This document shows positions 1 through 64,000 of a stretch of DNA of 64,000 bases, piece by piece; positions within the stretch are counted from its first letter, which is position 1; each line of letters starts with the position of its first letter. Source of the stretch: Antedon mediterranea (Eukaryota; Echinodermata; Crinoidea; Comatulida; Antedonidae). Location: assembly GCF_964355755.1 (NCBI RefSeq), contig NC_092678.1, positions 4,064,922 through 4,128,921 of the forward strand, in the 5' to 3' direction. The notes below the pieces were generated by a model. It was not told the DNA's origin. It was given only the letters and a program-made list of their open reading frames with translations, and did no database searches. The position numbers were made by a program, and so were the translations under genes.

Positions 1-3000
1 CTTTAGGTGGATCCTAGTTAGTACTGACAGCTTACGGTAGTCACTATTCCCTATTGCATATACCATGAGTATATGCTTTAAGTGGATCCTAGTTAGCATT
101 GACAGCTTCTGATCATCTCCATTGCATATACAATAAGTTATGCTTAGAAGAAAAACAAATGCATTCCTCCACACATCAGTACCCATGTTAACTATGTTTG
201 TCAGTATGCATTAAAGTCTTGTGTGCCTTTGTACAGATATATCTAAATGTACTTGTTAGTATTAACCATATAGAGTAGAGTTAAGACGAAAAGTTTGCAC
301 ACTATATTGACGATTTTCGTTTAGTATAAATTTTGATTTTATTTTTTACTAAATTAATATTTAATCATATAAGTAGTTTAGAAAGGTGTTAGAGTAACAT
401 ACACAAGATGTAGTATATATAAGGAATTAAGTATTGTCAGTAGTTGATTAGAGTTTACCGAAGCAACCATACTGACAAGGTGTTGAGAAAGGGGTGGGGA
501 AAGGTCCTACTGTGCTTTTGGAGCCTGTTACATTACGGCTTAGCATACAGCATTTTAGGAACCTTGTTTTTGAGATTACACTATAAGAGATGACCTACTA
601 TGAAGATGTTATGGCATTGTATTTTAGGAGCCTGTTAAGGAAGTATAAGGGTTTACTTACGAAATTTTAGAATCCTGTATGGCATTATAAGGGTTAGACA
701 TGTAGTTTACTCCATTGTAGGAGCATGCATGCCATTCACAGAGATAGCCTATTGCGGTTCCAGTCATTACCACATGATTACTTGTCTCACTGTTTTCAAT
801 ATATAGGATCTCAACCAAACATTTTCAAAATCTATTTAATTTCTTCGCATATTTAAAATATTTCTTGCATAAGATAACATCCAATATTGACTATAGCATT
901 GGGTAAATGTGTAATGAATACATTTAACAAATTTTAAATTATCAACAATATAATCTTTGTCAGGTTTGATGCAATTTCAATGAAACTTTAATAAAAAAAT
1001 TGTGGTTTTTGTCTCAATATTGCATTCAAATATTAAAATTATATAGAAAATACAGTAAACGCAAATTTGAAATGAAGAATGTGCTGTTTCTATGGCAATG
1101 TAATTTTAAGAACATTAAAAGCAGTAGATGGAAATTTGATTGAAATTTCTGTCATGAAAACAGATGAAATATTAAGTGCAAATTGAATTCCTTGTACAAT
1201 TTGAGGGGCTATCAATACAATGCCATCTTAAACTTTAAAATACATGTAAATTTTTGAAATAAATCCAATTTTTTTTTAAAGGAACACTTTGCATATAATA
1301 GGAAGTACATAATTTTATTTTACAATACTTTTTTAAGTTATGGTAATTAGCATTTTAGAACCACTTCCAGGTCATGTCATTGTAAGGACCAAAAAACGCA
1401 TGTGGGCTTTCGGGAGAAAACAGACATGGTATTTTGTCAGTCTCATACTTTTACAGACATGCTATTCCAACTGAGTCTGGTTATGTAGAGTAAGTGTAGA
1501 ATGTATGACAAAACCTAGCATTACAAAACACAGTTTATATAATATTCTGTTTGAAGCCCTATGAGATTGTACAGTGTAAGATATGTATATATTACCTACT
1601 TTTGATTTTCACCGTAGTGAGTTAATGTGCAAAATATTCCATTTTTATTTTTGTGTTTTCATGAATATTTAATTAAGCCAATTACAACATTTGAGAGATA
1701 GTTGATTAATATCGAAATTAAAAACACATTTTTCCTGCCAGTTCATAATATCTGCATGCATTTTTGGGGTACGTTTTTAATTATTCACAATATAATGATA
1801 TAGTAATACTGTGATATCCCCATCTAATGTTATACCTTTACACATACCAAAAAAAAAGAAGATTTAAGGTATACCAAACATAGGTTACTAGCTGCTAATT
1901 AATTCTAACAAAATAAATATTTTATTTTTATAATTGTCTGCGAGTATATAGCATAACAAAATTAGCATTGAATGTAAAAGAAAACATGCTTTGTATATTG
2001 TATGTTGATTGGTCAGTTGGTCTTGTTTGTTTCCATTTAGATATAAGGTATATCGGTAAATTAAGAAAGGCTGTTTTAAAAAGAATTGCAAGTTGAGATT
2101 CATTATTTATTTAAATTTGTGTTTTAGTATCTAATCTAAATTGCATACTAATAAATAAAGTTACAAGGATAGTGTTTAAGCATACCAAATATATTTGGTT
2201 TTTCTTCATTTTTTTGTACTATATATAAATATATTGCACCAAGTGATAAAAAAAATAATAAAAAAATGCAAGGGACATGTCAGAATTACTGCAGTAACTC
2301 TAGATATACAATGTTCATTGTTGTCTAGCACAATATAGTTTTTACATTGTTATAACAGCAATTAAAATAGTCGGTTTGGTTAATATTGTAAAAAAAACAT
2401 CTTTTTGCACAAATGGTGTGTCATAACTTACTTGAACTGCTTTCTTAAAAAGAAACAATGACTAGTCAAGTCTAACAATTAAATATTTCAGCAATGTAGA
2501 TTGTTACATAGGACAATCTCAAGATGCATGTCTGGAAAATGATGCTGGGTTACTGCAGTGATCCTAGTACAACTGCTGACAATTAAATGTTTACTGCAGT
2601 AAGTTTGACATAAAACCTTTGTATGGTATTTTGTTTTACACTAAATATAAATTGTTCAAAATAGTCTTTTTATGGAATATAGATGGTGAAATATGATAAT
2701 TGTATATTATCAGAAGCCTGGCCTGCACACGAGTACCTGACCGAGTAAACTGAAAACTATTTATGATGAATACGTTATCCTGCTGTTTTGGTCGTCATTT
2801 AATAATCTGAAATAAATGATCATTTTGATGAACATGTTGTACATGTTTGAAAAGAACCAAAAAAAAAACACCAATTTGTGACGGAGCAAGTAGAGAATGA
2901 AAATTGTGACTCAGTTTACTGGGTCATGAGCTCTTGTGTACGCCAAGCTTGGAAATAAATTTAGCAATATAATTGGCTTAAAAATCATAAATCATTTTAC

Positions 3001-4418
3001 CGATAAACACATTGGTCTAAAACATATATGAAATGTCTTGTGTTGGATTAAAATCGTCTTTAAAAATTATCCAATTTGAATTTTATGATGCAAATGCACT
3101 GAAACACTATATTTTCAGTTTTGTTGTCTTCCATGGGTTTGCGTAGTTAAGTTTTATTTTGTCTTGACCTTTGACCCTTTAATTGAATATGTAAATTAAG
3201 CTGTCATGTTAATATTATTTATGTAATTAATATGGAAATCAGAAACTTGATATAAAATAGAACTGTTGCTCTTTATGTGCAACTTGCAAATCAATTTCTG
3301 TTGCATTTTCAATAGTTGTGGTATTGTGCAAATTATGATGGAAATAATTTATTGACAATTTTTGAACCCATATTATAATCAAAATCATCATCATAATCAG
3401 CATTATTATCATTGCGTTTTGTAAGGCCACTGTAAACACCATGTGAGCCCTAAACAATGATACCTTTGTATACATAAATATTAATATATATATCATTATT
3501 TTTAAGCATTTGTCATACAATTGTCATAATTATTATCATCGTCATAATGAAACATCTTCATTATTTCATAACCAGTTTCCATATCGCCACTACAATCATA
3601 AAATATCAATATCAGCATATTCGTCGTACTACTGTATTTCTATAATGCTGTCTATAATGAACATAATATTGTTTTCCATAACTCATAATAATGCACTATT
3701 ATAATATCATGCTTGTAATATTCAAATTTTCAGAAGATCAATACATAAATTACCAAACGATTTCCGCCATTCAACATCCAGCAGAAAACATTATTTCAAT
3801 CAAAAAAGTTAAAAATCACTTTGCACTTTCTGATCAATATACTCGTTTTTGTGTAATGCATTCATATGCTTGTTAATACATTTTCCATTTATATGTTTTC
3901 AACTATGTCAGATAGTGGTGTTATATAAGGGTACATTGTTTATTGTTTCAGTAATGCAAACATTGATATACCCATCCAAAGCCTTATTAATAATTGATAT
4001 GAATTAATTTATGATAGTAGTTTTCGTTTTATTCATTGTCTTTGTAATATATTGCATACTGGTAAAAGTTGACTCTAAAAGCTCTAAGATCCAACTGTAT
4101 ATGACTGAATACTTATTAGGATCCTATCGACTTTGGCCTACTGTCCAGGTAATAATGTCGTACCCATAAATAGGATACAGTAGCTACAGGCCTACTAGGG
4201 CCAAACAATGACTTTGACTTGCAGTTAATGCACCCATACTCTGCATGTCTTTAGTATTATAGCATATCTCTGAAATTTTGAATTTAGGGTGTACCCAGAC
4301 ATTTTCCTAATATAGGAATCAAACCCTGTTGTACATTTCCAAGTAACAGAATGTTTAAATGTGTATTTTACCTAATTGTTTTGCAATGAATTTATAATTT
4401 AAATCTTCAAAATTCTCA
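1..4418. other. Non-coding AT-rich stretch
   Basis: I see no convincing exon here. The short open frames on both strands are low-complexity and lack credible splice context. The left edge carries a tandem duplication, listed separately. The distal part, near 4028-4033, holds TTTATT, which on the minus strand reads AATAAA and could be the polyadenylation signal of the SLC10 gene whose stop codon is at 4419. Confidence 0.6.
5..146. repeat. Two-copy tandem repeat, about 73 bp unit
   Basis: The motif GGTGGATCCTAGTTAG, then GACAGCTT and ATTGCATATAC, occurs at about 6 and again, as AGTGGATCCTAGTTAG, about 75 bases on. The copies are diverged. The repeat may continue to the left of the window. Confidence 0.75.
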
Positions 4419-5889
4419 TTAATATCTAAACGACAAGTCTGTTTCAACCAACAACCAAGGATTTTCAAAATCATCTTCTGCTTCTAGACTTGCATAACCC
4501 TCGTTCTTAGCAGCATGTTTTTGAATAGCTCTGAATACCATCATGTAAACGAGTCCGTAAATTACCGTCATCCCAATGTATAAAATCGGGAACACCAAGC
4601 ATGTAATCCAATCAGACTTTGCATAAGTTCCTACCAGAACGAGCATTGCGATACCAATGTTTTTGAACACGGTTTCAAGTGCAATTGTTCGACAACGGTG
4701 TGGTTGTTGTTTGAAGATGTAACCAGTTGCGTATCCGATAGAAAAGCCAGCTATTGGTAGGATCAACACCATGAAATATACGCTCCAAGGACTGTGAATA
4801 ATATCAGTTTGCATCAGTATGTAGAAAAGAGCAAAACTTGAATAGCCAACCAATCCGACCGTTGTGCCAATCTGCAAATAAGGATATGAAACAAATTTTA
4901 CCCGTGTACTGTACACTCTATGGAACAGAAAATCTTGCCAACTCGACCATGGCCACACTCTCACGATGCTTGAGTAGCCTCATCTTGCATTATTTGTGTA
5001 TTAAGGCATATATTACTCCATAGTTCTAATAGCACACTCACTTTTTAAGAACCCTGGAATAGATATAGTAGGTGGGACTTCTTTACAACATATAAAAAAA
5101 TGTACACAACAAATTATTTTACCGTTACAATGTAAGCAGCAATCTTTGGCGCCCAATTCCGAATAACCATACCTAGGAGTACCTGACTAATCAATACCGC
5201 GCATATTATAGCAATCGTGGTGTAGGGTATAACTGCGGTTTCTGATGTCCAGCTACTGCCGTAGATAAACATCAATGCAGGTAACATTCCAAGAGAAATT
5301 ATCATGGACAATGCTGTAGAGCAAACACTGAAAAGAAAAGTAAAAAGAAACCACTGATGAAGTTACTATTTAGAACCAACATACTGGAATTTTGGATGCT
5401 CCAGCACTATCCATACCATTACTCAAACTCATCAATATAACAGTTTTTCTGGTACTGAGAAGAAAAAGAATAGCTATGTAATTTAAATACCACTTACCTC
5501 ATACAAATATCACCATCAACCAAATAAGTGAAAAGCGATGAAGGAGAAGAGCCAGGACTAGCAACAACCAAAATAACACCAATAGCATAAGAACTTTGAA
5601 CATTCATAAGATAATTGAATATAAATCCAACAAGAGGATATGTCACAAACTGAGAGACGGTGCTGAGAACTATTCCGGCCGGGGACTGCCATTGTTGCTT
5701 GAAGTCATTGAAAGTCATTGTACATCCCATGGCAAGATTGATGCTAGCTATCAAAATAAAGAGGATGATTACCGTCCCAATCTTTATCGCTTCTAAACTT
5801 GATAGCAGGTCTGGTGATATCATATCATTTACATCAGTAGTGGTTTTAATTGATGACATCGTTGTTAACAATCCTTTTGAACTCAACAT
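4419..5889 (-). CDS. SLC10-family (ASBT-like) bile acid/sodium symporter homologue
   Basis: Three exons, complement(4419..4871, 5123..5327, 5498..5889), give 349 aa. That is close to the length of vertebrate SLC10A2. Junctions are GT-AG and in phase: an AG left by exon 1 joins a T in exon 2 to make Ser131. The start is the ATG at 5887-5889; an in-frame stop lies 15 bases upstream. Family signatures are a TM1 region near 36-56, an SQFxxYPL segment at 79-86, a YLVDGD motif at 122-127 after the SPG turn, IxPxAGFSxGY near 240 and RCRTxALET at 258-266. Expected location is the plasma membrane, with about nine or ten TM segments. Oddities: sodium-site positions differ from ASBT (Asn of the GTASN turn is Ser118; Gln of ETGMQN is Lys269), so sodium-coupled bile acid transport cannot be assumed. 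The tail is short and acidic. Subfamily is uncertain. Confidence 0.9.
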
Positions 5890-6859
5890 TATAAACCTTA
5901 AAATTTACACAATCAAGAGATACTATTCCAAATGGCTAAATAGTGATCCAAATAACATTATTGACCTAGTAATTCCACATCAGTTTCACAGAATCGCTGT
6001 TAAAGGGTGTGATACATCTATACACCTGAACAATTGCTGTATCAATGTCACCATCCCACCAGCAGAAATATTATATCCTTTCTCACTTTTGACAACCCTC
6101 GTAAATATGGTAATTAATTTTTGTTAACAAGTCATGTGACAAAGCGTTTTATTTGGAGGGAAAACAATATTAATTGTAATAATACATCTTTACTAGGTAC
6201 TGTATGAGTTTAGTTAAAATTCATCACAATTAAATTAGGATTTTAACTGATATTGTTTAGTTTATGACTGGTAGTTTGTAGCGTACTACTGCCCACACAT
6301 TGACATCACTACAAAATAAACACTATCAATTGTTTATTAAAATCATAAAATGATAATTTAGTAAATACAAAGTAAATGCTAGAGTTTACAAAATAATTTA
6401 GTTTATAACTTAAAGTATTCCACTTCACCAATTCATATTCTTTGTTCAAATACACATTTAGTGGCTAATCAATGTTTCAGTTTTTATACTTAGTTTTAGG
6501 TATTGGAAATCAATGACAATGAAACTGATGAAGTTGACCCTTCTTATTTCATTTTGTTTAATCAATCATTGGTATAAATTACGATGCCTCTTTTTCTCTG
6601 AGGCTTATCTATGTTTTGGTCCTCCATTCTTTTCCTTTCACATTGCTGGCATGTCCAATAATTTAAAAATTGCTAATAGTAATAGTACTGTGAAATATTT
6701 ACATTACAGTATGTTGTCCTTTCAAATATTGTTTAATGCCTGGTTTGAGTACCATAGAGCACTGCTATAACCAACTAGAAAAAAAGACTTAGTGTAGTTG
6801 TGGAAAGCATAGCTGGAGAAACTGCCGCAAATGTTCACTATTTTGAATAATTTAAGTGC
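5890..6859. other. Intergenic, SLC10 5' side and KLHDC10 3' side
   Basis: This 970 bp gap separates two minus-strand genes arranged head-to-tail. It must hold the SLC10 5' UTR and promoter and the KLHDC10 3' UTR. TTTATT near 6332 could be a minus-strand AATAAA for KLHDC10. An open frame at 6513-6770 on the plus strand has no splice context or recognisable domain and I do not treat it as coding. Confidence 0.5.
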
Positions 6860-9800
6860 TCAGTGATCTTCGTAATCCAATCTTTCAATTAGTTCTTGTG
6901 GAATACCTAGTTGCCAAAGTTGTGGCACGGACATTCGTTGAATCTTTGGTATCAAGTGCAAAACTTTACTCCAACAAAGTTCTAATAGATTTGGTACAAC
7001 CAACCAGATTCTACTTAGTTTGAGACTCCTTTTATCCCCAGTCAACGTCTTTACTCCTCCATGAATGTACATGCATCCAGCCTGAAAGAAAGACCACACA
7101 GAAGTTAATACTAATGCAGGTGTAAGCCCAGTATGGGGAAGTTTAATCATCAACAAATTTGACTGTGTCTGCTATTCTTTGACAACATTTACTTACAGGA
7201 GTTACAGCTGACGCATGAAAATACAGTGGAAATAAGAGCTTGGCACTACATTTTGTCCACTGACAATCTTGAAGGGATAATCTCCAAATATCATCATGCA
7301 TTTTCCTTTCATTCAGACCTCCACTTATATATGCATCTGAAACAAAGACATTATTTATGAGCCATCTTGGATACAAGCAGGTATACTGTAATGATGCAGG
7401 AATATTCATACACTGGTGTATAGTCCCACACATTAAATTCATTGTTCTGGACGGCATACGCTCCGCACTTTTTGACCCTTTTAAATACAAGGTATCAAAG
7501 AGATTATAATTGATTATGGCATCGAATATGGCCTTAACCTAGTTAACTCTCTAATACAATAGTATCTACTATGAGACTGTTCATCTTACGATCTTTTAGC
7601 TGGCAACAACCAAAACACCTCCTATTGGCAGGATATCCATGGACTTCATCATTTTTACTCTGATGTTTTTTCCATGTTTTTGTTTGAAGATTGAAAATAT
7701 AAATCTAAAAGCAACAAAAAAACCCTGTTAATGCAAACATAAAATGGAACAAATGTTCAATACTTGGACACTCTTTTACACTTACTATATCTAGCTCGTA
7801 TGCCTCTCCAGATGTGCCTCCTCCGAGTACATATAAATTATTCTGGTCTGACAACATCTCATGACGATAGCGAGGCCTTGGAGAAGTGACATGATCATGC
7901 GGGTCTGAAAAGTGGTGCAACCAGTCTGTCGATGAATCATACATACTCGTCCACTCCCCACTCTGCATATTGTAACGATCAACGTTTGAAATGTAGGACC
8001 AGCCTGTTGTCCCACCGTATGTATAAACATTGCCTTCATTAACGCTTATCGCCTACAAAAAAAGAAGCAAAATTGAATTCAAAAGTTGTTATAGTTTTGT
8101 TATGAGTCAAATTTTGTTGTAAATTATATTCACTTACGCAGCCATATGTTGGGACTGGGGAATACTCTTCAGGTTCATGACATCTCCATTCTAAAGACTT
8201 TGTGCTCAAAGTGTAGATCTTGTTGCTGGATGTGATTCCAAATGGATAGCCTACAGTACAAAATATATAGATGTATTATTATTATTTTAATTCTGCTTTT
8301 GTTTTTAACATTTTTCAAGAAAATCAGATATCACTACAGTACTATATTTAGAGAGTTATTGTGTTGGTTAATTATCATTGTTAATGAATTTTTCGTCGTG
8401 AGGTGGTTTCCCGAATGATCGTAAAATCAAAACGGTACTGGGTATGACCAACTAGCGTTATTGTCACCGGCTAGTCATCCATTCATAGAAGTACTAATGT
8501 AGTAGCCTACCTGTACGGTGACCATAGAATGTGACCCGAGGCATGACTAACTACGACTTTTAGATGATAGAAAGTTGAGAAAAAATGTTACGAGTAGTTG
8601 TACGACATGAAGATGTTTATGAAATTATGTCAATAATGTTTACACACTAGGCATACAAATAGTAATGTTTGTTAGTAAAAATAATTTTGAGTTAATAAGA
8701 ATAAGATATAAGGAAGAAAAGCAAAGAGACTATGGAGCGGCTATTCCTGAATATACAATACTAAGTATCGTAGATTTAAATTATAAATTTTAGGCGATCT
8801 TATCAAAGGTCAAGCGCCATATAGCCTGCCACGTTTCGATATTCAATATTGAACTTGACCATTGTTAATGAATTTTTTTTACCTGTTCCACCATAGACAA
8901 TAACAGTAGAACCAACCAAAATCATAGCCATCGATGCCAGTTCAGTAGGCATTGGACCAGATGTACTCATCTTTTTCCATCGAGATGTAGCAAAATTGAA
9001 CTCCCATAGCTTGGAACGAAATAAGAAAAGTTATATAGTTAGTTTTAATGGGACATGATTTAATTGTTAATACTATAGAATTCCCCTTTCTCATCAAGTT
9101 TAAAAATAGCAGATTCACTCCCAACATCTTTCTTCTATCCACAACTTTAATTCTCCCAATTAAGTTATTATCAACCTTTTTTGCTTTCACGTGACAAGTA
9201 GCAAATGCCATGCTCACATTGGTCACAAACATGAGAATGCATATACAATTTAGCATGGCGCATCAGGAAAACGAAAAGTGGAATGCTACTACTACTTCTT
9301 GGCCGTAGCAGCATTGTGTAGTCTTTTGTTGTTACCTCATCAAAGAGTGGAATAATTGTTTCTATGTCTTCTGCATTAAAGTCATCATAGTATCGTTTTA
9401 GTGTCTCTATGTTTGGGTTATACCCTCCAAAGACATACAGGCGTGTCTTATCAGCAACACAACGATGTCCACTTCTTGCACATGGCTTTTTACCTTATAA
9501 CAAAATACATACATTTATTGTTAATAAAATATTTAAAATAGTATTTACACCCACCCTATACACTACTACTAGTATGCAATAATTATTAAATCAATAATCA
9601 ATATGTTCTATTTATCTCTATGTGGGCAAGCAAGGCCTAAAAGTATCACATATAACACGATCAACCATAATAAAATAAACAAGGGACAGTATATAATTCT
9701 TAGGTAGGCCTAAGGATTTTTTTTACCTGGATGAACAGGGAAGCAACCCACCTAGCTAGACCTACTAGAGTAGTAGATAGGGGCCTAGCCTCAGTATAAT

Positions 9801-10049
9801 TCTTAGGTAGGCCTAAGGATTTTTTTTACCTGGATGAACAGGGAAGCAACCCACCTAGCTAGACCTACTAGAGTAGTAGATAGGGGCCTTAGCCTAGGCC
9901 CTAAACCTTAAAAGTATAATATACACCATTTTGCCGATTAAATATTATGTATCTTGTTAACATATAAAAATAAAGCAATTACCAGATTCCTTCTCTGGTA
10001 ATGTCCGCAATTCATACACTTTTCCAATTGTATTACTATTGAAATTCAT
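6860..10049 (-). CDS. KLHDC10: Kelch domain-containing protein 10
   Basis: Eight exons: complement(6860..7081, 7197..7336, 7590..7704, 7786..8052, 8138..8250, 8883..9009, 9336..9493, 9983..10049). All junctions are GT-AG and in phase; the product is 402 aa (human about 440). It aligns along its length with vertebrate KLHDC10. Landmarks are ARSGHRCVAD then YVFGGYNPN near the N-terminus, PTELASM, VYGGTG, TYGGTTG, RYRHEM, LGGGTS, ANRRC, ISGGLNE, CMYIHGG, IWLVVPNLLEL and the C-terminal LGIPQELIERL. Kelch repeats form a beta-propeller; in mammals KLHDC10 is a substrate receptor of a cullin-2 E3 ligase that reads C-terminal degrons. The C-terminal LxxLxLxxxLIERL segment corresponds to the region of the vertebrate protein that contacts the elongin complex (inference). 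Translation starts at ATG 10047-10049. Intron 1 holds a 105-bp tandem duplication. Confidence 0.95.
9688..9897. repeat. Two-copy tandem duplication, 105 bp unit
   Basis: Units 9688-9792 and 9793-9897 are nearly identical, differing by a few bases, which suggests a recent duplication. Each carries TAGGCCTA and a run of T. It lies in KLHDC10 intron 1. Confidence 0.92.
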
Positions 10050-10372
10050 TTTTAGTATACTGACATTTCCATAAAATGATCATCAAAACAAAAACAGGTC
10101 AAATGAGACAGCGCCCTCATAATAATAAAAGTGCAGCGTGCACACGTGTGTCAACTGTCAGAAAATCAAATAAATCAAAGCATTCTGACAAGACCCTCGT
10201 CGAATTAAGTGAGGGCAGGCGTTTTTGTATTATCAAAAAGGCCTTAGATTAAAGTATTATAACAAACACACATAGTTATAAATGTGTTTACTAGCCTAGG
10301 TTTACGTTAGAGATTAATTGTTTAGATATTTCAGGATAAATTAATGTAATTAATAGAGTAAGTAGGCGGCTA
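10050..10372. promoter_or_regulatory. Presumed KLHDC10 promoter region
   Basis: Sequence directly upstream of the KLHDC10 start codon. It contains a palindromic CACACGTGTG E-box near 10141-10150. I see no TATA box at a convincing distance. The assignment rests on position only. Confidence 0.4.
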
Positions 10373-11095
10373 GACTAGGCCTATACAGGCTACACCACCA
10401 GATAGGCCTAGACTAGAGTGCTAAGGCAGCCGCAGAGAGTTTCGAGCCGAGGGCTATGCCTAGAGTTAGTAGGCTAGTAAGGAACAGGCATTTACTAGTA
10501 ACCTGTAGAATTTATAGGGTTATCCTCTTGGTCTCATCCTGTATTATTGTTTTTTATAAATGAGCAACAAATAAAAAACAAAGTATTTCTAATTCGGCCT
10601 CCAGAATTAGTCAAATAGAAAGATCAAGACTATGGCAAATAAAATAAGAAAAAAAAGTTGACAAGTTTGCAGCACCATGCTAACCAGCCCAGAGACGGAT
10701 TTAGTATAAGTAAGAAGGTGGGGTGCATCAGACAAGGTCTTCTGAAGGATCTTGAGTACTTGATATAGGATAAATAATAGACTACGGCTAAACTAGGCCT
10801 ACTACCAGATAGGCCTAGAGTTAGGAGCTTGCAGGTGGTAAGGAACAGGCGTTTTCTAGTAACCTGTAGAATTTATTTCATTTGTATTAAATATTGTTTT
10901 TGATGAATGAGCAACAAATAAAAAATTACTAATTCGGCCTCCAGATTTACCCAAATCAAAAGATCAAGACTATGGAAAATAATATAAGAAAAAAAAGTTG
11001 ACAAGTAGCACCAGCCCAGAGACGGCTTTGGTATAAGAAGGAGGTGGGGTGCATCAGGCAAGGTCTTCTGAAGGATCGATATAGTCTTGAGTACT
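10373..11095. repeat. Diverged tandem segmental duplication, about 400 bp unit
   Basis: The first copy (about 10373-10760) and second copy (about 10790-11095) share long blocks: AGGAACAGGC, CTAGTAACCTGTAGAATTTA, GAGCAACAAATAAAAAA, AATTCGGCCTCCAGA, CAAGACTATGG, AAAAAAGTTGACAAGT and GGTGGGGTGCATCAG, in the same order. Insertions and substitutions separate the copies. No coding frame is conserved between them. The flanks are rich in TAGGCCTA. Confidence 0.88.
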
Positions 11096-12299
11096 TAAAC
11101 CAGATGCTACTACTGCAGTGCTGTTGAAATTTAGTCCTTCAAGTAGCCCAAGGATGGAGGAAGATGTAAACATCAATATTTAGGCGTGCAGGTCATCTTC
11201 CGAGGTCAGGATATTTCCAGTCTTTTTATATACAGCTGTACACTTCTTACTAAACTGGTATAATGGTGTCGGGCTTTGAGACTGTTAATGCCACAAACAC
11301 AAATATATCTTTAACGTAAATTTCTTCTTTGAAGTGATATTTTCAACTCTGTATAAGGCATATCTGGAGTGGAGGCATTAAATTGAACAAAAACACCCAC
11401 TCCTTTAACAATGCCAACATTTTTTTAAAAAGTTGATAGTGCACTGTGCTGGTGTATTTCTTTAGTGTCTGTTTACGCACAGTACTTGGTTTTCAGTGAT
11501 GACAATAGCCAATAGGGCCTACTCTCTGTATGGTGAAAACCAATAAACTAAATTCTTGAATTATTTCAATACAAAGTTTTTATTAAAATACTTGTCATGT
11601 CTAAATAAGTGTTCACAAAGAAGCCTGCTTTTCTGTCTTCCTGTAGACTTTATCTTTCTGCAGACAGTAAGACTTTATATTTGATTGTAGATCACACTCT
11701 TCAGTTCATTTACTGGTATATTTTTATCTCTTCACCAATCCTATTTCCCCATTCTAAATCATATACAGAACAGTATTTTAAAAATGTTTTCTATCACCTG
11801 TTTACATGTATTGTCTGTTAAACTATGTTTTCAAAACCTATTTTTTTACCCATAAACATTTCTTTTAAATATATTGTGTTGAGTTGAAAATTATTTTCAA
11901 CTTTTGTGTATTATGTTGATTTCTGTTTGGTTAATTCTTGATTGTTAATTTTTAAGTATCTGTTTAATTTTATATAATGTGTATGTTTTATCTTGTGTAT
12001 ATACACAATTCAATGTTGCATTTATTTTTGTTAATTTTCATTCAAGTTTTTTCAAAATTATTTTGAGTGTTATTTGTTACATTAATATTTTGTATATTAT
12101 TTTAATTTTTTTCCCTTTTTGTTTTGAATATTAGTTTGGAATTATTGTTTCTGGACATTATTTTCTGTTGTGTTATATACTAACATATTATTTACCCATT
12201 AACATTGTTTTTTTGTCAAGTCATATACAGTATTTCAAATATATTCCTTATCCATTAACACTGATTATCCATACTTATTCAAAAGAAGAGTGTCTTCAT
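11096..12299. other. Non-coding, T-rich on the plus strand
   Basis: No gene recognised. The interval 11820-12250 is strongly T-rich on the plus strand and leads into the minisatellite at 12300. The open frame at 11609-11821 is a low-complexity chance frame. Confidence 0.5.
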
Positions 12300-13395
12300 A
12301 CTTCACTAATGTGACATTTAGTTGAGTTCCCTCGTGTACAGTTTCCTCTCTTGTCTATCAGGGATGTTATGATTGAATTCCCTCAACTGCAGTTTCTTCT
12401 CATCCTTCAGTGATGTATGATAATCAGTTGAGTTCCCTTAACTGCAGTTCTGTTGTCTTCCAGGGATGTTATGATTGAATTCCCTCAACTGCAGTTTCTT
12501 CTCATCCTTCAGTGATGTATGATAATCAGTTGAGTTCCCTTAACTGCAGTTCTGTTGTCTTCCAGTGATGTTATGATTGAATTACCTCAACTGCAGTTTC
12601 CTCTCATCCTTCAGTGATATATGATAAATCAGTTGAGTTCCCTTAACTGCAGTTCTGTTGTCTTCCAGTGATGTTATTATTGAATTCTCTCAACTGCAGT
12701 TTCCTCTCATCCTTCAGTGATGTATGATAATCAGTTAACTGCAGTTCTGTTGTCTTCCAGTGATGCTATGATTGAATTCCCTCAACTGCAGTTTCCTCTC
12801 ATCTTTCAGTGATGTATGGTGATCAGTTGAGTTCCCTTTAACTGCAGTTCTGTTGTCTTCCAGTGATGTTATTATTGAATTCTCTCAACTGCAGTTTCCC
12901 CTCATCTTTCAGTGATATATGATAAATCAGTTGAGTTCCCTTGCAGTTCTGTTGTCTTTCAGTGATGTTATGATTGAATTCCCTCAACTGCATTTCCTCT
13001 CATCCTTCAGTGATGTATGATGATCAGTTGAGTTCCCTTAACTGTAGTTCTGTTGTCTTCCAGTGATGTTATTGAATTCTCTCAACTGCAGTTTCCTCTC
13101 ATCCTTCAGTGATGTATGATAATCGGTTAACTGCAGTTCTGTTGTCTTCCAGTGATGCTATGATTGAATTCCCTCAACTGTAGTTTCTTCTCATCCTTCA
13201 GTGATGTATGGTGATCAGCTGAGTTCCCTTAACTGCAGATCTGTTGTGCTGTTCAAGTGATGCTATATGATTTAATTCCCCCAACTGCAGTTTTCTCTCA
13301 TCCTTCAGAGTGATGTATGATAATCAGTTGAGTTCCTTTAACTGCAATTCTGTTGTCTTCCAGTGATGTATGATTCAGGGAACTGTAACTTTATC
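12300..13395. repeat. Minisatellite, about 100 bp unit made of two related halves
   Basis: About ten copies of a unit of roughly 92-104 bp. Each unit has two related halves of about 50 bp: one reads TGATTGAATTCCCTCAACTG then CAGTTTCCTCTCATCC; the other reads TCAGTTGAGTTCCCTTAACT then GCAGTTCTGTTGTC. Both end in TTCAGTGATG or TCCAGTGATG, and both contain the palindrome AACTGCAGTT. GAATTC-type halves start near 12370, 12473, 12574, 12675, 12771, 12873, 12973, 13072, 13164 and 13269. Some copies have lost internal bases. Confidence 0.95.
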
Positions 13396-13594
13396 AGCCA
13401 AATCATTTCCATCAGCTTTTCTTAGTGCTACAATTTATTTTTTTATATATACTGTACTATATAAAAATATACAGTATTACAAATAATTTACCCAAAAAAA
13501 AAAGAAAAAAATACTGCAATATCCTGTTGTTATTCTAAAACTTTGAGTTAAGTGGTATAAAAATGTTTATTTGCCTGTATGGTACAGTGTGCGT

Positions 13595-13785
13595 TTCAAA
13601 ATGTTTTTCCTTGATGTGATTTAAGAAAGAGGGCGCCATTATCAATATGCCTTATTTGATAATTTATTATCGTAGGATGAGATTGAAACAATGTCAAAAT
13701 GTTTTTCCTTGATGTGATTTAAGAAAGAGGGCGCCATTATCAATATGCCTTATTTGATGATTTAGGATGAGATTGAAACAATGTT
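13595..13785. repeat. Two-copy tandem duplication, about 98 bp unit
   Basis: The block CAAAATGTTTTTCCTTGATG followed by AAGAAAGAGGGCGCCATTAT occurs at 13597 and 13695. The first copy has about 14 extra bases near its end. The AGAGGGCGC core recurs upstream of both U1 genes. Confidence 0.9.
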
Positions 13786-13939
13786 ACGCTACCTACATAT
13801 GCAATTATTGAACTAAAATTTATATAAAACTTATTGATATAAAAAATAATGTTGCGAGCAGAAATACTGTAGTAATCTGGTAAAAAAAACGTTTCTGTTA
13901 ATTAAGGTACTACTGTACTAAATATTGACCGCAAGATCC

Positions 13940-14472
13940 TAGAAAGAGGGCGCTATTACTCATAAATATTCATGAAACATGTATTCGTTATCGTAAGGAT
14001 TAGATTGTTATTAACTGAAACGATATTCCACTACCTACATGTACGGGATATTGAACTTAGTTAATTGATGCTTGTATTCATATTTATGGAAAAATGAATG
14101 TTATAAGTAAAAATATTTACCTTTAAAAAATAAAATTCTGTTTTCTTGTAATCCGCACAAGACTTGAAAAGATAGCGATTTCTCATAAGTATTCATGATT
14201 TGTAACGTGATACGATCAAAAGATCTTGTAAAGAGGGCGCTCTTCCTCATAAATATTCATGATTTGTTTAAAAATAATTTTTAATATTGCCACCGATTTA
14301 AAGGTGTAAGTTAAAATAAATAAATCATGCAATAATAATGTAACGTTACTTAATATTTTATGTAATATGCGAACACTAATGTTATTAACAGAATATTTCA
14401 ACTAGTAACCTGATACGTTCAAAAGATATTGTAAAGAGTCCGCTATTACTCATAAATATTCATGATTTGTTG
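13940..14472. repeat. Reiterated AGAGGGCGC / CATAAATATTCATGA modules
   Basis: A module of the form AAAGAGGGCGCT, then about 8 bases, then CATAAATATTCATGA occurs at about 13942-13975, 14230-14266 and 14431-14470. A partial copy sits at 14182-14201. The same module recurs at 15696-15733, in front of the second U1 gene. Function is unknown: it could be a dispersed repeat or a shared upstream element. Confidence 0.8.
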
Positions 14473-14625
14473 AAAAATTATTTGAAATATTGTTTAAACT
14501 GTTATTTACTTAAAAAATATTGTAATAATTGAATATTTGTTTATTTACATTAGGCCTAATGTTTTTGTTTAGGCCTATGTAATAGTAATCCAAGAATTTA
14601 CCCAAAAAAATGTAATTTTAGGATT

Positions 14626-14692
14626 CCATTATGACACTAAAAATGTATGTAAAGTTTGTTGATATAGGTATTGTCCTGAACACGTGTTAAGC
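14626..14692 (+). promoter_or_regulatory. U1 proximal promoter, copy 1 (PSE region)
   Basis: The 67 bases before the RNA start are almost the same as those before copy 2, with the same spacing, while sequence further upstream diverges. Animal snRNA genes carry a proximal sequence element near -55. The conserved block CCATTATGACACTAAAAATG at the far end of this interval is the best candidate. The exact element cannot be fixed from two copies. Confidence 0.6.
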
Positions 14693-14858
14693 ATACTTAC
14701 CTGGCACAGGAGTGACTTTGATCAAGAAGGAAGTCCTCCCAGCGCGAGGCCATGGCATTGCACATTTACGCTGTGGTTGACCGTTGCGATTCCCTCAAAT
14801 GTAGGGAACTCGGGTGTAAAATTTATGGTAGCGGGGGACTGCGTTCGCGCTAACCCCC
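14693..14858 (+). ncRNA. U1: U1 spliceosomal snRNA, copy 1
   Basis: The 166-nt RNA starts with ATACTTACCTG, which base-pairs with 5' splice sites. Stem-loop I carries GATCAAGAAGG, the U1-70K-binding loop. Stem-loop II carries ATTGCAC, the U1A-binding loop. The Sm site AATTTATGG lies near the 3' end, followed by a last stem-loop GGGGGACTGCGTTCGCGC closing on CCCCC. These match animal U1 in order and spacing (human U1 is 164 nt). The sequence is identical to copy 2. A protein-like frame of 60 codons across this gene is an artefact. Confidence 0.98.
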
Positions 14859-14869
14859 AATTATGAACT

Positions 14870-14878
14870 AAAAGTAGA
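14870..14878 (+). terminator. snRNA 3' box, copy 1
   Basis: AAAAGTAGA fits the AAARNNAGA core of the animal snRNA 3' box, the Integrator-dependent 3'-end signal. It lies 12 bases after the last C of the RNA, and at the same distance in copy 2. Confidence 0.8.
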
Positions 14879-14880
14879 AT

Positions 14881-15552
14881 TGTAGTATAAACACATTATA
14901 ATTAATCTGATATTATGTGTTAGTATTTAGAACTTTGTAGTTTATGTTATTTGTATTTTTGTCTGTAAAATTGAAGCACCATTAACTGATAATGTGTGCC
15001 ACCGATATAAAGATGATTCCTATAAATATATACTGTATGGCTTTACGTCGCTCTACCCGTTATGCAACGTATAGAACTACGAAAGTACGTCTTTTATTCA
15101 CAGAATAATGTTGAGTATTCAGTATGGATAGTACAGTAGTATGCAATAATGTATAAAGGTTAAGAATAGAAATAGTGTTATTAAAGAGATTTAAAAAAAA
15201 CAACGAGAAAATGTATAGAAATTATGAATTAATCCTCACACTTAAAAAATATTTATTGAATAAAGGTGGTGGTTAACCACAAAAAATACACCCCTTAAAA
15301 ATTATACATATACAGTATATTCAGTAGGCCTACATAAAAAACTTTATTAAACATTTTCAATCCATACTGTACGATAGTTTTATCAATTACCTTTTTATTT
15401 TTGATATGTTTTTCTCCTTTTTTTAAAATTGATTTTTAGTTATACTGTACTCTCACATTGGGTGTGTAGATATTATACATTTATTTTCAAAATACAATGT
15501 TAGTTGTATTAATTATTTACTTTTACACACTCGCACCAGAGTGTTATTGACT
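14881..15552. other. Spacer between the U1 genes
   Basis: AT-rich spacer with no coding signal. A further degraded copy of the GCCACCGAT...AAAG motif is at about 14998, suggesting an older round of local duplication. Confidence 0.5.
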
Positions 15553-15872
15553 GCCACCGATTTAAAGGTGCAAGTTCAAATAGATAAATGATGCAATAAT
15601 AATGTAACGTTACTTAATATTTTATATAATACGCAAACACTAATGTCATTAGCAGAATATTTCATCTTGTAACGTGATACGATAAAACGATCTTGTAAAG
15701 AGGGCGCTCTTCCTCATAAATATTCATGATTTGTTTAAAAATATTTGAAATGTTGTTTAACTGTTTTTTCAGGAAAAATATTGTAACACTGTAATTGAAT
15801 TTTTGTTTACTAAGATTAATGTTTTGTTTTATGTAATACAAGAATGTACAAAAAAAGTGAAATGGTAGGATA

Positions 15873-15939
15873 CCATTATGACACTAAAAATGTATGTAAA
15901 GTTTTTTGACATAGGTATTGTCCTGAACACGTGTCAAGC
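15873..15939 (+). promoter_or_regulatory. U1 proximal promoter, copy 2 (PSE region)
   Basis: Near-identical to the 67 bases upstream of copy 1, with only a few substitutions and identical spacing to the RNA start. Retention of this block in both copies suggests both genes are transcribed. Confidence 0.6.
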
Positions 15940-16105
15940 ATACTTACCTGGCACAGGAGTGACTTTGATCAAGAAGGAAGTCCTCCCAGCGCGAGGCCAT
16001 GGCATTGCACATTTACGCTGTGGTTGACCGTTGCGATTCCCTCAAATGTAGGGAACTCGGGTGTAAAATTTATGGTAGCGGGGGACTGCGTTCGCGCTAA
16101 CCCCC
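15940..16105 (+). ncRNA. U1: U1 spliceosomal snRNA, copy 2
   Basis: Identical over 166 nt to the copy at 14693-14858, with all the same signatures: 5' ATACTTACCTG, the U1-70K and U1A loops, Sm site and terminal stem-loop. Flanking DNA has diverged more than the gene, so selection or gene conversion is keeping the two RNAs the same. Confidence 0.98.
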
Positions 16106-16116
16106 AATTATGAACT

Positions 16117-16125
16117 AAAAGTAGA
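16117..16125 (+). terminator. snRNA 3' box, copy 2
   Basis: AAAAGTAGA, 12 bases downstream of the RNA end, as in copy 1. Confidence 0.8.
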
Positions 16126-16791
16126 AAGTGAATCGTTTTTATATGGTTTTTTAGTAACTGTGTTGTTTTAATTTTGTATGGAAGCACCATCTACGCATGT
16201 GTGCCACTGTTAAAAAAAAATGTTGATTCAAATTCAGTAAATATTATATTTGTATAAATGCAGTATTTGTAATACATTACGATATAAATTGTCTAGAGAT
16301 GCATAGGCATGGGAAATTTACAAAATAGATAAAAATATATACATTTTTAGCTTTAGTTTTAAAGTTGTTACAAGTGTGCCATTTATTGGAATCTATATTC
16401 ATTCTATTTTGGCAAATCGCACCGTTAGGTATTGTCTGACGTGTGGCGATGTTGTAAGAGTTTAATTCAATAAAGGTATGCTTAATTCGAGGTGGAGGCC
16501 GTCGTGGTTCAACGAAGGTAGGCCTAATTTTTCTTAAAATCCCTCATATTAAAATGTCCACTTTGGTATGATAATGAATACTAACCAGGGAAAGTGACAT
16601 TAAATGTCCCTGTATCATTTCATATGTCTATACTTTATACAGTTGTACAGTATATAGGCCATGCCAAATTTCGTTTTTCTAATTGTTTTTTCCCTTTTAT
16701 ACAAATCATAGGAAGAATTTCTTTCCAAAAGGAATGAAGGAAAAATTACATTCTGAAATAGAAACTTGTGTTATACGTAACCAAATCTGAA

Positions 16792-16797
16792 TATAAA
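16792..16797 (+). promoter_or_regulatory. Candidate TATA box before a short first exon
   Basis: TATAAA lies about 67 bases before an ATG in good context. Transcription would be expected to start near 16822, giving a 5' UTR of roughly 36 bases. Confidence 0.35.
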
Positions 16798-16858
16798 GTA
16801 TTCCATCTGGATCAAATAGATTGGAACACACATGTGCTTTCTTTGTTTTTGTGTGACA

Positions 16859-16887
16859 ATGGCGACCAAGTACAATGATGCTTTAAG
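16859..16887 (+). CDS. Possible first coding exon of an unidentified gene
   Basis: The sequence reads ATG GCG ACC AAG TAC AAT GAT GCT TTA AG, then GTAAGT: Met-Ala-Thr-Lys-Tyr-Asn-Asp-Ala-Leu followed by a split codon. The start context (GACAATGG) is good, a TATA box lies upstream, and the donor is a perfect consensus. I could not find the next exon between here and 19.3 kb, so the gene is unidentified. It could be a chance combination of short signals. Confidence 0.35.
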
Positions 16888-17895
16888 GTAAGTGGTTTAA
16901 TAGTACAGGTTCTGTACTTTTATCAAACAATTAAAAATGCTCAGTTGGACTAATTTATTTATGATTATACTGTATTATGACTATTTATTTACTCTATTTA
17001 ACTAATTGAGGGTGAGAAAGAACCTGTGGTCTATTTATTTATTGGTTCTCTAAATACGTTATGTATATACAGTACTACTGTATACAAATATTTTTGGTAT
17101 TGATATATTTTTCGTCTGAGAGTGTACCACTATTATTTGTTCAATCGAAAGGTTTTAATACAAAAAAAATACACAAATACATACATTATTTTGAATCCTA
17201 AATGTAATTTAATTTTTGTCAATGTCAAATACTGTATAAACCAAGTGGAACATAAAAAACATTTAGAACATACTTTGGATGGTTTAAATAAATACTTGAA
17301 AACAAAAATATACATTTTATGAACATCCGAGCAGGATTATATGTACAGTAGGCTACATCTGTTTTACTAGAAAGCAACAAACTCGTAATTTGCACTGATG
17401 CTCTCGGGCATCATAGCTTCCGCCATCAACGGTAGTCATACTATAGTTGGTCAATGACCATATCTTGAGTACGCCCTCTAGCCAATCTAAATAAACTCAT
17501 TGGAAGGATTGGGAACGCATGTTTTTGGTATATGCGTATATGTTGGTTACGCTCTTGCTTTGCATAACACGTTTTTCATGTGTAATCGAAGTCTAGGCCA
17601 TTTAGTTGCCAACAACAGTTACAGTTTATTCGATTATGATAATTGCCTACACATTGACACACAACAACTGTACTTTATAAATACTGTACTTTGATAATCA
17701 AGTTACAAAATAAAAATAAAATGTTCTTATGAAATAAGATAATAATTATCTATTTCTAGCAACACGCATACAATATTATTTTCACCAATTCACCGTCTTT
17801 AATTGTAAACAGGCCAATTACATTAACATTGGCGTTATATGTTACGTAACGATGTTTTAAGTTGATGTTCTCGCACAAACGTTGATCTATGTGAA

Positions 17896-18067
17896 GCTTG
17901 GTTCCCACTAGAACGTAACGCATGGACGTAAACGCAACGCAAGCGTTTTAACCAATGACAAGCGAAGTTATAGACAGTTTAGCAATCACAAGCGAATAAG
18001 CCATCGCTTGTGATGGGTCAATTCACTTGCGTTACGCCCTTGTGTTGCGTCGCTAGTGGGAACCAGT
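17896..18067. mobile_element. MITE-like element, family A (full-length)
   Basis: Terminal inverted repeats CTTGGTTCCCACTAG (left) and CTAGTGGGAACCAG (right) bound about 170 bp with no coding capacity. Subterminal parts also pair: AACGCAACGCAAGCG on the left against the CTTGCGTTACG / TTGCGTC blocks on the right. Relatives occur at 30008-30113, 42424-42527 and 58562-58671. The transposase source is not in the window. Confidence 0.8.
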
Positions 18068-19314
18068 ACGCTTAATCAACGGGTTCTTGCCGCATGTGTT
18101 AACTTCCTCTATTCATTACCATTACAAGTCACTTTCAATGTCTTCCCTTGCATTTAAACACTTCTTTAACCCCATTAAGTTGAATTTCATTCTTTTGCAA
18201 TTAAAGCCCATGACAGTCTGTAATGTTTGAGTTTGTATTTAAGAGTAGTCATTTATAAATGCCTTGATATTTGTTCCATTGATAATATACTTTCAAAATG
18301 TCTATTTGTATATGTGATACCTTTTGCATACTCTTTAATTATGAATAAATGGATCAGGTCGTCTCCCTTCCCCATTTATATACAACTCGTTAACACACTC
18401 AACTATTTCGCTTTTTTTTGATATGTTTGAATTTTGTTTCATTTGTCGTCGGGAATATAACACATAGTGCAATTTGGATTAACGTGTAGCCTACATTCCT
18501 GTCTAGAATAGCTGGTCTAAGTATATCATTAGATGGTTGGCATACTTGTAATGCTACTACTGATTTCTACAAATAGTTTGAGTTTTTTTTAGAACTACAA
18601 TATTAACTAATGGTGTAATAATAGTTAATTCAGTTTTTTCAGTAATTTAATTTTGGGATCAATTCCGTTTTTAATATGGTAACTTGTCTATAGATCTCAC
18701 GGATGTTAGGCCCATTTTAATCTATAAATGCCATATGGTGTAGGCCCTACGTGTACGCTCAATTGTCACGGAGGTACAATGCTATTCGGTGGGATGACAT
18801 GAAGAACTACGTTATAATGTAGTAGTTATATTCTATGACCTAATATCTTATTTTAATTTTATTTATGGTCAATTATGTTTAATTCTAATATGATTTAGAC
18901 TTTTTCTTAACATCAATAGTATAAAAGAGACAAATACATACAAATAGATAGAAAAGTATAGCAATACCATAATACATTGCAGTAGTTGTTTCTCTTTTGA
19001 GCATACATAAATACTCAAAATTAACTTAGTCTTATAGACCTTCCTAATAAATGTCAGGGTAAAACAATTGCTATTTTTAATATTTCTCTGTCCATCGATG
19101 TACCAGTCTGTCTATTGGTCCACTGTCTTTATGTCATGTCCTGTTCGCACGTTAGTCTGCCTGCCAATTATTGGTACCGTAATGTTGTAGGATTGATCTA
19201 TTAATCTTCGTCTATTATTATAATTTAGCAACGCCTTGTCAATCTGTAATGTCAAAATAATATCCAACCAAAGTCTAATCTGTCCGTTTGTTTGTCAGTC
19301 AAACAGCAACATCA
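18068..19314. other. Non-coding, 3' side of the histamine-type receptor
   Basis: No exon recognised. TTTATT near 18858 could be a minus-strand polyadenylation signal for the receptor gene, implying a 3' UTR of about 450 bases; this is inference. Confidence 0.45.
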
Positions 19315-21207
19315 TCAGCGGTCGACAGTCGCCGTGTTTATAGATGGGGACTTATTTAATCTTAACATTCGTTTAAACGCAATTCTAAAGTTATTGTTAC
19401 ATAGTGGATATATAAACGGATTCATTGCGGAGTTTATATAGCCTAACCAAATGGTGGAATAATAAAAATGTTCATTAACACAGTTTTCACAGAATGGAAC
19501 GATCATAAAAACAACAAAATACGGTAACCAGCAAATAACAAAACATCCAACAATGGCTCCTAGTTGCTTCAAAGCTTTCTTTTCCTTGCTCAATGAAAAT
19601 CGTTTTATCTTCCCGAGAGTTTCACCAGCAATCCCGGTTTGTAGACTCATCCCTATTTTCCTGGATAGTGACGCAGTTCTGGAAAATCCCGAACCGGCGT
19701 CTCCGTTAGAGCGTGGCACTAAAGATGGCCTACCCTGAATGTGTTTTTGCCGTGGGAACGAAGCCGATTTGGATTTCATACATTGTAACATTACGCTATT
19801 ATGATTTTGAATACTAATCGCTTCCTCGTTCTCTTTGACGGTTTGCAACGCCATGTACGAAGACGCTTCGAACTGTTGGCTGCTGACAGTCCGACGTACC
19901 CGCCGTTTTTTGGGCGGGACTTTTGATTGCGTTTGTTGGCTCGTGTTTGTTTCTTCTTTCTTTGCATCCGTTGAAACGTACGTGTTATTGGTAAATTCCG
20001 GTGGTATATATTCCAAATTACTTGTACATCGTCGTAAGTGTAATTTCGGGGATGACAATCCATTTTGTAAAAATTGTTTTTCGTTTATGTTTTCATTGTC
20101 TGCTTCTGCACTGAGTTTTGACGTCATTTCTGATAAATCCATTTCAAAATTACTGTTTGAATCGACCTGATATCCATTCTCTTTTAAGTCATCATCATCT
20201 TCGATTTCTATTTCTGTCGATGTATGTCCCACGTGTTTCAATTTCAGTAATTCCTCTAATTGTTCACAGCCGTTGTGGTTTGGTCGGTTGATGGCGTTAT
20301 TTTTCTTAGGAGTGTCGTTACAAATTGTCCCTTCTTTACTTGTACTCAGTGACTCGTATTCATAATCGAATTCGTCTCCAAATGATCCGCCCTGTGCGCT
20401 TGTTAAATCCAATTGTTGCGTAACAATACGTGCTTCTTCATCAATGCTTTTCTTTTTAAATCCATATGTTTTTCTTCCAACTGCTAACTCACTTCGTCTC
20501 CTAATCTCCCAATATATTCGTATGTATATATAGATCATAATAAACAGTGGGATGTAGAAATTGAACGCCGCAGTGATTATCTTAAAAATGAGATTGTTAT
20601 AAAATTCAGTCTCGCATGTATCGCTAGCAATACTTCGCTGTCCATCCAGAAAAACTAAATGCCAAAATAAAATCGGTATAATCCACAAAGATGAAAAAAT
20701 CCAAACAAATGATATCATGACGGAAGCCCGTTTTACCGTTCTTTTTCGAATATATCGTAACGGTGACGTAATTGACCAATAGCGGTCTAAACTTAGTATA
20801 AATAAATTAAAGATAGACGCTGTGCTACAGACATAATCAACCGATAACCACGCTTGACATACGGGTATTCCTAGGATCCATTTATCGCTAACAAATAGAA
20901 ACATACTTAATGGCGTTACGATCATTCCTATCAACATGTCTGCCACTGCAAGACTCATTATAAAATAGTTACTGACTGTCTGTAAACGCTTTTCAGTTCT
21001 GATTGCGTGTATCACTAACGCGTTACCGATAAATGTTACAATACTGACGCATACCATAAACGTTGCGACCGGTATTACTATTGTTAAGGACATAGTAGTA
21101 GCGTCATTATCATTTGTAGTTGATGAGTTTGTACCGCTAGTTTCAATAGTTGCATCTCGTTGAACCGGATGTGAAAATTGCATTTGCGAAGAAAGTTGTT
21201 GATCCAT
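19315..21207 (-). CDS. Histamine H1-like G protein-coupled receptor
   Basis: A single coding exon of 630 aa for a class A aminergic receptor; the closest family I recognise is histamine H1. Start is the ATG at 21205-21207; the open frame extends 9 bases further to a TTG that abuts a splice acceptor (TTTTTTGTTAG), so a non-coding exon should precede it. Landmarks are N-glycosylation sequon Asn27, TM1 GN motif, Asp124 (3.32, amine anchor), DRY 141-143, a Cys117-Cys198 disulfide pair, the TM5 set Lys209/Thr212/Asn216, and CWLPYFVVF at 559-567 with Trp560, Tyr563, Phe564 and Phe567. NPFIY is at 596-600. The third loop is long (about 240-545), Ser/Thr-rich with basic clusters. All H1 histamine contacts listed are kept. 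Expected coupling is Gq, by family. A muscarinic receptor is less likely, because the TM5 and CETEFY segments match H1. Confidence 0.93.
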   Translation of the reverse strand: MDQQLSSQMQFSHPVQRDATIETSGTNSSTTNDNDATTMSLTIVIPVATFMVCVSIVTFIGNALVIHAIRTEKRLQTVSNYFIMSLAVADMLIGMIVTPLSMFLFVSDKWILGIPVCQAWLSVDYVCSTASIFNLFILSLDRYWSITSPLRYIRKRTVKRASVMISFVWIFSSLWIIPILFWHLVFLDGQRSIASDTCETEFYNNLIFKIITAAFNFYIPLFIMIYIYIRIYWEIRRRSELAVGRKTYGFKKKSIDEEARIVTQQLDLTSAQGGSFGDEFDYEYESLSTSKEGTICNDTPKKNNAINRPNHNGCEQLEELLKLKHVGHTSTEIEIEDDDDLKENGYQVDSNSNFEMDLSEMTSKLSAEADNENINEKQFLQNGLSSPKLHLRRCTSNLEYIPPEFTNNTYVSTDAKKEETNTSQQTQSKVPPKKRRVRRTVSSQQFEASSYMALQTVKENEEAISIQNHNSVMLQCMKSKSASFPRQKHIQGRPSLVPRSNGDAGSGFSRTASLSRKIGMSLQTGIAGETLGKIKRFSLSKEKKALKQLGAIVGCFVICWLPYFVVFMIVPFCENCVNEHFYYSTIWLGYINSAMNPFIYPLCNNNFRIAFKRMLRLNKSPSINTATVDR

Positions 21208-24200
21208 TATATCCAACTAACAAAAAATCGTTAGAGCATCGCACCTTTCAACATCTGAAATCTGGAGAAAAGGAAAACTACATTAGGAAACATCTACATA
21301 ATGTGAAACCAACAAGCTGTAAAAACATAAAAGTCAAAAATTAAATTAATAATTTATATTACAGTATTAATAATTTATGTTTAATTTACGATCTTTCTAA
21401 TTTTGTTAACGCAACTGAAATCAAATCTGATATTTTATGAAACATTTAAAGGCAATCATCCGATAGATCACCACCTGTACGCAATTGATGCTTCCTTGCT
21501 AAAAATATACAGTAAGCATCACGCACTAAGCGCAGTAAAACACATTTGAATAGGGCTATACGCCTAAAAAAATATTTGGAAACACAGAAGTTGATGCAAA
21601 CACGTATATGTTGCCTCGTGGCTGGTAGCTTCGCCAGCTTTGAGCGACATTGGTAGACGTCTTTTTTGACAAATTGGTAATATATTTTTTTAATGGCAGC
21701 CGTGGCTTAAAGCAATTAATAATCCTATCGAAGGCTTTGCTATTTTCTAATTCGTTTGTATTAGCAGCTAAAAAATGCTGATTTTTACCATACATAATTT
21801 GTATACTTCATCATTAGCAAGAAAAGTGATACTGCGCATCGTAACTGATTTCATTTTCTGCACGCAGCTGCAATGCGTATGCAAGTGATAGTTAATTTTG
21901 TTGATTTATACATTGATTAAAAACAATCCTTTCAAATAACGATTAAAATAACATGTATGTATGTTAGTAGTCATAAATTTGATAATCATCCCTCCAAGTA
22001 ACACCTTTTTGGCACAACCAAGGGTCCGAGTTTGTCTCATATCCATGTCACAAGGGTGTGGAGAGAGTAGTTCTTTGTTAAAAAATTTCTATTTATCATA
22101 CATTCCAATAATTATCGATCTATAGTTTCCCCTATGCTTCATAATTTTTGGGATTTTATTTGTGTTACACGAGCTTGTTGAAAATAAGCACTTTCTTATC
22201 AGTGGGGGATAGTTCAAATTACACAGTAAAATCTCTATTCTTTTGTACACAAATTTTGTAGAGAGGCATTTTAAAAAGCTATGAAAAATAAACGCTGTGG
22301 TAAAAAATGTTATCAGATGACTAAATATAGGTAATATAACTTGAATTTTACATTTCTGGTATTTTTATTCAACTTCAGATTTTTATTTTCATGATATAGC
22401 AAAAATTATCCACCATATATCCACCATCTTTTTTTCACCTTCTAGGGAGTAACTACCTAACTACTGAAAAACGTCTTCCTGGTTTTTATGACAGAATTTT
22501 GCAAAATTTTGTATTTGACCAGGAAAATTCATGTTTTTTCGTCATGATTTCTGTTACAAATATTTTATTTATGTACAATTAGCCAGATACTATACTTAAA
22601 ATTCATGCCTGTACCTGAGCTTTAACATAACAATTCGTAAAATAATTTCAATTCAAAATTTTGATTTATTAGACAGTAGGCTACATTAAGTATTGCATAA
22701 CCTTCAAAATAATTTGTATTAACTATAATACATGTTTAATATGTAAAACAAAATCCACGGTCATTTTAACGACAATGATGACTTGGCCTTTAGATAGTAA
22801 TTATTCATTTCAAGTGGAAAACGTCACGAACACATTTGTTAACGACCAAAAAATGTTCATCTATAATTAATATAATAAAAAATTATACCTTATTTTCAAA
22901 TCAAAATAGTTTTTAAATGTCTTGCAAATGTATAAACCGTCGAATAATACACTTATAGTACCTAACCTTTAGGCCTACGAGATAGAAACGGTTCCATTGT
23001 CAAGAGCTTGAACAAATATTCAGATACCTTTCGAATGAGAGGAGAGAATCGTAGAATATGTTCAAGATTCCTTGAGTTCTGTCCTCCCACTCCACAGTGT
23101 ACATTATTTTTCGGTTCAGACGATGTTACCCGAGGCTTCGCGAAAACGTGCACCCATCTTGAAAATGGAAGAGTGTCAATATCTCTTCTATCAAATGCTA
23201 ATCGACTTCTGAAACGTGCTCTGATTTTCTAAGAAAATGAGATGAAAGATCACGTTCGACTAACATAAATGAACCCAGTAATAGTACCAAATCATAATTG
23301 ACCAGGTATATGTGATGTGAATACTTCGTATACCATTTCAGGACGTATTCATTTGTGCATACATATATATATATATAATATATTCAAGATTGTTTCTAAT
23401 CAAACACAACATTTTTACTATCATTGAATACTTTTATGTAAATTAGGTTAGATTTATCATATCCCGTGTACATGTAATGCATGTTATTTCAGCAGTCTTT
23501 TTAAAATTTGCTCGACACCATAGAAATGATTTCGGAACAAATGCGAACGCAAGTGTCGTTAAGCGCAACGTGGCTCAAATCTCGGCATGGTGTAAACACA
23601 GCTTTACCTATATACTTTTTGTACATGGTGTAAAGTTGGGGATTATTTACTTTAATATATACGCCCCTTGGAGACACGATCTGTGTAATGTGCCTCTATC
23701 GTAACATTGTAGAAACCGTAGGTCTAGAAGATGTTTGACCTGTTGAACTAGTGATATTAATTTCTCGCCAATGTAATTGATATCAGGTATTTTTATACAC
23801 AGTGTTCATATTTCAGATCGAGTCCATGTTTCACCGGTGGACCAAATCCATATGTTGATATTCTTAGACCTCAGCAGTATAGGAATTTAATTAAACTGAA
23901 CCATATCCATATATCCAAGACAAACCACACGTTAATTTACCCGTAACAACGCTGTATAGGAAATTAAGGAAGATATAGTTTTGACCCACGCATGTTGTCG
24001 AGCATCCATGGAGAAAAAACTGTGCATGTTGAAAAAAATACTTAAATAATTATACTTCTTATTTTGTCGTTTCATATTTTCTCCTTGCTGTGATTTATAT
24101 TTAGAATAGACTAATCTTTGCGTATTATGGTATTACAGTGTTAATTACGAAACGAAAACGCCATTTGTAATATAATAAGCGTAATTTAAGTGACGTGCAC

Positions 24201-27200
24201 GTTGATCGTAATCCACCGCCGATATAAATGTTGTGATCATGTCACTAAATCATCAAACGTACGCCATTGTCGAACAATAATAAACCTAAATGATTGATCT
24301 CTATCCGGAAATGTTTTATTTAGTGATCAATCCAATACTTGACAATGGAGAATAGTATCCATACTTCCACATGGTGAACTGTTTTCTCGTGCTTAATTAT
24401 TGCCATGCGTACGTTTTTACTAATTTGTTGAGATCACCTCAATTAATCAATCATCATAAAACATTGTTAACATTTTGGTAACTAGAGTATACAAGAAATA
24501 TTTACCGGTTGCAATAATAACATTCTTACCAAATTTCGAGTTTCGTTAAAAATACTGCACTGCTTTTACCGTCGCGTAATGCTATACCGTGAATTTCCCA
24601 CGTGCTGCGCCATTTACGCGCGTACCAAGGTCGTACCACTTTCAAGGTCGTACCACTTGCTAATAATATTAGCATATGCTATAAGAAAAAGGACTGTTCT
24701 TTATGAGGCTTCGACGAAAGTTACGACGGTACTGATTGATACAAATCGTGAACATTAATCACCCGTTTCCCTGGCATTATAATTAATGTAAATTTAAACA
24801 TCTATCTAAATTTGGTATATAGATGATTTGAAATAAAAAAAATGTTTATATTATATGAATTCTGCGTCTAAATTGAGGAAAAATTTTACAGAAAAACAAA
24901 CACAAAAAGATAGAATACTTTACAAAGATTCCAAACAAATTTCACATTTAAAAAACACATTAAATTTGCTGAAATCGCTGAAAAATAATGAAAAAAATAG
25001 GATGATTTTGAATCCATAAATGTATGCAAGACAAAACAATACAATTTATTCCCTCTACAAAAGTTGTAAAAAGATAAATTTTTCGACCAATTTAAGAAAC
25101 CAATTTTTAAAAAAGAACATACTTCTTATATATTCACTGCCCACAACCTATAAATAGAAGATAGAATAATAGTAGGTAACGCCTATCTACAGGCGATCGG
25201 GCATTCGGTCAAGGTTAGTTTATCATGTTACAGCTGCGCGCACCTTAAGATATCATAAATACATAGAATAAATGATATTATCATACTTTATTATTAATCT
25301 CCCATTTTTATCTTTAAATTGAGACTGATATTCTCTGATATCATACGCTTCCGGAAAATATCGATCCATTAATTTTTTTTTAAATAACACGTGATCAAGA
25401 GGTTTTTTTGTGGTGAAATAACGCATATACTCACCGATTATGAAAAATTTCTGGAATTTCTTTAAAATATTCCTTTTTTATTAAGAATTCATTTTAAAAC
25501 ATAATAGTAAATTGATGGTAACTTACGTTAGAACATGGTACGAACACTGTTAACTCATTCAGCGAAATTAATCAGTTGGTTGTTGTTTCCGAATATTGAA
25601 CCAGGATTTTGAATCCGCTTGAATCAAAACAGTTTATTTTGAAAAACGTTCATTTCATTCAACGAATTATATTTAATTCAGCATTCAAGGAATAAAATAA
25701 AATTTTCAGCGAAGAATAAGTAAACTGAAACCCATTAGGACATAATGAGTTTTATTATAGAGTAGACCCCAATTAAACCGTTGGTGCCATTTTAAAAGAA
25801 ATGTAATTAATTCGGTACATCATTATGGCTAATTATCTTGGATTAATTTGACTTATTGAAACCCTGATTACTCGTTTATTCATTCATTCAGTTGGTCATT
25901 AAACGCAAAAAATGTAATTAGAAGCCCTAAAGGTACGTTCAGACGAGCGTATCTTGCGAGGCGCGGTATAATTTGAATCATAACTTGTGAGGGGTGTTTT
26001 TAGTTGTCTGCGCCACTCCAAGTGCATAGTACTTGGCAGTTAAAAATGATAACGATCATAATGCCGCCAGCAGTAATGTCCTCGACGTTGTCGACACAAA
26101 CACAATTAGTCTTCACCAGTATCCTCATTATACTCATTATGATCATTACCACAATCAGTCGTCATCATGACCATGGACATATAAAATCACCCACCCCTGC
26201 CACCTGATCGTCATAAGGTTTAAACTGGGTCCACATGGCGCTTTAATTTGGTGTTTTACGAGGAGATGCCAACTTGGCTTTCTTCAAATAATAATAGTAC
26301 AGTACGTGCGCACATCGGCCTTTTGCGTCGCTGATATCTTAAACCATTTTGTCATCTAAAGACCTTCTATTATATTACTACTGAACAAAAAAAAATGTAA
26401 TTTGCCCTAGGAAAATTATTGTAGACTAGACTAAACAATTTTGAAAGGTGTATCGTGCGATGACTTACCATTTTCGTTGCAGACGTGTCCACACCAGTGC
26501 GCAGATGATATATATTGACAAGTGCTCGCGTCATTAAAACTTGATTACAAAATGTAGTCGTACGTTGAACGAGGAGGACTGAATTACTACTATCAAAAGA
26601 CTAATCGAATTTCATGATTTCAGATCAAGAATGTTTTCAAATTTCAAAAGGCAATTATCGCTAACAAAACCCCACTGCAACGCAACGGAAATAACAGTTC
26701 CTACCCATGAAAAGTAATTTGTGAAGTATTTTGAGATTCGAGTTTGTTGTATTCTAAAAATAATAACCCGAGGTGGACTTAGCCAGGGGATATATTTTGA
26801 AGGTGTGTTGTTCAGGAAGGATATTTACCTACACGCGAGAGGTCTTTCTCCGGTTATTTCTCTAACATTGACCCTATAGTCATCCGCTCCACCCTTGAAA
26901 ACGTTTGAATAATTGCTGTTGAATGGAAGATGCGATTCCCGTGGTGACAGAAAGCACCTTTCACTTTCATAAAAAAAAGTGGGTGCGCGCGTCACACTCC
27001 TACAAATTCATATTATACTAATCACTTTGTAGACCTACATGCTGAATACAATTTAATTCATACATTCGGCTTTATACGAATATAGGTTATTTGGCCATGT
27101 TCGGATTCTATAGTCTGACATTAATTAGACAATTATGTGATATAATTGATACATTAATGTTGATGCGCGCACAAAGATGAATATAGTATATTATGTCGAT

Positions 27201-27898
27201 AATGACGTCGTTAATATCACCAATGGGACCGGAAATAAAATATCGATAGTAATAGAAAATTCGAGTAAATGAAATTCAATTTTATATTAATATTTCAACT
27301 CTTCTAAGTGACATATTGATCCAGTTGTTTATCTTTTTTTTTAATTATCAGTTTGACATCAGTACTTCGACACATATTTCTCGAATTAGTTTAATAACTG
27401 TATTGAAATATAGATAATCTGGGGCGATAAACATCGGCTATTATGACATTTTAATTTAAAAAAAATTAAATAGATGTCTTCACTGCAGTTATTTATTACT
27501 AGATTTGTTTTTACAGTTTCAAGGAAAAGTACAATTTATACTCGTTCTCTAAACTATAGACATTAATCTCGTACGTAAAAAACCATGAGGAAACTATTCC
27601 TTCATGTTTAAACTTGCATTGCTTTTGTACTACTGTAGTGTTAGGTTTCCCAACGTTTCAAATAAATTAGAATATACACCTAATTCAATCACCGTCAGAG
27701 AATTGCATTTGCTCTTCTCTATAATAAAATAAATTAAAATTAATAAAATTGCTTTTTCCAATATGATATTCTTACATTTTGCAACAGTGACGTATTGTTA
27801 TGCAATTATACCAATATGACGTTCCTTTAGGCCTATTGATATTATGAAGAAATGCGGATTTAGAAGTAGGCCTACTGTATTAGCCAAGTGGTACCGTT

Positions 27899-27925
27899 CA
27901 TCATCATCATCATCATCATCATCAT
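27899..27925. repeat. CAT trinucleotide microsatellite
   Basis: About nine uninterrupted CAT repeats. Confidence 0.97.
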
Positions 27926-29125
27926 TTGAAACCGCATGCCAAATTGTGTGAATCTACTTTCGTAGTGCGTTTTTCACGCTTCCCTGGTTTTATGCACAAC
28001 GCAGTTTCGCGTACCCAGGCCAAGTGTTAATATAATAGAACAATTACTTCCTTAAACTTATTCATCGAGGTGTATGATATGTAAGTGCGAGATGTTTCTG
28101 CATTCTTTTCTATTAATTACTGTGTAACGGAAATGTATAATTTGGTAAAAATACGATGTAATGAGCTTCATTAGTTTATCCACATGAGACCAGTGTTGAA
28201 AGCTCACCTGGGGGTTAGAACATATTAATATGCAGCAACTGCTGGTACCAAGGTACCTGAATTTTATTGTGAATTCCAGGCAGGAAATGGACAATACCTC
28301 CGGGAAATGGAGTATGTATTCTATAGACATTAGTTCCATTGGTTGAAATAATATTAATGCGAAGTGATATGAGAATTGACGGTGTATGACGCACCTATTA
28401 TTAATGTCATAATTAAATACATTTAGTGAGACGCTCAGACTATCGAATCGATATGAAAAGAGCTTTCGTAACTATGATTTATACGACACTTTAACAAGAT
28501 TTAAAATAACATATAACCGACCAGTGATAATGCTTAAAATAAATATAAGAGAAAAGAAAAAAAATATCATGACATCATAGTAAGAAACACATAATAAATG
28601 TTTCATGTTTAAGTAATTAAAAAAAAAATATTCGTATGAAAACAACATTGATAAACACATCATTTGAGAAAGAACAACACTTTTTGTATATTCTCTTAGT
28701 TATAAAGGTAATATCTTAATTCGATTAATATATTTTAATTACTGTAGTTTAATTAACAAGCACTCGAAAAATTCCTTGTGCCAAAATTGAATGAGAGACC
28801 TTTACAATATTGATATGAACCCATTCATTTAGATCATAAACTTAGCGTAATGTTCTGTGCACCAAGACAAATACGACAGGTGTAGTGCGGAGCACAGGTG
28901 TTCACGACGACAGGTAAATTGAGGAAGAGTAGTACATGTTTAATTAGATTCACCTGATGGGTTTTAATAGATATTTGCCGTCAAACTCTTATATTTCAAT
29001 ACAAAAAACAGCATGACTCTGATAATAAGATTAAACCGATGGTTCTTTCATTCAGGACTACTTTCCATAGGAACATTTCCGGAGCTATCAAACCAAATTG
29101 GAATTGGCCATGACGGCAAAGTCAG

Positions 29126-29301
29126 ACAGTGTCGTACAACGGGGCCCGACGAAACGTCTTGACACGTCGGTGCTTTCTGAGTTGAATTCCGACGAGACGA
29201 GTCATCTTGAGATAGCGTCGGACGTAGTTTTTAGGTTGTCGCGAGAACTTTAAACATGTTTAATTTTCTACCGACGAGACTACTCGTCGGGCCCGACACA
29301 G
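29126..29301. mobile_element. GC-rich inverted-repeat element (possible MITE)
   Basis: GGGCCCGACGA on the left pairs with TCGTCGGGCCC on the right, about 130 bases apart, with GTGTCG / CGACAC further out. The left arm has about 7 extra bases. The interior is also rich in CGACGAG-type motifs and stands out against AT-rich flanks. No open frame of note. Confidence 0.6.
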
Positions 29302-30007
29302 AAACCAAAACGCACTTAATCGTCCATACTCCATAAAAGCGGTGTTTTATTATTTAGAGATGTATTATTTATGGTATAGTCCTATGCATTAATTTCAATT
29401 TAATAAGAGATACATTAATCAACTAAACACCAAAAAAAACATACAAAGTAAAACAAATGGCGGTAGGATTGAAGAAGATCAAATTCAATTAGTCAAATAT
29501 CACTCATTTATAATAATTGTTACACGTGTTACGGTATCGTTTATTAGTGGTTGGTATATTTTCGATTTACGTACGATTCGTGGATAATCAATTAAGATAT
29601 CTTGTTTGTCCCTGGCGTCCTTCATTGTTGTTATCTTACTTAAGTGGGAAAACGAAATTAATAAGAATGGTCATATGATTGTCTTTGCTCTTCAAAAGTA
29701 GGTCAACAAAGTAGACCAGATCGATGTAACTATGTTATGTACTGGTTTCTTGAGGCTAAATAAACCACATTGGTTACCAGTTTGGAAACATGATAGTTCA
29801 TGCAATTTTAATGTTATTAAAATTCAGTTCCTATCACCCGGAACCAAAAAAATCATCCCACGGTGGCACCACCTTTGCACGCGCGCGTAACTCTTAGCTT
29901 ACCATGCACGTCACTGACGAAACGATTATAATGTGTAATGAAACAATAGATCTCGGACAATTGTTGTCTTTTATTTTGTTGATATTGAAGAATGTAATCA
30001 AAAAGCT

Positions 30008-30113
30008 CGTTTCCTACAGAGCAAGTAATGTGCCCAATCACAAGCGGATGATCCGTCGCTTGTCATTATTTAAATTACTTGCGTTAGGCGTACGTACGTG
30101 GAAATCAAGCTTA
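30008..30113. mobile_element. Diverged copy of MITE family A
   Basis: Shares CCAATCACAAGCG, CGTCGCTTGTCA, ACTTGCGTTA and ATCAAGCTTA with the element at 17896-18067. The terminal repeats are eroded. Confidence 0.55.
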
Positions 30114-30714
30114 AGGTAGATCCTCGAAATGTAAACAAGAGGGTATACTGTTTCAGGTATATTTTTTTAAAGATTACGTTTGTCAGTATCCTACTTACAG
30201 TAACTCTCAATTGATTTATTAGGTCTAATTTTCAAAATGGGATAGGGTGGATTTTGCTTGCTTTGCTATCCATCGTGCACTTGACATTGATTTTGAATCG
30301 CGTGCAATCTTTGACATTTACAATGTTTTACCTGAAATAATTTTGCTTTCTGTGTCAATCAAGTGGCTTATACAAATGTTTTAAATAACATTTATTTGAA
30401 GGATGTCATCTGTTAGATGTTTCTACTGTAGTGTTATAATTGCCAAACAGGTGCCACAAGTCACTCGTTTTATTCAAGTTCGTTGTTTCATTTCGTGCAC
30501 TTTTTAAGCTAAGCATTTCCATTTTTCTACTTCCAATTCATTCAGGTGCTTTAATGCACATTCAGATTTTTAAAATACAATGTAACCTGTTACTATGTCA
30601 AATAAAAGACAAATGATTTTTATGCTTATGTCGAATCCAACCTAAACTTGATTCGTATAAGCCCAACCAGCTTGGGATTCCCTTATATAACATTTTCTGA
30701 GTTCGATTCTGGAA

Positions 30715-30900
30715 CTAGTTTCCGGAAACAATATTCCAAAAACGGTAATCCGAAAATTAATTCCGCAAACGGTATTACGCAATCGGTATTCCGCAAACGG
30801 TATTCCGAAACTATGTAAACAAATATTCCGAAAACGGTACGGTATTCCGGAAACGGTACGGTATTCCGGAAACGGTACGGTATTCCGGAAAAGGTAATCA
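30715..30900. repeat. Degenerate short tandem repeat, ATTCCGNAAACGGTA core
   Basis: About ten copies of a 14-19 bp unit. The most regular part (30825-30895) repeats ACGGTATTCCGGAA. The open frame across it on the minus strand is a by-product of the repeat. Confidence 0.85.
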
Positions 30901-31495
30901 AAGTTTTTTCAGTGCCAGATAAATTGATGGATGTTTAAGAGCGGAAATTCTGTAGTTACTGTATACAACAGTGGTTACTTTCTACCGTTATGCAACTAGA
31001 TAGATCAGTCACAAATACTCGATTAGATGACTGATTGTCAACATCTTATAATAGATATGAAATATTCTTAATTAATACATCATTAAAACATTCCGTTTCT
31101 CCGTAGTTCTAATTAATACAATACGTGTAGTGAAATCAAATTTGTAAATATTATATAAACAAATTAGGCTTACCTCGGTTTGGTTTATGGCAATACGACA
31201 AGTATGATTAAGTCCCATGTTTATCACAGGTACTGTATTTATGTTTAATCGAGGTAATGATGATCAAGACGCATCAAACAGAAATCTGATTTTTCTCTTG
31301 TCTTCAGCGGCTATATACATTGTGACAGATGATCATCTGCCAGCAACCCGTAGGCAAATGAACCTTGGAAGTAAATTGCAATATAAATTGGTTTCTAACG
31401 AGTGCGTTAAATGGCATAAAACGCTTTCCGTAGATTGAGTACTCTGGTAGGCGGGTCGAGTTTTTGCCAATTAGCGTGTTTTCCGATATCATTAG

Positions 31496-31570
31496 ATCAG
31501 GAGACGGCTTAAGCGGTTAAAGCATGTGACCCAATATCATTCTTACTCCACTGTTCGCCTCCGAGCTCAT
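31496..31570 (+). other. Weak tRNA-like sequence, possible SINE remnant
   Basis: GACGGCTTAAGCGGTTAAAGC resembles a pol III A box region, and GTTCGCCTCC about 40 bases on is a poor B box. No cloverleaf can be drawn with confidence and no A-rich tail is evident. Confidence 0.2.
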
Positions 31571-33937
31571 AATAACTACAGAAATATGATACTACGGTAC
31601 TTATAACGTGCACACCTTGATTGTCAAGCCCAGTAAATAATTTAAAGAAAACGCCTCACTGACAAATAAAAATCGGAATAAACATTTCACCGCATGGCAA
31701 ATGTTCAATGCCACGATGAAACACATTAAATATTCCATGGTTTTGAGTAGAATTTTGAGTTTAAGTTTCACAGAATAATTGCTGTGACGTCACGCGATAC
31801 TGTATTTTGACGTAAACAATTTTTAAGATGTTCTAATTATCGTTTTCAAAAAGTGCATTAGGCTATGTTCTAAGAATATTTGTCCTTACAAATAAAATTA
31901 CCATTAATAGATTAATTCGAAAACCTATTTATTGCTATATTTTAGTAAATGTCAAAGGCAGGAGTCGCAAACAGTATAAAGCGTACCAAAAGTATCTATG
32001 CATATCAACTCTGTATCCCTCCGTGATGTCAAACTAAAGAAATGTCATGCACTCCATGATGATGAGAGTAAAATGCACGTGCGTGATATATGGTACGCCT
32101 TTAAGTGACGAAAAATCAACGACAATCGATAGCTACTCCTACATGCGTTACATTCTAAACGGGCTAGTTGAAACTTAATATAATTGAAATGAAATACATT
32201 TAATTAGACTTTAAACTCATGTGTTTAGGATCTCACCAAAGGAAAAAACCGATAATAGTAAATTTATTTTGTAAAGACGAACAAAAATAAGGTGAAGGAG
32301 GTTAAATGCTCCCTTGAGACTAGGCCTAGATAAGTTTTGTTCGGAGATTTGTTAGCAATTGAGTATTTTATCATATAATTTATGCCTTAAATAAAAAGAG
32401 GATTCAGTTTGTATACTTTACAGTGCTTTACACAATTTACAATATGATTTACGTTACAATGTATGCCTATACTGTTATGTGTTACGCAATCGTGAACAAA
32501 AAATGAAATATAACAGTGACCTTTGACTGTGTATTAACATTCGTTTAAATGTATGTAAAGCAGTTTAGTGACCAGACGACATGAAATACTTGAGTTTGAG
32601 TGAATCAAATGTGTTTGATTGATTTTCAGATCAAAAGCATTTCACATCGATTATATGTCTTCGTTTGAAGACATATGACACATAATAGTTTCAACTGCGT
32701 AAAACTATGCGAAAGTTCATGACCATATATATAAAATAAGTTTACCACAAATGAATTTACATTTCGTTTTTTAATGGTGAATGTATGTATATTTCGCACT
32801 ATCGTTACTACTGACAGCCCTATAATATAATAACTTGTATTTCTCAGCCTATTAAATTGCAATTCTGTTATTTAGAATACTGTTGATGTATGTGGTACTT
32901 ACATTGTACACAGATGTTCGTTTATCTTTCTCGATTATTGACTTTTTATTAAACAAACATAATTGGTTAGGAGAACATGCTGTTAATGCTTTGTTGTTAA
33001 TAAAAATGTACAAAAGACGATTTTTTTTGGCATTTCTACCTTTAACCTCAGATAATAACCTGTTTCTATTGCTCCCAAGTCAAGAAGCAACAATTCTTTT
33101 TCTCCATTTTAAACCATTAAATCTACAGTACCACTGCACCATATTTAGACACGCACGCACCAGATAGGAGTGTGTCATGCACATTTTCAAATATACCGTG
33201 GACGCTGATTAATATACGTTTTTTAGTAGGCCTATCAGTTTCGTTTGTGATTAATTAATAAGAGAAATGTTTATAACGTTGTTTATTTTGTTGCATTATT
33301 TTAGGTTACCGTACAGCATACATGTAGTTTGCCAAAGATACCAGAGTGGTTTTCAAAAACAACATTTTTGTTTTCATTCAAAGTACATTACTGCTCAGAA
33401 CAACATATGATGACGCACGTAAGATTTAAAGATGAGTTATTACAAATTTGAGCAAGCGTAATTAATGATTATAAATATGGTATTCAGCTCATTGTTAAAC
33501 ATAGTTGTAATAACAAGGACGGATTCGGATCTTTCATTAGGACTGTTTTTCATTCATTCTGCTTTTATTCAATATTTCTCTTTGCAGTATATATAAAATA
33601 AAACTGAATTGCGAGAGATTTACATATAAAATTGGTACAAGCTTTCAAACATCAAAATTTACAACATTAAAAAGTTAAAAAGTTAAAAAAAGTATTTTAA
33701 AAAGGAGATATTACACATGGAAAAAACTGATGGAAGTACTTTTTGCTGACCTTTTGGTTATAAATGGTTTATTCAGTTTGTAAATGGTCAGAAGTCGCAT
33801 GTTTTAGGTGAGATGCAGTGTGTTTTACCCTTGCTATATTAAACATGAAGATAATACAGTAGTAACATAGTACATATTGACTTACTGATTCGAATGCATT
33901 TAAAGAATAAGTTAATTTATTTCCCCCCAAACTCTGT

Positions 33938-33960
33938 TTGGGGGGGGGGGGGGGGGGTGG
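33938..33960. repeat. Poly-G tract
   Basis: A run of more than 15 G residues beside TTTCCCCCCAAACTCTGTTT. Length is probably unreliable in sequencing. Confidence 0.9.
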
Positions 33961-35361
33961 AGTTTAAAATGTTGATGTGTAACGAAAAGCAAGCAAAAGC
34001 TACTGTGCATTATATTTATTTTAGTTATGTTAGAAGAACACATAACCTCGCAAAATGATGTACATAAAGTATAAATCAAATTACCAAAGGCCTGATTATA
34101 TTTAAATAAAATCCTCGAAAGATGAATGATCAATGAATAAAGCTCTTTCAACACTCTCAAACTAGTTTGACAAAAAAAGTACAATGTGCCCAAATATGGT
34201 AGTGATATGATCGTGTCATAATCATCGTGTCCATGGGCACATCACATTCTTTTCACATAAAATTAGACAGAGCTTTACACTTGCTTGCCACTATAAGACG
34301 CAATACATGACCATGAAAGAAAGTTGGTCATCCCAAAACTATAAACAAAAACAATAAAAAAGAAAACCATTGGATCCGATCATTTTAAAGCCACATAAAA
34401 TAGATGCAATGCAACTTATGGGGCTAACCCTACTCCCTCAGCATGAACTCATTACGCAAAATCCCTCAAGTATCCACAAAATTGTTTCGAGTTAAACTCT
34501 TCAATTTTCATTTACTTAAACTTGAATAGTGTTCATTTATACCAAATTCAATAACACCGGGTTTGAAACTCGAGACAATTGAGATGGCAACAAGCACCCA
34601 CTGAGCCGCAGAGTAAACCGTTTTGAAGCGATTTTAGTTGATTTCGTTCAGTAGTTTTTCCTGTATTGAAAGTATCTAGTTCACGTAGGAGTAAACGCAA
34701 CATAATAGTCATGTATATACGAAAGTAAATTAAATCACCTGAAGCGAGTTTGTAAACCAAATGAAATAAACAGAATATCCATGTACAGCAGGTAGCACGC
34801 CCGACCTTTCTTCTCATACCCAGAGAAGCCTAATTTGCCATCAGACTATACCTGATAATTTGTTAACATTGCTCCAAAGAGGAGTCCTTATTCGGATGGG
34901 AAGACCGACAATATTTCTGCATCATTTCGAATTATTATTTTATTACCAATTGACCACCCTAAGAACCGACCGCCGGGCACTTGCGTGTGCATAGGCCTAT
35001 CATATCCTATATTTATAGTTAAACATGCAAAAAGTAATTCAACACAACAAATCTAAATATTAATCTCACAAACCACTACTAAATCGTAAAAGTGGACTAA
35101 GCCCATAGTAAGTGGGTACCCAATCCAAAGGGAACCAATTATTACATGTTCAGGACACATCATGATACTGTGAAGCTTTTGATATGTTCTGATTCTCTCA
35201 GAATGACTTTCAACTCGACAACAGCGAAAATGCGTCGTGAAACGAAAGATAGGTCTATAACGGATAGACGTCGTCAACAACTTTAAAATCCTCTACTAAT
35301 GATGTCAACACAAACGAAGAATTATGTAAATATGAATAGAAATGAATAATGTCAGTAACCG

Positions 35362-35427
35362 AATAATTATCAAATTGAAAATAACAATTTAGTAAATAAT
35401 TATCAAATTGAAAATAACAATTTAGTA
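35362..35427. repeat. Perfect two-copy 33 bp tandem duplication
   Basis: The unit AATAATTATCAAATTG followed by AAAATAACAATTTAGTA is present twice in immediate succession with no differences seen. Confidence 0.95.
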
Positions 35428-35519
35428 ATTATAATCATCAACCCACGCAGCTAAAATACGGTAGTCGTTAATAAAGTAATTCTCAGAAAAACACTTGAAA
35501 TTAAAAAATAGAACAATGG

Positions 35520-35935
35520 CACGTGTTCTGCTACTGCCAATGTCCTTTGGGAAAAAAAATATTCACAGTTCAACGTGATAAAAAAAAACCTTTATTTTAT
35601 AAATAATCCAGACCCCTGCGGGGACAATGGAATGTCTTTTGGTAATGACAATGTCCTTTTTAACCGAAAATGTTTATTTAAAATATCAAATGGAAAAAAA
35701 TATTAGAAACCCAAATCACAATTTTCACGCGATAACATTTTTTTTTATATAAAGAAAAACCAGACCCGTATGCGGACAATTCCATGGCTGTAAACAAACA
35801 TACGTTTAATTTTACATTTACATTTAATCAACTATAAAGAGTTGAAACCAAAAACAAACAAATGTGTATCGCTTAGGCCTATACCAAATATTATAAAAAT
35901 AACCAGACCCTACGGGATCGAGATAACACTCACCC
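35520..35935. repeat. Degenerate repeats with CAGACCC...GGGACAAT motif
   Basis: Three related blocks carry a CACGTGATAA- or CACGCGATAA-like motif, a poly-T/A run, then CCAGACCC and (two of them) GCGGGGACAAT or GCGGACAAT. The third block is shortened. The period is roughly 130-170 bases. Confidence 0.6.
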
Positions 35936-38900
35936 AACCTACAGCTATCGTTCATAAACTAAGTATATGGTATACAAACATTATATCAAGCAATCGTTTT
36001 ACTTCACATTGTATTTGAATATAATAATCGTATTGAAACCCGATAAATTAATGAAACTGGTTTACCATGAAGAGAAATAATAATACATGATATAAGGTAA
36101 ATGATATTACTTTAATTTCATAATATTGAATAATTAATGGGAATAGTAGTAGAGAAATAGTATTTACAAGGTCGTGTTTCATAATTTAGTTCATAAATCG
36201 ATTTTTCCCGACTTGTGGCCTTCATTAGCCAAAGTATGTAATAAGCTAGAATGCGATCGCGTAATTTTTATGTGTAATTTTCCAACATTATGTCTAGTGT
36301 AAACCAGTCTTTAAGTAGTAACGACGTAGTCTGAACCAACATTTAGTTTACATATCTGAACGCGTAACACACGTAATTTGACCATTTTTTTTAGAGTGGG
36401 AACCAAGCATGCGTAACTATGACCCGTGAAAACTGCTTTAATGTGAACCATTCCTAATGACAGTCACGCATGGTCAAGATGTGTTTATCAATCACGCCCA
36501 CCATACTTGATTGCGCAGAAAATAGAAAGTTGATTGTCTGGATCATATCATCTATACAGTCAGTGAACCATACCAATACTAATCCTATAGGTTTTATGTT
36601 GTCCATCGGCTGTCGGGCCGAGGATTACAAAAGAGAAACATGAATTTACTTCACTTTACGAACACTTTATCCTGATAAGCTATCTATGATGTTGGAATAC
36701 GAGGTTTTCACTTTCTTTAATAGTTTTCCTTTAGAGTTTAAAGCTACTTTTAGAAAATTATAGCTAAAAAGAAATAACACTTTATGTGAACATTTTCCAA
36801 AAATATCGAATCAGACGTGGACATGATTAACAGTAATTTATATTTTTGGTAATTTCCAAGAGACTTTGCTGCTGCTCGGCATAGAATGAAATTGTCTTAA
36901 AATATCACATGCATTGACGAAAGTTAATCAATATTAACATTCAATAAGTATGAAAATACTATAGTCCTACAGAGGAGTAGCTAAACAATCGATTCAATTG
37001 TCAAATGTCCTCTTATAGTATCACAAATCTTACAGCGAATTTGAGAGCTTTAAATACTAAAAAACCTAGGCCTACTGACAAAACAAGAGATAATACAAAA
37101 CAGACCAGAAAACTCACCATTTATCTTTTTCCATGTACAGCTATGACGATCCGATCATATAGCGTCCAGTCGTTTCAACGTCTGAAAAAGTCGCCGGTGC
37201 GCTCCGCCATCAATACGTAACAAATTCGCTTCTGTTATTTTCAGTAATTAGCCCTGTGCAATTGGATTCCACGCCGAATATTCCTATCGTAAAGCTCCAC
37301 TGACCCTCGTAATGAGACACCTATATAGAGAGGTAAAACGAGAAAGTTATGTAAAGACATAGTAATACTAAATAGGTAGTTTGACGACGAGTATAACAGC
37401 CGGCATCAAGTCATGTTTAATTGAACGACTGCATCTCTAACAAGAGAAATTTTATAATTAATTATAGGATAAATAGGATAAATATCTAATACTGGTAACG
37501 AATATGTGTGATTTCATATTGACCTTCAAATTAGGATGCATACTTATAAGATAGATAATTATGTATCTGTTACTGGTAGTAACAGATAGTACATTCAACT
37601 TATTTTGAAAAAGAAGTGGAAACGTGGAAATTTTGTGTGTGTTAAATCCGCCCTCAACCTCACCACAGTGCCCTCAAACGTCACAACTTACCAGGTTATT
37701 GAATGCTGGTCTACTTTCCCAAGTTTAGTTGATTGAGATTATAGTTTTCTAGAATTGATCAAGTACAGACAATGGACTATATATAGTTTTGAAGGCAATG
37801 ACATAGGACTCCACTCTATATACTCGTTTATTGCAATTGTTGTTAAATGTTAAATAGATTTAATTGGATTAACGTTGCCTTACAATGTATTGCACATCTT
37901 TATAAATACTGTGGCCTTTGTTTTCCTGATTTGTTTGATTCAGTACAAAGATCTTTTAATCACAACGAGTCAATTCTCCAGACTATTATCATCGTTTTAA
38001 TAATATTGTAAGAGGAATTATTACTTAGACCCCTTTTCTATTATTTGTATGATAGTGTAGGTTTATGTTAATCGCATTAGGTGCACTTAAACAATTCGTA
38101 ATAGTATAGAGAGAATTATTTTTTCTGTGACCATCGGAGGTCTCAAAAGTATAAAACTAGGTCCTATATTTAACCCAATCCATGACATACGGTAGCTTGA
38201 CTCCATCAGCGTACTTTTCCAAGATCAGTAGCTTAAATCACTTTAGATGTTGTATTGCGATGGCATTACCAACATCTTACTATAAGTAAGCACTTAGTCC
38301 TACATATCTATTTACAATAAATCATCCGAGTATTTAACATTGATCGTCGGCTTCCATACCATCACATAAATATATACCATTTTACAACGTAACCTGAACA
38401 CTGCGCTGTAGCCTTTTGCTAGCACTTTTTGTGATATCTCGTAAATAATACGGTAAATCGACGTTGAAAGGATCTTCATCTGTTAACGTGCCGAGTTCTT
38501 CTTCGGTTTAATACCTAATCCGTAAATATTTACATAGGCCTGAAATGGTATTCATACGTACGAAGCATGGGCTTCAAGTGGTACCGTATTTCCCACCATG
38601 CACTGTTCCATGAATCTATGCTGCCAAAACACCCCAAACTTCTTTAACTCAATACCACGGAGACCGAATAATTTACGGAAGCGCGAAAATCGGCTGAAGA
38701 AAAAATTGCCATGGAAAAGTTCAAACACGGCACGAAAGAGACAGGAGATTTTATTTATGAAAAATAGTGCGACTGCGAAATACAGTATTTGACGTAATCA
38801 TGTACTTAGGAAGTTTTGGTATTCATCTAATGGTTGAAGAAGTGTATAAATTGATATTTAATTATTTTAGTGTTGAGACTTAAAAACGATTGACGATTTG

Positions 38901-41900
38901 AGAACACGTATCATCTTGATAAATAGCAAAATAGTGTCCTCATTAACCGGTTGATCGATGCATACGTGGATATTACGCTGCAACTACATCGCTTAATGAC
39001 CTTTGAACTTATATACATATCAATTATTAAATGACATTTGTTAGAAGTAAGATGGTCGGAGTGTTCAAATTTTGATGTTGAGTAATTCATCAATATTCGA
39101 CAAACCAGGGAAGAGTCATTTCACTATTTCCTGGCCGCACGCGTTGAAAAGATGGTACAGGATTTGTACGCGCGCGTTGACTTCCTGTCTTGATGAACTA
39201 CCGGTAATTAGGAGACTTTTTATGATTTGTGAAATACTATATCTCATACTGTACATCGTTGAACTTCTGACTAAAAACTACATTCATTAAGATTCATTTA
39301 TGTATTTTTTGACAAATTGTTTAACCTCGAGTACAGACTCGTAATAATTTATGAAATTTAATAAACTAAAAACTACATTTAATAGAATTAATTTTAAATA
39401 TTTTTTTGTCGAAAGCAAAGCATTCCAATTTACTCTTCGTATGTGCCTAGAAAAATAAAAAGATAATTTAGAAAAACTATTTAAGTCACATAATGCCCTA
39501 AGAGAAAAACAATCTGCACGTTCACTCGTGGTACAATCTGAGTCATAGATCCTTACATAAAGAACACCCTTAAAATGATACCAAACCTACTATTAATGAA
39601 ATGGTACAATAAGCTACTGTATACACATACGATATAACATCTAACCATATAAACAAACATTTGAAGCCCGACTTTTATATCTTAATTACTGTATGACCCT
39701 TCGGTCATTAAGCAACTTTAAACATTGGACACAAGCAAGAAATCATTTTTATAAGAAATCCGTTAGTAGAGTCAATTGTTCTGGTATTTACCGGTGGGAA
39801 ATGCCACATACATAATGTATTTAAAAACAATTGTAATCGTCAAAATGGAAAACATTTGTTGTGTAAAAATATCACCAAAGCCCCACGGCACAATCGTCTA
39901 TATTTAGAAGTTTTCTACCAAAACAAAACACTTCGTTGTTGAGAAATAAGCATTATTGTCACCATTACGAAATTTTTTTTTGAATTGGTGTTTATCACTA
40001 TCATACTCTGCGCGATGATTTTGATGATATGCGACAATACTTTTCCATTTAGCCCCGAGCGACATATTTATGGAATGCGACAAAAGGCCATTTTTTGTGT
40101 CCATATTAGTACCAATGTCGTCGGTTGATCAGCATACTAAAGAAATTAAACCAAGCGGGACATTAAACAAATTGAGTCGTTTTCTCGTGGTACCACGTGC
40201 GCACTCTTGCTTTTGATAGTGTCCTATGCGCGTTGTAAACATGACGTATTATCGTGCGCGCGATTAAAGTGTCTATCGTAGTGAGGCAGTTGTCTTATTT
40301 CAAGACAAATTGATAAAAACATCTGATTAAATATGAACAAATATATTTCTTAATCCATTAGCGTAACTACAATCGGATCACTGTTTTGCCAAATGTAAGC
40401 TAATCATATAATAACCATCATTGATATATTTTTTTAGTTTTATTGGCAAGATAGCTAAAGTGTAGTGAAGTTTGCCTCTGGGCACACAATCGTCATAACA
40501 CAGACATAATGTTGTCTGAACTTTCGCATTTCCTCTGTCATCATCACCACATCTTGCATAGGATGATCATAATTTGAATATTATTTTTTCCTTTCAAACT
40601 ACTTTACTTTCTTCTTTTAAACTCTGTTTCTGCAGGTTTATCGGCATCCTTTGATCTTTAAACAAAAGAGAATTTCACCAAACAGACAACCGTAATTTGT
40701 ATATTCCTATGTTTATATAATAATACTAGAAATGATTTTAAAAATAAGCAGTCCTATGAATGTGTAAGCTCTCATAAATCACCGTCGGCCGGATAGCGCA
40801 TTGAGTAACAAATATTGAAAAAATATTATTTGAGTTTGGCATCGATACTTTTCAATAGTGACGTAACATAATTACGTATTTTGACACGCGGAATTTGTAC
40901 GTGCGCGTAAAATGGATGTGTTCATTGTGCTAATAGAATTATCAGCATATACACGCGTGTAATTTGTATTTGAATCCGCTATCGATTTTAAATCATATGA
41001 AACATATAGTGATAGTTTACTTAGCACTCGAATTTAACTCGAATAAATACACGATTTTACTAAATGACGTCTTTACGATGCAAAACCTTGGAAACGGTGA
41101 AGCGTTATTCCAATTTCTGATTAGTTTGTAAATTTGACTTCAAAATAATGTGTTAATTTCCAAGCAAGTAATTGAGAATTATGAATTTGATCAGCAATTA
41201 GCAGTGTTGTGATTAAATCTGGTAACATGTTCCCAGAAAAAATCAAGGACACTTTCTAGTTTGCATGTTTTAAATAAAAAAAACTATATTCGCGCAATAA
41301 AATTTTCCTTAAAAAGCAATTTTCTTTTGGCTTTCTTTTATTTGATAATCTTATTTGCTATATTGTTACTTGGCAAAATGCTTGTACGTTTTTTTTGCAC
41401 GTTAACTTTCTTACCATGCTGATAAATCTTCCAAAAAAATGTATCATATTTAGCCTATTGGTGGCGTTAAAAAATCTTATTACAATCTCGAGTTATTGTC
41501 ATCAATAAAATAGCACGACCCTGTCGCTCTTTGCAAAGTATTTCGCTCAAATTCTGGGTGCTTAATTGTTTATTTTATGATATTATACAATTCATTTAAG
41601 TTTCATTTCGACTTCCTTCCCTCAGGACTATTGTCAAAGGATTTATTACACAAAAATGTTAATTTTCTTTAACATATTCAATCATTAAGTCAGTCCAAAA
41701 GAATGTATATATAACCTCACACTGGGGAAACTGTAGAAGTGATTTAAAAAAAAGAGAAGATATTTGTCATGTCCAATCTAAATAGATCTAATTGAACGAG
41801 AATGTATTTAAATTGATTAATGTGAAGTCACAGTGGCGGGAAACCTGTTTGATCAGGACCAGATTAAAGACAACTGACATGATGTTAGATCCACACGACG

Positions 41901-42423
41901 ACTTATCTTGATGGCCGTCAAAGATATCGTTCCAACTGCGTTCAAAACGCGTTCCCATCATGAAATCAGCAAGAAACCAACGCAATTAGTCGGTCTTCAT
42001 ACTGTTAATTGTTAGGTCTGTGTTTGGTCCTCAAAGTTTTTGTGCAAGTATGTTGCATGTTTAATGTAATATTCTCTCGACAAGCTGATTGCCCGTACTA
42101 GTTTTCATCATGATTTAATTAACACGAATAAACCACTTCGCGGATTTAACTATGTAAACGAGCATTATCAATGAAGAGCGAGTCATTGGTTCTGGTCGCT
42201 TTTTTGTAAATGTTAAGAAACTTTAATTTAATTTAAATGTTTCAAATTATTTTAGAATCATATAACTGTGATGGTGCTAGTTACTACCGTATTCGTTAAT
42301 CGTGATTAATTTATAAATGTAATAATGCATAACGGTATAAACACGTAGCAACAAGCTGGGTAGGCCTACACGTTTGTTCATTGCTGTTATCGATATGTGT
42401 TATGTACTTAACAGGTTATCGTA

Positions 42424-42527
42424 GACGCAACGCAAGCGATTGGACCAATCACAATCGACAATAATACATCTCTTGTTGTCAAGTCACTTACGTTGCGCTT
42501 ACGTCCTATTAGGAACCAAGCTTTAGC
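42424..42527. mobile_element. Diverged copy of MITE family A
   Basis: Contains ACGCAACGCAAGCGATT, CCAATCACAA, CACTTACGTTGCGCTTACG and the right end TTAGGAACCAAGC. The left terminal repeat is missing. Confidence 0.6.
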
Positions 42528-45016
42528 TTTTGAACTTCAAATAACATACATAAGTTGCAATAAGCATTCCGGAATAAAATATTTGTTTAACAAACCTGAC
42601 CTATACACATGCATATTATCAACATTATTTATAAACGTTTGATCACATTATTTTAATATCGATCGATACTGGATTCAACAAAAATTATCAAACAGTAAAT
42701 TGACTCAGTGGCATACTCCGCCAAATCGTTTGTCCATATCACCAATACTGTTTGCATAAAATAGTACACAAAGTGTTACACTTCTGGTCTCGGTCTTATC
42801 TGAATATTCTTATCAAAGTACTCCATTTAAAAGAAGTATTAACAGCTATGCTGGTAAACCAAAGAATCCAAAATTGATTTTAATTTTTACACACAATAGG
42901 CCTATTTGGAAGAATGCTATATAACCATAATAACTATACAGGATGTGTTTAGTTGTTACTTTACATATACACTTCTCCAATAAATACCATAGTTTATGTT
43001 TGTTATTTGTTTCCAGTGGAAACTAATCTTTAGAAATTCGAAGGCACCCCCGTTTGATTGGAATTTCAGTCTGAATACAGCTTTACACCGAGATAGAAGC
43101 TCGTGAATCTTAGAAAGATTTAATAAAAGAATGTATCTTCTTACTCAAAACAAGACAATAAATATTAAGAAACAAAATAATCCACGAGTGTGCAATTGCA
43201 AAAAGGGGTCAATGATCTTGATCGCGAAGCAACCAATTCAAAGTGTCGGAAACAACAAGATACTAATTATATGTAATTCTATCATTCTATAAGATCCGCA
43301 ATATTTTTTATTATTTGCACACGCACAATCACGCATACGCATGGTGCGCACGCACCCACGATTTATTGCATAGATCATAATTGTTCAATTAAACGCACTA
43401 AATATGCCGGGACTTACAAATAATTAGTAAAAAGCTTACCTTACGGAAAACGAGAAGCTATTATTGAGTTTATTATTTACCACCTATATTATACATCATT
43501 GTCACAGAATAATGCATGATTAGGTCACGTTTTCAATTGTGGTATAATTAATGAACACAGCTGAAACAAACATAATTAAACAAAAAAATGTCATTGATGT
43601 CACGTTTAATGACGCATGCTTTTATAATTAATTACTTTGTACAATATTATAATAAAACAAAAAGAAGCCTTCGATGGTTTTATCGAATCTACAAACTTTG
43701 TAATAAACATACACTACAGTATCATTATAATATAATGCTCTGTAAAATTGTGCACCCTATGGATTGGATATTAGCAGTATTTGTCTGTGATGGCGCTAGT
43801 TACAATCGTATTGTATAAACGGGCATAAATAGGGAGGAGGGTTTGCTATTGTAACAAGCCAGATATTTATGTATATATTTCTTTTTTATGTCATGTATGA
43901 ATTTAGGTGAATTGTCGAATTTGGTTTAACTTGTCAGAAGATTTAATATTGGCCGACATCATGGGTCTATTGTTTAACTAATCTGGTTATATGTTACATT
44001 GTGTTAATTTTGAGAGTATGTATGGCATTGTCTGTCAAATCAGATTGTAAAAATGTAGATACGCTGTGTGTACTTTTTATTTCAATATAAATTATGAGTA
44101 CGATGTATCCACAGCTACCAAACAATTTATTGTAAATTGGAGCTTTTAGTATTAATCCGGTCACCGTGCTATTAGCACACAAAATTGACATTGGGCGACA
44201 CAACAGAATCTAGTGTGTGCTTTAATGTTTCTCGTTAAAAATAGACGATCTAAATCCCTTTCTTCTCATTGCATTCTGTTAATGTCGGTAAGATCTCGTA
44301 ACGAAAGTGAATATATAGATTTATAATATTAACTACTAAACTTGAATTTTTTCGCCAATTGTCAGTGTCATGTTACTCTGACAACTCCATTAAGTAAAAA
44401 CAATGATGAGGCCATTACTCGCTAGAGTATGTTTTACCATCAGATTTTAAAAATTGTGGATTGTCATTAATTTGAAGTGCGTTCACCGTTACGCGTAAAT
44501 CAGGTGCCTGCTGCATGCATAAAAGTAAACGCTTTACGCGGAAACATTGGGTATCAAATGATAATTAGCATAAACACTCGTCATAGGTTGATAATGTGTT
44601 ACGTGACTGTCTTAAACACATTTAAATCTCAGTTTCTTAATGCCTGTGTGTAAACAACCTGTTTTCCACTTTACATCGTAGCTAATTGGCGTTGCACTAA
44701 GAACGTTCACTATTACTACGCATAACCATGGCATTTCTCAGTGCTGTACATACTAAAGGTATCATCTAAATTATTTTCCACGCATTTTGCTTGAAATATG
44801 TTTATCTGGCTAACGAAATGTGGTAAAGAATTACGTTTATATTTTCGTCAACCATCCTTTTAAGAATTCGTTTTGGAATCAATATTGTTAATGGTAATCT
44901 TAACTCAAAATCGATAGTAGACAATAATATATGTTACTGTTCTACTTGGAAAGTGAAGTATTAAATGTCTATGTCTACGTAAAATAGATATTAGCTCAGA
45001 ACGTTTAAAAAACGTT

Positions 45017-45130
45017 ACTATCATTATTTGTGCGGGAAAGCTCTACTATCATTATTTGTACACGTAAGCTTTACTATCATTATTTGTACGCACAAGCTTT
45101 ATCAATTTTTCTACGCGTAAGCTTTACTAT
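45017..45130. repeat. 28 bp tandem repeat, four copies
   Basis: Units starting ACTATCATTATTTGT are at 45017, 45045 and 45073, with a diverged fourth near 45100. Each ends in a variant of CGTAAGCTTT. Confidence 0.9.
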
Positions 45131-46925
45131 AATTGTTTTTATGATCACTCAGATTCACCTGATAATATTAATTATGTATGAAGTACAATGTGAGTAGAGG
45201 CTAATACGACCCAAAGCTGTACCCCTTCTTGAAATTCTCATGTCTACTCTTGAAGACCTACTTTAGCCAGAGAGGTCATTCTTGTAGAGCTATCGTCCGA
45301 GCAAACTTGACCATCTCTCTGTGTGACCTAACAGTAACACAATTATGAAGAATCAATAACAATAACAGGTAGTTCACTTCGCAGCATGAACCAGTATTTG
45401 CGTTTTAAATTTTAACACAATTACTAAACATACACCTTGTGCTAGGCTGGGTAAAGTAAAGAAACTCAAGGCCTAACATAACTGCGATAACCTGTTCGAA
45501 ATTTATGTTGGAATGGTCTTATAACGAAAACAAGAGTATATACCCTAAGGAAAGTAAATAATACTACAGAGGTAATAAACAAACCCAATAAACGTGTGCT
45601 AAAGATTATCGTATCGTCTGATCAATTATCATTTTAAATTTACCAAAGTTGAATGGAATCTAGAATTACAGAAAATTCTCTAAACTTGGTGCTATCAATT
45701 TTTTTATATTTTAATCAACCGGTTCTAATAATAATCATTTGGTCGAACTGTTGTTTCTATTAATAACAAAAAGACACTTTTTTGTCGATGTTAAGAAAAA
45801 TAAATGTTGTGTCCTTTTAAATGACTTTCTTTTTAATCGTTTTCTTTTGAGTTCCTTCATTGTTTGTATGTAACTCATAATCTATCTATTTGTCCATACA
45901 ATTCTGTATTCTTTTTGTGTTGTTGGATGTTTCTCTATTTCATGACATGTATATCACAATTGTTCATATTAATTTATTTCTTGAAAGAAGAGTAACTTTA
46001 CATTGGTAAACGGTAACCAAAATGTATTGTGCTCTATGCTATATGATTCCTATGCGATTTAGTGCGCTTTAAGAAATTATGAAGTAGGCCTATTTGAAGA
46101 AATAATTTTTAAACTAGGAAAGGAAATGTTTTCATAGCTCATAACATGATCCAGTTAGTTTTCTATTTCCATTTTCCCTTCACAGAAATGTTTATAAATT
46201 ATCATTAGCTGAATGAATGATAAACCTCATTGCATCTTTGATTATTATTTCCTTAGGTAATGTAATTTCTTTAGTTTGTGAGGTAATGGAATTTGTATCG
46301 TTTTAAAACGAAATGCGATCGATTTTGGATTGTTAGTAACTATACACCAAGTGGGTAAGTATACTGACATTTCTGCCTTTATGGTGACGCATACGCATCT
46401 TACGTACTTTAAATTTCAAGTTAATTCATTATATTAAGCATAATATCGAAATGATAAATACATTTTGATGAGAATCGGAATGCTATGATACGTTGATGGA
46501 CCATTACTAAATAGCCCTTACTATTTTGTTATCCCATTGTGTGCGTGTAAAATCCACAAAGACAGCAGAGTACAATTAAAACAACAAGATACAAAACAAA
46601 AACAGGTTTACGTGTTCAAATGAAAATCTATCATTATCTACAACATTAAATATAGACCACCTTAATTATACATCGTTTAACAACAGCTAGGCTATATATC
46701 GTTTTAGATAGATAATAGTAATACATTCATGGTATTACACAATACTGATTTTACGGCTTGTTAACAAACGTAATTTGTTGTGATACAGTTATTATCTTTA
46801 TTTTTATATCAATATCTTTAATTTTTAAATTTTAATTATGATGTGAAACGCTTGATCAATTTAGAAAACTGCTATTATACGCAATTCATGGTTTTTTTTA
46901 AAAAATAAAAATAATATTTACTTAC

Positions 46926-47066
46926 ATGGTCCGTAAAGAAAAGTCGGCTAGTTATGTCCTCGTTGAATATAATTGTTTCAGTTTCAAGAAGAGGGTCTAA
47001 TTCATAGCAGGATGAAGTACGCCCGCGGAGAACTTCCCATACAGTCCGATCGTTCTCTGTGCTAGT
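46926..47066 (-). promoter_or_regulatory. Candidate 5' UTR exon and promoter of the H1-like receptor
   Basis: On the minus strand, an initiator-like TCACTA (A at about 47066) lies about 31 bases after a weak TATA-like GATAAATT. A GC-richer stretch follows and ends at a good donor, CCAT/GTAAG, at 46926. The exon contains a short upstream ORF: ATG GGA AGT, about 12 codons, closed by TGA. A leader exon is needed because the receptor coding exon starts directly behind a splice acceptor. Linking the two across 25.7 kb is inference. Confidence 0.4.
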
Positions 47067-47549
47067 GAGCGTGGATGCGGAACCAGAGTAGAATTTATCG
47101 TATTAAATCAATTGATAAATGTCACGATATAGCGAAATGTTACTAATGCTTGTAAAGCAAAGCGCCGGGTCAGTACGAAATCAAATACTGACAAAAGCAG
47201 CATGAACTCAATTCAGTGACGACGACGATGATGAGCAAAAATTAAGTTACAACCACATAATGAAACGGCACAACTTAATGCTTACAATTAGATACAATAG
47301 CCACGGAAGTATAATAACCAATCATTTCGAAAGAGACACTATTCAATAAGTCTATCATGTATGAACTTTTACATTCAATATGGTGGAAGTTCGTCTGTAA
47401 ATTACACATTATAATGATTACATTATGTAAATAAACACAAAGGTTATTTATATCCAGCGGAAAATATTACAAACTTCCGTCAAAGTTAATAGCATTCCAG
47501 GTCATAGACCTATGTTATCGGTCTACACACATTATAACATTGGGCCTAT

Positions 47550-48050
47550 ACATGGAAAGTCGTCTGGACCAATATTGAGACATGTGACCAAAAGAAGCAC
47601 GGGATACAGCTCAAACGTAAATGAAAGTCGTCTGAACGGATATCAATCCGTGAAACCAGAAGCAATGCTGCTACAACAAATCAAAGTCGTCTGAACCGAT
47701 GTCAAGTCGTGCAATAAAAAAAAAGCACGGGATACACTGCTACAACGAAAGTTGTCTGAACCAATATCAAGTCGTTCTATACACGGGATACACTGCTACA
47801 ACGAAAGTTGTCTGAACCAATATCAAGTCGTTCTATACACGTGATACACTGCTACAACGAAAGTCGTCTGAACCAATATCAAGTCGTTCTATACACGGGA
47901 TACACTGCTACAACGAAAGTTGTCTCAACCAATATTCAAGTCGTTATATACACTGGATACACTGCTACAACGAAAGTCGTCTGAACTGTTATCAAGTCGT
48001 GCTATACACGTGATGCGCTGCGACACGAAAGTTGTCTGAACGGATGTTTA
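47550..48050. repeat. Minisatellite, about 57 bp unit, about nine copies
   Basis: The unit runs AAAGTYGTCTGAACCAATAT, CAAGTCGT, TCTATACACGGGATACACTG, CTACAACG. Unit marks GTYGTCTSAAC are near 47560, 47625, 47684, 47749, 47807, 47863, 47920, 47977 and 48028. The central copies are nearly identical and the outer ones diverge. Confidence 0.93.
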
Positions 48051-49151
48051 TCAAAATGAGCCTCAACCACTATGCGTCCCGTCAAAACTATGAATGCATT
48101 TGCACCTTGACATTGATATTTATACGATATCACGACTATAAATCATCCAGTAATGGAAAGCCTGTGATAGATGTCTATACCAAAAACATTCACAACATAC
48201 AGATTGTGATGTTTATGTACGCGTAGTTTTCGATGGAATTTCAACCAAAACACGATGTGAACACATAAAATCAATCCCTATTGTAAATAAATATAAACAA
48301 CAGCATTTCGCCGCATGTGTTAATAGACCTATCCGACATGCAGCAGCTAGTGTCATCAATGATTTGTATTTGTACACGTCATTCAGACGTTGTGTTTGGT
48401 CCAACTCTTAGCTAACTTCAAACAAACGTATCATGTGATCTAAACAAACATGTTCACTGGTTTAAAGTGTACTGAATATATACATTTATTGACCTTTAAC
48501 CCTCTCGTTTTTTTTTGCTCCGCCTGTTTAAATAAATATCCATTTTTACGTATTTGTATTAGTTTGGCGTAGTAGCAAGGAAAGGGAGTCGTGCGTCCGA
48601 ACCACCATTCAGAGTCCAGCCCCCACGACCTGATTACGGCAATAAAGCCAATTTCAAGACTTAGTTGGTACTGTCCTATATCGATTCGAATGGCACATGC
48701 TATCAGACCTTTGTGATAGCCACGCGAAAGAACATTTGGCCGCAACTTAAGTGTGTTCTTACATCAAATATTGATATTGAATGGTATACACTAATGTAAA
48801 CCATTACAAAATGCTGAGAAATATGTTGATATAGTAGTCTGATAGGCCGGATACATTTCTACGTATAATACACGTCGTAGATGACGTAGTGTGGGAGTGA
48901 GATTATCATTGTTATCCTAATCATTGATTTAAACTATACTTTAAAACAAACTGATGGTGATTTAACGAAATCAGTGTGTTAGGCAAAATAACCCCAGACT
49001 TAAGCAAAATGTTTTACTAAGATGTAATCAGAATGTGTGGATCAGTGTTTGTGGATTTGTCTAGTATCACTATTGTTATTTCACATTAGTTTAGATGTTT
49101 AGACAGCAACCTACATGCTTGCAATCCAACTGTTGGGTTTTCAATTCAGAT

Positions 49152-49572
49152 TAAAGGGAAGGTCCGGAGATTAAATAACAAATCTGGAGATTAAAGGGCA
49201 AGTCCGGAGAGTAAAGAACAAGTCTGGAGATTAAAGAACAAGTCCGGAGGTTAAAGAACAAGTCTGGAGATTAAAGGGCAAGTCCGGTGAGTAAAAGACA
49301 AGTCTGGAGATTAAAGGGTAAGTCCGGAGATTAAAGAACAAGTCTGAAGATTAAAGGGCAAGTCCAGAGAATAAAGGGCAAGTCCGGAGAGTAAAGGACA
49401 AGTCCGGAGATTAAAGGGCAAGTCCGGAGAGTAAAGGACAAGTCCGGAGAGTAAAGGACAAGTCCGGAGATTAAAGGGCAAGTCTGGAGATTAAAGGGCA
49501 AGTCCAGAGAGTAAAGGACAAGTCTGGAGATTAAAGGGCAAGTCCAGAGAGTAAAAGACAAGTCTGGAGATT
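49152..49572. repeat. 20 bp minisatellite, about 21 copies
   Basis: Unit AAGTCYGGAGATTAAAGGGC with variants GAGTAAAGGAC and GATTAAAGAAC. Because 20 is not a multiple of 3 and the unit lacks stops on the minus strand, a long frame results (49331-49561); this is not a gene. Confidence 0.97.
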
Positions 49573-49599
49573 TAAAAACGTCGTGAATTTATAGTAATG

Positions 49600-50133
49600 T
49601 AATAAAACAGAAGGAAGTCGCGTCTGCAGCACGCGTATCGTCGAAACGTTTTTCATACTTTTTTGTAATGTTTGTTTTTATGGTAATACAATGCAAAAAG
49701 ATAAAATTAAACTTAATCGAATAGGAAATAGAGCAATTAGACTAGTAGGAGAGCACTTACCTGATGTTGAATCCTTGTATAAAGAAAATGTGTTAAAAAA
49801 AGTAAAAAGTATCATTGATGATGAAACACATCCTCTTCACAAACAATTTGCTCTCATGAATTCTGGCATAAGACTACGTGCACTTAATACCAAAACAAAA
49901 CGGTTTAGGTGCTCGTTTGTACCTAATGCTATACACTTATATAACTCCAGAGTACAAAGGTAAAATGTAACCGATAATTTTTATCTAATTTTAACAATTT
50001 TTAGCCTCTTAACTTTTTGTGTGTGTTTTTGTAAATTGTATTTTATATTTTTGTATTTTGCCAGTTTTCAAATCACATTTCTGTTTTTTAAATGGACAAT
50101 AAAGTATATATGACTATGACTATGACTATAAAG
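49600..50133 (+). mobile_element. 5'-truncated non-LTR retrotransposon, 3' end
   Basis: An open frame at 49691-49963 (90 aa) shows the C-terminal part of a LINE-type polyprotein: HPLHKQFALMNSGIRLRAL, then KTKRFRCSFVPNAIHLYNS, a pattern frequent after the reverse transcriptase domain in invertebrate non-LTR elements. After the stop come a T-rich 3' UTR and a tail of TGACTA repeats with AATAAAGTATA just before it, as in CR1/Rex-like 3' ends. The reverse transcriptase and endonuclease parts are absent, so the copy is dead on arrival. The left junction, somewhere between 49573 and 49690, is not sharply defined. Confidence 0.85.
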
Positions 50134-51152
50134 TGTTTAGTAAAAGGCGCGAAAATTATAGGAAAAAATGCGTGAAAACTAAATGCGCAAAAACTATAAA
50201 TAGATTGTCTAGCGAGAAACTAATCTCGTATGTAATTATAAAACAAACTCTTCTGATTTTAGTGCGTGTTAAATCGGCGCTTATGAATGTCATTTGTCTA
50301 TGATGTTTAATTAGAAAAATGACACAATCTTTAAACAGTAATTAAATTTATATGTCAATCTATAATTGAATATAAAGAATAGTAATTAAAAACAGAGAGA
50401 GGTTGTAGGTTCAAATCCAATATTGCGCTACATGACCAATACATTGTTACAGGATCCAATTTTGCAAGTTTATGGAGAAAGAGAAAACAACAATTTTAAG
50501 TATTAGATATTTGTAGCCACGAGGTACTGTATAGTATTATATTATGTTAATACAAATGTGTTTACTTTGCTACAGGAGAGAGAGAGGGACCTTTCGTAAT
50601 ATTAATCTAATTTGAAGGATTTATTTTAATCCAAAGCCAAGTACTCGAAATAGATTAAATCTTAAGATTAAATTTGCAGATATAGCGATAAGTATTGCAA
50701 TCATAATCGTATTGGTTGAAATGTATTTGTATATGTAAAAAGTATTGAATCTTCATTCTCTCCATTCTATCGATTTATTCGTATATTCATTCATCAATCC
50801 ACATTTCCTGTCTATTGATTGGTCGCGTGAAAGTTTATCTTTGTGCGCCTTTTCTTCACTATTGTAGTGGTGAAGAAGAAACAGCAAATTGCAAGGTAAT
50901 TTGGCCAATCACAAGCTGCAGTTTAAATGATTTGATCTGATTGGTACAGCACATTTTATCAATAAGAAATGATTGCAAAATTGTATAATTCATAAGCTTA
51001 ATACCTCAATAACTACGTTACGTAATATCACAGTTGTTTCAAGGCAATTTAACAACAGGATGCTGTTCTCCAGAGATCAAAGAATTTATCTGTGGCTGCG
51101 ATATGATCAGTTCCACGCCCCTTAACAGACACCGCGCGCCGCGGAGAATATG

Positions 51153-51191
51153 TATAAAGTACAGTGCTGTTGGTATTTTTCGCAGTCAGTC
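51153..51191 (+). promoter_or_regulatory. Candidate TATA/initiator core promoter
   Basis: TATAAA at 51153-51158 is followed 25-35 bases later by CGCAGTCAGTC, which offers CA and TCAGTC initiator matches. A GC-rich CGCGCGCCGCGGAG block lies just upstream. No downstream exon was identified; it could serve a leader exon of the ABHD14A-like gene 3.8 kb away. Confidence 0.35.
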
Positions 51192-53335
51192 ATAAGATCA
51201 AAGGACTGTTACGAGTTCCATCTTAGCAAGGCAAGCTCAGTGTCCTGATGTTAGATTGCCTTGGTTCCTCAATGTACTTTTGTATCATGAATGTGACCAT
51301 GAAATCTTAATAGTAGCATACGGTCTTCAAAAAGGTTTCTTGGTTTCATCCATACATTAACTTGATCTGCAAATAGTATTATGCTTGGCCACTTCGACGC
51401 GTCCTCTTTTTGATGAAAAGCCGCTTTATAGTAATTTGTCACTATTTATCATACATTTTAACTGTCGATGATGTGATTACTAGTCACTTATAATGTATAA
51501 TGTTATTTTTGTGACATTATTCTCGGTTAATTATGGGAATTGGTCGTTTAAGACGACATAATAGTAAAACAAATTGTACTTATTTTTAAATATTATTATG
51601 GATGGTGTCCTTGGATAATGTTTTACAAATTGCATTTTCCATTCAAACTGTCCTTGTCATATAATGTTCAAACTATATTTTAGCGTAAAAAGAAAATTCA
51701 CAAATAAGGCCTAGGTTGACATTGTCACTGATAAAACAGAACACAAAGTTAACACGCGCGTATAAAGTGGTTAGGTCGACGTGTTGTCAGTGACAGCACA
51801 ACACAAGGTTTACGCGCGTGTATATAAGTGGATCATTGGTAACACTACAAAACAACACAATGTCAACGCGTATAAAAGGTGTTTAGTAACACCATTTGAA
51901 TGGGAGACCGTATTACGTGAGGAATTATGATACGTATTTTTACCAATTATTTTTTACATTTGTAATTGGTAAAGTATTACATTAATTTAGTGTAAACGAG
52001 TACGATGTTGTTGTGTTGTGATTTATTGATTTATTTGTTGAATTAGTGTTACGATTTAATTAAAAGGGCTTTTTAAAACGAGTGACTGGTTACAGATATG
52101 TTTTTTTTTCGTTTTACAAAAAAAAATGTGTTTATAAAACTGTTAGCGACTGTACAGTATGTGTGTTATAGCTTTAAGAGACACTGCTCCGGGTTATAAC
52201 ATCCACAAGAAACACAAACATTAACTATTTTAAACCATCCTTCTTAGAATGAGAACGTGTTGCACCTGCGGCGAAGAAAGACGAACCACATTTCATGTTA
52301 GAAGTCCTTTTAGTTCCATAATACACTCATCATTTGACGGATGGAATCTTTCCCATTAACCGAAGATTACCATCACTCAATTATTAAATTAATTAATCGT
52401 GCCATGTACGCGCACTCTCATGGTTGCCAATCAACCATTCTGCATAATTCCAAACATCCAGTCTATTTTCGAGCGATTTGTCCTTCGACAGATATTCAAA
52501 TAATGTTGAAACAATATTGTTCCTTGGAAATTCTAAGCATCTAAGTGTTATATCAACTTGCTAACGTAATTCCAATATGAACTGTCCTACTTTGTGTTTT
52601 AACACGCTAATGTTTTTTTTCTTCTGAGTATCAGTGTTTTAAGTTTGTTACCGTCGATTAGTAAGATAACGTCTTTATGTATGCTTAAATGTAAACTACA
52701 GTAATCATTTTGTTTGAGTTTCGTGATTCCACTTTTCGCCTTCAGTTTAATGCAATTGATGTGACGTTATATAGATTGAGTGCTATTGATACTGCAGAAT
52801 GCTTATTCGCGCGGTAAAGCGTCTCGTTTTCATGGTTACGTTTACGCATTGAGAGGGCCCTTGACGTCATGTTTTATTTATAGCATACTGCACACATCCT
52901 TTTTTGAAATTCGTATAAGAATTAGACAAATATAATAATGCATTGTTGTCTTCTGTAACTTTATTCTCTTGTCGGGTAGCCTACCTCCTGCAGCTCTTAG
53001 TAGAGAATTCCTAAAAATCTTCTCTGTTAAACTATTCTGTTCAGAGTGGGCCCTAATAAAAAGCAAGATCATGTTCGAACAGTAATGTTTAATGCTCGAC
53101 ACAATCAGTTTTTAGTCGCTTGCAAACTCAAATTTTCGCACGCGACTGTAGCCTTCGCCTCGTCAGAATTAGTAGCCTACTAGATGTTTTTTTTTATCTG
53201 CGCGCCGCACACATTTCAATAGGGATAGGCCTACTACCTAAATAAAAATTACCAGTAAAAACCAATTTAAAACATTAGTGGGTTTTTAGCTTTTCAGTCG
53301 ATCCACATCTATTTTCAGCTTGTTCAAATTATATA

Positions 53336-53387
53336 GGCCAATTTATGTACACGAGCGGTAACGGTAAACGATGTAAATTGGCCTTAA
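53336..53387. mobile_element. Short copy of MITE family B
   Basis: TAGGCCAATTTATGTACA then ACGAGCGGTAACGG and TGTAAATTGGCCTTAA: both terminal repeats of the element at 58682-58845 are present, but only about 20 bases lie between them. Confidence 0.65.
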
Positions 53388-54025
53388 TTTTATGTACATA
53401 TTTTTATTTTTCCCGCCTTTTTACTACTTATACTTACTATTTTTCATACTTATGTACGTCGTGTGTTTTGAAAGACTAGAGAGGGCGCCAGGCAGTTAGA
53501 ATTTGATAATGTTTTGGACGTGACGTGTGTTAGGTATTCTAGCCTAGTCTTACAATAATTACTGTTTTTTCTGCTGTATTAGTGTAAATATTGGTAAGAT
53601 GAGTTCTTAAAACGTTACTTTTATACATAAATTGCTCACTAAAGCAATTTTCAAATAGTAATTTTTTAAACGGAAAATGTTAGGCTAGGACTATGCTGCG
53701 CAGCGATCGCCGAAAACCTTGCGTTGTTTCTCGGTCTGAGAATTGATCTTGGCCGCTGGATTGTTGCATCGTAGCCTACGACTGCTTTACTGTTGTACTG
53801 TATCGTAGTTTCAGTAGGCCTTTTTAAAAGTAATGATTATAAATATAAAGTTTTGAGAATCCTAGAATTAATAATATTTTTGTCATAGAATTCAATATAT
53901 TGCACATGTATGTATGATAGTGATCATCAGATAGCTATATGACAGAAAAAGGCCTACTACTCTAGGCTAGTAGTAGTACTAATAATATAGACGGAAGCCA
54001 TCTTGCAGAGATGATGATAAATAGT

Positions 54026-54245
54026 CGCGACCAGCCGAGCGTAAAAAACAAAAATAACATACCGTTTTCATGGGATTTCAGGACACCAGGTTAATTAAAA
54101 AATCGTTTATGTTTTAAAAAGATTAATAAATAATAACAACATTTTACAATACTTTTTTTCTCATACGATTTTTAAATTGACATGGTGTCCTGAAATCCCC
54201 TGAAATTGCTATGTTATTTTTGTTTTTTACGGTAGGCCGGTCACG
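54026..54245. mobile_element. Fold-back element with about 80 bp arms
   Basis: The left arm (54026-54105) and right arm (54165-54245) are reverse complements over most of their length, sharing CGTAAAAAACAAAAATAACAT and GGGATTTCAGGACACCA. The loop of about 60 bp is AT-rich. There is no coding capacity. Confidence 0.85.
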
Positions 54246-54967
54246 ACTCTTTGTCACCCACTCTGAACGATAAAAAAAAAAGTAGTGTACTACGGAAGGT
54301 ATCCTTGTTGCGACAAATGAATAAAGGCCTGTACAGCCTACAGTAGCTAGGCTATATTTCAAGATGATTATTTTCGTACTTTAGTCGTTGTATTATTTAG
54401 GTCAAAGTTTACACCCTCAGTCTTATCAATAGCCAATCATTCTAATGTAAATGTTGTATTGATACCCGAGCAATGTTTGTACTTTGCTATCTTTTCAAAG
54501 CTTTTTATTTTAAGGCCATTAATTTCTGTGCTGTTTCTGCTCTTTAGTCTTGCTGAAATAAACTTATATCTATTAAGTTTGATTATACTGATTTTGTATT
54601 GTATTATATAGGCCTATCCAAGGATATGGTCATAATTTGTCCATGTTGGGTAATTTTTAAAACGTCAACAAAGTATCAAAATGGCCACGAAATGGCCCAT
54701 TTAAATATAGATAAGTAGTCCAATAATGAGGCAAGCCATTATGGTTCAATATTTAGAACTTTAATTGTTCATATTTGTCATCTTTACTGTGCCATATAAA
54801 CAAATATGTTACAGTAGGCCCAAAGGCAAGGATTTGAATTAATACAGTTAGTATCTTTTAATTCTTTTCATTAAGTAATACACTGACATATAATTTTAAT
54901 GCCAAATAAAATGTTATAAACTTTAGAGGCTGCAAACTTATTGTTGCTGGTTGTTTATTTAACACAG

Positions 54968-56718
54968 ACCATTCTAATGTTGATGGGAGTGCAGGTAAAT
55001 AAAACAGCCATTTTGCTGCTGATAGCTGCAGTCCTAACACTTCTGTTTATCTACTACCCTTCCGTCTCATCCGACAAACAATCTGAGCTCAGCCGAGTGA
55101 ATGCAGTGGAAAATTTCGCTAAAGAAGCTTTAGAGGATAAATTACGTGTGTTTGGAGGCGCAAATGAGGAAGGGAAACTTATGAATATGACGTGGGAAGA
55201 TATAAAAGATAGTGCATTGCACAACACCAAGCTGACCTTAACCGAAGAGAAGTTTGAATTAAAGGGTTTCGGCCAGGTTTACCGTCGGGAGTGTGTAGAC
55301 AGTGAACGGGAGTCATCGGGAACGATATTACTTCTACATGGAGCGAAGTTTAATTCTGAGACATGGAAAAACCTTGGTACTCTGCATGTAATGGCAAGCT
55401 ATGGTTACAGGGTTGTGGCTATAGATCTACCAGGTAGTATAAACTGTTATATACACTAATTTATAAGCCATTTTATATGAAATCAGGGCCGTGGCCAGCA
55501 TGAGGCAGACAAGGCGGCGCTCGCCTTGTCTTAAATTTTCAATTTTCACTACCCATCCCATTCCCCAGCACAGATCGTCATATTTTAAATAATTATATTT
55601 CAAGCATCTTTGCCTCGTCTGTTTTTAACCTCTCACTACGGCCTTGGAAATATGTTTTACTTTAATGAAAAATAAAATTAGTTATTTCATTTTCGGTGTA
55701 AAACTACAGGATTCCAAGTAAGGACTGTTCTGTAGTTTTGTAGTAGTATTTCATTGACCTATTTGTACTTCAAGTGATCGATTATGGCAAACTCGGTATT
55801 ATTATTGTATTCATAACATTTTAGCAAGCAGCACAAAAGAAGATTGGTCTTCATTCAAACAATATTAATTTAATTTCTGGTAAAACATATTTCCGTAGGA
55901 GGAAGAGGGGAGACACCAGCTGGTAATGTACCTGACAAAGCTGATTTTTTAATAAATGTGATGTCAACTTTGAAGATTGAGAATCCAATATTAATAAGTC
56001 CGTCGATGAGCGGAGGATGGTCACTGCCTCTAATCATGAAACGCAGTGACTTGTTAAAGGGATATCTACCGGTCGCACCAGTCGACACAGATAAATATAA
56101 AGATGATGAATATAAAACTAATCAAGTAAGTACAGTAATACAGTAGAACAACCATTTCAGGGTCTTTCCCACTTGTTCCGGCGCCGGCAAATCGAACGTC
56201 AATGTTTCGTTTTTACGAAGCTCCATGCGAATATTCGAGTATGTGCGTAGCTGCGTGAAAACGAAACATGACGTTCAATTTGCCGTGCCGGTGTGAAAGA
56301 CCCTTAAGAGGACACATTCGTGACCCCACAAGGTTTCTTCTTAATCGAGGTATCTCCTAAATAAGGGTTTGGCGTAGTGTTAAAATAATAATAATAATAA
56401 CAGGATTTTTATAGCGTGCATACCACTCAAGAGCGCTCAAGGCGCATTAAAAAAAAAAATACAAAATTTAAACATGAAAGTGTCCTAAGAAGATGTTTTA
56501 CTTGAGTGTGTTTATTTGTATTTATTTAGATCCAGGCTCTTGTAGTATATGGCGATAAAGATACAGCTCTAGGAAGTCACTCAGCATTGAAGCTCACACT
56601 ACTACCAAACGGTCAAGTACATAAACTCAAAGATGCTAACCACGCAGCCTATCTTGACCAACCACTTGAGTTCCATCGTCTCCTTCATAATTTTGCTGAT
56701 AAGTTATTTGGAAATTAA
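54968..56718 (+). CDS. ABHD14A-like alpha/beta hydrolase
   Basis: CDS is join(54977..55433, 55899..56125, 56530..56718), 290 aa (human ABHD14A is about 270). The exon starts at 54968 after acceptor TTTATTTAACACAG; the first in-frame ATG is at 54977, and an in-frame stop lies at 54917. A membrane anchor (about residues 11-31, AILLLIAAVLTLLFIYYPSV) precedes the hydrolase, as in ABHD14A but not ABHD14B. Signatures are LLLHGAKFNSETW (oxyanion loop), VVAIDLPG, the nucleophile elbow SPSMSGG with probable catalytic Ser188, VVYGDKD with Asp239, and DANHAAYLDQP with His266, so the triad is complete. Junction phases agree. Likely a single-pass, membrane-bound hydrolase; the family's substrate is not settled (ABHD14B acts as a lysine deacetylase, known for the paralogue only). 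Intron 2 holds a MITE. It converges with the next gene. Confidence 0.93.
56158..56306. mobile_element. MITE-like element, family C, in an intron
   Basis: Long terminal inverted repeats of about 50 bases: AGGGTCTTTCCCAC, CGGCAAATCGAACGTCA and TGTTTCGTTTT on the left are mirrored by AAAACGAAACA, TGACGTTCAATTTGCCG and GTGTGAAAGACCCT on the right. Total about 146 bp, with no coding capacity. It lies in intron 2 of the ABHD14A-like gene. Confidence 0.85.
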
Positions 56719-57878
56719 TTTTGTTTTGTCTTATATTTTTCAACTCTAAATGTTTACTTCAAAATGCAAACAAAAATGCAATACAATTTCTAACTTATTG
56801 TCTGTAGTTTCAATTTACATTATACGATACAGATTCACAAAAATGCTGACAGTATTTTTGCACACTTTATTACTCATCTTCATCACATTCGGACAATATA
56901 AATTAGTTAATACTTTTATGTTTGATTAAAATCTTTTAAGTTACATAAATTTGAAACAAAAATCATGAATAGTGGAAACGTTTAATTTACGAGTACAGTT
57001 GAAAATGTATTAATTTAAAGAAGAGATGATCAATACTCGTCGGTTTTGGTGATAAGTAAGTTTAATTTATATTTTGTTAAAACGGCCGTAATTAAGGGTA
57101 AACTGAACAAAAAAATATTATAAGGAAATAAGTGAAGTACAGAGTTACTAATGATAAATCGGTATATGGTAAACTAAACTACAGTAGGCCGCCATTCTAT
57201 AGAAGTGCATTAGTATTCCAGAACAATGTTGGAAAAATACTGCCCTGATTTCTTCGTTCGTTGTTCCATATTTTCTGTAACTTGCGTACGGCACTTGGCG
57301 CCTAGTTATTGCAAAAGGAATAGCTTATGCTAAGTCGCACTCATAGAATAGCGTGTTAGCAATTGTAGCATATTATGGATGGACATGGTTCCTAATCGAA
57401 TATACTTTAAATTAATATAGCCTTTGTATATAATATTTCTAGTAATGGTTTTGAAGTTTAGTATTAGAAATACTGTATTACAATCTATTTAGCCTTGAAC
57501 ATGTAATTAGTACGTGCAACGGAACACTTTCTCCGTCTATAGACAGCATTTGTAGTTGTTTTACATGACTGCCATGTGTAGCATAAACCTCACTCCCAGA
57601 GCCGGCAGTTATACTGCGCTTACTATATAATTACTGCAGTAATTGTATGTAATAATTTCTATTTTTTTCTATAAATGTCAATATCTCCCATGTTGTATTA
57701 TTATGTGAATTCTTGTCTCGTTTCATAAATCATTCACCTAAAATGTTACAGCAACAGCCCGAAACATGTTGTATGGTTGTCTTAAAGATGACAACGGGAC
57801 ATATGCATTTGTCGGATCTGTAACATTGAACATTACGTATTAAGGTGTGTTAAAAACGCAATATTCACTGTCTTTCGT
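56719..57878. other. Convergent intergenic region
   Basis: Holds the 3' ends of the ABHD14A-like gene (+) and the CUB/LDLa/EGF receptor gene (-). ATTAAA near 56926 may be the polyadenylation signal of the former. Nothing else recognised. Confidence 0.5.
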
Positions 57879-60800
57879 TTAAACTTGACTAACGATAGAC
57901 TGTCCAATATGTAAACGCATTTCACCATCGGTTACCACATCCGGTAATCCGCTAGATTCGCGAGTGATCGTTCCATAAACAGCGTCCGGATGGTGCCCAG
58001 GCCTACAAGCGTATACACTTCTTTCGGTCATGGCAATATCCGTTGCCACTTGACAGTACATTGGTGCGATAGCATCGTACGATGGGGGTGGAGTCGGAGG
58101 CCTAGTGGCTCTCCTCCAAGCAGCAATCATTGCGAACAGACTACTACTTGACCGCATGAGTGAAGAGGCCTGACTCTGCATTTGTGTACAATCGTTTCTG
58201 GTGTTCACTCGGTTTGTTGAATTATGTGGACAATGTTCTATAACAAAAAAAGAGTTACTAATTTTATAGACCATCATACGGTAGCACAAAGGGATGGGAA
58301 TCACACTTACCACCGTCAAAAGCGGTGGTGCCAACAATGAATTGCCTAACAGTTCACCATCCTGGTGAATCCTATACTAACCTCTTGTACTCCTTGAGGC
58401 ACGGGGGCTTCCTCTTTTAGCAATGCAGCAACAAAACATGATTACAAAAAGAATTCCAAATGCTGTCAACAGGATGATCCACAACTTACTGATGGCTGCA
58501 AAAAATGTTTTTATTTATTTAACAAGAATTGTGTATTCTTTTCATTTTTTCTATTTACACGACAGTGATTTAACCAATGACAAGCGACAGACCGAATAAT
58601 CCATTACTTCTGATTGGTCAAATCACTTACGTTGCGCTTGCGTTATGTATCTAGTAGTACGAACCAAGCATAAAAGATCTCTAAAGGCCAATTTACACAG
58701 ACGAGCGGTAACGGAAATAAAAAAAAAGAATCTATGTTATGTTATTGTTATGTTATTTACACAAAGGGTGGAGAGGACGGGTGATTTCCGTTCATGACAG
58801 ATACAGATTCTATGTGGGACAAGCTACGCTGTAAATTGGCTTTAATAAGAAAGTAATAATTTTGAAAATTAAATTGGGTTTCCTATCTTATATTTTGGCA
58901 CAGTTAAAGTAATTAGTCTATTTATTTTTACCAGCATCTTGTGTGTGTGTATTACCGCTACATGCTAGTGATATTTTGTTAGTGGCTTGTCTAAAATAAG
59001 TTAAAACTGGGTACTGTACTTCTGGGTGTTCCATGAACTTCAGGGTATGTCGGCCAGTATTCATCTGGTAATTCGGGTGGTGCTTCATAATCTACGTATG
59101 AATTGCCTTCAAATTCACAATTTGGTCCATAGAAGTTACCCTCACACATGCAGATGACCCCCATACTCAAGGAAACGTACACGTGACATCGATTCTTTCT
59201 TTCGCAAGGACAGGGATCAAGTGTTCCTGAAAATATATTATAAATATAGTTTTGTGATTTTTTTAGCTGCTGCTTTTTCGTATTTTTTCGACAGTTTTTC
59301 CTACTTTCGTATTTCATTGATTGATGCTTTTGTGAATAGATTGAGTTTTATTTGTTGGTGTTGGTTGATCGGTTGATTGCCTCAGGGTGGTCAAATCGAA
59401 CATACGTGTTCAGGCTACCAATAGGCTAACTGTGTTTTTATGAAGTTAAATTCTCAACATTTATAGGTTGTCAAATTGTTTTGTTGTGTCATAGGTTTTG
59501 CTTGTGTTTCAATTGAGTATTTTATATATCCTTAATGTTCTTGTGTAATCGACAACTCACCTACTTCCTGTGTGTCGCACAGTTTGCCTGTGTACCCCAT
59601 GTGACAGACGCACATGTAACTGCCTTCAGGGTCTGCTATCTTACAAACTCCCTGATTACAGTTCACCTCTCCACAAGCATCTTAAAAAAAGTTTGTATGC
59701 AGAATCATTTTAAGCCGAATGTTCTCTTACTGACGATAGGTTATCATCGGGTCAAATGCACTTAATATTTTTTTCGACACACAGTATACAGTACCAACTT
59801 TTTCATAGTCTCGCTATTCTGCAGAAAATGTTGTGCAAGTGCAAATAAACTGATTCTGGGATGTTATTCAATTCGTTGTTTGTCTGACGACACTAGATTG
59901 TACCTCTAGTAATTAACACATGAGTGTAAATATATTATTTGATTCATAATTTAAACTTACAGAAATGACACTGGCTACCGTAGAAATTGTTAAAACAATG
60001 ACATTCGTTCGTCGATTGGTCGCAAACTCCACCATTACGACAATTTAAACAAGGCTCTAGAGGAAAAGTCGAAATAGTAATCTAATTAGTATTATTGACA
60101 GATACGTCATCGTTTTCTCTTTATGCCTATTGGTATAGTCTTGAAATAATTCATTTTGGATTCTAATAATAGAAGAGAATTTGTCTTTCCATAATCAATT
60201 GTGGCTTACCGTCACAGTATATTTCATCTGATCTATCTGGACAATGGTAGTAAGAATCACAAAGTAGCTTGTTTGGTATGCAGTGAAAGCTGTCTTGACA
60301 GGGATAGTAATCTAGCGGGCAAAAACCACCAACTGAAACACAAACATTACCTGTCATGTTTATTATTATCATAGTCATATAATCGTCCTCATCAACAGCA
60401 TTGTCATCAATTGTGTCACTATCATCAACAGCATCATCATCATTATAACTTCAGTTATTATCGTCTCTATCAATAATCAATATTACTATCAGTTATCGAT
60501 TATCATCAATCGTCATGCATCAATTATTGTATATCGCAATGTTCCAAACATAACAAACATAAACCTCCTCCCTTCTCCCACCTTCTCATCCCTGTCCTTT
60601 CTACACCCTCCCATTCATCCCTGCCCTTTCTTACCCTCCCATTCATCCTTGCCCTTTCATACCCTCCCATTCATCCTTGCCCTTTTATACCCTCGCACTC
60701 ATCCTTGCCCTTTCCTACCCTCCCACTCATCCCAGCCATTTCCTCCACTTCCAATCATCCTTGCCCTTTCCTCCACTCCCACTCATCCCAGCCATTTCCT

Positions 60801-62725
60801 CCACTTCCAATCATCCTTGCCCTTTCCTCCACTCCCACTCATCCCAGCCATTTCCTCCACTTCCAATAATCCTTGCCCTTTCCTCCACTCCCACTCATCC
60901 CAGCCATTTCCTCCACTTCCAATCATCCTTGCCCTTTCCTACCCTCCCACTCATCCCAGCCATTTCCTCCACTTCCAATCATCCTTGCCCTTTCCTCCAC
61001 TCCCACTCATCCCAGCCATTTCCTCCACTTCCAATCATCCTTGCCCTTTCCTACCCTCCCACTCATCCCAGCCATTTCCTCCACTCCCACTCATCCTTGC
61101 CCTTTCCTACCCTCCCACTCATCCCAGCCCTTTCCTCCACTCCCAATCATCCTACCTGATTTTGATAGAGTACAAAATGCATAGACAAACAACAAATCAA
61201 CTGCTTGGTATAAGCTTAACTCTATCTTAATTTTCACTAATAAAGTAGTTTGCAGCGAGGTGTAGTCAAACGCATTGAGGTTTCCTTGGCGATGCGACGC
61301 TAAAGATGCACTCGCGGACCCGTCATACAAAATTATTTCCACTTTTATATCTGTAATTTAAAAAAAAGTTAAATTTCAGTGGCATATCCAAGGATCTAGG
61401 AGTTTCCTGGACAAAATGTCTCTTTATAATACTTTTTTTTTATCAGACGTTTAGGCTAAACTTTAATAATGGATTGAAAGTTACCGGTAGAATGTGGAAT
61501 AATTCACCCCAATATTAACATTATAATTTTGTATGGTTTTTGTAAACGCATCACTAGTATTCAGGTATCAGTATCACCGTAAATGCCAGAATGATGCATT
61601 AACATCGTTCAATATTTTACAACAATTATCCTTGGTTTAAATAAACAGCCTAAAGCCCCTCAGCCACCTAATGACAGATATCTGAATCTTGTGAACTGCA
61701 ACAAACTAGGCCTACTTATTGGAATTTGTCGACGACGATTTATTCGCCATCGAACACCATTAAAATTATAAGTACACACCTGAGATTGAAATATTCGTTG
61801 TTGCATTAAAATTGAAAAATACTAAATTAGAAGATTGAATGAGTAGCATGACGTCATAGACGCCCGGCCTGTTGAGTGACGTCGACGAGTGACCATCTCC
61901 ATTTGACAGGATATACTCGGACATTACTAGAACAGACAATAACATTTTTGTTAACATTCTTGATATTTCTAAAAACTGATACTGATAGTGTGCTGATTTG
62001 ATGGATACTTGACTTGAATGTTCTACCATGCTACAAACCTTTTGGCTTTTCCAGCCACGAACTATCTTTCGTAAACACATACGTAGCCTGGAACCCTGGT
62101 CGAGTTGTTGATGTTGTGTTAGCCCTTACAACATATCTGATTGTCAGCTTTTTTTCGGTTACACTAAGCGGCGGTGGACGGGATTTAGAGGCAGCACAGT
62201 ATGTTTCAACAATTTCTTCATTAACAGATATCTGTAACGATAAAATCATGATTAATCTTTTGAGTTTTAGAGGTCACCCCTCCGCCGTACTCTTCAAAAC
62301 AAAAGTTTTCGGGAGTTTAGGAGACGTAGTAGCCTCTAACATCGATCTCCAACGTTCTTCTGATTCCTATTTCTTGCCACTATTCATAGTAAAAATTATG
62401 TTTGTAAACGTTGACACAACCTGGGGATGGGGAGGGGGAGAGTTATAGAATCAAAGAATGAATGCCTATACTGCAGTAATTATCGACTTTACCTCTATAT
62501 AGTCGCCATCGCCATGGAGGCAGTTTGTCATCAGTGATTCTTGCACGGATGATCCATATAAAAAGAAATCCGTGAATAGAATCCGAACTGAATGCTTTTT
62601 AGGATTAAAGATATATTCACACACATAGTTGCCAGGTGGTCTTGGCAACGGAAAGCTTGGTGATTTGATATGATGTGTGAACGCACTGGACTGCGTGCTA
62701 GGCCTTGCTGTAAATTGCTCACACT
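57879..62725 (-). CDS. Single-pass receptor with CUB, LDLa and EGF domains and PPxY tail (5' incomplete)
   Basis: Ten exons: complement(57879..58237, 58382..58495, 59020..59226, 59561..59680, 59961..60056, 60210..60332, 61156..61350, 61780..61926, 62039..62231, 62493..62725). Every junction is GT-AG and in phase, giving 594 C-terminal residues plus a split codon. In order: a CUB domain over the first two exons (four Cys: ECEQ, NYVCEY, TNCLHG, ETYCA; ends GFQATYVF); a Cys-poor, CUB-like beta region (SDIKVEIILYDG); an LDLa module (FCPLDYYPC to CPDRSDEIYC, calcium acidic residues kept); three EGF-like modules; TM helix LWIILLTAFGILFVIMFCCC; and a cytoplasmic tail of about 130 aa with PPPSYD (PPxY, WW-domain ligand) and C-terminal SQV (class I PDZ ligand). 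The signal-peptide exon was not found; it may lie beyond 62726 or outside the window. I do not recognise a named orthologue; the tail recalls LRP10/12 or LDLRAD4 only in general style. Confidence 0.85.
58562..58671. mobile_element. Copy of MITE family A in an intron
   Basis: Contains CCAATGACAAGCGACAG, CACTTACGTTGCGCTTGCGTTA and right end ACGAACCAAGC. It sits in the intron between the TM exon and the last EGF exon of the receptor gene, directly next to a family B element. Confidence 0.65.
58682..58845. mobile_element. MITE-like element, family B
   Basis: Ends TAAAGGCCAATTTACA and TGTAAATTGGCTTTAA are inverted repeats bounding about 164 bp. Just inside the left end is ACGAGCGGTAACGGAAAT, which recurs in the copy at 53336. 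No coding capacity. Confidence 0.85.
60560..61150. repeat. Pyrimidine-rich minisatellite, 28/56 bp unit
   Basis: About 590 bp of CCACTCATCCCAGCCATTTC, CTCCACTTCCAATCATCCTT, GCCCTTTCCT in tandem. The basic unit is 28 bp, with alternating variants that give a 56 bp higher-order unit; the left end is less regular. It fills the intron side of the splice donor at 61156 of the receptor gene. All plus-strand frames are open through it, giving spurious Pro/Ser/His-rich ORFs of up to 193 codons. Confidence 0.96.
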
Positions 62726-64000
62726 CTGTTTAAATAAAAGATACAGACAAATATATTAAAACTGTTTGATTTACGTTGTGATATATTTGGTTAACTTGAC
62801 TATGTGAACCAGTTTGTATTTGGTTCTCTCTAGCTAACAAAACAGTAGGCCTATTAGGTCTACGCTGTTAAGACAAGTATAATACATTACACGTACTTAA
62901 TAAAAAGTCACAATTTATCTAGGGTTGAATATCTGAAATGCTGTTTGTTTATTAGAATTTCGAAGTACTAATTGTTTTCAAATTACATTCGAAAATGTAA
63001 GTTGATACTTAAGTGTTTGTTCTTGCTGGTACCGTACTAATCTATAACATTAATGAATACCTCGCAGCATATAGCAAGATTTTCCTGCAGCCTTTCATAA
63101 GGTTTCTAGGGACAATAAAGTGTGTCAGAAAACATTCGGTAAGCTGTCACAATACAGCACGGCAATGAGCCCTCAGCAACACGCGCTTGTGGCAGACTAC
63201 GTGATGTAATAAGTGCTGTCAGCCATATATGGTAATGCTGACCAATATTGTTACTAATGTGCAAGAGACTATCGGAACTCAACTGGCACTGATTGGATTT
63301 AAATTGATCAGTATGGTTGATGTGTTTCTGAAAGATTGTAAAGCATTTACACACCTCGAAGCTGATGTCGTTATATTGTTATTTGCAATAATATTTCTTG
63401 GTGATGACGTCATCACTGATAGAAACATACGAAAATTAATTTAATAGGAAGGAGGCTCGCTCCCACCCATCCACTGTGTCAAACAAAGCCATATACATGG
63501 CTGCAATCGCGTGCTCAAGTTAGTTTTACCGACCAACCGACCGACATAGTGAGCTGTAGTAAAAATACCGTGTAGTAGAAAACCTCGCTTGCAAACTAGC
63601 CAAATCCATAGTATATTTGTGTTGGTCATTTACGATGTTTACAGTGTGGCTCATGGTGTTTCCTTCTTCTCCTCTGTATCAAGGATCCCCAGCCGAAGTT
63701 TCGATCGTCTCACTAAAATTATATGATTAAAATGAATTTCTACGATTCACCTCTAGGTGACCCTGTTATTCCAAACAATACCTCACTAGCAAATCAATAG
63801 TAGGCTACTCAACAACTGACGCGACTTACTGTTGATTTAAAGTACATTAGTTCAGATATTAGTTCATTTTATTGGAATTGATACATTGTTATTTTAATAA
63901 AGTAATTTATAGAAATTTTGAAACCTTTAATTTAGAGTGTTTATGTATTATATGTATTTATATTTGTACGAAGGATTCACGTTAGTATTTTGTCAAATAT
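62726..64000. other. Right flank; 5' side of the receptor gene
   Basis: It should hold an intron, and perhaps the signal-peptide exon, of the receptor gene. I tested several minus-strand donors (near 63065, 63526, 63610 and 63831). None gave a hydrophobic start exon ending in phase 1 as required. Open frames at 63106-63354 and 63229-63444 lie opposite each other and have no recognisable domain. Confidence 0.45.

Follow-up and report, generated by a model that had tools for sequence, protein, structure and literature searches.

The minus-strand gene at 62725-57879 encodes a variant of the familiar CUB/LDLa type of membrane protein, and its exact mixture of modules fits no family that we tested. 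It lies in a window (the whole stretch of DNA analysed, 64,000 nucleotides) that corresponds to C9:4064922-4128921 of an evidently animal genome of 354 Mb in 18 contigs, and a genome search found the gene to be single copy. Three candidate paralogues were rejected because their matches were confined to LDLa or EGF modules: one is perlecan-like (C3), one is of the von Willebrand/mucin kind (C1) and the third is a large EGF gene (C6).

Gene model

The gene comprises 10 exons, including one candidate (61350-61156), with AG/GT splice sites and matching phases at all junctions; the introns are in phase 1, with the sole exception of a phase 0 intron within CUB1. When the candidate exon C2 and a putative signal-peptide exon are included, the joined model predicts a type I membrane protein of 619 residues. 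The extent given in the preliminary description is confirmed, with the start of exon A at 62725 and the last base of the stop codon at 57879; the features that it named are present, although exon C2 had been overlooked.

Signal-peptide exon, proposed, 64735-64663 (extended coordinates), minus strand: MTSVIVGLLSFSALYICAAASLGF; ends in phase 1
Exon A, 62493..62725, minus strand: first half of CUB1, with cysteines 1-3; enters in phase 1 and leaves in phase 0
Exon B, 62039..62231, minus strand: second half of CUB1, with cysteine 4 and PGFQATYVF
Exon C, 61780..61926, minus strand: first half of a CUB-sized region without the CUB cysteines; symmetric, phase 1-1
Exon C2, candidate, 61156..61350, minus strand: would complete the CUB-sized region (KVEIILYDGS...LLFVYAF); symmetric, phase 1-1
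Exon D, 60210..60332, minus strand: LDLa with six cysteines and DRSDE; Pfam Ldl_recept_a
Exon E, 59961..60056, minus strand: EGF 1, six cysteines; Pfam EGF_2
Exon F, 59561..59680, minus strand: EGF 2, six cysteines; Pfam EGF, 22.8 bits
Exon G, 59020..59226, minus strand: EGF 3 and an acidic, Tyr/Pro-rich juxtamembrane stalk, SYVDYEAPPELPDEYWPTYPEVHG
Exon H, 58382..58495, minus strand: transmembrane helix, then CCCIAKRGSPRASRSTR
Exon I, 57879..58237, minus strand: cytoplasmic tail with PPPSYDAI, YCQV, YGTI, C-terminal SQV and the stop codon

The first base of the proposed signal-peptide exon lies 735 bases outside the window, and this exon is the only convincing candidate upstream of exon A. 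Because candidates of this kind arise by chance at a rate of approximately 0.13 per 3.2 kb of strand, we grade its assignment to the receptor gene as likely but not proven. A dihydrolipoamide dehydrogenase-like gene, recognised by eye, starts on the opposite strand at approximately 65.9 kb and thus leaves little space for further upstream modules.

It is much more likely, judging from the exon structure, that the CUB exons and the EGF/TM exons form a single gene than that they belong to two, an outcome for which the preliminary description had allowed. Domain composition alone would permit a secreted CUB protein (exons A and B) beside a separate LDLa/EGF membrane protein. However, the reading phases are continuous across the exons, no stop or terminal exon was recognised past exon B, the sole signal-peptide candidate sits upstream of exon A, and the stretch between exons B and D yielded no second phase 1 exon resembling a signal peptide. 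A split into two genes is accordingly hardly credible.

Ectodomain modules

The CUB domain, the LDLa module and the three EGFs of the preliminary description were all borne out. Pfam domains were accepted when the protein was scanned in pieces; in a scan of the whole protein, LDLa and EGF fell slightly under the cut-off and CUB was missed. Scanned in pieces, exons A and B together scored 28.8 bits as CUB (cut-off 21.4), and the LDLa module, EGF_2 and EGF scored 32.4, 26.1 and 22.8 bits against cut-offs of 24.1, 22.1 and 21.5, respectively. Six cysteines are present in the LDLa module and in each EGF. CUB1 keeps all four CUB cysteines and outscored 1000 of 1000 shuffles on two home-made CUB HMMs (23.2 bits versus 6.7 for the top shuffle, n=1000). 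In our reading of the sequence, the LDLa module has Leu and His where LDLR modules have Trp and Asp; comparison with PDB sequences revealed that enteropeptidase also has His at the second of these positions. An NCBIfam search of the receptor returned no matches. With at least one CUB, one LDLa and one transmembrane segment in a type I protein, the product has the features of the broad CUB/LDLa transmembrane class.

The second CUB-sized region

The region encoded by exons C and C2 had been described as CUB-like, and this reading did not find support. Exon C2 is an open frame in the C-D intron with good splice sites (it reads KVEIILYDGSASASLASH...LLFVYAF), and together the two exons encode 114 residues, the length of a CUB, with none of the four CUB cysteines. 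Neither Pfam, nor the two home-made CUB HMMs (1000 shuffles each), nor hhalign supported CUB status, and the score against the CUB profile was no better than that of shuffles (p 0.44). A CUB identity for this region would be based on its length, its position and a pattern seen by eye, and is unproven.

Somewhat unlikely is the alternative that exons C and C2 stay outside the mRNA and that the protein is CUB-LDLa-EGF3-TM. Both exons are symmetric (phase 1-1), so that skipping them would leave the frame intact; in addition to the missing CUB score, exon C2 has no codon support, its codon evidence being uninformative. On the other hand, the splice sites of both exons are good, the joint length is that of a CUB with YDG and FVYAF in CUB-like places, and in one of two tests the codon usage of exon C passed the 95% level of length-matched noncoding controls. 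These codon tests are low in power because true exons score near zero. A single-sequence AlphaFold prediction of exon C2 was helical (pLDDT 71); we draw no conclusion from such half-domain predictions because the second half of CUB1, which served as positive control, was also predicted poorly (pLDDT 50).

Much of the C2-D intron is occupied by a minisatellite (60585-61153) of approximately 20 copies, with a 28-base unit and a 56-base higher-order unit, which begins 3 bases from the C2 donor.

Transmembrane segment and cytoplasmic tail

The receptor has one transmembrane segment, with a mean hydropathy of 2.98 over 19 residues, followed by basic residues that form a positive-inside flank. The tail of 133 residues contains PPSY once, within PPSYDAI, and three YxxPhi motifs (YDAI, YCQV and YGTI), and ends in SQV; no NPxY was found in it. 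The single transmembrane segment, the PPxY (in PPPSYD) and the class I PDZ terminus reported earlier are thus present. When the tail was shuffled, 2.6% of the shuffles contained PPxY, 4.4% ended in a class I PDZ ligand and 2.2% had at least three YxxPhi, so single motifs are not very rare (2-4%), whereas PPxY together with a class I PDZ terminus was seen in 0.12%. The presence of the motifs is observed, and from their short sequences we infer that they may work as such, which would give the tail the ubiquitin-ligase and scaffold roles that had been suggested for it. PPSYDAI fits the pattern PPxYxxPhi, the extended form of the PY motif that occurs in Nedd4 substrates.

Relationship to known families

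CUB/LDLa transmembrane proteins form an established class (PMC4732287, PMC9083331), which includes NETO, SOL-2 and LEV-10, with roles in receptor trafficking or clustering (PMC9083331), and CULD, which acts in the trafficking of rhodopsin and TRPL (PMC4732287). Among these, the layout of the receptor gene is closest to NETO. NETO1 has two CUBs, an LDLa, a transmembrane segment and a class I PDZ ligand, the C-terminal TRV (PMC2652390), and a CUB, a CUB-sized module, an LDLa and a transmembrane segment are common to the receptor and to NETO1/NETO2, Drosophila Neto and C. elegans SOL-2. Of the order CUB1-CUB2-LDLa-TM, the receptor has CUB1, LDLa and TM, and its second module is without a significant CUB score and without the CUB cysteines. 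It differs from the NETO1 layout in its three EGFs, its PPxY and a putatively degenerate second CUB. The preliminary description could match the combination to no named family. This holds for the exact domain set, and PDB sequences gave no close counterpart among named vertebrate genes, nor did the literature searched contain the same domain order; the claim was nevertheless overstated because the similar layout of NETO1 and the CUB/LDLa class were already published.

That the receptor gene is itself a NETO-type gene is very improbable, despite the matching module order and a class I PDZ end like that of NETO1. A search with the ectodomain of rat Neto2 (its sequence verified with PDB 7f56) located a separate NETO gene on contig C8 at approximately 14135.0-14137.8 kb, with a CUB1 (41% identity to rat Neto2, E 6e-21), a NETO-like CUB2, an LDLa and a transmembrane segment and without EGFs; the receptor gene is therefore not this animal's NETO. 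Moreover, the receptor gene is absent from the 45 genome places listed for this query at E<=0.001, its CUB intron positions differ, and three EGF exons (60056-59020) stand between its LDLa and TM. The tail of the C8 NETO carries PPGYETL, a PPxYxxPhi motif like PPSYDAI; this resemblance may reflect a common trait of receptors of this kind or may be due to chance.

Other families share parts of the architecture. CULD, like the receptor, has one recognisable CUB, one LDLa and one transmembrane segment, and by description has no EGFs (PMC4732287), in contrast to the three found here. The EGF array and single-pass topology recall large EGF membrane proteins such as Uninflatable of Drosophila, but Uninflatable, with 18 EGFs (PMC12867482), is far larger. 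Proteins of the WBP1/WBP1L/VOPP1 type carry cysteines after their transmembrane segment and PPxY in the tail, as does the receptor, but lack CUB, LDLa and EGF. The receptor TM and tail weakly resemble WBP-1; membership was rejected, since PF11669 scored 23.6 bits against a gathering cut-off of 28.1 and WBP-1 candidates were located elsewhere in the genome. LRP3, LRP10 and LRP12 combine CUB and LDLa modules with a transmembrane segment and an endocytic tail, like the receptor; they have two CUBs, several LDLa modules and no EGFs. An LRP10/LRP12-type receptor was ruled out, as the receptor has one LDLa and three EGFs.

Possible function

We tentatively propose, by analogy, that the protein is a CUB/LDLa-class surface (co)receptor that sets the trafficking or turnover of a partner through signals in its tail. 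The CUB and LDLa part would bind this partner, which may itself sit in a membrane, be secreted or belong to the matrix; the three EGFs would space the binding site off the membrane. In the tail, PPSYDAI may recruit a Nedd4-type WW-HECT ligase for ubiquitination, YDAI, YCQV and YGTI may recruit AP-2 for endocytosis, and SQV may bind a PDZ scaffold for retention at a membrane domain, such that the tail would carry signals for retention, internalisation and ubiquitination of the receptor-partner complex. If these signals fix the fate of the complex, a role in partner trafficking or turnover would be the most likely one. CULD (for rhodopsin and TRPL) and NETO (for glutamate receptors) are the trafficking analogues of this proposal.

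The same anatomy also suits a ligand-uptake or adhesion receptor. As an endocytic scavenger of the LDLR/cubilin kind, the protein would capture soluble proteins with its ectodomain and drive clathrin uptake with its tail; LDLa and CUB are ligand-binding modules, the LDLa was recognised by Pfam and has DRSDE, and three YxxPhi sites are available. This is rather unlikely, as there is a single LDLa with Leu/His in place of the LDLR Trp/Asp, and the tail is without NPxY. Less probable still is an adhesion or signalling protein without a trafficking role, whose EGF/CUB ectodomain would bind cells or matrix and whose PDZ end would anchor it at junctions. EGF repeats and a PDZ end suit such a protein, and the EGF array weakly matches Notch, Delta and teneurin models, as would any EGFs; however, there are three EGFs only, a DSL or other adhesive module is absent, and the tail is rich in YxxPhi and contains PPxY. 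We can also speculate that the trafficking (co)receptor proposed above represents a lineage-restricted family (CUB, degenerate CUB, LDLa, EGF3, PPxY and PDZ tail) that arose through phase 1 exon shuffling and in which a single tail links PDZ-based retention with Nedd4-driven removal of a partner, an extension that we consider improbable.

If the tail motifs are conserved, the receptor would be another case, beyond NETO and CULD, of a CUB/LDLa protein that controls how much of other receptors is at the surface; with scaffold and ligase signals within a single short tail, the case would be a tractable one. Without such conservation, the receptor would be one among many shuffled CUB/LDLa/EGF receptors of invertebrate genomes. 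At least 151 CUB matches were listed in this genome. At C6:24192878-24236352, at least eight tandem CUB exons with identical scores form part of a large CUB expansion.

Neighbouring features

Several other features of the window were recognised by eye.

54998-56718, plus strand: gene for a small alpha/beta hydrolase, in convergent orientation to the receptor gene (by eye)
54038-54235: MITE-like fold-back (inverted repeat) element, GTAAAAAACAAAAATAACAT... mirrored by ATGTTATTTTTGTTTTTTAC (by eye)
19315-21216, minus strand: unbroken 633-residue frame of a rhodopsin-class amine GPCR whose third intracellular loop is very long; it resembles histamine H1/muscarinic receptors (by eye)
4419-5904, minus strand: multi-pass transporter exons that resemble SLC10, a bile acid cotransporter (by eye)
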